From Phycisphaerales bacterium (lineage in GTDB: Bacteria; Planctomycetota; Phycisphaerae; Phycisphaerales; UBA1924), in NCBI GenBank assembly GCA_019750095.1, contig JAIEOW010000040.1, forward strand, positions 1-64,000: a stretch of 64,000 nt of DNA. The letters run 5' to 3'. The translations under genes were made by a program, and so were the position numbers. Position 1 is the stretch's first letter, and each line of letters starts with the position of its first letter. Shown piece by piece: positions 1-64,000 of the stretch. The notes beneath the pieces are model-generated. The model was not told where the DNA came from. It worked only from the letters and a program-made list of their open reading frames with translations, and made no database searches.

Positions 1-55
1 CCGACTGGCGCGATTTGCAAGTCAATGCCAGCAAAGCAGTTGCGGCACAATCTGC

Positions 56-295
56 TTAGCCATGGTTCACGGCGTTGAGCTGGATGTCCATGACAACGAT
101 GTCCGGACGATGCTGCTCGCACGCTTCGAGGGTTTCATCGCCCGTCGTGGCCTGCGCCACCACGCGATGCCCCAACCCTTGCAGCATGCCAACGATCTCG
201 GCTGCGACCAGCGACTCGTCCTCGGCCACGACCACATCAAGCGTCATGAACCTCGGCCCAGGTCGGGTGCTGTCCGGAGCGGGCGTCTGTGTCAT
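56..295 (-). CDS. Truncated response-regulator receiver protein
   Basis: The 79-residue product begins like a CheY-type receiver: an acidic pair (E25, D26) after the first hydrophobic strand, and a phospho-acceptor Asp at about D70 in VVMDIQL. It then stops after nine more residues, so the second half of the fold (the conserved Thr/Ser and Lys strands) is missing. Full receivers are about 120 residues. The start overlaps the stop of the histidine kinase gene as ATGA, so the two are translationally coupled and presumably form one two-component system. Reading the 55 bases after the stop in the other frames gives no receiver-like continuation. It is probably a gene broken just after the phosphorylation site, but a natural half-receiver cannot be excluded. 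Confidence 0.6.
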   Translation of the reverse strand: MTQTPAPDSTRPGPRFMTLDVVVAEDESLVAAEIVGMLQGLGHRVVAQATTGDETLEACEQHRPDIVVMDIQLNAVNHG

Positions 296-1626
296 GTTCG
301 TTCTCCGAACACGCGAGCGCTCGCCCCGGAAAGTGTGCTGACCCGTGCTCCCGAAAGCGAGTTCCCCGGCTGGATGGAAGCGTGAATCTCCACACGAAGC
401 TCAGCACCTGCTTCGATCTTCATCGTTCCGCCCAGTTCGTGCTCGACGAGCGATCGGATGATGGTGAACCCGATGCCCTCAACGATCTCAGGGACGGGGT
501 GCCCGCCGCGCTCTATCCAGGTCAGGCGAAGTTGTCGGGAACTGCCCTCGGCGTCGACCGCCTCGATGGTGACTCGGCCGTCGGGCTGGGCGAGCGCGCC
601 GTGCTTCATGCTGTTGGTCAGCAGTTCCTGGATGACCATTGACATCGAGCTGGCGGAGTCATCAGACAGTTTCGTAAGGTCCCCGCTGAGCATGATCTGT
701 GACTGGGCCCCCGCCGGTGTAAGCGTGCGCACAAGGTGCCAGATGAGTGCATTGGCCTCGACGGGTCCTTGAGACTGTGAGATCAGGTCGTTGACTCGCT
801 CATACGCCTGAATGGCCGATCGCACGGCCATCAACGCCTCATGCTTGCTGTTGTGGTCGTGCTCGCGCATGCGCAGCACGCCGAGGATCGAGGTGAAGTT
901 GTTCCGCGTCCGATGTTCGAGTTCTTGCCGCAGAAGCCGCTCCCGCTGGGCAGCGCGATGGCTGTCCTCGGCGGCCTCGCGAAGGCGATTCTGCGATTCC
1001 TTCAGCGTCGATATTTCGGTCAACGTGCCGAGATAGCCGGTCAACTGGCCGCGAACGTCTCGCATGGCGATTGCGGTGCACGCCACCCATGTCACGCGAC
1101 CATGCGGTGCGTGCAGCCGGTACTCGTCGCCAAAGTCGAGTCCCTTGTCCGCGGCTTCCTGCCACCTCTTGCTGACCCGATCTCGATCCTCTGCGTGGAC
1201 TGCGGCGTGCCAACCTTCGCGGCTTGCCTGATGGGCATCCAAGCCCGACATCGCCGACCAGCGACTGTTGACGTACACGCATCGCCCTTCCGAATCGGTC
1301 TGAAAGATTCCCACGGGGGCGCGTTGTGCCAGTGTGGCGTGGTGAGAGGCCTGCGATCGCATCGTCCGAAACTGCCGCCGCAGGAGCACCGCGGTAGCCA
1401 CCGCGATGAGCACCATGAGAACGACGGTCACGATCGTGAATGTCGTGCGTTCCGGTTCACCCGGTCGGGGAATCCAGTCCAACTTGAGAAACTCCGCATC
1501 GAGCGCGTCGAACGTACGGATCGCGACCAGAAGCAGGAGCACGCCCGGTGACCACCCTGCAAACCGGCCCAGCACGCCAGTTGGGCGGCGTGTGTTCTCG
1601 CGTTCGGTGGTTTGCGGTGTCTTCAT
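292..1626 (-). CDS. Membrane PAS-domain sensor histidine kinase (HisKA_2/HWE type)
   Basis: The 444-residue sensor kinase has two predicted membrane segments near the N-terminus (around LLLLVAIRTF and TIVTVVLMVLIAVATAV). A PAS domain follows (APVGIFQTDSEGRCVYVN onward, with a PAC tail ending in TEISTLKESQ). The dimerisation/phosphorylation helix carries LEHRTRNNF, typical of HisKA_2/HWE kinases, and is followed by an HATPase domain with an N-box (QELLTNSMKHG) and a G-box (GIGFTII). ATG at 1626 is preferred over the in-frame TTG at 1638. Its partner is presumably the overlapping receiver gene downstream. The ligand is unknown; the short periplasmic loop between the two helices suggests that sensing occurs in the membrane or through PAS. 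Confidence 0.85.
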   Translation of the reverse strand: MKTPQTTERENTRRPTGVLGRFAGWSPGVLLLLVAIRTFDALDAEFLKLDWIPRPGEPERTTFTIVTVVLMVLIAVATAVLLRRQFRTMRSQASHHATLAQRAPVGIFQTDSEGRCVYVNSRWSAMSGLDAHQASREGWHAAVHAEDRDRVSKRWQEAADKGLDFGDEYRLHAPHGRVTWVACTAIAMRDVRGQLTGYLGTLTEISTLKESQNRLREAAEDSHRAAQRERLLRQELEHRTRNNFTSILGVLRMREHDHNSKHEALMAVRSAIQAYERVNDLISQSQGPVEANALIWHLVRTLTPAGAQSQIMLSGDLTKLSDDSASSMSMVIQELLTNSMKHGALAQPDGRVTIEAVDAEGSSRQLRLTWIERGGHPVPEIVEGIGFTIIRSLVEHELGGTMKIEAGAELRVEIHASIQPGNSLSGARVSTLSGASARVFGERT

Positions 1627-2022
1627 GCAGAAGGTCAAATCCCGGCGTTCTCAGTGAAGCATCGTTCCTGGTGTTGAGATCTGGTCGCTCGGTCGAAACG
1701 GCGCTCTTTCGTCATCGCATCGGCCCGGACTGCACGCCTCGCCCGGCACGTATGTTCTTTCTCGATCAAAGCGAAAAAACCGCGAGCGGCTTGGCCACGC
1801 GCGGCGCAATGCACTAGCTTGTTCGGAGATACCCGCAACCAGCATTCTTTGCCGGTTGCCGGAGTCGGTACTTCCACTGATGGTACGCTCGCCAGACCGG
1901 AGAGTGCGACTTGCTCTCTCGAATGGTCGCGAGTTTCTCGAGCTCTGCGCAGGGGAACTTCCCCATCCATCCACGATCAAGAACGGGGATCGCCCCAGTC
2001 CTGACGCACGCTCGATACTGAG
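1627..2022. other. Intergenic region between nuoF and the sensor kinase
   Basis: About 396 bases without a supportable gene. The short overlapping minus-strand frames here have no recognisable domain and look like chance frames. A small GGGG-AT-CGCCCC-like inverted repeat near 1985-1996, downstream of nuoF, is too short to call a terminator. The region probably carries the kinase promoter, but I see no clear motif. Confidence 0.4.
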
Positions 2023-3426
2023 CTAGGCGCTCGCGCCGACGGTGACACGCACCGGCACGAACGTCGGCTTCACCTTCGCGGTGAACTCGTCCCAGTACTT
2101 GTTCATGATCGTCCGAATGGCCCAGTTGTTACCGTCGGCCAAGCCGCAGATCGTCGTGCCCGGCATGCTCCCCATGCTCGTGGCGATCTCGAGCGCCAGG
2201 TCCAGGTCCTTGGTCCGCCCGCCACCCTCTTCGATGCGCGACATGAGCTGATACAGCCACCCGCTGCCCTCGCGGCAAGGCGTGCACTGCCCGCAGCTCT
2301 CGTGCTTGAAGAACCGCGAGATGTTCCGGGCCACCGCCACCATGTCGGTGTCTTCGTCAAAGATCGTCGGGCACGCCGTGCCCAGTCCCAGCACGTTGTA
2401 CTTTCGGCCGATGTCGAAATCCAGCTCGGCATCAAACTGATCCGGCCCCAGAATGCCCATGCTCACGCCGCCGGGGATCGCGCCCTTGTACTTCTTGCCG
2501 TTGCGCATGCCCCCGCAATACTGCTCAACGAGATCGCGCAGCTTGATCCCGAGATCAAACTCAAAGACGCCCGGGCGATTCACGTGGCCGCTCACGCCCA
2601 TGAGTTTGGTGCCATAGCTCGGCGCACCGCCCTTGAACGAGCTCTCGGTGCCCATTGTCGCAAACCACGCCGATCCATTGTCCAAGATGCTCGGCAGATG
2701 CGCCAGCGTCTCCACGTTGTTGATGATCGTCGGCTTGCCGAAGAGCCCCTTGATCGCCGGAAATGGCGGCTTGTTCCGTGGCCAGCCGCGCTTGCCTTCC
2801 AGACCTTCCAAGAGAGCGGTCTCTTCGCCGCAGATATATGCACCGGCCCCGCGGTGCAAATAGCAATCCACGGCCCACTTTCCGCCGTTGAACGGGTTCT
2901 GGGTGGCTGAGCCAGACATCAGCCCCTGCTTGCCGAACACGCCGTGCTCATACGCCTCCTTGATCGCGTTCTCGAGCACCTTGGCCTGGTGGTGATACTC
3001 GCCGCGGATGTAGAAGAAGGCCGTCGGAATTCGGCACGCGTAGCACGCGATCGCGATGCCCTCGAGCACCAGATGCGGATCAAAGTCCATCAGCAGCCGG
3101 TCCTTGAACGTCCCCGGCTCGCTCTCGTCGGCGTTGATCGCCAGATACCGCTGCCCGCCCGAGCCATCCGGCCCGGGCTTGGGGAGAAAGGTCCACTTCA
3201 GCCCGGTCGGAAACCCCGCCCCGCCCCGCCCGCGAAGCTGCGACTTTTTGACTTCCTCGACCACAGCCTCCGGGGTCATGGTGAGTGCTTTGCGCAGGGC
3301 TTGATACCCGCCGGTCTTGACGTACTCGTCGTAAGAAACGATGTGCCGATCCTTAAACTCGCCGAACGGCGGGCTGGGGATCCGGGCGGTCAGGACTGGT
3401 TTGGAAAACTTGGGGGAGTAGGCCAT
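2023..3426 (-). CDS. nuoF: NADH-quinone oxidoreductase subunit F (NuoF)
   Basis: The 467-residue protein matches the 51-kDa flavoprotein of complex I, which binds NADH and FMN and passes electrons to a 4Fe-4S cluster. It shows the glycine-rich nucleotide site (LRGRGGAGFPTGLKW), the FMN region GAGAYICGEETALLE, and the cluster ligands SCGQCTPCR plus the later GTTICGLADG cysteine. The frame extends 29 codons further upstream, but family alignment supports the ATG at 3426 (MAYSPKF). No nuoE or nuoG lies beside it: upstream is a divergent secreted-enzyme gene and downstream a sensor kinase. The rest of complex I must therefore be elsewhere, unless this protein serves another NAD-linked enzyme. Confidence 0.93.
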   Translation of the reverse strand: MAYSPKFSKPVLTARIPSPPFGEFKDRHIVSYDEYVKTGGYQALRKALTMTPEAVVEEVKKSQLRGRGGAGFPTGLKWTFLPKPGPDGSGGQRYLAINADESEPGTFKDRLLMDFDPHLVLEGIAIACYACRIPTAFFYIRGEYHHQAKVLENAIKEAYEHGVFGKQGLMSGSATQNPFNGGKWAVDCYLHRGAGAYICGEETALLEGLEGKRGWPRNKPPFPAIKGLFGKPTIINNVETLAHLPSILDNGSAWFATMGTESSFKGGAPSYGTKLMGVSGHVNRPGVFEFDLGIKLRDLVEQYCGGMRNGKKYKGAIPGGVSMGILGPDQFDAELDFDIGRKYNVLGLGTACPTIFDEDTDMVAVARNISRFFKHESCGQCTPCREGSGWLYQLMSRIEEGGGRTKDLDLALEIATSMGSMPGTTICGLADGNNWAIRTIMNKYWDEFTAKVKPTFVPVRVTVGASA

Positions 3427-3691
3427 GGTGTGCTCAAAGCGCGTGCGGGCGTCAGTGTAGGGACTTTTCCAGCCGGTCAAGCCCAGTGCTCTCCCGTGGC
3501 ACGACCGGCCCAAACCCCCCGGGGTACGGGGTTCTCAGCCACAAAAAACGACCAAACTCGGTCAATCGACTTTCCGCATTCCTGATGGTGAGGTAGATTA
3601 TCCGCGGTCTTCACCCCAGGTCGTGTGAGGCCGTCGGCCCGACGCATCGGAGCGCTGGGCACATGCCATCCTTTGATTCGGAGACCAGTCC

Positions 3692-5173
3692 ATGTCGGTT
3701 TTCAAGAACCTGATGCTGTGCGCTGTTGGTGCTTTGGGCATCGCTTCGCACTGTTCCGCAGGAATCACCCCGGAAGACGAGGTGATCCACTGGAACAACG
3801 TCATGCTTGAGCGTTTTCGAGAGGACTTCGGCACGGGCTGCCCCGGTCCGCTCGCTCGCGCTGGGGCGATGGTGCAGGCTGCGGTGTTTGAGGCGGTGAA
3901 CTCGATCGATCGCGAGTGGGAGCCGTACATCGACTATGTGGACGCCCCGGTGACGGCGTCGAAGGAAGCCGCGGTGATCGCCGCGGCGTATCGCACGATG
4001 CTCGCGCTGTTCCCGAACTCGACGCAGGAGCTGACCAGCGAGTACATCGCGCGCCGATCGCTCATTCCCAGCGGCGCAGCCAAGAACCAGGGCACTCGCG
4101 TCGGAAACCGAGCCGCGGCTCAGATCATTCTGGAACGTACGGGCGACGGGTCAGAGACGCCGATTGCCTATCAGTTCCTGCCGGGGCCGGGAAACTACGT
4201 GCCCTCACCCCCAAGCTTCGATCCCGAGTGCAACCCTGAGTGGGGCTTCGTCCGCCCGTTTGCGATGGAAAGGACGACGCAGTTCCGTCCGACGCTGGGG
4301 CCCTGCGGCTTCCAGGACATGGACGCCCTGCTCCGCAGCCAGGCCTATGCCGATCAGGTGAACGAGGTGCGCGCTCTGGGCCGACGTTACGGATCGACCC
4401 GCACCGACGAACAGACGCAGATCGCTTTTTTCTGGGCCAACGATCGCAACGGCACCTACAAGCCACCGGGCCATCTCTTTTCAATCACGCAGACGGTCTC
4501 TCGCGATCAAGGGCTGACCCTTGAGCAGAACGCACGCTTGTTTGCGCTGGTGGGGCTGGCGATGGGCGACGCGGCCATCGTTGCCTGGGACGCCAAGTAC
4601 AACACTGGAATCGACCTGTGGCGCCCCATCGTCGCCATCCGCCGCGCCAATACCGATAACAACCCGTTGACGGTGGTGGACAAGCGCTGGAACTCGCTCA
4701 ATCCATTTGCGCCGGCCTTCCCCGCCTGGATCAGCGGGCACGCCACCTTCGGCGCGGCCCACGCGGCGGTCATGGCCGAGTTCTTCGGGACCGATGACAT
4801 TATCTTTACGGTCGACTCTGAAGATCCGTTCTACAACGCGCTCCCGAATCATCCCCCGCGGACGTTCACGAGCTTCAGTCAGGCCGCGGTGGAGAATGGC
4901 GTCAGCCGCATCTACCTAGGTGTGCACTACCGCATGGACGCGACCGACGGGAACGCGGCGGGCTTTGCCTTGGGCCGGTATGTCGCCCGCAACACGCTTG
5001 CGGAGCGTTGCATGGCCGACTTCAACCGAGACGGGCTCCGTGACTCCGTGGACGTCGATATGTACTACTCGGCGTACAGCGCCAACAGCATGACCGCCGA
5101 CCTGAACGATGACGCCAGCGTGGACATGGCCGACCTGGACATGTTCATGAACGCGTATCTCTCGGGCTGCTGA
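3692..5173 (+). CDS. Secreted vanadium haloperoxidase/PAP2-like protein with Gly-Cys dockerin-like tail
   Basis: The 493-residue protein has an N-terminal signal peptide (cleavage near HCSAG). It carries the vanadate/phosphate-binding triad of the haloperoxidase-acid phosphatase superfamily: KYNTGIDLWRP, FPAWISGHATFG and SRIYLGVHYRMD. The first motif has eight residues between Lys and Arg-Pro rather than the usual six, and Ile replaces Pro before SGH. The last 60 residues hold two calcium-loop-like repeats (ADFNRDGLRDSVDVDMY and TADLNDDASVDMADLDMF) and end in SGC, matching the GC-type dockerin tails known in Phycisphaerae. A GGAGA motif precedes the ATG and a strong terminator follows. Whether it oxidises halides or hydrolyses phosphoesters is not decidable here. 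Confidence 0.85.
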   Translation: MSVFKNLMLCAVGALGIASHCSAGITPEDEVIHWNNVMLERFREDFGTGCPGPLARAGAMVQAAVFEAVNSIDREWEPYIDYVDAPVTASKEAAVIAAAYRTMLALFPNSTQELTSEYIARRSLIPSGAAKNQGTRVGNRAAAQIILERTGDGSETPIAYQFLPGPGNYVPSPPSFDPECNPEWGFVRPFAMERTTQFRPTLGPCGFQDMDALLRSQAYADQVNEVRALGRRYGSTRTDEQTQIAFFWANDRNGTYKPPGHLFSITQTVSRDQGLTLEQNARLFALVGLAMGDAAIVAWDAKYNTGIDLWRPIVAIRRANTDNNPLTVVDKRWNSLNPFAPAFPAWISGHATFGAAHAAVMAEFFGTDDIIFTVDSEDPFYNALPNHPPRTFTSFSQAAVENGVSRIYLGVHYRMDATDGNAAGFALGRYVARNTLAERCMADFNRDGLRDSVDVDMYYSAYSANSMTADLNDDASVDMADLDMFMNAYLSGC

Positions 5174-5201
5174 ATCGCGAGCAGATGTTCCGATCACGTT
5201 C

Positions 5202-5238
5202 GACCCGGCGAGTGTCCCTCGCCGGGTCGTTTCTTTTT
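5202..5238 (+). terminator. Intrinsic terminator after the haloperoxidase-like gene
   Basis: An 11-base-pair perfect stem (GACCCGGCGAG paired with CTCGCCGGGTC) has a five-base loop and is followed by GTTTCTTTTT. It starts 28 bases after the stop codon and fits a classic Rho-independent terminator. Confidence 0.9.
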
Positions 5239-5410
5239 CGGTGTGCAGGCATCTTGCCGTGAGAATCCGGTCAACAATGCTGATCTGTACGGGCGGTCGA
5301 GCCCGAGAACGCGTTGCTCGCGGCGATTTGGCTCGCTCTTTTGTCCGCATGTGGCATCGTGAAACGGTGCTTGTTTGCAAGCGGTCGGCCTGTGCCGAGA
5401 GGGTGCATTG

Positions 5411-5998
5411 ATGGCGGGTGGTCAATCGGGCCTGGCAGAGTGGATGCGGATCGCGCCCGGGCTTACGCCTCCGAGTGCGGATGTGCTCTTGCCCTTGATC
5501 TACGACGAGCTGCGCGAGGCCGCGCATCGGGCGATCATGGCTGAGGCACGCGGGCACACGCTGCAGACCACTGCCCTGGTGCACGAGGCGTACATACGCC
5601 TTGGCGCCGACCCCGCTGCGCGTTGGGAGAACAAGCGGCACTATTACATGGCCGCGGCGATGGCGATGCGGCGTGTCCTCGTCGATCATGCTCGGGCGCG
5701 CGATGCGCTGAAGCGTGGCGGCGGGCGTGATGGAAAGCGCGTGCCGCTGGAAGATGTCGAGATCGAGCAGCCCACTCAGCCGACCGACTGGCTTGCGCTC
5801 GATGCCGCTCTGTCGGCATTGGAACAGCGCGATCCGGACCTTGCCCAGATCGTCTCGCTGCGGTACTTCGCCGGGCTGGGCGTGGATCAGGTCGCCGCGG
5901 CGCTTGGCGTCTCTCCAAGCTCCGTCGCGCGCGAGTGGCGCGTCGCACGCGCTTTTCTCGAGCGCCACATCCGCGAGATGGGAGCGCTCGAGCGATGA
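5411..5998 (+). CDS. ECF-family RNA polymerase sigma factor
   Basis: The 195-residue protein matches the planctomycete-type ECF sigma family. Region 2 runs from LLPLIYDELREAAHRA through ALVHEAYIRLG and HYYMAAAMAMRRVLVDHAR. Region 4 (YFAGLGVDQVAAALGVSPSS) carries the helix-turn-helix. ATG at 5411 is chosen because GAGAGGG lies seven bases upstream. The stop overlaps the start of a Ser/Thr kinase gene (ATGA at 5995-5998), so the two are co-translated. No anti-sigma factor is present, so activation through the coupled kinase is a reasonable inference from this well-known pairing. Confidence 0.93.
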   Translation: MAGGQSGLAEWMRIAPGLTPPSADVLLPLIYDELREAAHRAIMAEARGHTLQTTALVHEAYIRLGADPAARWENKRHYYMAAAMAMRRVLVDHARARDALKRGGGRDGKRVPLEDVEIEQPTQPTDWLALDAALSALEQRDPDLAQIVSLRYFAGLGVDQVAAALGVSPSSVAREWRVARAFLERHIREMGALER

Positions 5999-8847
5999 GC
6001 ATGTCGCCGGAGAAGTGGACGCGGGTCAAAGCCATCCTGATGGACGCGATGGAGCTGCCCACGCGCGAGCGCATGAGCTTCGTCACCTCGGCCTGCGGCT
6101 CGGATGCGGATCTGCGCGACGAGGTCGCCTCGCTTCTGGAAGCCGATGCAATTCAGGGTTCCGAAGTTGAAGGACGCAACGCAAAGCTGTTCGATCCGCC
6201 GCAGGCGACGCCCGGATCGATCGCGCTGCCGGGTTCCGGCGGGTCGATGCTCGTGGGCAAGCGGCTTGGGCGATACACCATCACGCGGCTCATCGGCATG
6301 GGCGGCATGGGCGCGGTCTACGAGGCCCGGCAGGACGGCCTGCCACGGCCCGTCGCGCTCAAAGTCATGCGGGCCGGGCTCATCTCCCAGTCCGCGCGAT
6401 CGCGCTTTGAGCGCGAAGCCCAGGTGCTCGCTCGCCTGGAGCATCCGGGCGTCGCTCGCATCTACGACTCTGGCGTGCATCAGACCGAGCTCGGGCCCAT
6501 CCCGTTCTTCGCCATGGAGCTGATCGCCGGTGCTGAGCCGATCAGCGAGCACGCTCGCCGGACGGCGCTCGGCATCCGCGAGCGCGTCGAGATGTTCGCC
6601 GGTGTCTGCGATGCCCTGCACTATGGCCACCAGCGCGGCATCATCCACCGCGACCTCAAGCCGACCAATATCCTCGTCGGCCGCCCGACCGACGGCACAG
6701 GCAGTGGGGGGGTGAAGGTCATCGACTTCGGCATCGCTCGTTCGACCGACGCCGACATGACTCTGGCCACCATCGAAACCGCCCGCGACGCCATGGCTGG
6801 AACGCTCGCGTACATGTCGCCTGAGCAGTGCGCCCATGATCCCGCGGACATCGATATCCGTTCCGATGTCTATGGCCTGGGCGTGGTGCTCTATGAGTTG
6901 CTGACCGGGAAGTTGCCGTATGACGTCATCGGCAAGCCTCTGCCCGAAGCCGTGCAGATGATCCAGCTTCAGCCCCCGGTGCGTCCGAGCATCGTGGAGC
7001 CGCGGCTTGAGGGTGATCTCTCGGTCATTCTTCTCAAGTGTCTCGCCAAAGAGCGTGATGGGCGATACGACTCGGCGGCGGAACTCGCCGCGGATCTTCG
7101 GCGCTGGCTGGAAAGCATGCCGATCTCTGCTCGCCCGGCGAGCCGCTGGTATCTGCTGCGGATGTTTGCACGCCGCCATCGCAGCGGCGTCTGGGCGGCA
7201 TCGGCGGTGAGTGCGGCGATCATCGTGGGGCTCGTGAGCACGAGCATCGGCTTCTATCGCGCCGTGGTCGAGCGTGATCGCGCCAAGGCCGCTGAGGCCC
7301 GCGCGCTCCAGGAAAAGGGCCGTGCCCAGCGCGTCACGGAGTTTCTCCAGGGCGTGCTCCGTGCGACCTCGGCACCTGTCATGGGCTCACGATCGAAGGA
7401 CCCGACCATCAGCCCGCTTGCGGCGAGCATGGCGAGCGCGTCTCGCCTCGGCATTGAGGGTCGACCCGGCTCGCTTCGCGAGATCATCGTTCGCGTTCGC
7501 GCGGGCCTCGATGCCGGTGCCATGAACGATCCGCGGCTGGAGGCGGAGCTGCGACTGGTCACGCTGCAACTGCTCATGACCCAGTCCTCGAGCACGCGAG
7601 AGATCGCCGATGTCTTCAGCATCGCGCCCGGTGAGCTGCGGAGTGCAGCAGGTGTTCTCGGGTGGTCGCATGACACCGTGCTCGCCACAGGGATCGCCGT
7701 CGCGGGCTATCTCTCCGCATCCGGAAACATGGCTCCGCCGGCGGAGCTGCTCGCCCCGCTGTATGACGCGGCGCGGCGCGACCTCGGGCCCGGCGATGTG
7801 CGCACGCTCGAGATCGGCCGCCAGTTCCTCGCGTTTCTCTCAGACGAGCGTGCGTCCGCCGATCGCGTGGCGCGAGCACGCCAGCTGGTGAGCGACGCCC
7901 TGGCCGCTCATGGCGAGGTGTCGAGGCCGACGCTCGCCTGCCGACTTGCCCTTGCCCAGGCGCTCTCCGCTGCGGGAGACACAGCCCGCGCCGCAGAAGA
8001 AGGTCGGGCCGTGATCAGCGCGCTCGGCGAACGCGCCAGCGACGCCGACGAACTCCTGCAGGGGGCGCTCACGCTCAGCATCGCCGACATCGCTGTCATG
8101 CCCCCACAAAGAGATGCGCTCGACCGCTTGCTGAGCGTGCATCTGCGCGTGCTCAAAGGGGTGGAGCAAAGCTCCGGTGGCGACCCGCGTGCATTGTTCG
8201 ATCAGGTCGGAGTGCCCCTGGTGGCCATGGCCCAGCTCGGCGAACTGTCACACGGCATCGAGATCATGCGCGAGATCGCGCGGGCATCCGAAGAGCGTTT
8301 CGGACCTGCCTTTCACGTCACGACCAAGAGCAAGAGCCGCGTCGCACGCCTCGTGCTCTGGACCGGCGGCGATCCCTCTGAGGCACGCCGACTCGCCGAA
8401 GAGGCCTTTGTTGATGGCTCCGCCGCCACCGGCACCCCGCTCGGAGACTACGAGGTCTTCGATCAGGCCACCATTCTCGACGCCCGGCGCGCCCAGGGCG
8501 AGTTCGAACCCGCGCTCGTGGGTATCGACACCCTCATCGCCGACTATCGCGCGATCTCCGGCGGACATCTCGCCTGGTTCGGCGGCTATCTGCACATGAT
8601 CGCCGCCCAGTCGCTCGAAGGTCTCGGCCGCAACGAAGAAGCTGTTGAGCGTTGGCGGCTCGCACTCCGTGAGATCGACGCCTCGCAGCCGCCCTTGAGC
8701 GTTCTGCGCATCATCGTGCTGCGCTCTGGCACGCCTTTCATGCAGTTGCACGCTCCCGAAGACGAGGCCGGGGCCTGGCGCTCCGCCCGCGAACGTCTGA
8801 CTCTTGACACGTCCAGACCCGCGAGTGCCAGGCCCGCGGGTCGTTGA
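5995..8847 (+). CDS. Membrane Ser/Thr protein kinase with C-terminal repeat domain, coupled to ECF sigma factor
   Basis: The 950-residue protein begins with a short helical region typical of sigma-linked kinases. A Hanks-type kinase domain spans about residues 90-370: glycine loop GMGGMGAVYEA, catalytic Lys near 123 (VALKVM), catalytic loop HRDLKPTNI near 218, DFG near 244 and the activation segment GTLAYMSPEQ. One membrane helix lies at about 397-421, followed by roughly 530 residues rich in Ala and Leu helices, probably TPR-like and on the far side of the membrane. Start ATG 5995 overlaps the sigma-factor stop. The layout suggests an envelope-sensing kinase that phosphorylates the sigma factor. 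Confidence 0.92.
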   Translation: MSMSPEKWTRVKAILMDAMELPTRERMSFVTSACGSDADLRDEVASLLEADAIQGSEVEGRNAKLFDPPQATPGSIALPGSGGSMLVGKRLGRYTITRLIGMGGMGAVYEARQDGLPRPVALKVMRAGLISQSARSRFEREAQVLARLEHPGVARIYDSGVHQTELGPIPFFAMELIAGAEPISEHARRTALGIRERVEMFAGVCDALHYGHQRGIIHRDLKPTNILVGRPTDGTGSGGVKVIDFGIARSTDADMTLATIETARDAMAGTLAYMSPEQCAHDPADIDIRSDVYGLGVVLYELLTGKLPYDVIGKPLPEAVQMIQLQPPVRPSIVEPRLEGDLSVILLKCLAKERDGRYDSAAELAADLRRWLESMPISARPASRWYLLRMFARRHRSGVWAASAVSAAIIVGLVSTSIGFYRAVVERDRAKAAEARALQEKGRAQRVTEFLQGVLRATSAPVMGSRSKDPTISPLAASMASASRLGIEGRPGSLREIIVRVRAGLDAGAMNDPRLEAELRLVTLQLLMTQSSSTREIADVFSIAPGELRSAAGVLGWSHDTVLATGIAVAGYLSASGNMAPPAELLAPLYDAARRDLGPGDVRTLEIGRQFLAFLSDERASADRVARARQLVSDALAAHGEVSRPTLACRLALAQALSAAGDTARAAEEGRAVISALGERASDADELLQGALTLSIADIAVMPPQRDALDRLLSVHLRVLKGVEQSSGGDPRALFDQVGVPLVAMAQLGELSHGIEIMREIARASEERFGPAFHVTTKSKSRVARLVLWTGGDPSEARRLAEEAFVDGSAATGTPLGDYEVFDQATILDARRAQGEFEPALVGIDTLIADYRAISGGHLAWFGGYLHMIAAQSLEGLGRNEEAVERWRLALREIDASQPPLSVLRIIVLRSGTPFMQLHAPEDEAGAWRSARERLTLDTSRPASARPAGR

Positions 8848-8987
8848 TCGCAGACTCGCGCAGGGACACCAGAGTCACGCGAAGCGTCTGCTCCAACGGC
8901 TTCCCATCGGTCCTCAAGCACCCGCCGTCTGCAAGAGAGCAGTTGTCGAGCCGATGTCGTCGTGAGAGCCGACGCCAGCCGCGTCGA

Positions 8988-11900
8988 TCACGCGCATCCA
9001 CTGAACCAGGCATTCAGGAAACTGAAGATGTCCTGCACGTCCACGCCGTTCACTTGATCAAAGTCCGCGCGCGGGTCACCGGCGAACCAGGCATTCAGGA
9101 AGCTGAAGATGTCCTGCACGTCCACGCCGTTGATGCCATCAAAGTCTGCCGGGCAGCACCCGCTCGCCAGCAGCGAGCAGATGGGCACGCGCACGAACTC
9201 CGCCGCCTCGATGCTCCCATTCCCATTGCCTGCGGGAATCTGCATCGCCGCCACCAGCGTGCCATTGTCCGGCGTTGTGTACTGCCCGAATGCCAGGAAG
9301 ATCTCCGAAGGCAGCGGTCCGGTTCCAAGTGACAACTCTTGCCGAAGGTTGACCGTTCCCTCCAGAACTCCGCCGGTTGCACCACGCGCTTGTGTGACCG
9401 CCGCGCCCGCGGTCTGTTGCTGCCAACCGAAGTAGCTTCCGCTTCCCTCGCTGGCCAGTAAGCAACTGAATCCCGCGATCTGTCCCTGCTTGGCCCAGTT
9501 CGCCGCGCTCATCGCACCGGGCGGTGCGGCGAGGTAGATGAACCGATCATCCGAATCGGCGCCCATTGGCCCGGCGATGTACAGCACGTCGCCGCGCAGA
9601 GCGGCGTGCAGCGAACGTCCGCCGCTGGTGGCCACCGCGATCGCGCCGGCGTCGACCTGTCCATCCATCACAAAGGGGCACGGGTTGGGTGAGCACGATC
9701 CGCCGCTGGTCCATGTCCCTGTGCACGCGGCCTGCGTCGTGGTCGAGCACACACCGAGTGTGCCGCAGCAAGAGCCCGTTGCCATCGGCGGGCACGCGAT
9801 CACGCAGTCTCCACCGGGCGAGAACGTGCCCGTGCATGCGCTCTGCAGCGCCACGCTGCACGCACCCGCAATGCAGCACCGCCCCGTCACCGGCGTTCCC
9901 GCCTGCACGGCAAAGTGCCAGTCCGCGCCGCCATTGTTGTCCCACGTCCCCGCGCCGTTGTTGAACACGATGTCCATCACCGTCGCGTTGCTCGGCAGCG
10001 TCACACTCACGCTCCACGGCACGCTCGCGTTCGCACGCGTCATCGCGGTCGTCTGAATGCCCGTCCACGTGTTCACGCCCCAGTACATGTTCACGCTCGT
10101 CGCGCTCGACAGGTTCCGACCCGTCGGGTCATACGTGACTGTTACGCTCTGCCCCGCGATCGGCGGCGTGGGCGCAGCCGTTACCACCGTCGTCGGGTTC
10201 GGGTTGCTCCCGATGCCATCGCCCACCCACACGTGCTGGATCGGCGACCGCGAGATGTTCCCCTTGCTGTCCACCGCCTCCACGTAATAACCGAGCAGCT
10301 TGCTCGCCTGCCCGGTGATCTGCGCCGAGTAATGCTCCGCGATGTGCGTTGGCGTCACGAAGAAGTTGATCTCCCCGTCGTTGTAGATGTTCCCCGCCGG
10401 AAACGCCCGCCCATTCATCGGCACGCTGATCCACGGCCCCACGCCCGGCCCGCCCGCGTACGTCTCGTTCTCCGTGTTCGAGAGCGATCGCTGACCATCC
10501 AGATCGACGCGATACTTCAGTGTCACTGACTGAACATTGCTCGCATCGGCGACAAACGTCCACACCGTGAAGTCCACCGGTTGCACGAACGGGCCATAGT
10601 TGTTCCCCTGGCGATACGGATTGCCAAACCCCTGCCCGCCCGGGTTGTACGGCCATCTCTGCGGCACCCAGATCGCCGGCCCCGTCAGGTCACTCGTCGG
10701 CCCGCTCGCGGGCGCCGCGCTGATGATCGGATCAGTGAATCGCGCCGCGTTGTTGCACGCCACGCTCTGCTTCACCTCCATATCAATCGCCGAGCCGTAG
10801 TACATGTACCCGGAGTTCAGCGAGCCCATGAAGTAGTGCCACGCCCGCTCGACGTTGTTCGCTCCTTCGTGCGGATACACGATCCGCCGCGGATTCACCG
10901 TTCCCCCGGCGTTCACGTGCATCTGCTCGATCGTGTCCACGCGATTCTGCATCGCCGTGATCACCGCCCAGTTCCGCGCATCCACATGCCACCCGTTCAC
11001 TGGGTCCGGCTGCCCGCTCGCGTTCAGCAGCGGCCAGTTCCAGTTCCAGAACTGCGGCGATCCAAAGTCGCCATCCGCGTTCACCCACGCCCCATCCTCA
11101 ACATGCACAAAGTCGCCCGCCGGCACCGGATGATCCGCCAGATACCGCTGGATCACCGTGGGCACATACCCCGCGTTCCGCGCATCGCGCACGCGATTCG
11201 GCGTTGCCTCAAGGTAATAGCTCGCCCCGCCGCCCCAGTCGTTGTCCCCATCATGGCTCAGCACCACCAGCATCGGGCGATTCGGGTCGTTCCGCGCGTT
11301 CAACGTGTTGAACTCGGCGATCCCCTGCGCCGAATACCCGTCGCGCCAGCTCAGGGACTGGCTGCTCGGCACCACGATGACGCTCTTCACCTGACCGGTG
11401 TTCGGATCCACATACCGCGCACGCCGCGGCGTGAATCCGTACGGATACGCCTCCGCCGGCGAGCACCCGCGATCGATCGACACGCGGAAATAGTCCGCCT
11501 GCGCCGGATTGACCTGATCCGCCCGATTCGGCGGATCACACGGCGTGCCCCCCGATCCAAACACCACCGGCCAGTTCGCGCACGCCCGGCTGATCTTCTC
11601 CCCCGACACGATCGACCACTGCACCCCTTCATCTGCGAGTGCACCGATCATCCGCGTGCTGAACGCCATCTCGCTCGGGAAAAAACCCACGCTCATCGGC
11701 GCGCCCGTTCCCCACGCGTCGCCATAGATCGCCTTGTATGTCTGGATCTGCTTCCGCATCGTGCTCTCGGCCACCAACGGCATCAGCGCATGATGAAACG
11801 GAAAAAGCACCATGTCGCACCGCGGCACCGCTATGCCACCGGTCGTCTGCCACGACCGCGCTTGGCGATACCCGTCAAACCAGTTGCTGCCGTAGCGGCC

Positions 11901-12305
11901 GCCGATGAATCCTGTCCCGGCGACGGACTGAATGTTCTGGATCAACCCGCCGCTGAAGGACACCTGCGCCCCGCCTTCGGGCACTGAGCCAAAGGAGGGA
12001 AACGCGGCGAACGCGCTGATGCTGTCGCGCGGCCGCCCCTGATACGCCGCGACTCTGTCGTCTTTGTTGAAGATGTCAAACAGCGCGTTCAGCGGATTCG
12101 TCCCGCCGCGTGCCAGAGACTCTGCCAGCCGCTCATACTGATCGCCAAGCCCGGCATTGGTCGTCTGCCGATCGGGCCAGTAGATCGGCTGCTCCATGTG
12201 CCACATGTACGTGAAATGCAGGTTCTGCTGTGCCACCGCCGACCCTGCGCACAGCGCCAGCATCGAACCGGCGATCACCGAACAAGCAAGTCGACAAGTG
12301 CGCAT
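8988..12305 (-). CDS. Secreted GH57-like glycosidase with CBM25-like domain and GC-type dockerin tail
   Basis: The 1105-residue protein has a signal peptide (cleaved after GSAVA, about residue 25). The N-terminal half resembles glycoside hydrolase family 57: HMEQP at 36-40 in place of the HQP motif, FHHALMPLV, the possible nucleophile in GFFPSEMAFS near 211, and SHDGDNDWGGG near 351. Around 705-805 lies a starch-binding CBM25-like module (PIAGQSVTVTYDP to WDNNGGADWHF). Two cysteine-rich repeats (GRCCIAGACS and GSCCGTLGVCS) follow, then two almost identical calcium loops ending in FSGCA. A GGAGACC motif precedes ATG 12305. The likely substrate is an alpha-glucan such as starch or glycogen, but activity is not proven because the GH57 motifs are divergent. 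Confidence 0.8.
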   Translation of the reverse strand: MRTCRLACSVIAGSMLALCAGSAVAQQNLHFTYMWHMEQPIYWPDRQTTNAGLGDQYERLAESLARGGTNPLNALFDIFNKDDRVAAYQGRPRDSISAFAAFPSFGSVPEGGAQVSFSGGLIQNIQSVAGTGFIGGRYGSNWFDGYRQARSWQTTGGIAVPRCDMVLFPFHHALMPLVAESTMRKQIQTYKAIYGDAWGTGAPMSVGFFPSEMAFSTRMIGALADEGVQWSIVSGEKISRACANWPVVFGSGGTPCDPPNRADQVNPAQADYFRVSIDRGCSPAEAYPYGFTPRRARYVDPNTGQVKSVIVVPSSQSLSWRDGYSAQGIAEFNTLNARNDPNRPMLVVLSHDGDNDWGGGASYYLEATPNRVRDARNAGYVPTVIQRYLADHPVPAGDFVHVEDGAWVNADGDFGSPQFWNWNWPLLNASGQPDPVNGWHVDARNWAVITAMQNRVDTIEQMHVNAGGTVNPRRIVYPHEGANNVERAWHYFMGSLNSGYMYYGSAIDMEVKQSVACNNAARFTDPIISAAPASGPTSDLTGPAIWVPQRWPYNPGGQGFGNPYRQGNNYGPFVQPVDFTVWTFVADASNVQSVTLKYRVDLDGQRSLSNTENETYAGGPGVGPWISVPMNGRAFPAGNIYNDGEINFFVTPTHIAEHYSAQITGQASKLLGYYVEAVDSKGNISRSPIQHVWVGDGIGSNPNPTTVVTAAPTPPIAGQSVTVTYDPTGRNLSSATSVNMYWGVNTWTGIQTTAMTRANASVPWSVSVTLPSNATVMDIVFNNGAGTWDNNGGADWHFAVQAGTPVTGRCCIAGACSVALQSACTGTFSPGGDCVIACPPMATGSCCGTLGVCSTTTQAACTGTWTSGGSCSPNPCPFVMDGQVDAGAIAVATSGGRSLHAALRGDVLYIAGPMGADSDDRFIYLAAPPGAMSAANWAKQGQIAGFSCLLASEGSGSYFGWQQQTAGAAVTQARGATGGVLEGTVNLRQELSLGTGPLPSEIFLAFGQYTTPDNGTLVAAMQIPAGNGNGSIEAAEFVRVPICSLLASGCCPADFDGINGVDVQDIFSFLNAWFAGDPRADFDQVNGVDVQDIFSFLNAWFSGCA
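9009..9128 (-). repeat. Tandem dockerin-loop repeats
   Basis: Two near-identical copies of roughly 42 bases (about 9009-9050 and 9087-9128) encode the repeated peptide NGVDVQDIFSFLNAWF at the C-terminus of the GH57-like protein. Identity at DNA level suggests recent duplication or gene conversion. Confidence 0.85.
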
Positions 12306-12450
12306 CCCAAGGTCTCCATGCAAGGCCACGCCGCCACCGTCCACATGTTGTGGACCGGGACGTCAAGTATGCCACAGAAAACCCCGGGCGAACAGGGCGT
12401 GCACGCACTTTTCTGGACGGAGGTTGCGTGGCCGAGTTCCTGCCGGGCAA

Positions 12451-13515
12451 TCACCAGGCCATCGACGATTCATACCCAAGTTCAACCAGCAACTCGCCGG
12501 CGATGCTCTTGAACATCTGCTTGGCATCGTTGGTGAAATAGTTGCGCCAATCGCCCACCACACCCTTTCTGAACTCCGCCGAGTTGTCGGCCTGCCCGGG
12601 CCTGCGTCCTCCAGAGTGCTTCTCGAAGCGGCACTCATGGATCGCCCAGTTCAGCATCTCCTCGCTCGCCTCAACGCCCAGCCATCGATACACCGCGCCA
12701 ACCGTCTCGGTGGTGCTTGACACCAGTTGCTCGTAGCGCACTTCCAGGAACTGCTCGCCATACAGCTCGCGCGCCCGCATGCCGCCGCCCACCGTGCGGA
12801 CCCACTCGGTCGTGAGATAGCGCAGCACATCCGGTTGCAGCAGCGGCACCGGTCTGCCCCGGCCGTGGACGTGATACTCCGCGGCCTGAAGCGCCTGCTG
12901 GCGCACCGGCTCGGGCACCTCGCGATCATCGATCTCGCGGATCAGCAGGAAGAGATCGCTCACCACCACATCCCGCCCATCGCGGATCATGTGGATGAAC
13001 CGCGCATCGGGAAAAGTCTCGTGCACCTTATCGATCTGCGAGCAGTAAAAGCTCGTCGTCTTGTCGCCCACCCATTGCAGCCGAGACCAGTCCTTCCATC
13101 CCTCGCGCACGATCGCCTCGCGGATCAACGCCATCCACGCCCCGCGGCGGAGCACGTGCAGACACTCCTCGGCGTTCATGTCGCGCAGCCATGTGCCCTT
13201 GGACTCTTCGCCCGCCGCCCACCTGCGAACCTTGCGCTCATCGATCCATTCCGGAAAGCTCGCGCCAAAGTCATTGAACAGCCACCCCTCATTCCGGCAT
13301 TCCAGCTCCGGGTGAATGTTCAGGAGACTCGAAAGCCATGTGGTCCCCGATCGACGTGCCGCACCGAAGAGCAGCGGTCCAGGGACGCGGTCGGCACCGG
13401 TCAGAGGCCGACGCTCGCGTGTCGGCTTGAGTTCCAGCGACCGGTCCGCGGGCAACCCCGCCAGCGCAAACGTCGGAGAGAGTTCGGTCGATGTTGTTCG
13501 GGCGATCGCGCTCAT
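12451..13515 (-). CDS. PAPS-dependent sulfotransferase-family protein
   Basis: The 354-residue soluble protein carries the 5'-phosphosulfate binding loop GAARRSGTTWLSSLL at about 51-65, and the downstream 3'-phosphate region (FIHMIRDGRDVVVSDL) typical of sulfotransferases. It would move sulfate from PAPS to a hydroxyl of a sugar, lipid or protein. A strong GGAGGT motif lies just upstream of ATG 13515. It sits between the GH57-like gene and pepA on the same strand, with gaps of about 145 bases on each side, so it may have its own promoter. Sulfated polysaccharides are common in marine planctomycetes, which fits the nearby glycan locus, but the acceptor is unknown. Confidence 0.88.
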   Translation of the reverse strand: MSAIARTTSTELSPTFALAGLPADRSLELKPTRERRPLTGADRVPGPLLFGAARRSGTTWLSSLLNIHPELECRNEGWLFNDFGASFPEWIDERKVRRWAAGEESKGTWLRDMNAEECLHVLRRGAWMALIREAIVREGWKDWSRLQWVGDKTTSFYCSQIDKVHETFPDARFIHMIRDGRDVVVSDLFLLIREIDDREVPEPVRQQALQAAEYHVHGRGRPVPLLQPDVLRYLTTEWVRTVGGGMRARELYGEQFLEVRYEQLVSSTTETVGAVYRWLGVEASEEMLNWAIHECRFEKHSGGRRPGQADNSAEFRKGVVGDWRNYFTNDAKQMFKSIAGELLVELGYESSMAW

Positions 13516-13661
13516 GCAACCTCCATGTTGCTCGCCGCTTCAAAGGCGGCCTCACTTCAGAACGCACCACGCGTCCACATCCTGCCCAGATCGGCGGATC
13601 CTCCGCCGATTCGTCATTTCAAAGCACGCCCACACCACGGTCGTGGGCCATCCTGCCCAGT

Positions 13662-15152
13662 TTACTCTGAAAGCAGATCGGCAAGCAACCGCACGCCCCA
13701 ACCCGTCGGCCCCTTCACCCAGCACCCGCTGTCGCTCTCGCTGACGTGCACGCCCGCGATGTCGATGTGGGCCCAGGCAACTTTGGGCTGGACGAAGAAG
13801 GACAGGAACGCCGCACCCTGGATCGGGTGGGCCTTGCGGTTGGGGTTGCTGTTCACGACATCGGCGATCGGGCTCTTCATCATGTCCCGATATTCCTGAT
13901 CCATCGGCAGCCGCCACCAGCGCTCGCCGGAGGTCTGCATCGCCCGCGTCAGCTTCTCGCGCAGTTTTTCATCCTCGCAGAACATCCCGGCAAAGGTCGA
14001 GCCAAGCGCCGTGATGACTCCGCCCGTGAGCGTGGCGAGATCGACGATGAACTCGGGCTTTTCGACTTCGCACGCCCAGATCAGGGCGTCGGCCAGCACC
14101 AGCCGACCCTCGGCGTCAGTGTTGGTCACCTCAACGGTCACCCCGTTGCGATAGGTGATCACGTCGTCCGGGCGATAGGCCTCGTCAGAAATCGAGTTTT
14201 CCGCACACGCCAGGAGCGCGACCACGGGTCGATTGGGCTTGATGACGGTCGCGATGGCGTGCATCGCACCGAGCACGGCACACCCGCCGTCTTTGTCGCG
14301 CTTCATGCCGACCATGCCGTTGTTGATTTTGAGCGAGAGTCCGCCGGTGTCGTAGGTCATGGTCTTGCCCACCAGAACCGCGGGCTTGGCGTTCTTGCGG
14401 GCGTTCTTGGGGCGATACTCGAGCCGGATCATGCAGGGCTTGTTTTCGCTGGCCTTGCCGACGTTGATGTGGCCGATGAGCTTCTCGCGTTCGAGGTCTT
14501 TGCCTTCCAGAACGGTGCACTTCAAACCGGTCTTCTTGGCGAGTTTGCGGGCTGCTTCAGCCATATATCCGGTGGTAGCGATATTGGGCGGGGTCTCGCT
14601 GAGGTCGCGGGCGAAGTTGGTGCTCTCGGCAAGGGCGAGCCCGACTTCGATTCCGGAGGCCAGGGCGGCGGTCGGGCAGGAGATGTTCAGGGCGGTGCGC
14701 TTGGGGGCGTCGCCGTGGCCAGTGCCTTTGAAGAGCCAGTTCTTCCAGCCGAGGAGCCCGAATCCTTCGCCGAGGCATCGGCCGGCGTGTTCGATGTCGA
14801 GCTTGGGGATGGTTTCAAGGGCGGGGCCGAGGTGGAGCTCGATGCGTTCATCCTTGTTGGCGGCGGCGCGTCGGCCGAGTGCACCAGCGACGCTGCGGAG
14901 CGAGCTGGGCTGGAACGACTCGCGCTTGCCGAGACCGACGATGATCACGCGTGCGGGTGCGTTCTTGGCGGTGGGATAGCACTCGGCGATCTTGCCGCTC
15001 TCCCCGCTGGTCTCAACGCGATCGATCGCGCGGGCGATGGATCCGTCGGTGTCGAGCTTCTTCGTGGCGGGGTCAAGCTTCTTGTCGGCGAAGATGCCGA
15101 CGACGACAGCGCTCGGGGTCTGACGCGAGACGAGGCGGATGGCGTTGAACAT
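13662..15152 (-). CDS. pepA: Leucyl aminopeptidase (M17)
   Basis: The 496-residue cytosolic exopeptidase has the complete M17 catalytic domain. It shows VGKTMTYDTGGLSLK (metal-binding Lys and Asp), MKRDKDGGCAVLGAM and the family signature NTDAEGRLVLADAL, which supplies zinc ligands and the catalytic Arg. The N-terminal macro-like domain is also present (VVVGIFADKKLDP to VIIVGLGKRESF). Length and motif order match family norms. The gene ends in TAA at 13662 and is about 55 bases downstream of the glycosyltransferase gene on the same strand, so it may be read through from the glycan genes although its role is general peptide turnover. Confidence 0.94.
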   Translation of the reverse strand: MFNAIRLVSRQTPSAVVVGIFADKKLDPATKKLDTDGSIARAIDRVETSGESGKIAECYPTAKNAPARVIIVGLGKRESFQPSSLRSVAGALGRRAAANKDERIELHLGPALETIPKLDIEHAGRCLGEGFGLLGWKNWLFKGTGHGDAPKRTALNISCPTAALASGIEVGLALAESTNFARDLSETPPNIATTGYMAEAARKLAKKTGLKCTVLEGKDLEREKLIGHINVGKASENKPCMIRLEYRPKNARKNAKPAVLVGKTMTYDTGGLSLKINNGMVGMKRDKDGGCAVLGAMHAIATVIKPNRPVVALLACAENSISDEAYRPDDVITYRNGVTVEVTNTDAEGRLVLADALIWACEVEKPEFIVDLATLTGGVITALGSTFAGMFCEDEKLREKLTRAMQTSGERWWRLPMDQEYRDMMKSPIADVVNSNPNRKAHPIQGAAFLSFFVQPKVAWAHIDIAGVHVSESDSGCWVKGPTGWGVRLLADLLSE

Positions 15153-15206
15153 GCTGCGGATCGCTCCTGCCGTGGGCGCATTGCCCAGGGGCGGCAGTGT
15201 AGAACT

Positions 15207-16361
15207 TCACGCCGCGACAAGCCCGGCGGGGGCGAGATGTTCATGCGAGCATGAACCTTCGAGGGCAAATGGAGCGATGATCCGGGGCTTGCCCGGGTGT
15301 GCCTGCGCGGATGAAGCGTCGAGAGCATCCAGCATTGGACCGGGCGAGAGGGTGGCGATGACGAGGGTGTCGGCATCGCGTGGATCGTCGATGATGCGCG
15401 CGCCAAGCTCGGCCAGCGCCTGGCTCACGATGTGGTCGTTCTTGCCCGGAGCGATCAGGGCGACGCTTTCGCCAGAGCGGAGGGATTGCGCGAGCGTCTG
15501 GCGGCACGCCGCCAGTCCGGTGAAGCGATCCCAGTGCTCGCGGTGCATGGTGAGCCGCGGCTGGGTGTGGAGGGAGAGGGCCAGTTCGGCGAGGCCGGAG
15601 AAGTAGCCGGCTTCGGCGCGCTCTTTCATGGCGATGCGGGCGTAGCGGGTGATGGTCCTGCGGATCTCACGGGCGCGGTGGGTCGTTGGGGCGTATCTGC
15701 GCATGACCCATGCGTTGTTGCGCACGAGTCGGCGGAGGATGGCGTCCATGTCGCGGCCGGAGGCGGTTTTCTCGTGTGCAACACGGAAGCGATGGTCGTG
15801 GATGATCCGGCCGCCGGCTTGGATGAGTCTGGCGGCGAGGTCGTACTCCTCGGCGTAAAACCCGAATCGCGGGTCGTACCCCGCGGAGAGATCGGCGTGA
15901 TTGATCGCGGAACTTTCCCAGGCGGAACGACGGATGGCGACGCCGCAGCCGGTGAAGACTTCCGGCAGGCCTCCGGATTCACGGCGGAGCGTGCCATCGG
16001 GTGATGCGGGCAGCGTGATCTCCGCACCGATGGCGGCGACATCGGACTTTGCCGAGGCAAGCAGCGGGAGGAAGTCGAGATTCACCGGGTGAGAGTCGTC
16101 ATCGAGCATGACGATCCACGACGCGCTCGGGTCGGCGGCGAGGACACCGGCGTTGCGCCCTGCGGCGGCGTGATTGCGGGCGAGCATGATCACCCGGACG
16201 GGCAGGCCGTTGGCGAGGGCAATGGGTGCGCGGGCGGGCGGATCGCCGGCGTTGTCGACGATGATCACCTCGGCACTGTGCGCAGGAAGTTCGGCAAGGC
16301 GAGCGAGTGTGTGCGCGAGCTGGCCGGGACGATTGCGCGTGGGCAGGACGTACGCGATCAC
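15207..16361 (-). CDS. Family 2 glycosyltransferase
   Basis: The 384-residue protein starts with a GT-A fold: VIAYVLPTRNRPGQL, VIIVDNAG, an AAGRNAG segment, and the metal-binding MLDDDSHP. An acceptor-side segment is FGFYAEEYDLAARL. About 100 extra C-terminal residues (from SVALIAPGKNDH) look like an alpha/beta tail not usual for simple GT2 enzymes. The start is GTG at 16361, overlapping the upstream gene's stop as GTGA; the frame extends upstream only as a shadow of that gene. It would transfer an activated sugar during surface-polysaccharide assembly. The sugar and acceptor are unknown. Confidence 0.85.
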   Translation of the reverse strand: MIAYVLPTRNRPGQLAHTLARLAELPAHSAEVIIVDNAGDPPARAPIALANGLPVRVIMLARNHAAAGRNAGVLAADPSASWIVMLDDDSHPVNLDFLPLLASAKSDVAAIGAEITLPASPDGTLRRESGGLPEVFTGCGVAIRRSAWESSAINHADLSAGYDPRFGFYAEEYDLAARLIQAGGRIIHDHRFRVAHEKTASGRDMDAILRRLVRNNAWVMRRYAPTTHRAREIRRTITRYARIAMKERAEAGYFSGLAELALSLHTQPRLTMHREHWDRFTGLAACRQTLAQSLRSGESVALIAPGKNDHIVSQALAELGARIIDDPRDADTLVIATLSPGPMLDALDASSAQAHPGKPRIIAPFALEGSCSHEHLAPAGLVAA

Positions 16362-18100
16362 GACGCCCTCACGCCGAGCTTGGGGGCGATGGTGGAGATC
16401 TCTGCCGGGTGCTGCGCCGGTGCGTAGGTGAGGTGGGCGGTGTGGAGGCGGGCGACGCCGGATCGCACATCGCCGGAGGAGACGGGCGTGTTGCCGAGGC
16501 GCTGGGCTTCGACGGCGGCGCTGACAGCACCGAGGAACGCGGCGGCAAGCAGCGAACCACCGGAGGCGAGGGCGAGCGTGGCGGTGGAGAGGAGCGCATC
16601 GCCGCAGCCCAGGGGATCGATCGCTGCGGGTGCGAGGGCGGGCACGTGTTCGGCCTTCAGGCGTGCGCCCCACTGCTGGTGGGCTTCTTCGAAACCGGGA
16701 AGGCGATCGAAGGCGACGAGCCCCTCAGAGCCCATGGTGACGATGGCGTGGCGCGTGCGTGTGCCGGAGAGCAGGCGAAATGCGGCGGCGGGCAAGCTGT
16801 CATCGTGCTGGTGATAGGCGTCGCGGAGCTCGCTCTCGCTTGGGCAGAGCAGATCAAGCCCGGTCATGTGCTGAAGGTGCGAGCGTTTGCCGGAGACGTC
16901 GCCAGAAGCGATGCCCGAGCGAGCACGCACGAGGGGGCAGAGCGAACGGAGCAGGCCGGGGCTCATGAGCCCGAGGCCGAAGTCGGCGATGACCGAGGCA
17001 TCGGTCGCGCCGCCGGATTCGCCCAGAGCGTCACCGGCCATGCCCAGCAGTTGATCCTGCACGTCGGCGTCGGGATCGAGCCGGGTGACAAGATCGAGCT
17101 TCATGACCTTCTGCGCGCCAACGAGAAAACGCTGCTTTTCCGGGGTCGGACGATCGATGTTGATGGATCGCAGCTCGACGCCCTCAGCGGCGAGGCGACG
17201 GCGGAGAGCGATGGTGTCATCGTCTTCGCGCAGGGCGGTGATGAGGACGGGGCTGGCTCCGAGCGCGGCGAGGTGGCGTGCGATGACGGCGGCCCCGCCG
17301 TCATAGGAGCGTCGCTCGATGGGGCGCAGGGTGAGCACCGGGCTTTCGCCGGCGACATCGGGCCGATCGCAAAGAACGTAGGTGTCGCGGATGACTTCGC
17401 CGACGACAACGCAGCGCTTGCCGCGGAACCTGGCGATGAGGGTGTTGAGGGTGGCACCGTCGAGTTCGGGTTGCTCGAGGAGCGTTCGGAGACGAGCGTG
17501 GTAGGGGTCAGCGGACTGTTCGAGAGCGGCGATGAGCGCGCTGGAGCTGAAGACGACATCGCCGGAGCTGAAGACGACGCGCCCGCCGTGGGTTTGGACG
17601 GCGGCTTTCTCGCGGGCGAATCGCGGGTCGTTGTTGAGTTCGTACTCGCGGCCTTTGACGTAGACGTCGGGGCGGACCTCGTTGAGCAGGTCTTCGGCGG
17701 TCGGGCGGGGCTCGATGTACACCCAGTCAACGCAGTCGAGCGCGGCAAGGTTTTCAGCACGGAGCTCTTGCGGGATCAGGGGGCGGCCGGTGCCCTTGTC
17801 GATCATCGCGTCGCCGGTGATGGAGACGAGGAGAATGTCTCCCTGGGCCTTGGCATAGCGGAGGTGGCGCAGGTGGCCGGGGTGCACGATGTCAAAGCAG
17901 CCGTGGCATTGAACGACGGCGCGCCCGGCCTGGCGTGCCTGGGCGCGGAGGGTGAGGAGTTGCTGATGCGAGAGGACTTTGCGGGAAGAGCCCGAGTCGG
18001 GCGTGCCCGAAAGAGGTCGCGGCATCGGCTCGCCGACGAGATGCAGGCGTGCCGGCTTGGGTTGATGCGAGCGCGGGGGAGTTGGCGGAGAATCGGGCAT
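16358..18100 (-). CDS. Bifunctional nucleotidyltransferase-sugar kinase, HldE-like with swapped domain order
   Basis: The 580-residue protein fuses two enzymes. Residues about 45-190 form a cytidylyltransferase-like domain with CHGCFDIVHPGHLRHLRYA (HxGH motif) and DVYVKGREYE. Residues about 215-560 form a PfkB-type sugar kinase with a GVEL/INIDRPTPEKQR segment and the catalytic motif DPLGCGDALL (Asp base kept, Cys replacing the usual Ala of GAGD). In classical HldE, which makes ADP-heptose for LPS, the kinase comes first; here the order is reversed. ATG 18100 (MPDSPPTP) is tentative; MPRPLSG at 18025 is an alternative, and the longer upstream frame crosses a repeat element. It is coupled to the downstream glycosyltransferase by a GTGA overlap. 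Confidence 0.85.
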   Translation of the reverse strand: MPDSPPTPPRSHQPKPARLHLVGEPMPRPLSGTPDSGSSRKVLSHQQLLTLRAQARQAGRAVVQCHGCFDIVHPGHLRHLRYAKAQGDILLVSITGDAMIDKGTGRPLIPQELRAENLAALDCVDWVYIEPRPTAEDLLNEVRPDVYVKGREYELNNDPRFAREKAAVQTHGGRVVFSSGDVVFSSSALIAALEQSADPYHARLRTLLEQPELDGATLNTLIARFRGKRCVVVGEVIRDTYVLCDRPDVAGESPVLTLRPIERRSYDGGAAVIARHLAALGASPVLITALREDDDTIALRRRLAAEGVELRSINIDRPTPEKQRFLVGAQKVMKLDLVTRLDPDADVQDQLLGMAGDALGESGGATDASVIADFGLGLMSPGLLRSLCPLVRARSGIASGDVSGKRSHLQHMTGLDLLCPSESELRDAYHQHDDSLPAAAFRLLSGTRTRHAIVTMGSEGLVAFDRLPGFEEAHQQWGARLKAEHVPALAPAAIDPLGCGDALLSTATLALASGGSLLAAAFLGAVSAAVEAQRLGNTPVSSGDVRSGVARLHTAHLTYAPAQHPAEISTIAPKLGVRAS

Positions 18101-18133
18101 GTCACCGCGGATATCGGCGTGGATGGGCGGGAA

Positions 18134-18190
18134 GGCACACAGGCGGGACGCCTGTGCCACCAATGCAGACGAGGCACACAGGCAAGACGC
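18134..18190. repeat. Dispersed palindromic repeat (CAGGCGGGACGCCTG core), full copy plus partial copy
   Basis: A full copy at 18134-18162 (hairpin CACAGGC-GGGAC-GCCTGTG followed by CCACC) is followed by a partial copy at about 18172-18190. It lies in the gap between the divergent HldE-like and glycosyltransferase genes. Related copies occur at 33879, 37914, 37960 and 45041. Confidence 0.85.
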
Positions 18191-18268
18191 CGGGCCAGAG
18201 ATGCATGTGGAGCAGCGGGCGTGCGGTCGCGCGGAAACTGCGCGATTCTGTGCGGGAGCTGGGCGTGC

Positions 18269-20863
18269 ATGGGTCGATATCACGGGATGCAATCCGCAGT
18301 GACGAACGCCGCGAGTCTGCGGTCGGGTGTTGGGGCGCGCCTGACACGCGCGGACGTGCTTCGCATGGGTCAAGAGGGATCGGTGTGGGCGTTTGTGCCG
18401 GTGGCGATCGGTGCGCTGAAGGTGGCGCCGGCGGATGCGGATGTGCGGCTGCTTTTGGCCGAGGCATATGCGAAAGTCGGGCTGAAGACCGCGGCGGGGG
18501 AGCAGATTCGGGCTCTGCCGACGCAGGTGATCGAGCATCCGAAGGTGATCGAGGCGGCTCGGCGGATCGCGATGCTGCCCGAGGATGGGGTGACGGTCGA
18601 TGCACTGAACGCGACGCTGAAGAAGAATCTGGATGCGCTGGCACTGCGCGGGTCACTGCCGGCGGATCTGCGGCAGTTCGTTGCCGGGTGGCGAGCGCGC
18701 GCGGAGGGGCGTGAGCACTTTCGATCGGCGTGCGGGAAGATGGTCTGGCGCACGATGGCGCGGGGCGGGGAAGGTGTGGGGACGTGGGAGCGATTCGGAG
18801 ATGTGGCGGCGGCGCTTGAAGGGGTGCAACTGCCGTTTCAGCCGACGGTTGCGGGGGCGGCGGGATCGAGCTATCCGCCGCCGGTAATTGTGGAGGGAGC
18901 CGAGCCGCCGGAGCTTCTGAGTCGTGTGCTACGTGCGACGATGCCGAGCGGAGATGGGTATCGGGCGCTGATCACGATCGTGCAAGGCGATCCGATGCAG
19001 TTGTGCGATGGGTTGATGCAGGTGGATCTGTCGGCGATGCTGAGCGATGACCGGGTGCGGGTGTGCGTGGGTGCTTCGGCGGGTAAAGAGGTGCGGACGG
19101 AACTGATGCGAGGTGTGCTGGCTGGCGAGCGGCCGGTGGGGATCAGCATGACGATCCCGACGTGCCAGCCGCGGGTGAGCCCGTCGCCGTCTGAGATTAT
19201 TGGAGAAGCTGAGCGGGCGTATTCGGCGGCATTTGGGGAACCGCGAGATCGTGTAGCGACGGCGTATGGGGTGCGTGATCGGGCGTGGTGGGCACGTCGA
19301 TTCTCGGAGCGGTCGGCGAAGCCGCTGAGAGTGCTGCTGGTGACGAGCCGGTACACGACGTATGTTCGGCACGTGGTTGCGGACTTGGGCGGCGCGCTCG
19401 AGCGGCAGGGATGCGCGGTACGCGTGGTTGAAGAGCCGACGGCACATGCGACGTTTGATCGATTGCTGTGCCAGCGCGTCGTGACGGAGTTTGAGCCGGA
19501 TCTGGTGGTGATCGCGAACTTTCCGCGGTCGGCGCTTGGGGAGGCGATGCCGCAGAATGTGCCATTTGTGATGTGGGTGCAGGACCTGATGCCGCAGCAG
19601 CAATCGCGGGCGATTGGGGAGGGGATGGGGCCTCTGGACTTTGTGATGGGGAGTGTCCGGGAGGAGATGTTTCAGCAGTGGATGTACCCGCGTGCGCGAG
19701 CGCTGGCGGCGCCGATGAGCGTGTCATCGCGTAAGTTCCATGCTGGTGCGGTCGGTGAGGGCGGCGAGCGGTTTGCGTGCGAGGTGGCGTATGTGTCTCA
19801 CCATGCCGAGCCGACGCGGGTGCTGCATGAACGGAAGGTGAAAGAGGCGGGGGCGACGCCGGGGCTGGGTGCGGTGCTAGAGGCGATGTATCCGGAAGTG
19901 GTGCGTGCGGCGGAATCGCCCGTGGGTGATGGATCGATCGGGCCAAGGCTGCATGCGATTGTGCGGGAGGCGCTGCGAGAGGGGCGACTGAACGCGGACG
20001 ATCGCAGTGTGGCGTTGATCACGGGGGTGTATGCCTATCCGATCGCGGATCGGGCGATTCGGCATCAGGCGCTTGGGTGGGCGGCGGAGATCTGCCGAGC
20101 TCACCAGTGGCGGATGCATCTGTATGGGCGCGGGTGGGAATCGCATCCGACGCTTGGCGAGTATGCGCGTGGGGAACTGTCGCACGATGAGCAGTTGCGT
20201 CGTGCGTATCAGTGTGCTGGGGCGCACTTGCATGTGTCGGCGCACACGGCGATTCATCAGCGGGTGTTTGAGTGTGCACTGTCGGGGGGGATTGCGCTGT
20301 GCCGACTGATCGCCGATGACCTTTCTCTGCTGGAGTATCAGGCCGGTGCGATGGCGTGCCGAGCGGGTGCTGTGGGGCGCGAGGATCGATCGCGGGTGCA
20401 GGCCGATGGGTATCACACGCATGTGTATGGGGAGGATGTGGAGGAGGTCGGGCGATATGCCGAGTTGTGCGAGCGGCTTGGGTTGGATCGGCCGAGGTGT
20501 GTGCGGTTCAATGGCATTCATGTGGAGCGGCTGCGATCAAGCCCGCATGAACAGGTCGATGGATTGGGGCTTGCGCTCACGGATGTGTTTCCTGAGCCGG
20601 GAGAGGTGATGTTTCACGATGCCGCGGGGCTTGAGAAGCGGCTGGTAAAGGCGGTGGAAGATGATGCGTGGCGGCGCGCGATGTGTGAAGGGGTTGCCGG
20701 GCGCGCGCGGGAGCGGGCGACGATCGATGCGCTCGGATCGCGGATGCTTGAGTTTGTCGGGAAATGCCTCGCCGATGGGGATGCGAGCGACGGGCGACGG
20801 TGGTACGACGGCGTGCCCCTTGCGGAGCGCGCGAAGCGGGCGTCGAAGATGGAGCGCGGCTGA
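18269..20863 (+). CDS. Large glycosyltransferase (CgeB/GT1-like C-terminus) with N-terminal repeat region
   Basis: The 864-residue protein starts with helical, TPR-like sequence (about 15-130). A central Rossmann domain follows (PLRVLLVTSRYTTYVRHVVA, then FEPDLVVIANFP and PFVMWVQDLMP). The C-terminal domain contains WRMHLYGRGWESHP, LSHDEQLRRAYQ and HTAIHQRVFECALSGG, the pattern seen in CgeB-like and GT family 1 proteins. ATG 18269 follows a GGGAG motif; ATG 18287 is an alternative. The open frame runs about 2 kb further upstream, but that part is antisense shadow of the HldE-like gene. The stop overlaps the next gene (TGATG), so it is coupled to the amidotransferase. It probably glycosylates a surface polymer or protein. 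Confidence 0.8.
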   Translation: MGRYHGMQSAVTNAASLRSGVGARLTRADVLRMGQEGSVWAFVPVAIGALKVAPADADVRLLLAEAYAKVGLKTAAGEQIRALPTQVIEHPKVIEAARRIAMLPEDGVTVDALNATLKKNLDALALRGSLPADLRQFVAGWRARAEGREHFRSACGKMVWRTMARGGEGVGTWERFGDVAAALEGVQLPFQPTVAGAAGSSYPPPVIVEGAEPPELLSRVLRATMPSGDGYRALITIVQGDPMQLCDGLMQVDLSAMLSDDRVRVCVGASAGKEVRTELMRGVLAGERPVGISMTIPTCQPRVSPSPSEIIGEAERAYSAAFGEPRDRVATAYGVRDRAWWARRFSERSAKPLRVLLVTSRYTTYVRHVVADLGGALERQGCAVRVVEEPTAHATFDRLLCQRVVTEFEPDLVVIANFPRSALGEAMPQNVPFVMWVQDLMPQQQSRAIGEGMGPLDFVMGSVREEMFQQWMYPRARALAAPMSVSSRKFHAGAVGEGGERFACEVAYVSHHAEPTRVLHERKVKEAGATPGLGAVLEAMYPEVVRAAESPVGDGSIGPRLHAIVREALREGRLNADDRSVALITGVYAYPIADRAIRHQALGWAAEICRAHQWRMHLYGRGWESHPTLGEYARGELSHDEQLRRAYQCAGAHLHVSAHTAIHQRVFECALSGGIALCRLIADDLSLLEYQAGAMACRAGAVGREDRSRVQADGYHTHVYGEDVEEVGRYAELCERLGLDRPRCVRFNGIHVERLRSSPHEQVDGLGLALTDVFPEPGEVMFHDAAGLEKRLVKAVEDDAWRRAMCEGVAGRARERATIDALGSRMLEFVGKCLADGDASDGRRWYDGVPLAERAKRASKMERG

Positions 20864-22767
20864 TGTGCGGCGTGGGAGTCATCGCCGGTCCCCCAATGCG
20901 AGAAATCGGAGCGGCGCTGAGCGATCGGCTCGAGCGCGGTATGACGCTGTTGCGGCGTCGCGGGCCTGATGGCGGGCGGATGTGGGCGAGTGAGGATCGG
21001 TCAATCATCATGCTGCACGCTCGGCTGGCGGTGCAGGATCTGACCGAGGCCGCGGCGCAGCCGATGGCCGGGAAGCGTGCGCGATCACGACTGGTGTACA
21101 ACGGGGAGATCTACAACACGATGGAGCTGCGCGAGCGGCTTGCCAGCGAGGGTGTGCGGTTTGCGACGCGATCGGATACCGAGGTACTGCTGCATGCGCT
21201 TGAGCGGTGGGGTGCGCACACGACGCTGGAGCGGGTGCGGGGCATGTTCGCGTTTGTGTGGGTTGATGGCGATCGGCTGGTCGCGGCGGTGGATCATGCG
21301 GGAATGAAGCCGCTGATGTATCGACACGATCCGGGCGGAATCGAAGGCGGCGGTCGGCTGACGATCGCGTCGGAGTGTGACACGATCTGTGCGTTGCTCG
21401 GTGAGCGCGAGCTGGACCTCGAGTCTGTCGAGGATTTGTTGAGTGTCGGGTACGTCGCCGCGCCGCGGACGATGTATCGGCGGATATGCAAGCTGGGGCC
21501 GGGGCAGGTACTTGAATGGAGGATTGGCGACAGTGCGGGGCCGCGGGTGACGGCGTACTGGCGGCCGCCGGAAGAGGTCTCGGGAGTACCCGTGCGCGCC
21601 GATGAGTTGCTGGCAGTGGTCGCGCGGGAGCACTGCATCGGTGACCGGGAGGTGGCGGTGTTTCTCTCGGCGGGGATCGATTCGACAGCACTGGCGGCGG
21701 TGTTGCCGAGTGGACTGTCGCTCGCCGCGCTGACGCTGAATCCTGGTGATGCGAGCGATGAGTGTGCGGTGGCCGAAGAGACTTCGCGGCTGCTTGGGAT
21801 GCGACACGAGCGAGTAGCGATCTCGGCAGGGTCGCTTTCGGATCTTCTGGCGGATGCAGCGGCGGCGTACGACGAGCCGCAGGGATTCACCGCGCTGCTC
21901 ACTTCGGTGGCGATGACGCGGGCGGTTCTGGCGCGGGGGCCACATGCCCCGAGAGTGATTCTTGGTGGAGATGGTGGTGACGAGGCCTTCGGTGGATACG
22001 CGTGGCATCGTGACCCGGTGGATCATCCGCTGAATCTCGCGGCGGGGCTCTCGGGGATTCCACACGCCGGGCAGCTTGCGGGGCGAGTGGCCTTGCCCGA
22101 GGCGACGGCCGATGAACGCCACGCGGCGATGATGTCGCTCGCGACGCGGTCGTATGCACATCGATATCTCGTGCGCACATTTGGCGGGTTTCATCCGGTC
22201 GAGGCCGCCGCGCTGGTTGGTGGGAATGTCGCCGCGGGCGATGAGCGGTTCGGCGCTTGGTTGAGCACTGAGGATCGTCCTGCGCTTCCGCATCCTCGAC
22301 GAGCACAGCGGCTGGATGTTCTTGGTTTCTGCGCAGGGTCGATTCTGCCCAAGCTCGATCGTGCCGCGGGTGCGATGGGGCTGGAGATGCGGTCGCCGTG
22401 GCTGGATCGGCGTGTGTTGGATGCGTGGCTCGGTGCGCCGGTGGTACACAGTGAGCACACGCAACCGGGAAGCAAGCCATTGCTCCGCGAGATCGTGGCT
22501 CGTGCGGCTGCTGCGCGCCGCGTGAGTCCGCAGGTGCTCTCTCGTCCCAAGCAGGGCTTCAGCCTGCGCTTGCCGGGCACCGAGCCGATGGAGGCGATGA
22601 TCCCGATCATCGAGCGGTCGGCGCTCGTGCGAGACGGGGTGATCCGGCAGGACTGGATGCGGTTCGTTCCTGCCCCCGGAACGCTGGTCGGGCGTTCTTC
22701 ACGTGCGCAGCGGCTGTGCGTGCTGGGCATGCTGGGAGCGTGGTATGAGCGTCGATTCAACGGCTGA
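20863..22767 (+). CDS. Asparagine synthase-like glutamine amidotransferase
   Basis: The 634-residue protein has a class II amidotransferase domain: after Met removal Cys is N-terminal (MCGVGVIAG), with RGPDGGRMW, YNGEIYN and SDTEVLLHAL. A synthetase domain follows, with the ATP PP-loop VFLSAGIDSTALAA (Ala where Gly is usual) and LGGDGGDEAFGGY. The chemistry is transfer of glutamine-derived ammonia to an adenylated carboxylate. Because it starts inside a TGATG overlap with a glycosyltransferase and is surrounded by sugar genes, it more likely amidates a uronic acid or other glycan carboxylate than makes free asparagine. Its last 69 bases overlap a gene on the opposite strand. Confidence 0.88.
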   Translation: MCGVGVIAGPPMREIGAALSDRLERGMTLLRRRGPDGGRMWASEDRSIIMLHARLAVQDLTEAAAQPMAGKRARSRLVYNGEIYNTMELRERLASEGVRFATRSDTEVLLHALERWGAHTTLERVRGMFAFVWVDGDRLVAAVDHAGMKPLMYRHDPGGIEGGGRLTIASECDTICALLGERELDLESVEDLLSVGYVAAPRTMYRRICKLGPGQVLEWRIGDSAGPRVTAYWRPPEEVSGVPVRADELLAVVAREHCIGDREVAVFLSAGIDSTALAAVLPSGLSLAALTLNPGDASDECAVAEETSRLLGMRHERVAISAGSLSDLLADAAAAYDEPQGFTALLTSVAMTRAVLARGPHAPRVILGGDGGDEAFGGYAWHRDPVDHPLNLAAGLSGIPHAGQLAGRVALPEATADERHAAMMSLATRSYAHRYLVRTFGGFHPVEAAALVGGNVAAGDERFGAWLSTEDRPALPHPRRAQRLDVLGFCAGSILPKLDRAAGAMGLEMRSPWLDRRVLDAWLGAPVVHSEHTQPGSKPLLREIVARAAAARRVSPQVLSRPKQGFSLRLPGTEPMEAMIPIIERSALVRDGVIRQDWMRFVPAPGTLVGRSSRAQRLCVLGMLGAWYERRFNG

Positions 22768-23724
22768 TGGGCTGTACAAGCGAAAGTTCTCGCGAACGCG
22801 TTGCAGGCCATCGGAAAAGCCGGCGAGATCCTTGATCCACTTGGGTGTGCGGGTGTCAGCCAAGTAGTCAAAGCCGAGCATGCGATCGAGCGCGAAGGTG
22901 TCGCCGAGGTTGTCATTCAGGGCGGGTTTGGTGCGAATGCCCGCGGCGGAGAGCCGCGCGTTGAGTTCCGGATAGTCGCTCAGCCAGTCGTAGTGGGGGG
23001 GTGGCGGAACGGCCGCGCGTGCGTCGGCGGCTCCATCTTCAAGTCCCCAGGCGGCGACGCGGGCGTCGTGGTCGCCAAGGTCGGCGAGGGACTTCATGAG
23101 GGCGATGTATCGGTCGAGCGACTTGCCGCCGTCGTCGGCGCACTCACGTCGGCCGCGCATGCGCATCTTGACGTAGATGTGGTGATAGGCCTGTTCAAAG
23201 TCGTGGACGCCGACAGGGAGTGTCGTCGCCTGATACCCATGTCCCGCGCGTTCCATGGCGAGCACGACGCAGGACTCGGGGCGTATGTGCTCGTGCGCTC
23301 CGCACGCATCCATGATGGCGAGCGCGCTCGGGAGCAGGTGAGCGGGATACAGGTGCAGCCCGCGGAAGCAGTAGCCGTGAAAGAAGCGGCAGAGCACCAG
23401 CGGCGTGATGGTGAACCCATCCGGCTTCAAGCTCGCGAGTGCTTCGAGAATGCGGGCGAGTCCGTCCTGCAGCAGGAGCACGTCGGCATCCATCGCGATC
23501 ACCCACGCCGCGCCGGAAGCGATGCCGAGTTCGTATGTGCGCTGGAGTGCCCTTGAAAAAGGGCGTTCGTGCACAACGTGCAGTCGGGTGGAGGGGTCGC
23601 CGCCAAGCAATCGCATCTGATCGGCCACGATGCGAACGCACGCAGACTCGGTGCGTTCGCCGGCGGCGCGGATGATGACGACGCAATCGCGGATGTCGGG
23701 CGTAGTGGGCAGGTGCACCGCCAT
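22699..23724 (-). CDS. Glycosyltransferase-like protein (GT-A fold, DxD)
   Basis: The 341-residue protein has the hallmarks of a small GT-A enzyme: a first strand (DCVVIIRAAGERTESA), then AAWVIAMDADVLLL, where DAD is the probable metal/nucleotide-sugar motif. I do not recognise a specific family. The first stretch resembles proteins that process a list of surface sugars more than classic GT2. The start lies one base after the stop of the upstream GT2 gene, so the pair forms an operon. The final 69 bases overlap the end of the amidotransferase gene tail-to-tail. Its role in the surface-glycan locus is inferred from context. Confidence 0.75.
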   Translation of the reverse strand: MAVHLPTTPDIRDCVVIIRAAGERTESACVRIVADQMRLLGGDPSTRLHVVHERPFSRALQRTYELGIASGAAWVIAMDADVLLLQDGLARILEALASLKPDGFTITPLVLCRFFHGYCFRGLHLYPAHLLPSALAIMDACGAHEHIRPESCVVLAMERAGHGYQATTLPVGVHDFEQAYHHIYVKMRMRGRRECADDGGKSLDRYIALMKSLADLGDHDARVAAWGLEDGAADARAAVPPPPHYDWLSDYPELNARLSAAGIRTKPALNDNLGDTFALDRMLGFDYLADTRTPKWIKDLAGFSDGLQRVRENFRLYSPSAVESTLIPRSQHAQHAQPLRT

Positions 23725-23725
23725 C

Positions 23726-25219
23726 TCATCCCGCCTTTGCCCGCTGGGCGTGCAGGGACGAACGCATCAGGCCAAGGTTCCGTGCGCCGATCGCAGCACG
23801 CACGGCGTCCCAGGTGAACGCGGCGGGTGAGCGTGAGCCAGAGTCCTGGCGGGCGCGGCTAAGTTCCAACTCGCCGCGACCGAACGCACACGAGACCCAG
23901 GGCGAGCCCGCAAAGTCCTCGCGCAGCATCGCGCCGAATGCGGCAGCATTGCGCACGACACGCACACGCGGAATCGGTTCCAGCAGAGCCACGTCCTGAT
24001 CGGGAGAGTGATCGTCAAAAGCGAGCACACGCCAGCCGCGGGCCGCCGCGGCACGAACCACTCGGCGGCCCTGGCGATCGAGTGAGAGCACCACCACGCC
24101 GTGCTCGGCGGCATGGGCGGATGCCGCATCGCGCAGCAGCTCGGCGACGATGGCATCGGGATGAACAATCTTGTGGGCGAGTTCGATGGTCGCCCGCTCG
24201 ATGTCGGCAAAGTCGCACCACTGTTCCTCGGCGCAGCGCACCCACCAGCGGCGGAGCTCGATCAGCCAAGAGCGTTCACGCCGACCATCCACATCCGGGG
24301 CGGTGCACGCGCCAAACAGCAGTGCCGTGCTCGCGGCCTGGGCAAGGTCGGCAGGCGAGAACACGGGCGGCTTCGGGGCCGCCGAAAGGATCGCCGTGGC
24401 CATCGGCTTGCCCGGGGCGACCTCGAGGATCGCCTGCATCGTGGCGTACATCAGTGAAGCGTGCCCCACCACGCGCGTGAATCGCGCGTCGCTCAAGTCC
24501 AGGAGGTCACCGAGCCCGTGGCTTCGTGCCGATCGGAACGCTGAACGCACGACATTGACATAGGTCGCGGCCATGGGCGCGAACTGCTTGCTCATGCTGG
24601 TCGGGCGCAGGCGATAGGGGGCAACGATGGTTTCCACGCCCTGCCATCGCTCGCCCTTGATCGCGAGCCGCAGCCACATGTCGTAGTCCTCGACCACTCT
24701 GAGCGACTCGTCGAATCGCTCGTTGCCGATCGTCTCGGGCGTGAAGAGGTGCGCGTGGGTGGCGGCTCGATTCCAGTCCAGCAACTCATTGAGACCGACC
24801 ACGGGCGCGGAGACGGGGGATTGTCGGCCCAGGGAACGAAGGTCCTGATCGCACAACTCGTAACCGCCGTAGCTTGCACCCGTGCGGCTCGCCGCCCTGA
24901 TCAACGCCTCGTACGCGCCGGGATACATCGCGTCGTCGGCATCAAGAAAGCTAATGTGGCGGACGTCGAGCCTCAGGGCCACCTCCAGGCCGGAGTTGCG
25001 TGCCCCGGCCAGGCCCCGATTGGCCTGGTGAATCATGCAGATCCGGCGGTCGTTGCGCATCAGGTCTTCGACGACCTTGGGCCCGGCATCGGTCGAGCCA
25101 TCGTTCACGACGATCAGCCGCCAGTCTTCCATGCTCTGGGCCTGGACCGAGCGGATGGTCTCCGCCACCGTGGAAGCGGAGTTGAACATCGGAACGATCA
25201 CGCCGAGGGTTGGGCCCAT
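23726..25219 (-). CDS. Family 2 glycosyltransferase with C-terminal extension
   Basis: A standard GT2 catalytic domain occupies the first 230 residues: LGVIVPMFNSASTVAETI, LIVVNDGSTD, NRGLAGARNSGL and the metal site FLDADDAM, then an acceptor motif VVEDYDMWLRLA. About 250 further residues form helices followed by a Rossmann-like segment (VVVLSLDRQGRRVVRAAAARG). ATG 25219 places the first strand eight residues or fewer from the start; GTG or ATG up to 25261 is possible and would add 14 residues. No clear ribosome-binding site decides this. It is divergent from the GT4 gene at 25298 and sits directly upstream of the next minus-strand glycosyltransferase. Confidence 0.85.
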   Translation of the reverse strand: MGPTLGVIVPMFNSASTVAETIRSVQAQSMEDWRLIVVNDGSTDAGPKVVEDLMRNDRRICMIHQANRGLAGARNSGLEVALRLDVRHISFLDADDAMYPGAYEALIRAASRTGASYGGYELCDQDLRSLGRQSPVSAPVVGLNELLDWNRAATHAHLFTPETIGNERFDESLRVVEDYDMWLRLAIKGERWQGVETIVAPYRLRPTSMSKQFAPMAATYVNVVRSAFRSARSHGLGDLLDLSDARFTRVVGHASLMYATMQAILEVAPGKPMATAILSAAPKPPVFSPADLAQAASTALLFGACTAPDVDGRRERSWLIELRRWWVRCAEEQWCDFADIERATIELAHKIVHPDAIVAELLRDAASAHAAEHGVVVLSLDRQGRRVVRAAAARGWRVLAFDDHSPDQDVALLEPIPRVRVVRNAAAFGAMLREDFAGSPWVSCAFGRGELELSRARQDSGSRSPAAFTWDAVRAAIGARNLGLMRSSLHAQRAKAG

Positions 25220-25297
25220 TGCAGAGTGGTTATCGGCCGGTTGCGGGCCGGGGTTGAGCATTCACGAGGGGGAGTTGGTTGGCCGATAACCGTGGCG

Positions 25298-26704
25298 ATG
25301 AAACAGGGCCTCTCACCGCCGGGCGGACCGATCGCAGATGCGATCGTGCACGTGCAGTGCGTCCACACGTCGCTGGCCAGATGGGCAGAGACGGGCATGC
25401 TGGGGCGTGAGCGGGCACTCTTGGATCGGCTGCCGGGGTTGTTCGGGCATGTGGTGCTGGTGACCTATGGCGGAGCTCTGGAGCGCAAGTGGGCGCGGGA
25501 ACTGATCCCAAGCGCACCCGACGGCCGGGTGACCGTCATCGGAAACGATGATGATCTGGAACCGGGCCTGTTTCAGGGCTCGGTGCCAGCCCGTGTTGGC
25601 GGCAGGCTGCGTGAACTCGGCGTTCGCTCGGCGATCGTGCACACCGACCAGCACTTTGGCGGGCTGGTGGGTGTGGGAGTCGCCCGGGTGCTGCGTGAAG
25701 CGGGGATGCGTGTGGGATTTGTGGCGCGTGGGGGCTATCCGCTGGCGCGGAGCACGGCGTATGAGCAGGGATCGAGTGCCGTCCAGACGCTTCGTGCTGC
25801 GATGCAGGAGCGTGAGCTCTGCCACGCCGCGGATTTGGTGGTCGGAACCACCGAGGGCATGACTCGCGAGCTGGCGATCCGCCACGGGCTTGAATGGGAT
25901 CGGTTTCGGGTGATTCCGAACTATGTCGTGCCGACGGACGACGCGGCTCCGCTTGCGGATCGCTCACCGGGAAGCGTGCTGTTTGCTGGTCGGCTCGAAT
26001 CGGAGAAGCGCGTGGATCTGTTGATCCGCGCCGTCGCGGTGGCTCGCGAGCGTGTGCCAGCGATTCGATTGACGATCATCGGGCAGGGTCGGCTGGAGCC
26101 CGAGTTGCGTCGGTTGGCGAGCGAGCTGGGTGTGGCCGCCGAGTTCCGAGCCCGCGTGCCGCATGATGAGCTGATGCGGGCGATGCTCTGCACGCGTGTG
26201 TACGCGCAGTGCTCGCGCTATGAGGGGCATCCGAAGACGATCATCGAGGCACTCGCCCACGGCACGCCGACGCTGGTCACCCGCGCGCCGGGCGTGGATG
26301 ACGAGATCGTCCCCGAAGTCACCGGGCTCGTCGCCATGGCAGACCCAGAGAGCGTGGCCGAGGGGCTGGTGCGACTGCTTACTGATGATGCACTCGCCAG
26401 CAAGCTCGGGGCGGCGGCGGCGAGGGACGTGCGGCCCCGGCTCTGCATCGACGCGATCGCGCCGATGCACGTTCAGGCGTGGCGCGACGCCTTGAGCATC
26501 GGCGGCGCCCACGCGAGCGTGCCCGTCGTGGGCGTGCGATGGGACGCAGAGTTGCTGCAGGCCGATCCGGAACAGTCGGCCGAAGAGTTCGCGGCCGCGC
26601 TCAATGCCTTCATGCGCCGATTGGATCCGGACGCTCGCTCGCGCTTCATGTCCACGCTGGCTCGGCATGTGTCGATCGTGCCGGTCGAGGCGATCGACGG
26701 CTGA
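25298..26704 (+). CDS. Family 4 glycosyltransferase
   Basis: The 468-residue protein has the GT-B fold of retaining GT4 enzymes. The C-terminal donor-binding domain shows VLFAGRLESEKRVDLLIRA, LTIIGQGRLEPELRRL, and the EX7E-type region (SRYEGHPKTIIEALAHGTP followed by VTGLVAMADPESVAEGL). The N-terminal half carries the acceptor Rossmann fold (HVVLVTYGG, SAIVHTDQHFGG). ATG 25298 is chosen; GTG 25292 would add two residues. The open frame upstream is only a shadow of the minus-strand GT2. The gene ends four bases before the convergent methyltransferase gene. Probable role: extension of the surface glycan from an NDP-sugar. Confidence 0.9.
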   Translation: MKQGLSPPGGPIADAIVHVQCVHTSLARWAETGMLGRERALLDRLPGLFGHVVLVTYGGALERKWARELIPSAPDGRVTVIGNDDDLEPGLFQGSVPARVGGRLRELGVRSAIVHTDQHFGGLVGVGVARVLREAGMRVGFVARGGYPLARSTAYEQGSSAVQTLRAAMQERELCHAADLVVGTTEGMTRELAIRHGLEWDRFRVIPNYVVPTDDAAPLADRSPGSVLFAGRLESEKRVDLLIRAVAVARERVPAIRLTIIGQGRLEPELRRLASELGVAAEFRARVPHDELMRAMLCTRVYAQCSRYEGHPKTIIEALAHGTPTLVTRAPGVDDEIVPEVTGLVAMADPESVAEGLVRLLTDDALASKLGAAAARDVRPRLCIDAIAPMHVQAWRDALSIGGAHASVPVVGVRWDAELLQADPEQSAEEFAAALNAFMRRLDPDARSRFMSTLARHVSIVPVEAIDG

Positions 26705-26707
26705 TCA

Positions 26708-27586
26708 TCACGCCAGGGGCTCGGCCTTGCCGACGCCGGATAAATACGCCATGTGGACCATGCGGGCGTGCGCGAGCTCTCGCGACCAGTCATCACGCAC
26801 GATGATGCGCGGCTGGAGGTGGGCCTGGACGGGGTCGGCGCGCAGCAGCGTGAACGCGTCGGTATGCAGACCATTGTCATGCCACGGAATCAGCTCCTGC
26901 AGCACGGTGCGCAGGCCGACGGCCGCGGCATCGGACGCGACGCGCGCCGCCGACGCGCTCGCGCGTCGACCGCCAGGAACGCGATTGAGGTCGGCGGGGC
27001 TGAAACGATCCGCGTATGCGCCGAGATTGGAGTGGTGAAGGAACGCCGAGCCGCCGGGACGCAGCACGCGGGCGATCTCGCGCAGATATGCCGACAGCGT
27101 GGCCTGCTCAACATGCACGAGCGAGTCGTAGGAGTAGACCAGATCTACCGAGCCATCGGCAACACCGGTGAGCGTGACGCCGTCGGTCAGTTCGAATGAA
27201 GCATGCGGACGATCGGCAAATCGGGCTTGGCAGCGTTCGACGCACTTGGGTGTGACGTCGATGCCGATGTATCGCTCGCAGTGTTCGATCAGGTAACGCG
27301 AGATGCGTCCGAACCCGGGAGCGATCTCGACAATGGCTTTGCTGGGCAGCACGCCGAAGAGCCGGGGGTGCAGTGTCACAGACCAGAGCGCGTCGGTGGA
27401 GCCCCACCCCTCGGACCACTCGTGCCCACCCTGCGGCCAGTTGTAGTCGGTCCAGGCCTGGCGATTTTCAGTAGTGTCGGCGATCTCGCCGGGGAGGGGA
27501 CGAACATAGGTTTTGGCCGAGGGCTTGCGTTCAACCGCACCCTCGACAATCGGTCCTGCGGCGATAGCTCGCGGGTCGGTGCTCAT
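26708..27586 (-). CDS. SAM-dependent methyltransferase
   Basis: The 292-residue class I methyltransferase shows the SAM-binding glycine loop (IVEIAPGFGRISRYLIEHC), the acidic strand-2 end (YIGIDVTPKCVERC), the VDLVYSYDSLVHV strand-4 region and LREIARVLRPGGSAFLHHS. It begins inside the stop of the upstream... that is, its ATG at 27586 overlaps the stop of the GT2 gene at 27583 as ATGA, so both are made together. Methylation of a sugar hydroxyl or carboxylate in the surface glycan is the natural inference; some such enzymes cap chain ends. Substrate unknown. Confidence 0.88.
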   Translation of the reverse strand: MSTDPRAIAAGPIVEGAVERKPSAKTYVRPLPGEIADTTENRQAWTDYNWPQGGHEWSEGWGSTDALWSVTLHPRLFGVLPSKAIVEIAPGFGRISRYLIEHCERYIGIDVTPKCVERCQARFADRPHASFELTDGVTLTGVADGSVDLVYSYDSLVHVEQATLSAYLREIARVLRPGGSAFLHHSNLGAYADRFSPADLNRVPGGRRASASAARVASDAAAVGLRTVLQELIPWHDNGLHTDAFTLLRADPVQAHLQPRIIVRDDWSRELAHARMVHMAYLSGVGKAEPLA

Positions 27587-28590
27587 GAGGTGAGGCTAGG
27601 CCGACGGGCGATCTGGCCCGCGGCATCAAGCAGCCCTTCCCGGAATGTCCGTCGCTTCAGCGGCAGGTGACGCTGGTACAACGCCGCGGGCTCAGCGGGC
27701 GATTCGGCGGGCGTGCGGGCCCAGAGATCCATGTCCGTGCGGATCGCGCGGGCGTCGTCCACGCCGCTCGCGATCACGCGCTCACACTCTTCCAGCTCAG
27801 TCTGGGCTCGCAAGTCACGATTGAACACGGCGTGGGCGCACTCGGGCGAGATCTCAGCGAGATCCCACGCGGCCCTCCCGAGCTGGCGCTCGCGATCGAG
27901 ATACTCCTGAACCGAAATGCGATGATCGTGCTCAACGATGGCCTCGGGGCGATACAGCACAGGGATGGGTGTCGCGTGCCGTGCTCCACGGGCTTGAACG
28001 CGAAACGCCATGTCGAGGTCCTCAAACATCGCGTACCGGAGCCGCTCGTTGAATCCTCCGACGGCGAGCAGCAGCTCTTTCGGCATGCTGAGATTGAGCG
28101 TCCAGGCGTGGCGGAAGCCCCAGTCATGATCCGGCCCCGCAATGCCTCCCGCGATCGCCGCGTGCATGCGGTCGTAGAAGAAGACCATCGATGTCTCGCG
28201 GATCAGGCGGTCCCACATGGTGTCGCCAGAGTGACGAACAAACGGGGCGGCTCCGAGGATCATCGCGGGCACGCGCCGTTGCTGGTGGGCACGCACATGG
28301 GCGGCGATCAGATCGCGATCCGGACGCACATCGTCGTTCAGAAGCAGGACGAACTCGCCCGAAGCGCGGCTGAGCAGGCGATTACGCGTCGCGGCAGGGC
28401 CGGCATGATCGAAGGCGAAGACACGCAGATTAAGGCCCGGGGCACCGAGCGTCTCTGGTGGTGAGCCGCCATCGATGCCCACGAGAACCTCGAACTGGTC
28501 TTTGGGGTGAGATTGCCGCGCGAGGAGCGCGAGGCAGCGGGCGAGCTTGTGATCGCGCCCGCGGGTGGGGATGAGCACCGAGACGCGCAT
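27583..28590 (-). CDS. Family 2 glycosyltransferase
   Basis: The 335-residue GT2 enzyme has VSVLIPTRGRDHKLARCL, FEVLVGIDGG, AGPAATRNRLL and the metal-binding VLLLNDDVRPD, with an acceptor motif YAMFEDLDMAFRVQARG. ATG 28590 overlaps the stop of the upstream acyltransferase gene (TGATG); an in-frame GTG one codon earlier is less likely. Its own stop overlaps the methyltransferase start. The three genes (acyltransferase, GT2, methyltransferase) therefore form a tight translational unit for glycan decoration. Confidence 0.9.
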   Translation of the reverse strand: MRVSVLIPTRGRDHKLARCLALLARQSHPKDQFEVLVGIDGGSPPETLGAPGLNLRVFAFDHAGPAATRNRLLSRASGEFVLLLNDDVRPDRDLIAAHVRAHQQRRVPAMILGAAPFVRHSGDTMWDRLIRETSMVFFYDRMHAAIAGGIAGPDHDWGFRHAWTLNLSMPKELLLAVGGFNERLRYAMFEDLDMAFRVQARGARHATPIPVLYRPEAIVEHDHRISVQEYLDRERQLGRAAWDLAEISPECAHAVFNRDLRAQTELEECERVIASGVDDARAIRTDMDLWARTPAESPAEPAALYQRHLPLKRRTFREGLLDAAGQIARRPSLTS

Positions 28591-29261
28591 CACGCTCGCA
28601 CCTTGGCGGGCACACCGACGACCGTCAGACCATCAAGAACCGATCGCACGACGACGGCACCCGCGCCGACGGTGCACTTGTCGCCGACGCTGAGCAGGGG
28701 CAACACGCGCGAGCCGAGGCCGACAAGCGTGTGGGCACCGATGTGCACGCCGCCCCCAAGGATCGCGCCCGGGGCAATGTGCGAGTTCATGCCGACAACG
28801 CACTCATGCTCAACGATCGCGCCGGAGTTGATGATCGCGTGGTCGCCGACCACGGCTCGGGTGTGAACGACAGCGTTGGGTCCGACAAAGACGCCCACGC
28901 CAAGGCGAGCGGTCGGCGCGACGTGAGCCGTGGGATGCACCACTGTTCGTGTTGCCCCACCCGGAAGTGGTGGCTTCATTGCCAAGATCAACTCAGCACG
29001 AACCGACAGGGTGCCCACGCCCAGGATCCAGGCGCGGTCACCGACCCGGGAGATTTCTCTGAGCCCGCCAACACGGAGTACGGCATCGGATGAGCCGCGT
29101 GTGAGAATCGCGTCGGGGTTGTCATCGAGCACGCCAACGACATCAAAGCCCGAGGCCCGAGCGGCGTCGGCGACGACCAAGCCGTGGCCTCCGCCGCCAA
29201 CGATGATGATCGGAGGACCATTTGTAAGGGCTTTGTCAATGCTGGAAATGGTGTCGGGCAT
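28590..29261 (-). CDS. Sugar O/N-acyltransferase, NeuD/PglD family
   Basis: The 223-residue protein has an N-terminal nucleotide-binding-like strand (PIIIVGGGGHGLVVADAAR) and a C-terminal left-handed beta-helix made of hexapeptide repeats (TARLGVGVFVGPNAVV, AIINSGAIVEHECVVG, HIAPGAILGGGVHIGA, VGAGAVVVRSV). The catalytic His is probably in IVEHECVVG. Relatives acetylate amino sugars such as UDP-bacillosamine or sialic acid. GAGGTT lies a few bases before ATG 29261; upstream frame extension is ignored. It is the first gene of a three-gene overlapping unit with a GT2 and a methyltransferase. Confidence 0.88.
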   Translation of the reverse strand: MPDTISSIDKALTNGPPIIIVGGGGHGLVVADAARASGFDVVGVLDDNPDAILTRGSSDAVLRVGGLREISRVGDRAWILGVGTLSVRAELILAMKPPLPGGATRTVVHPTAHVAPTARLGVGVFVGPNAVVHTRAVVGDHAIINSGAIVEHECVVGMNSHIAPGAILGGGVHIGAHTLVGLGSRVLPLLSVGDKCTVGAGAVVVRSVLDGLTVVGVPAKVRA

Positions 29262-29481
29262 GCCTGGAACCTCTATCGACCGGGATCGGGTGTAGCAATC
29301 GACGGTTTGTCCACGCATCCGCAGGGGCGTTGGGGGCGTAGGGACGCTGGAGGACGGTGCAGAATCGCGAGCGAGCGACCGGAACGGAGAATTGGCGACA
29401 CGCCGAGGCCGTTCCCTGCTAAAGTGCCCCCCTCAACCTGTTTGACCCCTGAAGTGTCCCCTCCCCTCGGAGAGTTCCCGC

Positions 29482-30840
29482 ATGGCGGCCCGCACCAGTT
29501 CGAGCATCGGCGTCGGCATCACGGTCACCCTTTTGTCGATCGCGACGCTCGGGTTCTTTATCACGTCTCTGGTCTTTTACGCCCAGCGTCGCTCGGCGAT
29601 CGATGCCAAGATCGCGGCGGAGAACACCACCAAGGACTTTGTCCAGGACACCGACCGCAGCGACGCCCAGGTGCAGCGCATCCAGTCGCTGGCCTCGAAG
29701 GATCGCAAGAGCGTGGTGCGCTACATGCTCGAAGAGCGGCGCGACCTGATGACCAAGGTCACCGGCTCGGATCGCGACACGGTGGACGCCATCGCGAAGG
29801 TGCTCACCGACGAGAAAGCGTCCAGCATGCTGAGCTTGGTCCGGAACAAGTCGGGCGAGATCGATTCGCTCCGGCAGCAGCTTGCCGACGCCAACACGGC
29901 TCGCGAGCGGGCCCTGGCCGACAAGACCAACGAGTCCAACCGTGTGGCTGATCTTGAAACGGCCCAGCAGAAGACGGTCGCCGCCCTGACCGAGCAGGTG
30001 AACATCACCAAGGGCGAGACCGAGAAGCTGCGCGAGGACACTAACGCGTTCAAGCAGCAGATGGACGAGCGCGTCGAGAAGATCCGCAACGACTACGCGT
30101 CGCGCGAGGGCGGGCTGAAGACCGAGATCGAGAAGCTGCAGGCCGAGCGGGCTGTGGATAAGGATCGCCTGAAGCGCTTCGAGCAGGAGCTCAAGGGCCA
30201 GCGGTTCACGGGCCAGGCCGAGTACGCCCTGCCCGACGCGCTGGTGCTGAACACCACTCCGGCCGACGGCACGATCATGCTCTCAGTCGGTCGCAAGGAC
30301 AAGGTGGTGCTCGGTCTGTCGTTCAACATCTATGGCCAGGGCACGACGATCAAGCCCGATGAGAAGACCGGCGAGTATCCGGCGGGCAAGGCAACGGTCG
30401 AGATCATCCGCGTCGATGCCGATTCGTCTGTGGCTCGCATCCTGCGTGAGCAGAAGGGCAACCCGGTGCTGCGTGGCGACTTTGCTGCCAATCCGGTGTA
30501 TGACCCGGCAAAGAAGTACAAGTTCCTTGTCTATGGCAGCTTTGATCCGGGTCGCACAGGCCAGGCCTCACCATTGGCCGGCGGCGAGGTGAAGGCGTGG
30601 ATTCGCGACTGGGGCGGCGAGGTCTCGGAAGAACTCACGGGCGACGTTGACTTTGTGGTCCTCGGGCAGCGCCCGCAGTTGCCGCCGAAGCCGAGCTCGA
30701 CCGCTCCGCTGGAAGTGATCAACTTCTACCTCTCTCAAGAGCGGCTGGCTCGTCGGTATGACGAGCTGTTCAAGCAGGCGACCGACACCGCGATCCCAGT
30801 GCTGAACGAGAATCGGTTGCGCACGCTGATGGGTCGCTGA
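29482..30840 (+). CDS. Membrane-anchored coiled-coil protein of unknown function
   Basis: The 452-residue protein has one N-terminal membrane helix (about 9-31, GVGITVTLLSIATLGFFITS) and a long charged coiled coil (about 35-235). A beta-rich domain follows (AEYALPDALVLNTTPADG, VGRKDKVVLGLSFNIYG) that resembles the C-terminal domain of FlgT-like proteins. The last part has a weak BRCT-like look (WIRDWGGEVSEELTGDVDF, then VVLGQRP). GGAGAG sits upstream of the ATG. I know of no assigned function. The topology, membrane anchor plus extended coil plus globular end, suggests an envelope or cell-division scaffold. Confidence 0.75.
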   Translation: MAARTSSSIGVGITVTLLSIATLGFFITSLVFYAQRRSAIDAKIAAENTTKDFVQDTDRSDAQVQRIQSLASKDRKSVVRYMLEERRDLMTKVTGSDRDTVDAIAKVLTDEKASSMLSLVRNKSGEIDSLRQQLADANTARERALADKTNESNRVADLETAQQKTVAALTEQVNITKGETEKLREDTNAFKQQMDERVEKIRNDYASREGGLKTEIEKLQAERAVDKDRLKRFEQELKGQRFTGQAEYALPDALVLNTTPADGTIMLSVGRKDKVVLGLSFNIYGQGTTIKPDEKTGEYPAGKATVEIIRVDADSSVARILREQKGNPVLRGDFAANPVYDPAKKYKFLVYGSFDPGRTGQASPLAGGEVKAWIRDWGGEVSEELTGDVDFVVLGQRPQLPPKPSSTAPLEVINFYLSQERLARRYDELFKQATDTAIPVLNENRLRTLMGR

Positions 30841-30854
30841 TTGGCGAAGTCTCA

Positions 30855-30904
30855 GGGCGGGAACGCGGAGCAGACGGAGTGATCGGAGAAACGCGGAGGA
30901 AGGC
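30855..30904. repeat. Single arm of the ACGCGGAG-type repeat
   Basis: A run of GGAACGCGGAG, AGACGGAG and AAACGCGGAGGA units matches one arm of the larger inverted repeat at 33270-33440. It lies in the gap between the coiled-coil protein gene and the LpxL-like gene. Confidence 0.6.
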
Positions 30905-31019
30905 CTGAACTGGCTCGCGCTCTGGTTGCTCTGTCACTTCTTCGCGCTCATCGCGATCTTGGCGTTTCGGCCCTGGCTTCTGCGATAAGCGCGCGGGTAT
31001 CGGCAAGAGTCGGCATGGC

Positions 31020-32195
31020 ATGGCCAAGCGCAAGTTCAAGCCCCCTTCTTGGATCCATGCGCCGCTGTATCTGGCGGTGCGTGCGTTCCTGGCCACGATG
31101 CAGGTGGGCGATCTGTCCTCGAACCTGCGCACGGCCCGCGCCGTCGCACGCCGATATGCCGCGTTTGAGAAACGCCGCGTGCAGCGGACCATGGACACGA
31201 TCGGCGTGGCCTTTCCGGGCATGCCCGAGGCCGAGCGTCACGAGCATGCGATGCAGGCGTATGAGCATCTGTTCATGCTCGGCGTGGAAATGGCGTACAC
31301 CCCGCGATTGATCACGCCGGACTCCTGGCCGCAGTATCTGCGGCTCATCGGGCTGGAACCCGCGGCGCGGCTGATGCTCACCGGTCGGCCCTGCGTGATG
31401 ATCACCGGGCACTGCGGCAACTGGGAGCTGCTCGGCTATGCCATGGCGGTGCTGGGTTTCCGGATGCACGCGCTGTATCGCCCGCTCGATATGAAGCCGC
31501 TGGATCAGTGGCTTCGGCGAACGCGGCAGCGTCGCGGGCTGGAGCTGCTGGACAAGTTCGGAGCCGTCAAGGCGATGCCCGAGTTGATGTCGCGCGGCGA
31601 GCTGGTGGCGTTCATCGCCGACCAGAACGCCGGAGATCGCGGGCTGTTCGTCCCGTTCTTCAACCGCCTGGCGTCGACGTACAAATCCATCGGCATCATG
31701 GCGATGCAGTTTGACGCGCCGATCGTCTGCGGGCAGGCGCGTCGGCTGGTGCGATCGCGCGACGCCGAGGACGGCTCCATGTCGATCCCGCCCCAGTCGG
31801 CGGGGTTTGCCGAGTATGACGGCACGCACCCGCTGCGCTACGAGATCGTGGTGCACGACATCATCATGCCAGAGGATTGGAAGTCTGAGCCCGACCCGCT
31901 GTTCTATGTCAGCGCACGCTATCGGCGTGCGATCGAGCAGATGGTTCGGCTGGCTCCGGAGCAGAACCTGTGGCTGCACCGCTATTGGAAGAGCCGCCCG
32001 AGGCATGAGCACCTGGGCAGGCCGATCCCCGCCGCACTGAAGGCCAAGATCCGTGCGTTGCCTTGGACGACCGATGACGACATGGCCCGTTTGGAGGATT
32101 GGTCGGCGCGAGACGCCGCCGAGCTTGCGTCGAAGGCTCCAAAGCCGGCCAATGTGCCGCTGGAACTGACCGCCTCGACCGAGACATCTGCATGA
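31020..32195 (+). CDS. Lipid A biosynthesis-type (LpxL/HtrB) acyltransferase
   Basis: The 391-residue protein belongs to the lysophospholipid acyltransferase superfamily. The catalytic HX4D/E-type box is GHCGNWELLGY near residue 130 (His and Glu), and FIADQNAGDRGLFVPFF is a typical LpxL block. The enzyme adds a secondary acyl chain to a lipid A precursor on the cytoplasmic face of the inner membrane. The hydrophobic N-terminal anchor is weak (IHAPLYLAVRAFLATM). The gene is alone here, but its presence supports an LPS-bearing outer membrane, consistent with the glycan locus and the Wzm/Wzt exporter in the same window. Confidence 0.88.
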   Translation: MAKRKFKPPSWIHAPLYLAVRAFLATMQVGDLSSNLRTARAVARRYAAFEKRRVQRTMDTIGVAFPGMPEAERHEHAMQAYEHLFMLGVEMAYTPRLITPDSWPQYLRLIGLEPAARLMLTGRPCVMITGHCGNWELLGYAMAVLGFRMHALYRPLDMKPLDQWLRRTRQRRGLELLDKFGAVKAMPELMSRGELVAFIADQNAGDRGLFVPFFNRLASTYKSIGIMAMQFDAPIVCGQARRLVRSRDAEDGSMSIPPQSAGFAEYDGTHPLRYEIVVHDIIMPEDWKSEPDPLFYVSARYRRAIEQMVRLAPEQNLWLHRYWKSRPRHEHLGRPIPAALKAKIRALPWTTDDDMARLEDWSARDAAELASKAPKPANVPLELTASTETSA

Positions 32196-32338
32196 AACCG
32201 TGGGGCGGAGCGGGATTCGCGAAACCCATGGAGGGGGGATGGCGGTACATTCTTACAGGGACGGGATCGCCCGCACGTGGGGCGGCGAGCGGGGACTGGG
32301 GGATCGGGTGGCGGGGTGATGTGAAAGCGGGTAGACCG

Positions 32339-32746
32339 ATGGCCGGACGCTTGGAAGACGTACGCATTCTGATCGTGGATGATGATCAGGACATTCTGGA
32401 GAGCTTCGATGCGGCACTCAACGCCGAAGGCGCCGACACGGTGACCGCGGCCGACGGCAACGCCGCGGTGATCGCCGTCGCCGACGAGCCACCGGACATC
32501 GTCGTGCTGGACATGATGCTCCCGAAACGGTCGGGCTTTCTGGTGCTCGAGAAAATCAAGGGCTATGAAGACGCGCCGCTGGTGATCATGGTGACGGCCA
32601 ATGAGGGCAAGCGTCACCAGACCTATGCCGAGCATCTGGGCGTGGATGCCTACTTGCAGAAGCCGGTGCCGCTGGAAGAACTGATCCAGACCTGCGTAAA
32701 GCTGCTGGACAAAGAGGCGGCTGAGGATGAGGCGCTGGGGGCCTAG
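32339..32746 (+). CDS. Single-domain response regulator (receiver protein)
   Basis: The 135-residue protein is a complete stand-alone receiver: acidic triad D14-D16, phospho-acceptor D58 in VVLDMMLP, T86 in MVTAN and K108 in QKP. No output domain follows. It starts at ATG 32339 with only a weak GCGGG-type ribosome site, and the upstream frame is shadow. No kinase is adjacent. A large palindrome lies immediately downstream. It would act by protein contact, as a CheY/Spo0F/DivK-type relay; the partner is unknown. Confidence 0.9.
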   Translation: MAGRLEDVRILIVDDDQDILESFDAALNAEGADTVTAADGNAAVIAVADEPPDIVVLDMMLPKRSGFLVLEKIKGYEDAPLVIMVTANEGKRHQTYAEHLGVDAYLQKPVPLEELIQTCVKLLDKEAAEDEALGA

Positions 32747-32754
32747 GGTGTTTG

Positions 32755-32842
32755 TTCAATCAGAGGCATGGGCGCAAGCCCATGCACAGCGAGTGTTCCT
32801 GCGCATGGGGTGCCTGGGCTTGCGCCCAGGCCTCTGATTGAA
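32755..32842. repeat. Long near-perfect palindrome with nested hairpins
   Basis: Outer arms TTCAATCAGAGGC (32755-32767) and GCCTCTGATTGAA (32830-32842) are perfectly complementary over 13 bases. Just inside them, ATGGGCGCAAGCCCAT and CCTGGGCTTGCGCCCAGG are each small hairpins and also complement each other. The whole can fold as one cruciform. It begins eight bases after the receiver gene's stop and has no T-run, so it is not a classic terminator; it looks like a mobile or repeat-derived element. Confidence 0.85.
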
Positions 32843-32891
32843 GGTCAGATCGAAGGTCTGATTGGGTCATCGGTGGTATCCTCTGGGCATC

Positions 32892-33260
32892 GTGGCCAGA
32901 AAGCGGACGCTCATCTTGATCCGGTCGGCACCGCCGGGAGAATCTTCCGGCGGGCTGTTGGCGTTGGGTGCGTTGAGGGATGTGCGTGCCGCCCTCGGAC
33001 AGTGCAACATCTCGCCCGATGGCTCCGGCCCCCATGGCTATGGCGAGCGGCTGGGCACGGGCGTGCTCTTCGGGCCGGGCATGGTGCTGGAGATCCCGCT
33101 GAGTGATGAGCCGACCTCCAACCGCGGCGCGGGGCCGGAGATCAGTCAGGTGCTCGTCAGCGTGACCGACGAAGACTTCGCTTTTCCGGTGCTGATGCGG
33201 CTGTGCAAGCTCAATAGCTGGAAGATGATGGACCCGGACAGCGGGCGGACTTTCGGCTGA
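32892..33260 (+). CDS. Small hypothetical protein
   Basis: A 122-residue frame starting at GTG 32892 (MARKRTLILIR); a TTG at 32862 would add ten residues. The sequence is compact and globular-looking, with charged and Gly-rich segments (SGPHGYGERLGTGVLFGPG) and a C-terminal LMRLCKLNSWKMMDPDSG. Codon use resembles neighbouring genes, which supports its being real. I do not recognise the family. It sits between two palindromic elements and ahead of another small unknown gene. Confidence 0.55.
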   Translation: MARKRTLILIRSAPPGESSGGLLALGALRDVRAALGQCNISPDGSGPHGYGERLGTGVLFGPGMVLEIPLSDEPTSNRGAGPEISQVLVSVTDEDFAFPVLMRLCKLNSWKMMDPDSGRTFG

Positions 33261-33269
33261 GCTTTGGCT

Positions 33270-33440
33270 GGGATGCCGGAACGCGGAGTTTGCGGAGGAC
33301 GCGGAATACGCGGAGGAAGAATGGGGATTGCGAACAGCCGAACAGCAGGATGATGCCGGTTGGCCTTGATCCAAGCACTCCTCTCTTTTGCTTTCTCCGC
33401 GTTCTCCGCGCCCTCCGCAAACTCCGCGTTCCAGCATCCC
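33270..33440. repeat. Imperfect 50-bp inverted repeat of ACGCGGAG units
   Basis: The left arm (33270-33320, GGGATGCCGGAACGCGGAG and following units) is nearly complementary to the right arm (33391-33440, ending CCGCGTTCCAGCATCCC), with about 70 bases between. A single-arm relative lies at 30855-30904. The layout resembles a small non-autonomous element or paired extragenic repeat. Confidence 0.8.
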
Positions 33441-33468
33441 CGCCGAACGGCTTCGCATACCCTTGCCC

Positions 33469-33870
33469 ATGCCCCAGGAAGTCAAAGTTGAACCGCCCGC
33501 CATCACCGCCCACCGCGACAGCGTCGCCGGGTGGGCCGTCGATCTTGCCGACGACGCGGCGACGTTCGACATCCTGGAAAAGGCCTTTGACTACCGCGGC
33601 GACGTGACGCTGACGCTCAAGGACGGTTCGACGGCCGCCGGGTACCTGTTCGACCGCAAACGCGGCAAGACCCTCACGGATTCCAGCGTCCGCCTGCTGC
33701 CGGCGAGCAGCGAAGAACGAATCACGGTCCGCTATGCCGACATCCGCCACATCGCCTTCAGCGATCGCGACCCCGCGGCGGGCAAGAGCTTCGAGACGTG
33801 GGTGAAGAAGTACGTCGAGAAGAAGCTCAAAGGCGAGAAGGCGAGCATCGAGAGCGAAGTGCTGGATTGA
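33469..33870 (+). CDS. Small hypothetical protein, possibly beta-barrel fold
   Basis: The 133-residue protein starts at ATG 33469 (MPQEVKVEPP); the longer upstream frame runs into the repeat arm. A central segment of alternating hydrophobic strands (GDVTLTLKDGSTAAGYLFDR, then ITVRYADIRHIAFS) recalls small beta-barrel (SH3/LSm-like) folds. A Lys-rich helical tail follows (VKKYVEKKLKGEK). I recognise no named family. It ends just before a hairpin repeat and converges on the spoVR gene. Confidence 0.65.
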   Translation: MPQEVKVEPPAITAHRDSVAGWAVDLADDAATFDILEKAFDYRGDVTLTLKDGSTAAGYLFDRKRGKTLTDSSVRLLPASSEERITVRYADIRHIAFSDRDPAAGKSFETWVKKYVEKKLKGEKASIESEVLD

Positions 33871-33878
33871 TTCCTGAG

Positions 33879-33905
33879 CACACAGGCGGGACGCCTGTGC
33901 CACCA
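33879..33905. repeat. Dispersed CAGGCGGGACGCCTG palindrome
   Basis: A full copy of the same hairpin found at 18134, 37960 and 45041. It sits exactly between two convergent genes, where it could stop transcription from either side although no T-run is present. Confidence 0.85.
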
Positions 33906-33921
33906 AAGCCAAAGCACTTTT

Positions 33922-35514
33922 TCAGTTCAGCAGGTGCGCCGGTGCCGGCGTGCTCGCGGTGATCTTTTCTTTCTTCAGCTGATCGGCGGTCGGGTCCTCG
34001 CAAGTAAACAGGTACTCATCATCCTCGATGCGTGCCTGCAGGTGCACCGGGCGGCCCCAGATGATGCGGATGTTGCGCAACACTTCCTTGGCCTTGGCGA
34101 GCTCGACCTCGAGCCCGCTGTACTGGTGCGCGAGGTACAGCTCGCCGCGGTTGCGGTAGTTGCCGTCGACCACGTACACGAACGGCTGGCCCATGTTGGT
34201 GAGCCGATACAGCAGCGTCTTCTTGATGCGGTCAAAGTCTCGGCTGACGACCTTCAGCTCGCCCGACTGCGGGTCGCGGCGATACTGGTACATCTTGTGG
34301 CGATCAACAAACTCGGGCGTGAGAAACTCATCGATGAACTGCACGTCGTTGTAGATCTTGCGGACTTCGAAGATCTTCTCGCGGCCTTTCATGCTTTTGT
34401 CGTCGTGGCGCTCCTTGGCGCCGAGGCCTTCGAGCCGTTCCCAGGCGGGGCCGTGCTGGCCCGTGTTCCAGCGGCGTTCGATGTCGCGGAAGAGCTCGTA
34501 CCCGATCTTGTACGGGTTGAACCCGCCGGGGGCCATGTGCAGCACGCCCGAGTGCTGGTCGGCGTATTGGATGATTTCCTTGGCTTCGACGAAGTGCTGG
34601 GTCATCAGCTTGCTGTGCCAATACACGGCCCAGCCCTCGTTCATCACTTTGGTCATCGCTTGCGGGGCAAAGTAGTACGCCTCGTCGCGAATGATTGAGA
34701 GGATGTCGCTCTGCCAGTCGGCCAGGTGCGCGTGGCGCAGCAGGAAAAGCAGCACATCGCGCGTCGGGCGCTGCGGGAGCTTGGCCCGCTCGGTCTGCAT
34801 CCGCTTGTCGTGCTCGGCCCGCTGACGAGCGATCTCGCTCTGCGGGTTGATGTACGGATCCATGTAGTCCTTGGCCGGGAGCTTGTCGGGGACGAACGCG
34901 TTCGGATCATCCATCGCGCTCGCTGAGGATGACGCGGAGTCGTCGTCATCATGGCGAGCACGCGAGCGCACCGGCGTGATCAGCGAGCGATTCATGAACA
35001 CCGAGTGCGGATCGATCAGATGCTCGATGCTCAGGCACGCGTCGAGGAAGCGCTCAACGACATCCTGCCCCTGGCGATCAATATGCCGACGCACCCGCGT
35101 GGAGTGGTTGGCCATCTCGTCCATCATCTTGCGGTTGGTCTTGGCAAACCAATAGTTGTTCTTGAAGAAGTCCGCATGCCCATAGACATGGGCCATGACC
35201 AGCTTCTGATCGACGACGGCATTCGACTCCTGCAAATAGGCGTACACCGGATCGGTGTTGATCACCATCTCGTAGATGCGCCCCATGCCATAGGCGTCGC
35301 GTTTGGAAAGGGATTCGTACTCCATCCCCCACTTCCAGTGCGGATAGCGGACGGGAAACCCGCCGTAGGACGCGATCTGGTTCATGGTGTCGAACGACAG
35401 CACCTCATAGACGACCTCGTAGAAGTCGAGCCCATACTCGATGGCCTTGGCCCGAATGGCCTGCATCCACTCGAAGAGTTCGGGGCTGAGCTGGGTGTTG
35501 GCGGTGGAGGGCAT
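33922..35514 (-). CDS. SpoVR family protein
   Basis: The 530-residue protein matches the SpoVR family over its full length: the opening LSPELFEWMQAIRAKAIEYG, DFYEVVYEVLSFDTMNQIA, ESNAVVDQKLVMAHVYGHAD, FKNNYWFAKTNRKMMDEM and the later EGWAVYWHSKLMTQHF region. SpoVR is required for spore cortex assembly in Bacillus, and elsewhere is co-transcribed with a PrkA-type kinase and a YeaH-like VWA protein. Those partners are not adjacent here. Molecular activity is unknown. The start codon is ATG 35514. Confidence 0.93.
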   Translation of the reverse strand: MPSTANTQLSPELFEWMQAIRAKAIEYGLDFYEVVYEVLSFDTMNQIASYGGFPVRYPHWKWGMEYESLSKRDAYGMGRIYEMVINTDPVYAYLQESNAVVDQKLVMAHVYGHADFFKNNYWFAKTNRKMMDEMANHSTRVRRHIDRQGQDVVERFLDACLSIEHLIDPHSVFMNRSLITPVRSRARHDDDDSASSSASAMDDPNAFVPDKLPAKDYMDPYINPQSEIARQRAEHDKRMQTERAKLPQRPTRDVLLFLLRHAHLADWQSDILSIIRDEAYYFAPQAMTKVMNEGWAVYWHSKLMTQHFVEAKEIIQYADQHSGVLHMAPGGFNPYKIGYELFRDIERRWNTGQHGPAWERLEGLGAKERHDDKSMKGREKIFEVRKIYNDVQFIDEFLTPEFVDRHKMYQYRRDPQSGELKVVSRDFDRIKKTLLYRLTNMGQPFVYVVDGNYRNRGELYLAHQYSGLEVELAKAKEVLRNIRIIWGRPVHLQARIEDDEYLFTCEDPTADQLKKEKITASTPAPAHLLN

Positions 35515-35637
35515 GGGGTGGATATCGGCCCTTTGTGGGTCGGCATCTACTCCCTGTACGTTCGCGGGGTGTTTGGGGATCGTCGGAATCTGGGTCTGGT
35601 CGAGACCTCTCAGCGAAACCGGGGTATTCGGTTGTGA

Positions 35638-36099
35638 TCACCTGGCGGTGAGCATGAAAAACAGCGGCCCGAGCATCGCCAGCACGACAGCGATCAGGGC
35701 GATCGTCCATCGGCGTCGGGGTTCCTGCTTGGCGAACCAACGCCGACGAACGGCGACCCACACCACGAGCAACACCAGGTTGACGATGAGCCCCGGAAAC
35801 AGCGGCGCAATCACATCCCACGACGGCCCACCCCTCCCCGTCCGCACCAAGAGCATCACCCCGACCCACACCAGCAACAAGGCGCAAAATCCAAAGCCCA
35901 TGCCGATTCCGATCAACCCCGTCAGGAACGCCCCAAGGTTTGGCTCGGCCAGATTCACGCGCAGCGCCAGCCGCTGATTGCACTCCGGGCACCGATCCCC
36001 GGTCAACCCGCGCAGGTTGTACGAGCAGTTCGGGCAGGCCACATCCTCGGCCGCGAGCAGCTCGTTCAGCAGCCGTTGTCGTGTCTCGCCTTCTGCCAT
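35638..36099 (-). CDS. Zinc-ribbon membrane protein
   Basis: The 153-residue protein has an N-terminal zinc ribbon with four cysteines (C22, C25, C37, C40; CPNC and CPEC) and then three to four membrane helices (FLTGLIGIGMGFGFCALLLV, LIVNLVLLVVWVAV, IALIAVVLAMLGPLFFML). Such ribbon-plus-membrane proteins are common in planctomycetes, but I know of no function. A related protein is encoded four bases upstream, so the two form an operon. Confidence 0.8.
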   Translation of the reverse strand: MAEGETRQRLLNELLAAEDVACPNCSYNLRGLTGDRCPECNQRLALRVNLAEPNLGAFLTGLIGIGMGFGFCALLLVWVGVMLLVRTGRGGPSWDVIAPLFPGLIVNLVLLVVWVAVRRRWFAKQEPRRRWTIALIAVVLAMLGPLFFMLTAR

Positions 36100-36103
36100 G
36101 CAT

Positions 36104-36625
36104 TTATCTCATCGGCCCGACGACGGCGATCGTACCCAAAAGCCCCATCGCCGCGGCCATCGCCAAGAGCACGAACAGCCCCACGATCACCCATCGAATC
36201 AGCAGCGGCCAACGCGCCACCGTGCGAACGCTCCGCTTCCATGCCCATGCGACCGCCGGCAACCCAAGAACAGTCATGGTGCCCACGACCAGCAGCACCG
36301 CGGCTTCGCGATACAGCGCACCGCTCCCTGACCCTTCGAACATCCTGAACATCGCCAGCACGCCAAACGCGATCGCGACGAGCCCCGGCGCAAGCCCCAG
36401 CACACATGCCGCCATGATCGCCCACGCGCCGCTCGTATACCAGGACTCAACCGACGGATCCTCCGCCAGTCGCAGCTCGGCCAGCGTGCTCACACGCCCG
36501 CACTCTGGGCAGATCGGCGCTCGGCACCCCTGCATGGCGTATCGGCAATGCGGACAGATCGCTCCGACACGCCGGAAATAGCGGGTCCAAAACGCCTCGT
36601 CATGCGTTCCCGGCTCTTGGAGCAT
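36104..36625 (-). CDS. Zinc-ribbon membrane protein
   Basis: The 173-residue protein has a ribbon (C24, C27, C39, C42; CPHC and CPEC) and three or four membrane helices. It shares this architecture with the gene directly downstream, with which it forms a two-gene operon (four-base gap), probably by duplication. ATG 36625 (MLQEPGTHDE) is chosen; the longer frame upstream is antisense to the ABC ATPase gene. The metal site may sense zinc or mediate protein contact. Function unknown. Confidence 0.75.
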   Translation of the reverse strand: MLQEPGTHDEAFWTRYFRRVGAICPHCRYAMQGCRAPICPECGRVSTLAELRLAEDPSVESWYTSGAWAIMAACVLGLAPGLVAIAFGVLAMFRMFEGSGSGALYREAAVLLVVGTMTVLGLPAVAWAWKRSVRTVARWPLLIRWVIVGLFVLLAMAAAMGLLGTIAVVGPMR

Positions 36626-36761
36626 GGCGAGCAGTCTACCCGACCCCGGCGTGTTCTTGATCACCACTCTCTGAAGATTGCCGCGGATTCTGGCGGGCAG
36701 GTCCGCAGCCCGGGGTCGTGTTTGGCGATCGGCGATCGCCCGTGCTACCGTGCCGCCCCAG

Positions 36762-37889
36762 ATGTCCACGACGATCACCCTCAAGGACCTGACCAGATCG
36801 TTTCCCGGCTCCGCGCCCGGGGCCGGCGGCGTATCGACCACCGCCGTCGATCGGGTCTCGCTCACGATCCAGGCCGGGGAGCTGTTCTTTCTGCTCGGGC
36901 CATCGGGCTGCGGCAAGACCACCCTGCTGCGCATGATCGCCGGGTTTATCGAGCCCACCAGCGGGCAGATTCTCTTTGAGCCCGGCGGAAAGCCGGCAAG
37001 GGATGTGACGTTTGATCCGCCGAACAAGCGGAACACCGGGATGGTGTTTCAGTCCTACGCGCTCTGGCCGCACATGACGGTGGCGCAGAACGTGGCGTTC
37101 GGCCTGACGGTGCGCAAGGTGGAGGCGGCCGAGCGGGATCGTCGCGTAATCGAGGCGCTCAAGGCCGTGCGGATGGAGCAGTATGCCCAGCGCCGCCCCA
37201 ACCAGCTCTCGGGTGGACAGCAGCAGCGTGTCGCGCTCGCCCGCGCGCTGGTGATTCGGCCCGATGTGCTCCTGCTCGACGAGCCCTTGAGCAACCTGGA
37301 CGCCAAGCTCCGCCTCGAACTCCGTGGCGAGATCCGGCGCATCTGCAAGCAGGCCGGCGAGAGCGGACGCGGCATCACCACAATCTATGTGACGCACGAC
37401 CAGAAAGAAGCGCTCTCGATCGCTGATCGCATCGCGATCGTCAGCCAGGGCAAGATCGTGCAGATGGGTCCGCCGGCGCAGCTGTATCGCACGCCGCACA
37501 CGCGGTTTGTCGCTGAGTTTCTGGGTGAGACCAACTTTGTCGAGGGTCAGGTGCACCAGCTCGATGGCGAAAAGTTGATCGTGCAGACGCCGATGGGCAA
37601 GCTCGTCTCCACCAGCATCGCTCCCGGTGTTGCGACGAGCACCGGCACGAAGGTGCTCTGCTCGATGCGCCCCGAAGCGTTTCGCGTCGGCCAACCCGAC
37701 GGCACCAACACGCTCGTCGGCCGCGTGCGCGAGACAACCTATCTCGGCGAAACCGCGCACCTCGACATCGAGGCCCAGGGCGGCGGCCTGCTGCGTGCCG
37801 CCACGCTGAACCCGGGATTGATCTCGCGCGAGGGCGAGAACATCACCATGGGCATCGCGATGGATGATGTGGTCGTGCTGCCGGTCTGA
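36762..37889 (+). CDS. ABC transporter ATP-binding protein with TOBE domain (sugar/polyamine importer type)
   Basis: The 375-residue ATPase has a Walker A (GPSGCGKTT), Q-loop ([17 protein letters not shown]), signature ([15 protein letters not shown]), Walker B ([12 protein letters not shown]) and H-loop ([12 protein letters not shown]). A C-terminal TOBE/MOP-type domain follows (MRPEAFRVG onward), as in MalK/PotA/FbpC importers. The start ATG 36762 is preferred ([10 protein letters not shown]). No permease or binding-protein gene lies beside it, so its partners must be elsewhere, or the ATPase is shared among several importers. Confidence 0.9.
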
Positions 37890-37913
37890 AAGCACATCCC
37901 AGCAACCATGTCT

Positions 37914-37985
37914 TGGTGGCACAGGCCTCTGGCCTGTGTGCCCCATCTGCATTGAAGACACACAGGCGGGACGCCTGTGCCACCA
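37914..37985. repeat. Two dispersed hairpin repeats between convergent genes
   Basis: The first copy (37914-37942) is an alternative version with stem GGCACAGGCC-TCT-GGCCTGTGTGCC. The second (37960-37985) is the standard CAGGCGGGACGCCTG form. They lie between the ends of the ABC ATPase and PAC2 genes, where either could block read-through. Confidence 0.85.
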
Positions 37986-37993
37986 AGTTCTGA

Positions 37994-38965
37994 TCACTCG
38001 GCCCGTTTGAACAGATCCAGAAACCGATCCTCATACGAAGCAAACACGCCAAGTCGATCCAGCTCGGCCTTCAGCTCCGCCGACTTGGACCGATCGCCTC
38101 GCGCCGTCTCGAACAGTTCTTCGATGCGCTGCCGTGTGGCGTCGTCGATCTTGGCATTGGCGATGCCCTTGCGCCTCGGCTGGCCCTGATGCGTCTGGCC
38201 GGGCTCCTGGGTCTGGCCCGCGTCGTCAGATGATGGAAACTCCGGTCCCGCTCCGTGCTGGTTCTGCAACCGCTCCATCATCTGCAGCAGCACGCGCTCC
38301 ATGCCCTCGATGTGCTGATCGAGGTCGCTGGTGTCGAGATCGATGTTCATCACCGTCGCGAACGTATCGAGCACGCTCTTGACGGCCTTGGGATTGGGCA
38401 CACCCGCGGCAAAGAAGGGAATCTCGCCCAGCAGGCACTGGCCGTTCACGCCGCGTTCCATCGCCGCGCCGAGCACGACGCCGTTGAGCCCGCCGATCTG
38501 GCCGCCTTCCATGAGGGTGACGCCGGCATCTTTGAGCTGCTCGACGCCCTCGGGCGCGGTCGCCGCGCCCTGGACATTGGAGGAATCGGTCGGGTGCATC
38601 TGCGACCCGAGCGAGGCAAAGGTGACGACACGTGTGACGCCGTGGGCGCGGGCAAAGTCCATGAGCTTGCCCGCGAGCGCGTACGCGCCCTGGGCCGGCT
38701 GGCTCTCGCCGACAAACACGGTGGTCCGAAGGCCGTTCTCGCCGAGCGTGCCGGTGTAAAAGACATTCCGCGGCTGCCTGGGCGACTTGATCAACCCCGC
38801 CGAGACCTCCACCGCGCCGATGTCAAAGTGACCCGGCGCCTGCAGCTCGCCCGACGGCTGAAAGCCGAACCGCTGGACAAGATAGTGCGCGGCAAGGACG
38901 GCGACATTGCCCATGCCGGGCCAGGCCGCGATGAGGAGATGGGGGGACTGGACGTTGGAAGTCAT
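37994..38965 (-). CDS. PAC2 family protein
   Basis: The 323-residue protein resembles the PAC2 (proteasome-assembly chaperone 2-like) family: LLIAAWPGMGNVAVLAAHYL, IKSPRQPRNVFYTGTLGENG, VTRVVTFASLGSQMHP, and GGLNGVVLGAAMERGVNGQC. The C-terminal 80 residues are charged and helical (RIEELFETARGDRSKSAELK). The family occurs in bacteria without proteasomes, where its function is unclear. It is a likely ATP-grasp or chaperone partner, but the gene stands alone here, converging on the ABC ATPase gene. Confidence 0.85.
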   Translation of the reverse strand: MTSNVQSPHLLIAAWPGMGNVAVLAAHYLVQRFGFQPSGELQAPGHFDIGAVEVSAGLIKSPRQPRNVFYTGTLGENGLRTTVFVGESQPAQGAYALAGKLMDFARAHGVTRVVTFASLGSQMHPTDSSNVQGAATAPEGVEQLKDAGVTLMEGGQIGGLNGVVLGAAMERGVNGQCLLGEIPFFAAGVPNPKAVKSVLDTFATVMNIDLDTSDLDQHIEGMERVLLQMMERLQNQHGAGPEFPSSDDAGQTQEPGQTHQGQPRRKGIANAKIDDATRQRIEELFETARGDRSKSAELKAELDRLGVFASYEDRFLDLFKRAE

Positions 38966-39092
38966 GACAACTCACTCGCCAGGCCCGGTGCGGACTGCCG
39001 GTTTGGCAGCGTGCCGACGGACGTTTGGCGATGCATGAGTATTCGTTGCAAAGGGCGTGCCGGTTGTAGCGAGGCGAGAAGACACACCCGGT

Positions 39093-40937
39093 TCAGGTCT
39101 GCAACACACCCGTCTTGAACGCCTTGGAATAGTCCCACCCCACCGTCATCTCCAGTGCCCGGATCAACTCCTCCCGCGTGCGGTGCGGCTCGATCAGGCG
39201 ATCAACCCATCCTCGGGCCGCGGCGTGGCGGATGTCCTGCTGCTCGCTATAGCTCGCGTGGACGGCGGCCAGGATTTGTTTGTGGGTTTGCTCGTCGATC
39301 TGTTCGCCCTTGCGCTCGCGGGCTTTCTCTTCGATCATCGCCAGCACGCCTGTGGCCTGATTCGCGCCCATCACGGCACACTTCGCCGCGGGCCAGGCGT
39401 AGGACAGGAACGGGTCAAAGGCCCGGCCGCACATGGCGTAGTTGCCCGCGCCATAGCTGCCGCCGAGGATCAGGACGATCTTGGGCACGACGCAGTTGCT
39501 CATGGCGTTGACCATCTTGGCACCAGCACGGATGATGCCCTGGTGCTCGCTCTCTTTGCCGACCATGAAGCCGCTGGTGTCGTGCAGGAAGATGATCGGA
39601 ACTTTGCTTTGGTTGCAGCCCATGATGAAACGAGCGGCTTTATCGGCCGAATCGTGGTAGATGACGCCTGGGAGTTGCGTCTGGACATGCCCACCTGCGC
39701 TTGAGCGCGTCACTTTCTTTTGGTTAGCGACGATGCCCACCGGGTGTCCGCCGACGCGTCCGTAGCCGCAGACGAGAGACGGGCCGTATTCGGCCTTGTA
39801 CTCGTCGAAATCAGCACCTGATGGGGTGCGGGAGTCAACAAAGCAGTGAATCAAGTCGCGGACATCGTACTGAGCGCCCGGCTTGTCCGTGAAAACGTCG
39901 TACACTCTCTCGCCTGCAAAAGCAGGCGGAGTGCCCTTTCGCCGACCTGATTCGATGAGTCGGTCCACCGCTGCGAGGCGATCAGCGAGCGCGTCTTCGG
40001 AAAGCAGCGCCTGAGTTCGTTCGGTCCATCGCTTTTGTGCCTCTTCGCGACCCAACTCATCGAGTTCATTCGCGACTTCGCCGTGTGCCCGGAAACACAG
40101 ATTCTGCTGTTCCGCGTCGAGCATTTCAACAGTCTCTCGAAGGTCGTTTGTGTGGCGCTTAGCAAGAACGTCTCGCAATCGTCTCAGGCAGCTCTCGTCA
40201 TCCTTCTCGCGAAAGTCGATCGTCCCACTGATCGCCGCATGCATCTTCGCTCCGCCCAGGTCTTCATCGGTCACCACCTGACCCACGGCGGCCTTCACAA
40301 GCGCCGGCCCGGCGAGATACAGCCCGCTGCCCTCGGTCATCAGCAGCGTGTCGCAGAGCACAGGCAGATAGCCGCCACCGGCGACGCAATAGCCCATGAT
40401 CGCGGCAATCTGCGGGATGCCCTCGGCGCTGATCACGGCGTTGTTGCGGAAGATTCTGCCGAAGTCGTCGGTATCCGGAAACACGTCCTCCTGCAGCGGC
40501 AGAAACACGCCCGCCGAGTCGACGAGATACAGCAGCGGCAGCCGCGCCATGTGGGCGATGTTCTGGGCGCGGATGATCTTCTTGCAGGTCATCGGGAAAA
40601 ACGCGCCGGCCTTCACCGTCGCGTCGTTGGCGATGATCATGCAATCCCGCCCATGCACGCGGCCCACGCCGGTGACGACGCCCGCTGCGGGCGCGCCGCC
40701 GTGCTCGGCGTACATGCCATGCGCTGACCACAACCCGAACTCCGCGAAGCTCGCTTCGTCATCGACGAGTTTGGCGATGCGCTCGCGCGCGGTCAGGCGG
40801 CCTTTCTCGTGCTGGCGCTGGATCGCCGACTTGCCGCCCCCTTTGCGGATGATCGCTTCGTCGATCTTCATCAGATCGGTGCGCTGGCGCAGAGAGAGGT
40901 CGGCAAAGTCCGGGTGCGTCGCGGGAGAGGTGGACAT
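39093..40937 (-). CDS. Acyl-CoA carboxylase carboxyltransferase (beta) subunit
   Basis: The 614-residue protein matches biotin-dependent acyl-CoA carboxyltransferases of the propionyl-/methylcrotonyl-CoA type. It shows GRLTARERIAKLVDD, LPLLYLVDSAGVFLPLQ, the oxyanion region AAIMGYCVAGGGYLPVLCD, DLGGAKMHAAISGTIDF, and in the C-terminal domain PGVIYHDSADKAARFI and GGSYGAGNYAMCGRAFDP. It would transfer carboxyl groups from carboxybiotin to an acyl-CoA. It is about 75 residues longer than family norms owing to a charged helical block at about residues 250-345, which coincides with a more AT-rich DNA stretch. No alpha (biotin carboxylase) subunit is adjacent. Confidence 0.88.
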   Translation of the reverse strand: MSTSPATHPDFADLSLRQRTDLMKIDEAIIRKGGGKSAIQRQHEKGRLTARERIAKLVDDEASFAEFGLWSAHGMYAEHGGAPAAGVVTGVGRVHGRDCMIIANDATVKAGAFFPMTCKKIIRAQNIAHMARLPLLYLVDSAGVFLPLQEDVFPDTDDFGRIFRNNAVISAEGIPQIAAIMGYCVAGGGYLPVLCDTLLMTEGSGLYLAGPALVKAAVGQVVTDEDLGGAKMHAAISGTIDFREKDDESCLRRLRDVLAKRHTNDLRETVEMLDAEQQNLCFRAHGEVANELDELGREEAQKRWTERTQALLSEDALADRLAAVDRLIESGRRKGTPPAFAGERVYDVFTDKPGAQYDVRDLIHCFVDSRTPSGADFDEYKAEYGPSLVCGYGRVGGHPVGIVANQKKVTRSSAGGHVQTQLPGVIYHDSADKAARFIMGCNQSKVPIIFLHDTSGFMVGKESEHQGIIRAGAKMVNAMSNCVVPKIVLILGGSYGAGNYAMCGRAFDPFLSYAWPAAKCAVMGANQATGVLAMIEEKARERKGEQIDEQTHKQILAAVHASYSEQQDIRHAAARGWVDRLIEPHRTREELIRALEMTVGWDYSKAFKTGVLQT

Positions 40938-40961
40938 GGGTCCGGAGGATATCGGGCGCGA

Positions 40962-42065
40962 TCAAGCGGAGCGTCGCTTGGCCGTGAGCGGTCGCTCCAC
41001 GACCCACCAGAAAGCCGCGGCGAGGGCGATCTGGAAACCGGGGTATACGCCGGTCCACAGCCAATGGGGCGGATTGGCGGGAAGGAGGCGTTCGGTCCAC
41101 GATCGGCAGATTGGTCCGTTGACGGGATGGATGAGGAACAAGCTGTAGGAGATGGTGCCCAGCGCGTTGAAGGGGATGGACCACCATCTCGGCTTCCAGA
41201 ACTGATCCCAACGAGAAAGCACGAGCAGCATCACCACGAAGCATGTCGCGGCGGCGAGCCGACGCGTTCCTTCACCCGGAGCTCCGCCTCGAGTGCCCAC
41301 CCAGCCCAGAGTGATGGTGAGCGGGATCATCAGCACAAGGGCGATCGGAACCACGACTTTGGCGACAGAGCCGAGCGATTGAGAGCGCACGGCATAGGCG
41401 AGACCGCCGAGCCCGAAGAACGCGGCGCACTCGATCAAGGTGCCTGACCATGGGTTTGGGGACAGGATGTTCCACGCCGAGCCGACGATGAGCATGAGTG
41501 CCGGGATGGCCCAAACGGGAACGGCGCGGGCGAGACCAGTTCCGACACAGATCGCGATGAAGATGTAGAACTGCAGCTCATAGCCGAGGGTCCAGTGCGG
41601 CCCAGTGACCCAGGCGGGGTTTGACCAGGGCGAGTCGGGGGAGCCGAGGCCGGGTATCCAGCTTGTGAGCGTGGCGTGGAAGAACCAGGCGTAGGGCTCG
41701 ATGGTGGTGCGCCACCCTGCTCCCGAGAAGCCGAGTCCATAACGCACGATTGCAAGCCAAAGCAGGACAGCGATGACCGGGGGCCAGATGCGCCACCAGC
41801 GTCGACGCAGGAGCGCCCATGCGGCACTCCAGCCCGAGGGTGGTGTGGGGCGCGAATGAAGCGAAGCGCTAATACCAAAGCCGCTGATCACGAAGAAGAG
41901 CACAATGAAGACGTGCTCAATGCCAAAGTGCACGGCTCGGATGTGGTTGAGGATGACGCAGACGGCAAGAACTCCGCGGATGGGATGCAGGAGCTCGAAC
42001 CGAGAGCTTCGGCGTTCAGTTGCCAGCGCGGGCGTGGGGAGGTTTTGGTTCTTTAATCGATCCAC
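40962..42065 (-). CDS. Acyltransferase family 3 membrane protein
   Basis: The 367-residue polytopic protein opens with FELLHPIRGVLAVCVILNHI and FVISGFGISASL, both typical of the acyltransferase-3 (OafA/NodX) family. At least eight membrane segments follow, for example WPPVIAVLLWLAIV and FIAICVGTGLA. Family members move acetyl or other acyl groups onto surface sugars on the outer face of the inner membrane. O-acetylation of LPS or exopolysaccharide is the plausible role; the adjacent genes give no direct support. It ends 24 bases before the carboxylase start on the same strand. Confidence 0.88.
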   Translation of the reverse strand: MDRLKNQNLPTPALATERRSSRFELLHPIRGVLAVCVILNHIRAVHFGIEHVFIVLFFVISGFGISASLHSRPTPPSGWSAAWALLRRRWWRIWPPVIAVLLWLAIVRYGLGFSGAGWRTTIEPYAWFFHATLTSWIPGLGSPDSPWSNPAWVTGPHWTLGYELQFYIFIAICVGTGLARAVPVWAIPALMLIVGSAWNILSPNPWSGTLIECAAFFGLGGLAYAVRSQSLGSVAKVVVPIALVLMIPLTITLGWVGTRGGAPGEGTRRLAAATCFVVMLLVLSRWDQFWKPRWWSIPFNALGTISYSLFLIHPVNGPICRSWTERLLPANPPHWLWTGVYPGFQIALAAAFWWVVERPLTAKRRSA

Positions 42066-42083
42066 GAAAAGGCTTGGGACGAG

Positions 42084-42899
42084 TCAGAGGGTGGTCAAGG
42101 GTCGCTTGCTGAGCATGACCCCCGCGGCGGTCCACGCACACAGCGTGACGGACCCCAGAATCGCGAGATCACGCCAGGGCCACTCCCCGCGTTGGAGCAT
42201 GCCGATGGGGCGGTAGTAGTGCAAAAAGCTCAGGAATGAGACGTGTTTCGCAGGGTCCCAGATCAGTTGCAGATAGTTCAAAAGCAGCGAGCCGACGGCG
42301 ATCACGAGCACGAATAAAACGGCCCGCCCCCGACGATCGCTGATGGTCCCGGCGAGCAGGCCCAGTGTGCTCACCAGGGCGTAGACAAAGCCGAGATTGA
42401 CGAGGACCATGGCGAGTTTGCCCCAGCTTGGGCGATACTCGGGATTGATGAACATGGCGCCCACAAAGCTGCCCAGATAGATGGCGGCGAGCACGAAGAG
42501 GCCGCTGATGAGCCAGGCGACGGTCTCGCTGAGGAAGAGCTGCCATCTGGAGACGGGCAGGCCCATGAGAATGTCGATGGTGCCGCGTTCGATCTCACCT
42601 GCGGGGACGCGCGTGCAGACAAAGATCGCCTGGGTGCAGAGCAGGATGAGCACGACGGGGTGGCTCCACCCGATGCTGAAGGCGATGTCGGCGATGCCGC
42701 CGGTGGAAGAGTCGACGCCGAGCATGACGTTGCGGAGCTGCTGGAGCCCGGGCGGGATGAAGCTGCGCTGCGCGAAGCGGGCCTGCACCTGCGGGAGTGC
42801 ATAGGCGAGCAGGCCGGAGATCGCGCTCAGAAGTGCGGCGCAGAGCAGCGTGACGGGTGCCATCTCGCGCAGCGCACGCTGGATGAGGCCAAGGTTCAT
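42084..42899 (-). CDS. ABC-2 type transporter permease
   Basis: The 271-residue membrane protein has about six helices (VTLLCAALLSAISGLLAYAL, VVLILLCTQAIFVC, LISGLFVLAAIYLGSFV, VLFVLVIAVGSLLLNYL). A cytosolic loop VPAGEIERGTIDILMGLPVS is typical of ABC-2 permeases that act as exporters. Its ATG overlaps the stop of the ATPase gene (ATGA at 42896-42899), fixing the pair as one transporter. Substrate unknown; relatives export lipids, peptides or antibiotics, or mediate gliding. Confidence 0.88.
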   Translation of the reverse strand: MNLGLIQRALREMAPVTLLCAALLSAISGLLAYALPQVQARFAQRSFIPPGLQQLRNVMLGVDSSTGGIADIAFSIGWSHPVVLILLCTQAIFVCTRVPAGEIERGTIDILMGLPVSRWQLFLSETVAWLISGLFVLAAIYLGSFVGAMFINPEYRPSWGKLAMVLVNLGFVYALVSTLGLLAGTISDRRGRAVLFVLVIAVGSLLLNYLQLIWDPAKHVSFLSFLHYYRPIGMLQRGEWPWRDLAILGSVTLCAWTAAGVMLSKRPLTTL

Positions 42900-43813
42900 G
42901 TCGCGCTCCCCTGTGCCGTGGTGGCGGGTTGGTCTTGATAGAACTCGCGGAAGAGTGATTCGAGATCGGGCCTCCCGAGGGCGAGATCGTCGATGGGGAG
43001 CGTGCTGAGCCAGGGGAGCAGGCCGACGACGTTGGCGCTGGCGTGAAGGAGGATGTCGGGGCCGTCGCGACTGACGATGCGCACGCCGGCGGGGAGGGCG
43101 TGCGAGAGCGTGTCGGGCGAGCCGGATTTCCAGCGGAGCGTGATCTCGTGTCCGGCGCGGGCGCGGAGGGCGGCGAGCTCGCCATCAAAGACGATCTTGC
43201 CGTGGCGGATGATCGCCAGCCGCTCGCAGAGGCGCTCGACCTCGCTCAAGGTGTGGCTGGAGAAGAAGACGGTGCGGCCCTGGCGAGCGACGGAGCGGAG
43301 TTCATCGAGGAGACGATCCTGCATGAGCGGGTCGAGGCCGCTGGAGGGCTCGTCGAGGATGAGCAGCTTCGGTTCGTGGGCCATGGCGAGGATGAGCCCG
43401 AGCTTTTGGCGCATGCCCTTGCTCATGCGGCGGACCTTGACGCCGAGGTCGAGCTCGAACAAGTCGGCGAGCTCGCGTGCCTTGCGATCAAGGTTGAGGT
43501 CGCGGACCGAAGCGACCATCTTGACGGCGGCGCGGCCGTCGAGCCAGGGCCAGAGCCGGAGATCGCCCGGGACATAGCCGACGTCGCGTTTGATCTGGGC
43601 GGACTGCGACCAGCAGTCGAGCCCGAGGATCTTGGCGGTGCCCTCGCGGGCGTGGAGGAAGCCGAGCAGGACGCGGATGGTGGTGGTCTTGCCCGCGCCG
43701 TTGGGCCCGAGGAAGCCGTAGAGTGAGCCCTCGCGGATATTGAGCGAGACGGCGTCAACGCCGCGGCGTGGGCCGTAGCGATAGGTGAGGTTGTTGGTTT
43801 CGATCACGCCCAT
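42896..43813 (-). CDS. ABC transporter ATP-binding protein (ABC-2 exporter type)
   Basis: The 305-residue ATPase has Walker A (GPNGAGKTT), the signature as MSKGMRQKLGLILAM, Walker B (LLILDEPSSGLDP) and H-loop (FFSSHTLSEVERL), in the form of DrrA/CcmA-type exporters. A C-terminal domain of about 85 residues follows. ATG 43813 (MGVIETNN) is chosen; the long upstream extension runs into the repeat module. It is coupled to the permease gene by ATGA. Confidence 0.92.
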   Translation of the reverse strand: MGVIETNNLTYRYGPRRGVDAVSLNIREGSLYGFLGPNGAGKTTTIRVLLGFLHAREGTAKILGLDCWSQSAQIKRDVGYVPGDLRLWPWLDGRAAVKMVASVRDLNLDRKARELADLFELDLGVKVRRMSKGMRQKLGLILAMAHEPKLLILDEPSSGLDPLMQDRLLDELRSVARQGRTVFFSSHTLSEVERLCERLAIIRHGKIVFDGELAALRARAGHEITLRWKSGSPDTLSHALPAGVRIVSRDGPDILLHASANVVGLLPWLSTLPIDDLALGRPDLESLFREFYQDQPATTAQGSAT

Positions 43814-43939
43814 GAGACCGGAGAGAGGGTACCCGTGCCGGTGGGAGTGATTCGGTGAGATGATGGGTTGGATTCGCGGGAGCGAGCCCTTCAATCTGTT
43901 TCCGCCGCGCATCCGGGCGTCGACCGAGACTTTGGATTT

Positions 43940-44191
43940 CAGCCCGTAGGGCTGTTCTTGAGTAGCCGGGGGTGAGCGAGGCCTTGCGAGCCACCCCCGG
44001 GAACTCGGAGAATAGATTGCTATGGCCCGTATGTTCGCACGCCGAAGGTGTGTCACGTTGATGCGACGCTTGTAGCAACGGGCACTCTTTCAGAGTGCGA
44101 AGGATCGAGATCGACACACGTTCGAGTGCGAAGAGTCCGGGGGTGTCGCTTTGCTCCACCCCCGGCTACGAGCGGGCAGCCCTTCGGGCTG
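43940..44191. repeat. Gene-less REP/REPIN-like module
   Basis: The left arm is CAGCCC-GTA-GGGCTG (43940-43954) plus a long hairpin from TAGCCGGGGGTG to CACCCCCGG (43963-44000). The right arm is CCGGGGGTG to CACCCCCGGCTAC (44137-44169) plus CAGCCC-TTC-GGGCTG (44177-44191). The two arms mirror each other around a core of about 136 bases with no gene. They are built from the same parts as the brackets of the two transposase genes at 45.8-47.4 kb. Confidence 0.85.
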
Positions 44192-44255
44192 AAGTACCGT
44201 GAAACGCATCGCCAGCAGAGTGAGTTTCGGGCCGAGCGGTCAAGGGACGCACGCG

Positions 44256-44768
44256 TCAGGCCGCGTCGAGCAGGCGGTTCATCAGGGCGTTGACGAAGCT
44301 GAGGCGAGAGCCCTGGAAGGCGGATTCGCTCGCGGCGACGGTGCGCCTTCGGGTGTCTTCGAGTTTGATGCTGATGGCGGCGAGCTGGCCGGGAGCCTGA
44401 TCCTGCCACTGTTCAACAAGAATCTGCACGCGTTCGAGTTCCTGTCGATCGAGCCAGACGGCGTGGCACTGAAGGCAGCGGTCGATGAAGATGTCTGAGG
44501 AGCCGAAGTAGTTGACCGTGGTCATCTTCGCGGCACACACGGGGCAGCCCAGGCCGCGCTGGAGCGACTTTGCGGGCGTGCCCATGATGGGGCGCGAGTG
44601 CTGGACGAGTTGCGGCCAGAGTTCGCCGAAGGTGGATTCGCGCGTGCGGACGATGTGCGAGAGCGTGTCGCCGGAGACCAGATCGCCGCCGCAGGACTCG
44701 CAGGTGAAGACCAGCGCGCCTTCATACTCGAGCGGGGTGAGTTCGCGCCCATCGATCGGACAACGCAT
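44256..44768 (-). CDS. Zinc-binding (zf-TFIIB-type) protein
   Basis: The 170-residue protein has two Cys-pair ribbon domains. The first is MRCPIDG with FTCESCGGDL; the second is GCPVCAAKM with FIDRCLQCHAVWLDRQEL, the exact layout of the zf-TFIIB family. A charged helical C-terminus follows. GGAG eight bases upstream supports ATG 44768. Function unknown; such proteins are thought to bind nucleic acid or protein, and several planctomycete paralogues occur. It sits between a REP module and frr. Confidence 0.82.
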   Translation of the reverse strand: MRCPIDGRELTPLEYEGALVFTCESCGGDLVSGDTLSHIVRTRESTFGELWPQLVQHSRPIMGTPAKSLQRGLGCPVCAAKMTTVNYFGSSDIFIDRCLQCHAVWLDRQELERVQILVEQWQDQAPGQLAAISIKLEDTRRRTVAASESAFQGSRLSFVNALMNRLLDAA

Positions 44769-45091
44769 GAAGAGATCTCCGGTGGGAAAGGGGCGACACG
44801 ATGTTCCCGGCCACGCGTGAACGGGAGTTCGTTGACCGGAATCGGCTGTTCTGCTCACGGAGTTTTCCCGGAGCGACAGACTTGCGCGTGAAGCTGTCGG
44901 GCCTGTGCGGTGTCGAAGACTTGCCCGCGCGTGGGGCGGCGGTGCGGAGCGGCAAAGGAGTTACCGGGCTGCTGGCAAGCCGTATCGCGGACCGTGCATC
45001 GTGGGAAGGAGTCGAGGGCCTGCGATGAGACGAGAGCTACAGGCACAGGCGGGACGCCTGTGCCACCAGAGACACGGTGCGCAGACGCGCG
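44769..45091. other. Intergenic region containing one dispersed hairpin repeat
   Basis: No supportable gene. The short overlapping frames lack recognisable domains. One copy of the CAGGCGGGACGCCTG repeat lies at 45041-45068, downstream of frr. The rest should contain the zf-TFIIB gene's promoter. Confidence 0.5.
45041..45068. repeat. Dispersed CAGGCGGGACGCCTG palindrome
   Basis: A full copy of the hairpin family, 24 bases downstream of the frr stop. It could form an RNA hairpin at the 3' end of the frr transcript. Confidence 0.85.
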
Positions 45092-45658
45092 TTAGATGTC
45101 CTCGATCTCTTTGGCCTTCTTGTTCACCAGCTCGTCGGCCTCGGTCTCGTACTTCTTGAGCAGCTTCTGGATCTCTTCCTTCAGCGTCTCGATTTCATCT
45201 TCAGGAACGTGGGCCTTGGGGTCGGCCTTGAGCTGGTCGGCCAGCTTATTGGCGTCGCGCCGAGCGTTGCGAAGCGTGATCTTGGTCTCTTCGGACATCT
45301 TCTTGCAGTGGCCGACAAGCTGCTTGCGTCGATCGCCGGTGAGCGAGGGCAGGTTGACGCGGATCTGCTTGCCCTCGGGCATGGGGTTGAGCCCGAGCCC
45401 GGAGGTTTCGATGGCCTTCTTGATCGCCTGGATGCTGCTGGCGTCGAACGGCTTGATGAGGAGCTGGGCCGGCTCGGGGACGCTGATGGCGGCGATGTTC
45501 TTGAGGTCCTGCATGTCGCCGTAGTAGTCGACCTTGATGAACTCGATCAGGGCGGGCGAGGCACGGCCTGTTCGCATGCCGCGAAGCTCCTTTTTGAGGT
45601 GCTCAACGGACTTGGTCATGGCTTCTTCGGCTTCGAGGAGGATGGTGTCGGGGTCCAT
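45092..45658 (-). CDS. frr: Ribosome recycling factor
   Basis: The 188-residue protein is a full-length RRF, which with EF-G splits post-termination ribosomes. It shows MTKSVEHLKKELRGMRTGRA, VDYYGDMQDLKNIAAISVPE, IRVNLPSLTGDRRKQLVGHC, and the helical tail TLKEEIQKLLKKYETEADEL. ATG 45658 is supported by family alignment. pyrH, its usual upstream neighbour, lies 1.8 kb away on the same strand, separated by two transposase genes and hairpin repeats. frr may therefore need its own promoter, or be read through the insert. Confidence 0.96.
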   Translation of the reverse strand: MDPDTILLEAEEAMTKSVEHLKKELRGMRTGRASPALIEFIKVDYYGDMQDLKNIAAISVPEPAQLLIKPFDASSIQAIKKAIETSGLGLNPMPEGKQIRVNLPSLTGDRRKQLVGHCKKMSEETKITLRNARRDANKLADQLKADPKAHVPEDEIETLKEEIQKLLKKYETEADELVNKKAKEIEDI

Positions 45659-45790
45659 GGGGGGAGTGTATGTGAGCGGCAGAGATGGCGGCGAGGCGAG
45701 ATCGCGAATCGGCGTGGGGGTTGGGACGTGCGGGGCATGAGTGCAAGATGCGGCGCGGAGCCATGCGTCGTGCAATCCATGGGCAGTCTG

Positions 45791-45916
45791 CTTCAGGCCG
45801 AAGGCCTGGACATTCGTAGCCGGGGCGTGGAGCGAGTCTTCGAGCGACACCCCCGGATACCGGCCCGCTTTGCCTCACATGCTGTGTGAATCCCCGCAGC
45901 CCGAAGGGCTGCTCGC
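45791..45916. repeat. REP bracket, left arm of transposase module 1
   Basis: The arm holds CAGGCC-GAA-GGCCTG (45794-45808), a long imperfect hairpin from GTAGCCGGGGCGTGGAGCG to GACACCCCCGG (45816-45856), then GCAGCCC-GAA-GGGCTGC (45896-45912). It is almost identical to the block at 46591-46716, with about seven differences and one single-base gap by eye. Confidence 0.9.
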
Positions 45917-45922
45917 TGCACC

Positions 45923-46375
45923 TTACTCCCAGATGTATCGCTCATCCCACTCGATGCCGTACTTCCGCAGAAACTCGCGAACTTCATCCCTGAAATCGAC
46001 CGCGCGGTGATGTTCCCTTTGGTGTGCGATGTACTTTCTGAGGGCATTGGCCGCGGACTCGCCGATTGAAAACGCGAAGTATCCGTCTTGCCACGCGAAC
46101 GCTTCGAGCGACTCATCGCGCAGCTTGATCCACTTGGAGGAGTCGCGTTTGACCTCGAGCATAAGGGCGGAGATGGACTGTGTTTTGCTCAGACTGATCA
46201 TCATGTGAACGTGGTCCACAGTGCCGCCCATGGCGAGCAGGGGGGAGTCCATGCTTCGGCAGATTCCGCCGATGTATGAGTAGAGGTCCGGCTCGATGGA
46301 CTCTGGGATGATCGCGATGCGGTTCTTGGTTGAGAATGTGATGTGGATAAGGAGTTTTGTGAGCGTGGACGCCAT
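45923..46375 (-). CDS. IS200/RAYT-type single-Tyr HUH transposase, copy 1
   Basis: The 150-residue protein is a Y1 (HUH) transposase. The HUH motif is HVH at 55-57 (VDHVHMMISL), and the probable nucleophile Tyr115 lies in KYIAHQREHH. Such enzymes cut single-stranded DNA at hairpins. It shares about 116 of 150 residues with copy 2 by hand alignment. It is bracketed by mirror-image REP hairpins rather than sitting in an ordinary insertion sequence with short ends, which suits the REP-associated (RAYT) class. All catalytic residues are present, so it is probably functional. Confidence 0.92.
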   Translation of the reverse strand: MASTLTKLLIHITFSTKNRIAIIPESIEPDLYSYIGGICRSMDSPLLAMGGTVDHVHMMISLSKTQSISALMLEVKRDSSKWIKLRDESLEAFAWQDGYFAFSIGESAANALRKYIAHQREHHRAVDFRDEVREFLRKYGIEWDERYIWE

Positions 46376-46729
46376 GTGGGCACGATACCGGCGGGCAGCC
46401 CTTCGGGCTGCGGATGGCGCAAGGCAGGGGTGGGAGGGCGACGTCTTCCGGGGGTGTCGCTCGAAGACTCGCTCCACGCCCCGGCTATTGGCGGGCAGCC
46501 CTTCGGGCTGTGGGTGACACATGCCAAGTGGACGTGGAGAGCCCACGTCCGTCGTTTTCTCGGTCTGTGGTTATGTTTCGCCCGGAACTTCTTCAGGCCG
46601 AAGGCCTGGACACCCGTAGCCGGGGCGTGGAGCGAGTCTTCGAGCGACACCCCCGGATACCGGCGCGCTTTGCCTCACATGCTTTGTAATCACCGCAGCC
46701 CGAGGGGCTGCTCGCTGGTATCTTGCGGC
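46376..46729. repeat. REP block between the two divergent transposase genes
   Basis: This stretch holds GCAGCCC-TTC-GGGCTGC (46395-46411), a long hairpin from CCGGGGGTG to CCCCGGCTA (46448-46487) and CAGCCC-TTC-GGGCTG (46495-46510) as the right arm of module 1. The left arm of module 2 follows: CAGGCC-GAA-GGCCTG (46594-46608), GTAGCCGGGG to CCCCCGG (46616-46656) and GCAGCCC-GAG-GGGCTGC (46695-46711). Both transposase promoters must be here. Confidence 0.9.
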
Positions 46730-47182
46730 ATGGCTTCCACGCTGACCAAGCTCCTGATTCATGTCACGTTCTCGACGAAGAACCGCGTCGCGATCATCCC
46801 GGAGGGCCTTGAGCCGGACTTGTATTCATACATTGGCGGGATCTGCCGACGCATGGAATCGCCGCTGCTTGCGATGGGTGGGACGGCCGACCACGTCCAC
46901 ATGATGGTGAGTCTCGCGAAGACGGTCCCGCTTTCGGGGCTGATGCTCGAGGTTAAACGTGATTCTTCGAAGTGGATCAAAGAGCGTGATGCCGCGATGC
47001 GGACCTTTGCGTGGCAGGATGGATACTTCGGGTTCTCGATCGGGGCATCGGGGGCCGATGGGCTCAGGGCGTACATTGCGAACCAGAAGAATCACCACAG
47101 CACGGTGGACTTCAAGGATGAAGTGCGGGAGTTCTTGAGGAAGTACGGCGTCGAGTGGGACGAGCGATATACCTGGGATTGA
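46730..47182 (+). CDS. IS200/RAYT-type single-Tyr HUH transposase, copy 2
   Basis: This 150-residue paralogue of copy 1 is read in the opposite direction. The HUH motif is HVH at 55-57 and the nucleophile is probably Tyr115 in AYIANQKNHH. It differs from copy 1 at about 34 of 150 positions, many conservative (I/V, S/A, E/D), so the pair is not a recent duplicate. ATG 46730 is in the same place relative to homologous sequence. The longer upstream frame passes through the REP block and is not coding. Confidence 0.92.
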   Translation: MASTLTKLLIHVTFSTKNRVAIIPEGLEPDLYSYIGGICRRMESPLLAMGGTADHVHMMVSLAKTVPLSGLMLEVKRDSSKWIKERDAAMRTFAWQDGYFGFSIGASGADGLRAYIANQKNHHSTVDFKDEVREFLRKYGVEWDERYTWD

Positions 47183-47190
47183 CGCGGCGG

Positions 47191-47412
47191 GCAGCCCTTC
47201 GGGCTGCGGGATCAAAAAGACACGGGTTGGTGCGTGGTGCCGGTGTCCGGGGGTGTCGCTCGCGGACTCGCTCCACGCCCCGGCTACGTGAGAGCAGCCC
47301 CTCGGGCTGCGATGCGAACAAGGCATGAGGAAGATTGGTGCCAACGAACCGGGGGTGTCGCTCGAAGACTCGCTCCACGCCCCGGCTACTGGAGGGCAGC
47401 CCTTCGGGCTGC
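47191..47412. repeat. REP bracket, right arm of transposase module 2 (double)
   Basis: GCAGCCC-TTC-GGGCTGC (47191-47207) is followed by two long hairpin units from CCGGGGGTG to CCCCGGCTAC (47247-47287 and 47349-47389). These are separated by GCAGCCC-CTC-GGGCTGC (47294-47310) and closed by GCAGCCC-TTC-GGGCTGC (47396-47412). The arm is thus a partial tandem duplication. It ends 47 bases from the pyrH stop. Confidence 0.9.
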
Positions 47413-47458
47413 GAGCATGGCGCGTCCCGTGTCGGTGGGTCGGAAGTCTGAACCCGTC

Positions 47459-48220
47459 TCACGGCGGCGTGATCATCGTCCCCAGCTTCTGCCCCTGCAT
47501 CACGCCGCGGATGTTGCCGCGTTGTTTGAAGTCGAACACCAGCACGGGGATCTTGTTTTCCTGGCACATGGCCAGGGCGGTCATGTCCATGACGCCGAGG
47601 TTCTTGGCGAGGGATTCGGCGAAGGTGAGCTTGTCGTAGCGAGTGGCGGTGGGGTCTTTCTTGGGGTCGGCGGAGTAGACGCCGTCGACTTTGGTGGCCT
47701 TGACGAGCAGCTCGCATTCCAGCTCGGTGGCGCGAAGGGCGGCGCAGGTGTCGGTGGTGCAGAAGGGGTTGCCGGTGCCGGCGACGAGGATGACGACGCG
47801 GCGTTTTTCCATGTGACGCAAAGCCCGGCCGCGGATGAAGGGCTCGGCGACGGCGCGGATGTCGACGGCGGTCATCACCCGCGAATCGACCCCGATGTGC
47901 AGCAGGGCTTCTCTCAGCGCGAGCCCGTTCATGACGGTGGCGAGCATGCCCATCTGATCGGCGACGGCTTGGTGGATGTGGGCGACTTTGGCAAAGCGAG
48001 CTCCGCGGACGAAGTTGCCTCCGCCGACGACCACGGCGAGCTCGACACCGGTTTGATACGCGTCTTTGACCTCCTCGGCGATCATGGCGAGTTCGCCGGG
48101 CTCAATGCCCATGCCGCCGGAGGCGCAGAAGGCCTCGCCAGAGAGCTTGAGCAACACCCTTCGATAGGGTGATGTGCTGGAGGCCTCGCGGCGGGGTGAA
48201 GTCATCGGGCTGGTGGGCAT
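47459..48220 (-). CDS. pyrH: Uridylate (UMP) kinase
   Basis: The 253-residue protein is a bacterial amino-acid-kinase-fold UMP kinase: RVLLKLSGEAF (Lys-Leu-Ser-Gly-Glu), LAVVVGGGNFVRGAR, QMGMLATVMNGLALREAL, VVILVAGTGNPFCTTDT, ELLVKATKVDGVYSADP and the C-terminal GNIRGVMQGQKLGTMI. It phosphorylates UMP to UDP. ATG 48220 is used; a Met six residues later is possible. The usual neighbour frr is displaced downstream by the REP/transposase block. Confidence 0.96.
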   Translation of the reverse strand: MPTSPMTSPRREASSTSPYRRVLLKLSGEAFCASGGMGIEPGELAMIAEEVKDAYQTGVELAVVVGGGNFVRGARFAKVAHIHQAVADQMGMLATVMNGLALREALLHIGVDSRVMTAVDIRAVAEPFIRGRALRHMEKRRVVILVAGTGNPFCTTDTCAALRATELECELLVKATKVDGVYSADPKKDPTATRYDKLTFAESLAKNLGVMDMTALAMCQENKIPVLVFDFKQRGNIRGVMQGQKLGTMITPP

Positions 48221-48527
48221 GGGCGGCCTTGGTTTGTGTTGTGTTTGGGTGGCTCAGCGGCGGAGCAGCGAAGACTTCTGCAAGAGTACCGTTTCCGGGC
48301 GACGGTGATGGCAAGGTGGACCGTCTCTTGGACTGGCCGGTAACGCTTGGGCGGACACTGGTCGATTGAAGGGACGGCATCATGGCTGGTCAAGAAACCG
48401 GTTCACGGACGGTGCGAACAGATTCCGACGGGGATGACCGAATAAACCGTTCGGTCGCGGCCATCGGGCATCGAATCGCTCGGATAGGCACGCAGAGCAG
48501 GGGAACGCGAACGATCGCTAGACACGG
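48221..48527. other. Divergent intergenic region between pyrH and the VWA operon
   Basis: About 307 bases with no supportable gene. Two similar stretches (AAACCGGTTCACGG and AAACCGTTCGGTCGCGG) might be half-sites of a regulator, but two copies are weak evidence. The promoters for pyrH and the five-gene operon should lie here. Confidence 0.45.
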
Positions 48528-49583
48528 ATGAGCCAGGCCCCACCCATTTCGACGCCGCGTCCGATCGCTGGTGCACACGCCGGCGTGGGTGGTGATGTGG
48601 TTGATCCAAGCGTGATCAGCCCATCTGGCTCGATGCTGGAACGGGTGGTGAACACGATCGCGAGCGTGACATCAATGGGCGCGCTGGTGTCGATCGTGAT
48701 TCACGTGGCGATCTCGATCACCGCGCTGCTGGTGACGGTTGGCGTCGCAGGAGTGGGGGGAAGCCGCGGGTCAGGTGGAGGCGATTTTGAACTGGTCATC
48801 GGGCCAGAGGGCGAGCTGAGCGGGATTCTGGAAGCCGCACCGCTGGATGCGCTTGCTCCGGTGGTGATGGACACGACGGTGCCGGAACTGCCCAGCGCGG
48901 GTGTGGAAGAGGGCGCTGGAGGGTGGGATGCGCCGGCATCTGGACCCGGAACTGGGCCGATCGAGTCGGGCCTGGGTGGCGCGGGTGGCGGTGATATCGG
49001 TTCGGGCGCGGGGCTTGGCGCGGGCGGATCGGGGACGGGCAAGGGGGCGAGCTTCTTCGGCGTGGAAGCCCAGGGGTCGCGGTTCCTGTACATCTGCGAC
49101 AACTCCGGCAGCATGAACTGGGACAACGACGGGGTCGGCAACGGGAAGCGGCTGCGGATCCTGAAGCGCGAGCTGACGTCCTCGATCGCCGGGCTTCTGG
49201 AGCACATGCAGTTTTACGTGGTGTTCTTCAACTCCACGGCGTTTCCGATCAACCCCGAGAGCACCAAGTGGCTGATCGCTCGCGAGACGGGCAAGCGTTG
49301 GGCGACGGATCGCGTGGCGAAGATCGAGCCATTCGGCGGGACGGAGCCATGGCCCGCATTCGAGATTGCGTTTGCGATGAAGCCGCCGCCGGATGCGATC
49401 TACTTCATGACTGACGGGAACTTTGATCCAGCGATTGCGATGCGGATCGCGCAGATCAATGTGGGGAGCCGGAAGATCCCGATTCACTGCATTACGCTTG
49501 TTGATCGTTCGGGCGAAGAAACGATGCGCAAGATCGCCGCGGACTCGGGCGGCACCTATACCCACGTGGATGGCAGCAAGTAA
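48528..49583 (+). CDS. Membrane-anchored von Willebrand factor A domain protein
   Basis: The 351-residue protein has one membrane helix at about 47-75 (GALVSIVIHVAISITALLVT) and a Gly-rich linker (residues about 80-180, many GSGAG-type repeats). A VWA domain follows with an intact metal-ion site: FLYICDNSGSM near 191 (DxSxS) and YFMTDGNFD near 295. Planctomycetes carry many such anchored VWA proteins. It opens a run of five overlapping genes (49570, 50787, 53567, 56344), so it probably works with those exported proteins. It has no ATPase partner of the MoxR type here. Confidence 0.85.
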   Translation: MSQAPPISTPRPIAGAHAGVGGDVVDPSVISPSGSMLERVVNTIASVTSMGALVSIVIHVAISITALLVTVGVAGVGGSRGSGGGDFELVIGPEGELSGILEAAPLDALAPVVMDTTVPELPSAGVEEGAGGWDAPASGPGTGPIESGLGGAGGGDIGSGAGLGAGGSGTGKGASFFGVEAQGSRFLYICDNSGSMNWDNDGVGNGKRLRILKRELTSSIAGLLEHMQFYVVFFNSTAFPINPESTKWLIARETGKRWATDRVAKIEPFGGTEPWPAFEIAFAMKPPPDAIYFMTDGNFDPAIAMRIAQINVGSRKIPIHCITLVDRSGEETMRKIAADSGGTYTHVDGSK

Positions 49584-50790
49584 CCCGCACACCTCTGGCT
49601 GGCGACTCCGCACGATCGCGCTGGGCGTGACGATGGCGATGTCGCTAGCAGCGGGCGCGATGGGGCAGGTGGAACTGCGGGCGTCGGCGCAGCCGCTGTC
49701 GGCGGAAGTGGTCGCGGTGGGGCCAGAGGGCGTGACGGTGGCTCAGGGCGATGGGCAGAGCGTGATCAGTTGGGATCGGGTGCGGGCGGTGCGATCGGGC
49801 TCGCACGCGGATGCGGCGAAGGTTTTTGCCGAGCGGGCGGAGCGATTATGGAGGGCGCGGTCGCGCGTGGAGCGCGGCGACTTTGCGTCGGCAGAGCCGC
49901 TGCTGGAGGCGCTGGCCTCGGGCGGTGCGGGTGAGTTGAGCGGGCCGTCGGCGGGGGTGGTGTTTGAGTCGCTGCTGCGGTGCCGACTGCACCGAGGGAG
50001 CGTGACTAGCGCGGTGTGGGCTTGGCTGGATTGGCGACGTGTGCGGGCCGCGACGGGTGCGACGCGGACGATCGGCGGCACGGTGGACGCGACGCCGATC
50101 ATTGATGTCGGCACCGGCCTGGTGCCGATGCTGCCGCCGATGTTTGTGAATGATCCGGCCACCGGCGTGGGCGTGCAGAGCGCGGAGTGGGGGCGGTTTG
50201 CCGCGGCTGGGAGCAAGAGCGAGCCGACGGATGCAAAGGTGAAGGCGCTCGCAGAGCTGTATCTGGCCGCGGCACGGTTTGATACTGGTGCCGCGGTGCA
50301 GGTGGGCGAGATTGCGAGCACAGATGCGGGCGTGAAGCTGGTGGCGGATGTGGTGCTGTCGCGTGCGGGGAATGAGGCGCAGCGGGCGGCAGCGCGTGCC
50401 GCGCTGGAATCGCGATTGGAGGGCGAGGGCGACGTGGATTCATCGGGGTGGGTGGAGTGCTGGTGCCGGCTTGCGCTTGGGCGTGCGATGTTGCGCGACG
50501 CTGATGATGCGACGCGTCGACTGGGTGTGATCCATCTGATGCACGTGCCGGCGCGGTTTGCTCGGCTGTCGCCGATGATGGCCAGCATGGCGCTCGCCGA
50601 CGCCGCGGCGGGGCTGCATGAACTTGGTGATGCGGCCGGGGCGCAGGCCGTCAAGGCGGAACTGCTGGCGCGATATCCGCGCCAGCCCGCAGCGAATGAC
50701 GCCCGGCTGCGGGAGATCAAGTCGCCGGCGGCCGAACGCACGAGCGCGGATGCGAGTGCGGCGGTGGGAAATGGGGGGCAGACGCCATGA
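49570..50790 (+). CDS. Exported repeat protein of unknown function
   Basis: The 406-residue protein starts with a signal-like segment (LRTIALGVTMAMSLAAGAMG) and overlaps the end of the VWA gene by 14 bases. Most of the rest is Ala-rich alpha-helical repeat, likely TPR/solenoid (ADAAAGLHELGDAAGAQAVK and similar). No enzyme motif is visible. The gene's stop overlaps the next start as ATGA, so the products are probably made in fixed ratio. Confidence 0.72.
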   Translation: MAASNPHTSGWRLRTIALGVTMAMSLAAGAMGQVELRASAQPLSAEVVAVGPEGVTVAQGDGQSVISWDRVRAVRSGSHADAAKVFAERAERLWRARSRVERGDFASAEPLLEALASGGAGELSGPSAGVVFESLLRCRLHRGSVTSAVWAWLDWRRVRAATGATRTIGGTVDATPIIDVGTGLVPMLPPMFVNDPATGVGVQSAEWGRFAAAGSKSEPTDAKVKALAELYLAAARFDTGAAVQVGEIASTDAGVKLVADVVLSRAGNEAQRAAARAALESRLEGEGDVDSSGWVECWCRLALGRAMLRDADDATRRLGVIHLMHVPARFARLSPMMASMALADAAAGLHELGDAAGAQAVKAELLARYPRQPAANDARLREIKSPAAERTSADASAAVGNGGQTP

Positions 50791-53570
50791 CGCATCTGCG
50801 AATGATCATCGCGGCGGGCGTTCTTGCGGCGTGCGCGGGAGGAGCGTTGGCACGCCCAGATGAGCCCGGGGATTCTGGCGGTGATCGCACGCCCGCGGAG
50901 CGTGCGCTGGATCGCAACCTTGCGGTTGAGTCGTACATGGAGCGGCTTGGGCTGCGCCGGTTGCTCGCCGAGCATCTGGAGATGCAACTCGCCAAAACGC
51001 CGAAGGAACAACGCGTCGGTCCGGCGGAGCGGCTGGGCAAGCTGTATGTGGAACTGATCTCGGCGTCGACGGGCGTTCAGAACGCTCCTGAGCGTCGCGT
51101 GTGGGAGGACAAGGCCCGCACGTTGCTCAACCAGGTGCCGGAGGCGGATTCACTCGATCTACGGCTGAGTCTCGGACGCGCGGTCTATCAGCAGGCCGAG
51201 GAGATCGCCGAGCGGCAGAGGCTGCGGCTGGCGACGCCGGAAGAAACGGCCGAGGCGGAGCTGTCGTTTCGCGCGCTGGCGTCGCAGTTCAACGAGATCG
51301 CGGTGAAGGCGCACCGGCGCGTGGACCAGCTTGAAAGGATCGAGCAGCAGGGCGATGCGAGCGACAAACTTGTGACGGAACTCGCCGACGCGCGGCGGCA
51401 GCGATCACTCGCGTTCTACTACGAAGGATGGGCGCGGACGTACTTGGCGCAGCTCACGCGCGGCGAGCAGCCCGCGATCGAGGCGATGCGCGCTTTCGGC
51501 TGGCTCTTGAACTCATCCGGCGGAAAGCAGGCGACGCTGGATCGACTGCCGCCGGCGATGCTGCAATATGAGCACATCGCGCGTGCGGCGATCGCGTGCG
51601 GCCTGTGCGCAGCGCAGCGCGGGTCGGATGTTGAAGCGCTCCGCTGGCTCGACTTTGTGCAGGAGGCCGAGCAGACGCCCGCGGCGGTGCGCGAGCAGTT
51701 GCCGGCGCGGCGCGTGGTGATTCTGGCTCAGGCCAAGCGCTGGGCGGATCTGGAACTGCTCATCCGGCGCACGCGGAAATCCGACCGGGCCGGTGGTGGG
51801 CCGGAGTTGACGCCCCTGCCCCCGCTCCTGGCGCGGCTGCTGGCGGTGTCGACGCTGGAAGCCGACCGGCGCACAGCCGGGCCGCAGATCGAGGCGCTGG
51901 CCCGCATCGCGATGCAGGATCTGGTGACGCAGAAAGAAGTCTCGCACGTGCTGGACCTCGTCAAGAAGTACGGCACCGCGCCGCTTGGCGATACGGGGTT
52001 CATCGTGAACTACGTTCGCGCACTGCAGGCCTATGACGAGGCGCGATCGGCGCACGAGAAGGGCGGCGGGAACACGGAGGAGCCGACCAGCGTCGCGGGG
52101 ACGGCCAGTCTTTATCACGCCGCGGCAAACTTGTTCCAGTCCGCGGCTCGCGAGAGCGATGCCGAGTCGTTTCCGATGGAGCGGGCCAGAGCGGGCGTGA
52201 TGCAGGGTCGGTCGCTGTTCTTCGCGGGTGACTTGATGGCGGCGGCCGAAGCGTTTCTCGCGGCCCACACCGCCGCGGGCAAGTCGCCTGCGGGCGAGGA
52301 GCCGCTGTATCTGGGCGTGCTGGCACTCGAGCGAGCGGCAAAGCTGGAGACCGCGACAAACTCGGGAATCCGAGAGCGGCTGAACCAGATGATCGCCGTG
52401 TTTCTGCAGACCTATCCGGATTCGGAGCACGCGCCGCGATTGACGCTGATGCAGATCTCGATGGGGTCGCTCGGTGATGACGATGCGCTGAAGGTGCTGA
52501 TGAACGTGCCGCGGGAGTCGCCCGTGTACGAGGCGGCGCGTCGGCAGGTGGCGCGGATTCTGTACACCAAGTTCCGCACGGCTCGCGGGCCGGAGCGCGA
52601 CTTTGCGGCGCGGCGGTTCATCGGCGTGGGCGAGGCAGTGCTCGCTGCAGATCGCAAGGTGGCGATGGAAGGGTCCGCGGCCGAGGCCAAGACGGCGACG
52701 GAGCGCGTGGTCGTTCGCGCCCGACAGTTGCTTGATGCGCTCCTGGGCACATCGGCACTCGACGTATCACGAGCCGAGGCGGTGCTGAAACTGCTTTCGG
52801 GCGTGGCGAGTTACAACAACTTTGACCTCTCTGCCCATCGGGCCGAGCTTGCCTTCAGAGAGCTGCAGATCGCGATGGCCAAGGGCGACGACGGCCAGAT
52901 CGATGTCGCGGCGACGATGCTCTTTGACACCGCCGACGCGACCGCGCAGTTTCATGCCGCGGGCGAGCGGACGCTGTATCGTCACTATCAGCAGAAGCTC
53001 AAGCCGAGTGAGCCAGCGGATGCGGACTTGGCGGCGCGGATCATCAAGTATGGTCGTCGCGTGGTGGATCGCATCGGGTCCGATCCGGCGCAGCTGCGCG
53101 ACCCGGCGATCGCCGCGTTGTATTCGGGAGTGTCCGAGGCGGCGGCGCAGCGGGCGATCACGATGGGCGACACGTCGATGCGTGATCTGTCCATCCGCCT
53201 CGATCGTGCACTGTTGAGCGTGCAGCCGCGGGCCGAGCCGGTGCTGCGGCGGCTTGCCGGCACGAGTGAAGCCTCGATGGATCTGACACTCGCGCTCTCG
53301 TGCTGGCGGACGATGCTCGATGCGGCGGCTCCGGGAACGGATGCGTTCTTTGAGGCACGCTTTCAGACGATCCGCATAACGCTCGCGATCGATCCCGCGA
53401 AAGCGAAGGCGGCGTTCGATGAGCACATCGTGTTGTATCCCGCGGGCGGTCCTGAGCCTTGGGGTGCGAAGATCATGGCGCTCGGGGAGCAGTTGCGCTC
53501 CGCCGCGCCGGCTGTTCCTGCGACCCCCGCCTCCAACGGACCGACCCCAAGCCCGACACCAACCCCGTGA
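50787..53570 (+). CDS. Large exported helical-repeat protein
   Basis: The 927-residue protein has a signal peptide (MIIAAGVLAACAGGALARP) followed by about 890 residues of regular amphipathic helices (TPR-like, for example YHAAANLFQSAARESDAESF and AVLKLLSGVASYNNFDLSAH). No catalytic motif was found. It is coupled to the genes before (ATGA) and after (GTGA). A periplasmic or outer-surface scaffold is the most natural reading, comparable to large TPR proteins that organise envelope complexes. Confidence 0.75.
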   Translation: MTHLRMIIAAGVLAACAGGALARPDEPGDSGGDRTPAERALDRNLAVESYMERLGLRRLLAEHLEMQLAKTPKEQRVGPAERLGKLYVELISASTGVQNAPERRVWEDKARTLLNQVPEADSLDLRLSLGRAVYQQAEEIAERQRLRLATPEETAEAELSFRALASQFNEIAVKAHRRVDQLERIEQQGDASDKLVTELADARRQRSLAFYYEGWARTYLAQLTRGEQPAIEAMRAFGWLLNSSGGKQATLDRLPPAMLQYEHIARAAIACGLCAAQRGSDVEALRWLDFVQEAEQTPAAVREQLPARRVVILAQAKRWADLELLIRRTRKSDRAGGGPELTPLPPLLARLLAVSTLEADRRTAGPQIEALARIAMQDLVTQKEVSHVLDLVKKYGTAPLGDTGFIVNYVRALQAYDEARSAHEKGGGNTEEPTSVAGTASLYHAAANLFQSAARESDAESFPMERARAGVMQGRSLFFAGDLMAAAEAFLAAHTAAGKSPAGEEPLYLGVLALERAAKLETATNSGIRERLNQMIAVFLQTYPDSEHAPRLTLMQISMGSLGDDDALKVLMNVPRESPVYEAARRQVARILYTKFRTARGPERDFAARRFIGVGEAVLAADRKVAMEGSAAEAKTATERVVVRARQLLDALLGTSALDVSRAEAVLKLLSGVASYNNFDLSAHRAELAFRELQIAMAKGDDGQIDVAATMLFDTADATAQFHAAGERTLYRHYQQKLKPSEPADADLAARIIKYGRRVVDRIGSDPAQLRDPAIAALYSGVSEAAAQRAITMGDTSMRDLSIRLDRALLSVQPRAEPVLRRLAGTSEASMDLTLALSCWRTMLDAAAPGTDAFFEARFQTIRITLAIDPAKAKAAFDEHIVLYPAGGPEPWGAKIMALGEQLRSAAPAVPATPASNGPTPSPTPTP

Positions 53571-56347
53571 CACGAACTCAGCGTCCATCTCCGATCCCGC
53601 GCATTCTGGGCCAAGAAGCCCAGGGCTCGGCGCTCGCGCTGCTCGGGCTTGAGCCGGGCGAGTGCACGCCGATGCGCATCGAGGCCGCCCTGCAGCGCCA
53701 GCTCGATCGCGTGGCGGCTCACGCCGAGGGTGAGACGCCGGAAGCCGATGAGGTGCGACTCGCGCTGCACGCGGCGGCGGCGCAGCTGTCGGACCCTGAA
53801 GTGCGGCGGATGGTGATTCTCGAGCACGCCCGAGCATCTGAGGCCTCGACGACGGCCCGCGTTGCGCTGCCCCAAGAGCCGCACCTGCGCGGATTGTCGG
53901 CGGAGCAGGAACGTGCCATTTCGCGGGCAATGGCGATGAATCAGGAGCCGGGCGAAGCGCCGCTGAAGAAGCTGCTGCTCGTTGGAGCGGCGGTTGGCGC
54001 GGTGGTGGTCGTCGGTTTTGTCGGCGTTGCGATCGTGGTCAGTTCTGGTCGCGCTCGACCGGTCGCGGTTGCACCGGTCCCGGCCCAAGCACCCGCGGCG
54101 ACTGCGGCGGTGACGACAGGTGGTGCGGGCACCGCGGCACCGATGGCTGCTGGGACTGTCGCTGAGGCCGCGCCCAGCCAGCCGCAGAGTGCAACCGAGA
54201 TGCGTGCCGCGTTTACCGACGCTGCGACCATCGTGCGTGGATTGCAGCAATCCACGGCGACCGCCAAGACCGATCCCGCGGCGGGTCTGGCCAAGTTTAG
54301 ATTGGCGATCGCACCGCTTGCTGAGTGGTGGCCCAAGCTCGATCCTGGCCAGCGAAGGGCCGCCGACGCCGCGGTCATCGAGTTCATCTATGCACTCTCC
54401 AACACGCCCGATTCAGCAGTGCTGGTGATCGACGAGGTGCAGAACCGTGCGGGTGCGCTCGGCGCACCGGGGGGCCTCGGTGCGCTCGACGCGACCGATG
54501 TCTGGCCCGCTTCATGGGCGACGGGGCTCCTGGCACGATTGTCGGTCGAGCGCGAGCTGCCGCGTGGCGTGTCGGCACGGGTGGCTGAAGCTCTGAACGC
54601 AGCGCTTGGCGCGGGTCGGGTGACAGCGGTGGCGACCTTTGAAGATGGAGCGCTGGCCGCGCTTCGCAGGATGCCCCCGCGGCTCGTGGTCAAAGCCGAG
54701 ACAAATCTCGCAGTGCCGCGTTCCAGTGCGGAAGCACTCAAACGTTGGGTTGAGGCGATCGGGCGCGTGGGCGGAGATGATGCGGGCGTCGAGCGTGCGC
54801 TCGTCGATGCACTGGAGCAGGTGCTGATCGACGGACCCGAGCCCAGCGAGGACGCCGCGGCGTACGAAGCCGTGGAGATCCTGGCGACGCGCATCCGCTG
54901 GCGTGAAACCGGCCCGGCCCGCGCGCGTCTGCTGGAGTGGTTCAATGACGGGCGCGTCACCATCGCCGATCTGAACGCACTGACCAGCATCGTCGCGGGC
55001 AAGTCCAACGCCGAGAACATCTCGCCGGCGATGATCCTCTCCGCCTCGGCGACGACCGACGAGCGCACCCAGATGCGATCGGCCTATGCCACGGCGTGGG
55101 GATTGACCAAGGCCGAAGCCAGAGACTCCGCGCTCGCGCAGTGGCGATTGAACGTCGATTCCTTCCTCACCACCGGCGTGCCGAGCGATGTTGATGACGA
55201 TGTCGCGCTCATGGTCACGCTGGTGCAGGCGACGCGATACAACGAGGCCGCACGCCAGCTCTGGCTGGGTGATGGTGCCAGCGCAAAGCGCACGATGGAC
55301 GAGATTCCCGGCACACAATCAGCCATGGCCGCGGGCGCGAGCATCCTGCCCAGTGGCGCGATCGCGCCGCTGCCCCCGGTCGGCCCCGGCTCGGGAAAGC
55401 TCGCTCGCACAGGCGGCGGAAGTGGGGGAGGCGGGTCGTCCACGGCGAATGGCAGCAACTCCTGGGGCGAGTCGTTCCTGCGGGCCGAGCGGAACATTCC
55501 GGTGCGGATCGAGCGGCTGAAGGCGGCGGAGCAGCTCCAGCCGCCGCTCTCGCGCCTGGACGCCTCGCTGCTGGTCCAGACCGCACTATTCGGCTCTCCC
55601 GCACAGGTTCGCCTCACCGCCCAGCAGGTCGTGATGAAGTTCCCCGATGATCCCTCGATCGTGCTGGCGTGCCTGGATCAGTTGCCCGTCGCACCGAAGG
55701 TCCGCGGCGTATCGGAGATGCTCGAACGCATCGTTCGTCCTTCACGCTTGCCCAAGCTGGGCGATCCGGATTGGGAGATCACAGCGCGGCGAGCGCTCGT
55801 GGACAGGCTGCTTTCCATGCTCGCGGCACAAAGCCCGCAAGCCGCGATCGACCAAGGCACACTGCTCATTGCCTCGGCGTACGAGCGCATGGCCGGCCCA
55901 TCGGCGAGCGGCCCGCGCGGCGGGTCGTCCGGCGGCAGCGTCGCCGAATCCGCAGGTGATCGCGCCAGCCGCTCCGCGCGAGACCTCTACAGCATGCTGC
56001 GCCTGGAAGCCGATCGCCTGCCCCCGGCCGATCGCCCGCCCATGACGCCCGATCAGGTTGAGCGTCGGTTGTCGAGTCGGCTCGCGATGGCTTCCGGCCC
56101 AGTGCAGCAGTTTGCGGCGGAGCAAGCCGCGCTCGCCGAGATGCTGGCCTATGTCATCTGCGCCGAGCGACCGGTGCAATCGACCAAGGCCCGCGAGATC
56201 GCGCTCGAGATGGTCGTCGATCGCCGATCGGCCAAGCACATCTTCCAGCAGATGATCGTGACCGAGCAGGCCATGAGCCGCCTGTGGGCTCTGCGCTTCG
56301 GCGAGCAGTCGGCGCCCCGCGCCGGCGGCGGAGAACGCGGTTCATGA
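53567..56347 (+). CDS. Membrane protein with degenerate J-like N-terminus and large helical-repeat domain
   Basis: The 926-residue protein starts at GTG 53567 inside the previous stop. Residues about 22-83 resemble a J domain in helix pattern (ALALLGLEPGECTPMRIEAA and QLSDPEVRRMVI) but lack the HPD tripeptide, so Hsp70 stimulation is unlikely. A membrane helix lies at about 133-158 (LLLVGAAVGAVVVVGFVGVA). The remaining 750 residues are helical, with a Gly/Ser-rich break (GGGSGGGGSSTANGSNS). The soluble N-terminus is probably cytosolic and the rest outside. Confidence 0.75.
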   Translation: MTRTQRPSPIPRILGQEAQGSALALLGLEPGECTPMRIEAALQRQLDRVAAHAEGETPEADEVRLALHAAAAQLSDPEVRRMVILEHARASEASTTARVALPQEPHLRGLSAEQERAISRAMAMNQEPGEAPLKKLLLVGAAVGAVVVVGFVGVAIVVSSGRARPVAVAPVPAQAPAATAAVTTGGAGTAAPMAAGTVAEAAPSQPQSATEMRAAFTDAATIVRGLQQSTATAKTDPAAGLAKFRLAIAPLAEWWPKLDPGQRRAADAAVIEFIYALSNTPDSAVLVIDEVQNRAGALGAPGGLGALDATDVWPASWATGLLARLSVERELPRGVSARVAEALNAALGAGRVTAVATFEDGALAALRRMPPRLVVKAETNLAVPRSSAEALKRWVEAIGRVGGDDAGVERALVDALEQVLIDGPEPSEDAAAYEAVEILATRIRWRETGPARARLLEWFNDGRVTIADLNALTSIVAGKSNAENISPAMILSASATTDERTQMRSAYATAWGLTKAEARDSALAQWRLNVDSFLTTGVPSDVDDDVALMVTLVQATRYNEAARQLWLGDGASAKRTMDEIPGTQSAMAAGASILPSGAIAPLPPVGPGSGKLARTGGGSGGGGSSTANGSNSWGESFLRAERNIPVRIERLKAAEQLQPPLSRLDASLLVQTALFGSPAQVRLTAQQVVMKFPDDPSIVLACLDQLPVAPKVRGVSEMLERIVRPSRLPKLGDPDWEITARRALVDRLLSMLAAQSPQAAIDQGTLLIASAYERMAGPSASGPRGGSSGGSVAESAGDRASRSARDLYSMLRLEADRLPPADRPPMTPDQVERRLSSRLAMASGPVQQFAAEQAALAEMLAYVICAERPVQSTKAREIALEMVVDRRSAKHIFQQMIVTEQAMSRLWALRFGEQSAPRAGGGERGS

Positions 56348-57297
56348 GCATCCACGCGATCATCATCTCCTGTGCGCTCGCCCAGCCAGTGCCGCCCGCG
56401 CCGGTTCAGGCCGACGCGCCGGTCTCACTCGCCGATCGCGTGCCCGATCTGAACCGGCGGCTGGAGGCCTTGCGCCCGGCGAATCCGGCGGGCTACTTTG
56501 AACTCGGTGAAGAAGTCGCTGCCGAGGCCGCGACCGATGCCGATCGTCGATTGGCGCGAGACTTGTACATCCTCGCGCTCGAACTCTCCCGCAAAGTCAC
56601 GCCCGCCGGTCAGAGCGATGCTCCCGCCACGCTCGGCCCGCCCGATCCGCTGCTGGCGCGCAGCGTCTGCCTCGCGCTCGCGGCGATGGAGAGCGCCGAC
56701 GAGCAGCGACGCTGGCTCATCGCCCTCGCCGACACGACCGGAGCCGATCTCTCCGCAGAGCCCGTGCCGATCCGCACCACGACGACCAGCCGCGATCCCG
56801 CGGCGTTCGATCTCGCCTCGGCCCTGGGCTCGATCCGCATCGGCGAGGGGCGTCGGGCTCAGGCGATCCTCAGTCGCCCCGGCGTCGCGGCGCTCTTCGA
56901 GCGGGTCAGCAAGCTCTTGACGCAGAACTTCGGCAGCGGGGCGGATCAGGTGCGCCGGCACGCCGAGCAGTGGCCGACCTGCCCAAGATGCCTGAATCGC
57001 CGTTTCATCCGCGAGGGTGCCGGCCCCACGGGCGTGGTGGTCTGCCCGCACTGCCTGGGCACGCCCGGCCCGCGATTGAGCGACGAAGAACTGCTCGCCC
57101 AGATTCGCACCGAGAGCGTGCTGCTCTCTGGTCAGGCCAGATCATGGGCCGCCCAGATCGTCTCCGATGGCGGCAGCCCCCTGCGCGAGCTGGATATCGA
57201 TGAACTCGCGCGCGTCTTCAGCGTCGATCCGGCCCGTCCGGTCTGGCGGAACGGACAATGGATGCCCGTCGCCGATCGCAAGCCAGCCAAGCCGTGA
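56344..57297 (+). CDS. Exported zinc-ribbon protein of unknown function
   Basis: The 317-residue protein has a short hydrophobic start (IHAIIISCALA), an acidic helical region and a late zinc ribbon (TCPRCLNRRFIREG with VVCPHCLGTPG). It overlaps the previous stop as ATGA and closes the five-gene run. The ribbon resembles rubredoxin-like structural sites, not an enzyme. Its export is uncertain because the signal sequence is short. Confidence 0.7.
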   Translation: MSIHAIIISCALAQPVPPAPVQADAPVSLADRVPDLNRRLEALRPANPAGYFELGEEVAAEAATDADRRLARDLYILALELSRKVTPAGQSDAPATLGPPDPLLARSVCLALAAMESADEQRRWLIALADTTGADLSAEPVPIRTTTTSRDPAAFDLASALGSIRIGEGRRAQAILSRPGVAALFERVSKLLTQNFGSGADQVRRHAEQWPTCPRCLNRRFIREGAGPTGVVVCPHCLGTPGPRLSDEELLAQIRTESVLLSGQARSWAAQIVSDGGSPLRELDIDELARVFSVDPARPVWRNGQWMPVADRKPAKP

Positions 57298-57351
57298 CCC
57301 TTTGATGTGCAGCAAGCGTCGTCACGACGTCATTCCAAAGCCCGGCTCGGC

Positions 57352-57747
57352 TCACGCCTTGTTCGACGGCTTGTCCTGATCCTGCGGATCGCCCATGCGC
57401 GCGAACTGCACGAGCCCGGGCGTGTTCACGCTGCCGCACGTCGGGCAGGCGATGCCCTGCAGCCCGATCGGCTGGCTGGAGAGATCGCACCCGCACTCAA
57501 GGCAGGTGGGCTTCAAAAGCTTGCTGGTGATCTTGCCAACACTGACACACGCCGCGGCAACCGCCACACCGACCGCCGGCCAAGCGGGCACACCCGCAAG
57601 CACGATCGTCGCGGTCGTCGCCAGCGCGATCGCCACGATCCACACAAGGGCTCGAATCTTCAGCGACCCGATCCACGCGCGTGTACGGGCCGACGCCTCC
57701 AGTGCGTCCTTGGCCAGTGCGCGTCGTTTTCTCTTTGGATTCGCCAT
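57352..57747 (-). CDS. Small zinc-ribbon membrane protein
   Basis: The 131-residue protein has two close membrane helices (ALVWIVAIALATTATIVLAG and WPAVGVAVAAACVSVG) and a C-terminal ribbon (TCLECGCDLSSQP and ACPTCGSVNTPG). It converges on the exported zinc-ribbon gene on the opposite strand. Function unknown; the architecture is the reverse order of the ribbon-first proteins at 35.6-36.6 kb. Confidence 0.75.
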   Translation of the reverse strand: MANPKRKRRALAKDALEASARTRAWIGSLKIRALVWIVAIALATTATIVLAGVPAWPAVGVAVAAACVSVGKITSKLLKPTCLECGCDLSSQPIGLQGIACPTCGSVNTPGLVQFARMGDPQDQDKPSNKA

Positions 57748-57922
57748 GGGCTCACCTCGGGCTTGGACCGTCTCAGTCTTCAGTGTATTCGACTATCTGA
57801 CGGCACGGGGTGCAGGTCCTGGGCCAACGGGGTGAAGATTCCATGCGATCCGCGGGCAGAGCGGCCCTGACAGCACACCATGGCTGCGATCTGGTGAAAA
57901 CCGGGGTGCCAGCGTGCGCCCC

Positions 57923-57959
57923 GGGGGGGGGGAGGCGGAGAGGGGGAGAAGGTTGGGGG
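57923..57959 (+). promoter_or_regulatory. G10 homopolymer and G-rich tract upstream of the polysaccharide exporter
   Basis: A run of ten G (57923-57932) is followed by GGCGGAGAGGGGGAG and a second GGGGG at 57955-57959. The tract ends 16 bases before the exporter ATG at 57976. Four G-runs are present, so a G-quadruplex could form. A two-codon frame ATG-GCC-TGA at 57965 lies between. Function is inferred only. Confidence 0.45.
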
Positions 57960-57975
57960 CTAACATGGCCTGACC

Positions 57976-58848
57976 ATGAGCGAGGTTGTCATCCGGTCCG
58001 CGTCGCCACAGCCCGTGCGTGAGCATGTTGATCCGCTCAAGCTCCTGGCGACGCTCTGGACCCATCGAGAACTGATCTCCAGCTTCGCCTCCCGCGAACT
58101 TCTTGAGCGGCACATGGGCGCGCTTCTGGGCATCGGGTGGAACATCCTGAGCCCGCTCCTGCAACTCGCCGTGTTCACGGTCGTCTTCGGCTACATCTTC
58201 GGCTCACGCTGGAACAAGGGCGAACTGCCGCCACACCTGGATTTTCCCCTGACCTTCTTCGCGGGTCAGTGCGTGTTCCAGGTCTTTGCCGAGGCGGCCA
58301 GCCGAGCGCCGACGCTCGTCTCAGGCAAGCCAAATCTGGTGCGCAAGGTCGTCTTCCCGCTGGAGATTCTGCCGGTGACGGTGGTGTACGCAGCGCTGGT
58401 GCACGCGGCGGTGGCGATCGGTCTGCTGCTCATCGTGCTGGTGATCGGCGCCGGCTTTGGCGCGCTCAAGTGGACGGTTCTGCTCTTTCCGCTGGTGCTT
58501 GTCCCGCTGGCGATGTGGAGTCTCGGCATCGCCTGGGCGCTCTCGGCGATCGGCGCGTTCATCCGTGACGTCCGCCACATCGTGGTGGTGCTCGTGCAAC
58601 TGCTCATGTTCCTGACGCCCCTGTTCTACCAGATCGATCGCATTCCGCCCGAGCAGCGGGTGATCCGCTGGAGCATCGAGCACAACCCGATGTCGATCCT
58701 GGTTGAGAGCGCACGACGCGTGCTGCTCTGGGGCGAGATGCCCTCGTGGGTCGGCCTGGGCTGGGTCACGCTGCTGGGCGCGATCGTCATGCTCGCCGGA
58801 TACGCGCTCTTCAGCATGATGCGCAGGAGCATGGCCGATGCCCACTGA
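57976..58848 (+). CDS. ABC-2 polysaccharide export permease (Wzm/TagG type)
   Basis: The 290-residue inner-membrane protein has about six helices (LLQLAVFTVVFGYIFGS, FPLTFFAGQCVFQVFA, AALVHAAVAIGLLLIVLVI, LLMFLTPLFYQI). The N-terminal cytosolic segment (ELISSFASRELLERHMGALL) is typical of Wzm. It would export O-antigen or another polymer with the ATPase encoded 11 bases before its own stop. It probably serves the 15-29 kb glycan locus. A G10 tract lies just upstream. Confidence 0.92.
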   Translation: MSEVVIRSASPQPVREHVDPLKLLATLWTHRELISSFASRELLERHMGALLGIGWNILSPLLQLAVFTVVFGYIFGSRWNKGELPPHLDFPLTFFAGQCVFQVFAEAASRAPTLVSGKPNLVRKVVFPLEILPVTVVYAALVHAAVAIGLLLIVLVIGAGFGALKWTVLLFPLVLVPLAMWSLGIAWALSAIGAFIRDVRHIVVVLVQLLMFLTPLFYQIDRIPPEQRVIRWSIEHNPMSILVESARRVLLWGEMPSWVGLGWVTLLGAIVMLAGYALFSMMRRSMADAH

Positions 58849-60172
58849 TCCCGGCTCTTCCGGCTCCGCGGCGAACATCGCCATCAGCGTCCGCAACGTC
58901 GGCAAGCGCTACGACATCTACGACCGCAGCATCGACAAGGTGCGGCATCTGTTCGCGCTCGGGCGCAAGAGCTTCGGCCGCCCTTTCTGGGCCTTGCGCG
59001 GCGCGACGTTCGACGTTCCACGCGGCCAGGCCGTCGGCGTCGTCGGGCGCAACGGCTCGGGCAAGAGCACGCTCATGCAGATCATCGCCGGAACGCTCTC
59101 GCCCACCGAGGGCGAGGTGCACATCCGCGGGCGCGTCGCCGCACTGCTGGAACTTGGCAGTGGCTTCAATCCTCAGTTCACTGGGCGAGAGAACGTCTTT
59201 CTCGCCGGGTCGATTCTCGGCGTCTCGCGCCGCGAAATGGAGAGTCGCTTCGACGAGATCGCCAGCTTCGCCGACATCGGCGCGTTCATCGATCAACCCG
59301 TCGAGGTCTACTCCAGCGGCATGCACGCCCGCCTGGCGTTCAGCGTCGCCGTCTGCGTCCAGCCGGACATCCTCATCGTCGATGAGATTCTCTCGGTGGG
59401 CGATGCCGGATTTCAGCAGCGGTGCATCTCGCGCATGCGGCGGATGCTCGATGATGGCATGACCCTGCTGCTCGTTTCGCACTCCGCCGAGACCGTCAAG
59501 AGCATCTGCTCCCACGCCGTCCTGCTGAATCGGGGCAATCAGGAACACTCCGGCCCCGCGGGCGAGACGGTGGATCGCTACATGCACATGCTTCGCGCCG
59601 AATCCACCGAGCGCGCTCAGGAACTTGTCGCCAGTCGCAGGCCCGAGCTTGCCGACGCCGCCAAACCCATCCGTGAGGCCGAGATCGAGAACGACGGCCT
59701 GCGCTATGGCACGGGCCATGCTGGGATCTCTGCGGTCCGGCTGCTTGATGAGCACGGTCGCCCCGCCGACGCCTTTGTCTGCGGCGAGAAGATCACCATC
59801 GAGGTTGTGCTGAGTGCCCAGGTCGAAGTCACGTCGCTCGATCTGGTCTTCGTTATCCGCGATCGCGCGGGGATCAACCTCTTCGGGTCCACCCTCTTTG
59901 ACGAGGGCTCCCGGCTCGTCCGCATCGACGCGAGCGAGCAGGTCGTGGCGCGGATCACCTTCACCAATCCACTCGCCGTCGGCCCCCACGGCGTCGCGCT
60001 CTCGCTCGTGCGAAGACCCGAACGCGCCGGCGACGGCGTGATCACGCTGGACCATCTCGACACCGCCGCCGCCTTCGAGGTCATCAAGGGCAAGCGCGTC
60101 GTGCGCGGCAAGCTGCACATCCCGTTTCAGACCAGCGTCGAGCGCGTGCCGGCGCGGACACCCGCGGTCTGA
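58838..60172 (+). CDS. Polysaccharide export ATPase with C-terminal Wzt-like substrate domain
   Basis: The 444-residue ATPase has Walker A (VVGRNGSGKSTLMQI), the exporter-typical ELGSGFNPQFTGRENVFLAG, signature YSSGMHARLAFSVA, Walker B (ILIVDEILSVGDAGF) and an H-loop (LLLVSHSAETVKSI). Residues about 260-440 form a beta-rich Wzt_C-like domain that, in O9a-type systems, recognises the capped chain end. Hence the exporter probably ships a polymer with a modified terminus, which fits the methyltransferase in the glycan locus. It overlaps the permease gene by 11 bases. Confidence 0.93.
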   Translation: MPTDPGSSGSAANIAISVRNVGKRYDIYDRSIDKVRHLFALGRKSFGRPFWALRGATFDVPRGQAVGVVGRNGSGKSTLMQIIAGTLSPTEGEVHIRGRVAALLELGSGFNPQFTGRENVFLAGSILGVSRREMESRFDEIASFADIGAFIDQPVEVYSSGMHARLAFSVAVCVQPDILIVDEILSVGDAGFQQRCISRMRRMLDDGMTLLLVSHSAETVKSICSHAVLLNRGNQEHSGPAGETVDRYMHMLRAESTERAQELVASRRPELADAAKPIREAEIENDGLRYGTGHAGISAVRLLDEHGRPADAFVCGEKITIEVVLSAQVEVTSLDLVFVIRDRAGINLFGSTLFDEGSRLVRIDASEQVVARITFTNPLAVGPHGVALSLVRRPERAGDGVITLDHLDTAAAFEVIKGKRVVRGKLHIPFQTSVERVPARTPAV

Positions 60173-60201
60173 GCATGAGCATCGTTGATTCCAAAAACAC
60201 A

Positions 60202-60227
60202 GCGGCCCCGGTCGAAACCGAGGCCGC
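60202..60227. terminator. Terminator-like hairpin between convergent genes
   Basis: The stem GCGGCCCCGGT pairs with ACCGAGGCCGC with one mismatch and a CGAA tetraloop. It lies 30 bases after the exporter ATPase and 35 bases from the end of the PEP-CTERM gene. There is no strong T-run, so it may act bidirectionally with low efficiency. Confidence 0.65.
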
Positions 60228-60261
60228 CAGATTCATGTGCGATTGATCACATCCCACCGAT

Positions 60262-60966
60262 TCAGCGGCGGCGGCGACCGGCGAAGATCATGCCCACGCC
60301 CGCCAGCGCGAGCGACGCCGGGGCCGGGATGATCTGGCCCGTGGCGGTCGAGGAGACGCCGTTGAACGAGGAGCTGAAGACCTGCGCGACGCTGCTCGCG
60401 CCGTTCATGTCCAGGAAGAGCTGGTTCAGCGCGCCCGAGAGCTGCTGGTTGATGTAGCCGGTCGTGGTGGCGAACGAGCCGTTGGACCCGTTGATCGCGT
60501 TGTCGCCCGAGGGGTTGCTGATCACGTACGAGATCGAGGAGCTGTTGAAGAACACGCCAGCGCCAGCGATGAGCCAGGTGCCGGTGAAGTTCGCCGTGAT
60601 CGTGTCGTTGTTGGTGTCACGGAGCGTGAGCGTGCCAGCGCCCTGCGCGCCGGTACCCGACGGATTGATCACGCTCACCGTGAGCTGGAACCCGGCCGGA
60701 GCGTCCAGCGTCACGTAGCCAGCGCGGAAGTCGGCCTGCGTCAGCGGGCTGACGTTGCGGCTCAGCGACCCGCTCGAACGCAGGTTGCCCGCAACCGCCG
60801 TCGCGGTGAACTGACCGAGAATGGTGTTGGAGTTCGGCCCGGTGTTCCGGACGAACGTGCCATCCAGGTTGTTGAACGCATAGCTGAAGATCGCGGTCGC
60901 GGACGCGGACGAAGCCGCAAGAGCAAGACCAGCGACGGCAACGGTCATCGAGAGTGCACGAATCAT
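60262..60966 (-). CDS. Secreted PEP-CTERM anchored protein
   Basis: The 234-residue protein has a signal peptide (MTVAVAGLALAASSASA) and a beta-rich, Asn/Thr/Ser-rich body. The classic PEP-CTERM tail follows: a PAP motif (IPAPASLALAG), one hydrophobic helix and a basic end (RRRR). The tail is recognised by exosortase, which removes it and delivers the protein to the surface or exopolysaccharide. No exosortase is in this window. The body has no clear enzymatic motif; it probably contributes to the extracellular matrix. Confidence 0.9.
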   Translation of the reverse strand: MIRALSMTVAVAGLALAASSASATAIFSYAFNNLDGTFVRNTGPNSNTILGQFTATAVAGNLRSSGSLSRNVSPLTQADFRAGYVTLDAPAGFQLTVSVINPSGTGAQGAGTLTLRDTNNDTITANFTGTWLIAGAGVFFNSSSISYVISNPSGDNAINGSNGSFATTTGYINQQLSGALNQLFLDMNGASSVAQVFSSSFNGVSSTATGQIIPAPASLALAGVGMIFAGRRRR

Positions 60967-61237
60967 GTTGAACAAAGCTCCCCAACGCAAAGAGAAACAC
61001 GACACCGCCCGGGATACTGCCGAGCACGGCTTCTCTCTCTCGTCATGTGAACCCCAACCCCGACTCGGGTCTATCCCCAAGATGGGGTGATTATCCGCAC
61101 AAGCGTCGCGGATGCAAGGAGATGTGGGAGAATTGTGCCGACTTTTCGGAATGCTCACACGCCCGGATGGCAAGATGGGCAAACTGCGAAATGGGGTGAA
61201 ACCCGTGCGCGGCACGTTCCCATCACTCCGCCCGAGA

Positions 61238-61957
61238 TCAGCCGGAGATCATCCGCGGATCGTTCACGATGATCGCGTGGGCGCAATCGCGTGGAGCGTC
61301 GGTCTTTGCGTGGATGCGCTGCGCGGGGAAGTACACCTGCTCGTACTCGGCGCGGGCGAGGTCGGGGGGCAGATCTTCCTGTCGGCGTTCGAGCGCGCGT
61401 TCCAGCGCGGTCTCGAAGGTGCAATCGACCCAGCAGCGCAGGTCGAACGCGTCCCGGGTCATGCCGCCGTGCGTGCCGAGTTTGAAGAGATACACACCTT
61501 CCAACACGACGATGTCGATCTCGCGATGGGCGATGCGCACGGGGCGCATCGACTCGATGCTGGCGGTGTGGGCGCCCTCGAATGAGAGATCAACGCCCCG
61601 ATCCCGCACCAGCGGGACGATCAGCTTCGCATACAGATCATCCAGCCGCATGGCACGCTGGTAATAGTTCTCCGGTGATCGCCATCGATCGAATCGCACC
61701 GAAGGCGCGGCAAGCCAGTCATCACCGGGAATCATCGCGACGCTCTGGCCCTCGGCACGCAACAGAGCGACCAAACGCTGGGCAAGATAGCCCTTGCCGG
61801 ACCCGCCGATGCCCGAGATGCCTACCAGCAGCGCACGCTTGGGTGCGACTGAACCCGCGGCGGCCATGATCGCCGACGCCAGCGGCGAAAGGTTGTCGCC
61901 GCTCACACGCAGATCATGCACACCGCGACCACTCACGCTCCCGATCGCTCCAGGCAC
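61238..61957 (-). CDS. Uridine-kinase/phosphoribulokinase-like P-loop protein
   Basis: The 239-residue protein has a P-loop (LVGISGIGGSGKGYLAQRL), a substrate-binding region (DWLAAPSVRFDRWRSPENYY), a Walker B-like strand (DIVVLEGVYLFKLG) and a lid with basic residues (RALERRQED). It resembles uridine kinase and PRK-family enzymes that phosphorylate nucleosides or sugars. GTG 61957 is preceded by GGAGG; GTG 61923 is an alternative. The substrate is not decidable from sequence. Confidence 0.82.
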   Translation of the reverse strand: MPGAIGSVSGRGVHDLRVSGDNLSPLASAIMAAAGSVAPKRALLVGISGIGGSGKGYLAQRLVALLRAEGQSVAMIPGDDWLAAPSVRFDRWRSPENYYQRAMRLDDLYAKLIVPLVRDRGVDLSFEGAHTASIESMRPVRIAHREIDIVVLEGVYLFKLGTHGGMTRDAFDLRCWVDCTFETALERALERRQEDLPPDLARAEYEQVYFPAQRIHAKTDAPRDCAHAIIVNDPRMISG

Positions 61958-62066
61958 CCATCCTCCGCCCGAGAACTCCGACGACCGCCAGTGACCACCC
62001 GTTCAACATCGGTTGACCAACCACTGAAAGTGAGCAGAAACATGCGGCTGGAGCGACCGCAACCGC

Positions 62067-63596
62067 TCACACTCCGGCCGCAACCGCCTGATCCGCCTGC
62101 GGCGAGCCCTTTCCAAACCGCTTGAGTGCGGCGGACCCGAGCTTCTTGCCCACTTCCCACACCGGACCCGTCAGCGAGCTGCACGCCCCGACGCACGTGT
62201 CCATCGCCTTGATCACCTCATCGGCATCCGCTCGCGACAGCACCAGCGTCGGGATCAGCTTGATCACGTCCAGTCGATGCCCGGCGACCTGCGCCAGAAT
62301 CCGATGATCGCTCATCAGGGGCAGGATGATCGCCTGGCAGAACAGATTCGGGTCCATCGCGTGCAGCATGTCCCACGCCCGTGCCAGCATGAAGCTCTTG
62401 GGCTTGTGAAACTCGATGGCGATCATCAGCCCCTTGCCCCGGACTTCCTTCACAAGCTCATACTTGCCCAGCGTTCGGGCCAGCCCGTCGCGCAGATACG
62501 TTCCCACGTCCGCGGCGTTCTCGATGATCCGCTCGGTCTTGAGCACATGCAGGGTCGCCAGTCCCGCGGCCATCGCCAAATCGTTCATCCCAAACGTGGT
62601 CTGGATCCGCGAGCATTGGCTCATGCTCGTGAAAACCCTCTGATGGATCGCACGCTTCACGAGTACCGCTGAGACCGGCACATATCCACCCGAGAGCGCC
62701 TTGGCGATCACCATGATGTCCGGACACCAACCCTTGGGGCCGGTCGCGCCCATGCCCCAGTGCTCGCCCGCGAACATGCGGCCTGTGCGTCCGAGCCCCG
62801 TCTGAATCTCGTCGAGGATCATCAGCGTGTTGAACCGCCGACAGATCGCGCTCGCCTCGCGAAGAAAATCGTCATCCGGCAGGTTCACGCCCTTGCCCTG
62901 GATCGGCTCGACGATGAACGCGGCGACATCGCCCGCGCTCAGCTCGCGCTCCAGCGCGGCGAGATCATTGAACGGAATCTCCGTGCTTGGTCCGAGCGTG
63001 CCAAAGTCGTCGCGAAACTCGTGGTTGCCCGTCACCGAGAGAGCGCCGAACGTCAGCCCGTGATAGGCGCGGTGGCAGTACACAAATCGCTCACGCCCCG
63101 TCGCCGCCCGCGCGTGCTTGAGCGCGGCATCGATCGCCTCGGCTCCGCCTGAGGCAAAGAACACCGTGTCAAGTGCCGTGCCATCGCGATGATCCTTCGG
63201 CGCCAGCGCGATCAGCTCGCGTGCTAATACGCCCGGCAATCGCCACGTGCCCACGCCGGGCAGGTTTGGTAGATTCAGATCCATCGCCTGCTTCAACGCA
63301 TCGCGAATCACGGGGTGATTGCGACCCGCCGCAAACACCGCATAGCCGCCCAGCAGATCGATGTACCGAGTCCCCCGATCGTCAAAGAGATACGCCCCTT
63401 CGCCCCGCACATAGCGAGCATCAAAGCCGATGGTCTTCAGCACCGCGGCAAAGGCCGGATTGACATGCTGCTCAAACAGCTCCAGCGCGTTGGGGTTGGC
63501 ATCCAAAACCCGCTGAAGGTCGAAACGTTCCCGGAGCGTCACGCCGGCGGAGTTTCGTGCATCCAAAGACGGAGCGGCAGAGAGGGGGTTGTTCAT
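62067..63596 (-). CDS. Class III PLP-dependent aminotransferase
   Basis: The 509-residue protein carries the class III fold: GTRYIDLLGGYAVFAAGRNH, VFFASGGAEAIDAALKHAR, FVYCHRAYHGLTFGALSVTG, the PLP-binding LMILDEIQTGLGRTG and the Schiff-base Lys in VIAKALSGGYVPV. A basic C-terminal extension of about 50 residues is unusual. ATG 63596 (MNNPLSAAP) is preferred over the frame's upstream Met. Substrate unknown: members act on ornithine, 4-aminobutyrate, lysine or hopanoid precursors (HpnO). A hopanoid role is attractive but unsupported by neighbours here. Confidence 0.88.
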   Translation of the reverse strand: MNNPLSAAPSLDARNSAGVTLRERFDLQRVLDANPNALELFEQHVNPAFAAVLKTIGFDARYVRGEGAYLFDDRGTRYIDLLGGYAVFAAGRNHPVIRDALKQAMDLNLPNLPGVGTWRLPGVLARELIALAPKDHRDGTALDTVFFASGGAEAIDAALKHARAATGRERFVYCHRAYHGLTFGALSVTGNHEFRDDFGTLGPSTEIPFNDLAALERELSAGDVAAFIVEPIQGKGVNLPDDDFLREASAICRRFNTLMILDEIQTGLGRTGRMFAGEHWGMGATGPKGWCPDIMVIAKALSGGYVPVSAVLVKRAIHQRVFTSMSQCSRIQTTFGMNDLAMAAGLATLHVLKTERIIENAADVGTYLRDGLARTLGKYELVKEVRGKGLMIAIEFHKPKSFMLARAWDMLHAMDPNLFCQAIILPLMSDHRILAQVAGHRLDVIKLIPTLVLSRADADEVIKAMDTCVGACSSLTGPVWEVGKKLGSAALKRFGKGSPQADQAVAAGV

Positions 63597-63763
63597 GGCC
63601 GGGCCAATCGTACCCTGATCCCACGGGGTATTGGCCGCTTGCCGCATTGTCGGACCTTGGACGGGGGAACAGTCCGCCGAGATTCACACTGGGAATCCTG
63701 CGGCCAGCCCTGTCCGCGATCCGATCGACCCTGACCAACGTACGTCTTTGCAGGAGCACACGC

Positions 63764-64000
63764 ATGAAGATCTCGTCCACACTGCTCGGTTTGGCCGGCG
63801 CGACCACGATTCTGGGTGGATTGGTCGCTTATCGCGTCGCCGTCCCCTGCTCGTCGTGTCCGATCACGATGGGGATCAACGCGGTTTTCGGGGGCGAGTG
63901 CGCTGAGTGTGCCACGCCGAAGATCGATCAGGCGACGGTTGTGTCCGTTGCTTTGGATGAAACCAAGCCCGCGACGCCAACTCCTCCCTCTTCGGAAGAA
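63764..64000 (+). CDS. Small Cys-rich membrane protein (partial, runs off window)
   Basis: AGGAG lies eight bases before ATG 63764. The 79 visible residues comprise a hydrophobic start (LLGLAGATTILGGLVAYRVA) and the cysteine motifs PCSSCPITMG and GECAECATP, followed by a Pro/Thr linker. The CPIT motif after a membrane helix recalls DUF6132-type small membrane proteins. It may continue into a thioredoxin or other redox domain beyond the window. Judgment is limited by the truncation. Confidence 0.65.
   Translation, partial: MKISSTLLGLAGATTILGGLVAYRVAVPCSSCPITMGINAVFGGECAECATPKIDQATVVSVALDETKPATPTPPSSEE

Follow-up and report, generated by a model that had tools for sequence, protein, structure and literature searches.

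Mirror-image hairpin arms around TnpA subclass 1.2 genes of a planctomycete suggest a REPtron-like unit

The window analysed here, a stretch of 64,000 nucleotides from a Phycisphaerales bacterium, carries two small Y1 transposase (tnpA) genes, each of which lies between hairpin arms that mirror one another. We propose that each module is a REPtron-like unit, in which a stationary, low-copy TnpA of subclass 1.2 would be held between its own mirror-image recognition arms, and in which paired arms would move as non-autonomous elements; this reading, along with the binding, cutting and mobility that it presumes, was given a probability of about 0.78. The anatomy of the unit, its dispersal, its co-occurrence with the gene and the clade-specific pairing of arms and genes were established by comparing sequences, and are described in turn.

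The two modules and their transposases

Both modules lie between frr (ribosome recycling factor; 45092–45658, minus strand) and pyrH (UMP kinase; 47459–48220, minus strand), and both are arranged in the order H1, 7 nt, GTAG, B, about 40 nt, H2, gene, H2', B', CTAC or CTAT, H1'. The left arm of module 1 consists of the outer hairpin H1 (45794–45808; CAGGCC GAA GGCCTG), the GTAG foot (45816–45819) with the long hairpin B (45820–45856; foot plus hairpin 45816–45856, plus strand) and the inner hairpin H2 (45896–45912; GCAGCCC GAA GGGCTGC); tnpA copy 1 (45923–46375, minus strand) is followed by H2' (46395–46411, the mirror of H2), by B' (46448–46484) with its foot (together 46448–46488, minus strand; the foot reads CTAT on the plus and ATAG on the minus strand), and by H1' (46495–46511). 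Module 2 has H1 (46594–46608), GTAG (46616–46619) with B (46620–46656; together 46616–46656, plus strand), H2 (46695–46711), tnpA copy 2 (46730–47182, plus strand), H2' (47191–47207), B' (47247–47283) with a CTAC foot (together 47247–47287, minus strand) and H1' (47294–47310); its right arm is repeated in tandem, giving a second B' (47349–47385) with CTAC foot (together 47349–47389, minus strand) and a second H1' (47396–47412). The preliminary description of this DNA had reported Y1 transposases bracketed symmetrically by REP-like hairpins, and both genes and all of the hairpins were confirmed in the window; its three hairpins per arm were likewise recovered, with H1, B and H2 on each side of both genes. 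It had also stated that the mirrored arms keep their orientation whatever the direction of the gene, in full agreement with the alignments: the arms of the two modules match directly (left arms 94% identical in direct register, right arms 78%), whereas one gene has to be turned round to match the other (77% identity, 52% otherwise).

The pyrH–frr interval of the window is about 1.8 kb and holds both modules, compared to a gap of 20–200 bp in 17 relatives with both genes in the same orientation within the fetched stretch (the 18th, L133, had 990 bp), which points to the modules being inserted material. An empty site was not found within the genus, where the congener has other genes after pyrH (a rearrangement) and parts of its sequence read N. 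In two genomes from another family of the same order (G039, contig C28, locus L144; and G043, contig C47, locus L143) the region 1.3–1.4 kb downstream of pyrH contains a subclass 1.2 gene from another clade and is possibly a recurrent site; frr was looked for near these genes and was not found. A different dispersed short palindrome, CACAGGCGGGACGCCTGTGCCACCA, occurs in the window at 18138, 33881, 37961 and 45044, with a variant at 37920, and in locus L154 a subclass 1.2 gene has a GTGG-tagged hairpin of the same kind beside it.

Both window proteins are 150-aa Y1_Tnp proteins with DHVH, WQ and Y---Q--HH (PF01797 matched copy 1 at 92.3 bits); they are 77% identical and form sisters in the tree (98/93). 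The preliminary description likened them to RAYTs, and this part did not survive examination. The RAYT model NF047646 (REP_Tyr_transpos), which has a cut-off of 80 bits, scored the two proteins at 24.6 and 19.6, and their catalytic tyrosine was not followed by the NP(L/V)(R/K)xG motif, the window proteins having YIAHQREHH and YIANQKNHH where class 2 genes of relatives from the same order have YIHxNP instead. In a tree of 134 proteins the class 2 sequences stood separate with 100/99 support and the window genes grouped with subclasses 1.1 and 1.2; the Y1 tree that had been suggested as a check thus spoke against a class 2 RAYT placement and in favour of the IS200 side. Within that side, subclass 1.2 was monophyletic with respect to 1.1 in 31% of bootstrap trees (four 1.1 references), and the IS200 model NF033573, passed by both proteins (70.5 bits for copy 1 and 61.1 for copy 2, cut-off 55), does not separate subclass 1.1 from 1.2. 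Searched against the PDB, a profile of 31 subclass 1.2 proteins matched IS608, ISDra2 and further IS200 TnpAs with E of about 1e-16, with TnpAREP not among its matches; for an AlphaFold model (pLDDT 92), IS200-type TnpAs took ranks 1–29, IS608 and ISDra2 being best, and TnpAREP (4er8) came at rank 30. Quentin et al. (2018, PMC6006769) gave DH[IV]H, WQ and Y---Q--HH as the signature of subclass 1.2, which they described as a low-copy group that lacks REP and occurs mostly in Cyanobacteria and Bacteroidetes; the window genes share Y---Q--HH, WQ, the length of about 148 aa and the low copy number. Judged by these sequence characters, the window transposases are TnpA subclass 1.2, a group on the IS200 side, and not RAYTs. 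The remark that RAYTs are mainly gammaproteobacterial was outdated, as they are known from many phyla (PMC6006769); GTAG repeats were already reported from Planctomycetes (PMC3733652).

We considered if the modules were ordinary IS200-type insertion sequences with ends inverted by chance. The score for NF033573, the IS200 fold and the joint position of subclasses 1.1 and 1.2 in the tree would suit this explanation, which is nevertheless very unlikely: the genome has four subclass 1.2 genes, and the other three are 77, 53 and 29% identical to copy 1 and not near-identical; no tnpB was found beside the window tnpA genes; the arms are mirrored, whereas IS200/IS605 elements are without terminal inverted repeats (PMC2817692); and gene-less arm pairs are far more numerous than genes, as described below. 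The two subclass 1.2 genes outside the window (contigs C171 and C196) have different hairpin sets, likewise mirrored.

Dispersed gene-less copies and hairpins in related genomes

The window also has a gene-less element (43937–44193), absent from the preliminary description, with the same layout as the modules, H1-GTAG-B1-H2a ... H2b-B2-CTAC-H1'. Blast searches with this element revealed about 24 loci outside the tnpA modules with full or partial copies, so that the hairpins do recur elsewhere in the genome, as had been supposed; the exact 40-nt B unit was present in the window only, and the dispersal appeared with looser pattern and blast searches. Sixteen copies aligned over 230–270 bp as H1-GTAG-B1-H2a-spacer-H2b-B2-CTAC-H1', with a majority identity of 93–97% for the hairpins and feet and of 59–64% for the spacers; stem cells were 97.2% paired (43% at most in slid controls), and compensatory changes were seen as 4 pairs with both sides altered. 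The hairpins are dispersed and the genes are of low copy, divergent and mirrored at their ends, which is contrary to a picture of ordinary IS200 elements in a genome otherwise lacking the hairpins. The gene-less copies of the window genome are old (about 70–74% identical), and in them the long hairpin on the left, B1, is distinct from hairpin B of the window modules; they may therefore represent the elements of a lost sister enzyme. Mirrored hairpin pairs of the CCACGGGT type were seen on contigs C52, C77 and C193 of the window genome (G000); the clade to which this hairpin belongs in relatives is absent among the four subclass 1.2 genes, making a lost or unassembled gene likely.

Subclass 1.2 genes were found in 23 of 61 related genomes. 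When each gene's upstream flank was compared with its downstream flank in reverse complement, the mean mirror score was 42.3, against 17.5 for cross-locus comparisons (40 usable subclass 1.2 genes). With stems of at least 7 bp and a shuffle rate of 0.2% per flank, GTAG ranked top of the 256 tetranucleotides at the stem foot (32 flanks, the next independent one having 10), bar the overlapping TAGC register. GTAG hairpins, searched with two patterns, occurred in 20 of the 23 genomes with a subclass 1.2 gene and in 6 of the 38 without (P=6e-8, a value that, like those of the other Fisher tests, overstates independence because the 61 genomes are related to each other), and the co-occurrence anticipated by the preliminary description was thus borne out; these patterns were picked after seeing the arms, the foot ranking being unbiased, and reversed control patterns gave 0 hits in the related genomes. 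Neighbouring hairpins, within 300 bp, were mirrored outward-in 31 times and in the opposite way once, which together with the alignment of copies corresponds to the two inverted REPs that form the dispersed unit of a REPIN or BIME. Arm similarity had a median of 32.0 for the same gene clade across genomes versus 14.5 within the same genome (Mantel-type P=0.001); it is the gene clade, and not the genome, with which the arms go.

RAYT REPs typically have GTAG feet, and the hairpins could be the REPs of ordinary class 2 RAYTs located elsewhere, the subclass 1.2 genes having merely inserted into them, as is known for insertion sequences such as ISPpu9 (PMC8450116). Class 2 genes over the cut-off are indeed common, occurring in 35 of the 61 relatives, the window genome included. 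The hairpins, however, were associated with subclass 1.2 genes both with over-cut-off class 2 RAYTs (P=9e-5) and without them (P=0.002), and class 2 added little where subclass 1.2 was absent (P=0.18); one relative, G008, is without any class 2 match and carries 25 such hairpins, and the arms go with particular clades of subclass 1.2. Subclass 1.2 genes are a better predictor of GTAG hairpins than class 2 RAYTs are, and this second explanation is quite unlikely.

Acido-Lenti-1 and the layout in other phyla

Acido-Lenti-1 (Rfam RF01687) was described as an sRNA with function unknown (Weinberg et al. 2010, PMC2864571). Its 46-nt model corresponds to the B hairpin, CUA, a linker and the H1 hairpin. 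Above the gathering score (37), 33 matches fell within 150 bp of a subclass 1.2 gene, at 21 loci (10 of them two-sided); 32 of the 33 were mirrored around the gene, and the distance to the bracketed transposase gene was 42–67 bp in most cases, while 10 class 2 and 17 pyrH control loci gave 0 matches. Eighteen genomes were searched whole (E 0.001 or better), with up to 136 matches per genome; two of these (G073 and G074) had none, nor had any of 14 control genomes. Where neighbouring matches were no more than 300 bp from each other, they formed mirrored pairs in 26 cases against 2 otherwise, 142–160 bp apart, and the 12 pairs that were read had the order H1-YAG-B-H2-spacer-H2'-B'-H1', with the outer H1 degraded in one (L252). 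Among the 61 relatives, RF01687 was detected in 12 of the 23 with a subclass 1.2 gene and in 0 of the 38 without (P=8e-7); no association with class 2 was seen among them (P=0.21), which, with the match-free class 2 loci, is further evidence against an origin of the hairpins as class 2 REPs. The window itself matched the model at 43940–44000 with 23.3 bits, under the gathering score, and this weak match was not repeated by other copies in the window genome. On the sequence evidence, RF01687 is the B-plus-H1 arm of the subclass 1.2 system in other phyla. A tandem array of five RF01687 arms with 72-bp spacing was noted in one genome (G051, contig C2, 431997–432329). The family was discussed in 2026 as a possible regulator of adjoining KLIKK protease genes in Tannerella forsythia (PMC13298647); a mobile-element arm near these genes would be the simpler reading.

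A purely RNA-level role of the arms, whether as terminators, as stabilisers of mRNA or as the Acido-Lenti-1 sRNA, with no link to transposition is highly improbable. Rfam does list RF01687 as an sRNA, RNA copies of the hairpins would also fold and may affect adjacent transcripts, and both modules are within the pyrH–frr interval; against this, the mirrored pairs lie on opposite strands, the conserved foot is outside the stem, the arms bracket a transposase gene at a mostly narrow distance, and RF01687 was confined to gene-bearing genomes among the 61 relatives.

A scan across 84,980 species, at one genome per species, gave at least 571 confirmed relatives, of which 80 were retained and 72 were usable for comparing the layout. 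Mirrored arms scoring above the 99th percentile of cross-locus scores were found at 43 of these 72 named loci, about 40% being without clear mirroring: 18 of 28 in Planctomycetota, 10 of 17 in Verrucomicrobiota/Kiritimatiellota/Lentisphaerota, 6 of 8 in Acidobacteriota, 3 of 4 in Desulfobacterota-type, 2 of 2 in Armatimonadota, 2 of 9 in Bacteroidota/Fibrobacterota/Ignavibacteria and 2 of 4 in others. The foot in other phyla was more often another NYAG than GTAG. The mirrored layout beside subclass 1.2 genes recurs in about eight phyla, and the 2018 description of the subclass as having no REP was not upheld; the low count for Bacteroidota/Fibrobacterota/Ignavibacteria agrees with that description. 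Matches to microRNA families in loci L030 and L033 were below threshold and on simple repeats, and were rejected.

Proposed mechanism and comparison with known systems

The hairpins to which Y1 enzymes bind are folded from ssDNA, and the choice of cleavage site is guided by a tetranucleotide on their 5' side (IS608, TnpAREP; PMC8266576). If the window system works as IS608 and E. coli TnpAREP do, an arm made up of H1, a tetranucleotide foot (GTAG here, YAG generally), the long hairpin B and H2 would be bound by TnpA at the folded single-stranded B, with the foot serving as guide for choosing the cleavage site, and cutting and rejoining would proceed through the TnpA tyrosine by way of ssDNA intermediates. 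The inverted arrangement of the arms would allow both of them and the spacer to be copied or moved together as one non-autonomous element, and such mobilisation in trans would yield the dispersed gene-less elements of 200–270 bp; copy numbers in the family are modest (tens). The tnpA gene would be cargo between the arms, usually stationary, that could flip between the inverted inner hairpins, which would account for opposite gene orientations inside equally oriented arms. Two gene-less elements of one genome (L247 and L248, G065) are 100% identical over their central 27 nt after inversion, with their arms in register; we regard these inverted middles as a sign of flipping between inverted hairpins of the same kind as in the window.

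The sequence comparisons suggest that the hairpins serve as recognition marks for a family of very small mobile elements that is widespread and has been overlooked. A subclass 1.2 group with REP-like arms seems undescribed in the open literature, and the preliminary description was right to propose a candidate new REP-type class, although not a RAYT one. We think it likely that subclass 1.2 TnpA with three-hairpin mirrored arms is a further cross-phylum REP-type lineage beside the class 2 RAYTs and class 3, and that Acido-Lenti-1 is an ssDNA recognition arm rather than an RNA gene. If so, an Rfam family of unknown function would acquire a DNA-level meaning, TnpA subclass 1.2, published as having no cognate substrate, would acquire one, and REP biology would reach from class 2 RAYTs to the IS200-side branch in about eight phyla. 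With arms built from modules (a foot, a long hairpin and two hairpins at its sides) and with several pairs of gene and arm per genome, the recognition rules are directly testable.

The system shares with IS200/IS605 elements (IS608, ISDra2) the fold, the catalytic motifs and hairpin ends that are preceded on the 5' side by a tetranucleotide; it differs in that its genes have neither near-identical copies nor tnpB, and in that its arms are inverted repeats. It agrees with TnpA subclass 1.2 (PMC6006769) in size (about 150 aa), DH[IV]H, WQ, Y---Q--HH, C-terminal extension and low copy, but has mirrored arms and is found in Planctomycetota, Verrucomicrobiota, Acidobacteriota and others. Acido-Lenti-1 matches bracket subclass 1.2 genes in relatives; that family, however, is annotated as an sRNA, and the window's own arms fall under its threshold (23.3 versus 37). 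TIRtrons, with a TIRYT gene (Di Nocera et al. 2013, PMC3733652), likewise combine a Y1 transposase gene, longer inverted repeats flanking it and dispersed families, a likeness drawn by description. REPtrons with their class 2 RAYTs (REPs, BIMEs, REPINs) have in common with the window system a low-copy Y1 HUH gene with inverted GTAG hairpins around it, cognate hairpins dispersed as inverted pairs, and the presence of several systems in one genome, every one with hairpins of its own; one of the features by which a RAYT is recognised, a gene flanked by inverted, genome-dispersed GTAG hairpins, is present here. The window protein, unlike a RAYT, belongs to subclass 1.2 and not to class 2, the window-type arm consists of three hairpins, and the gene-less elements of the window type are 200–270 bp long with conserved inner hairpins.
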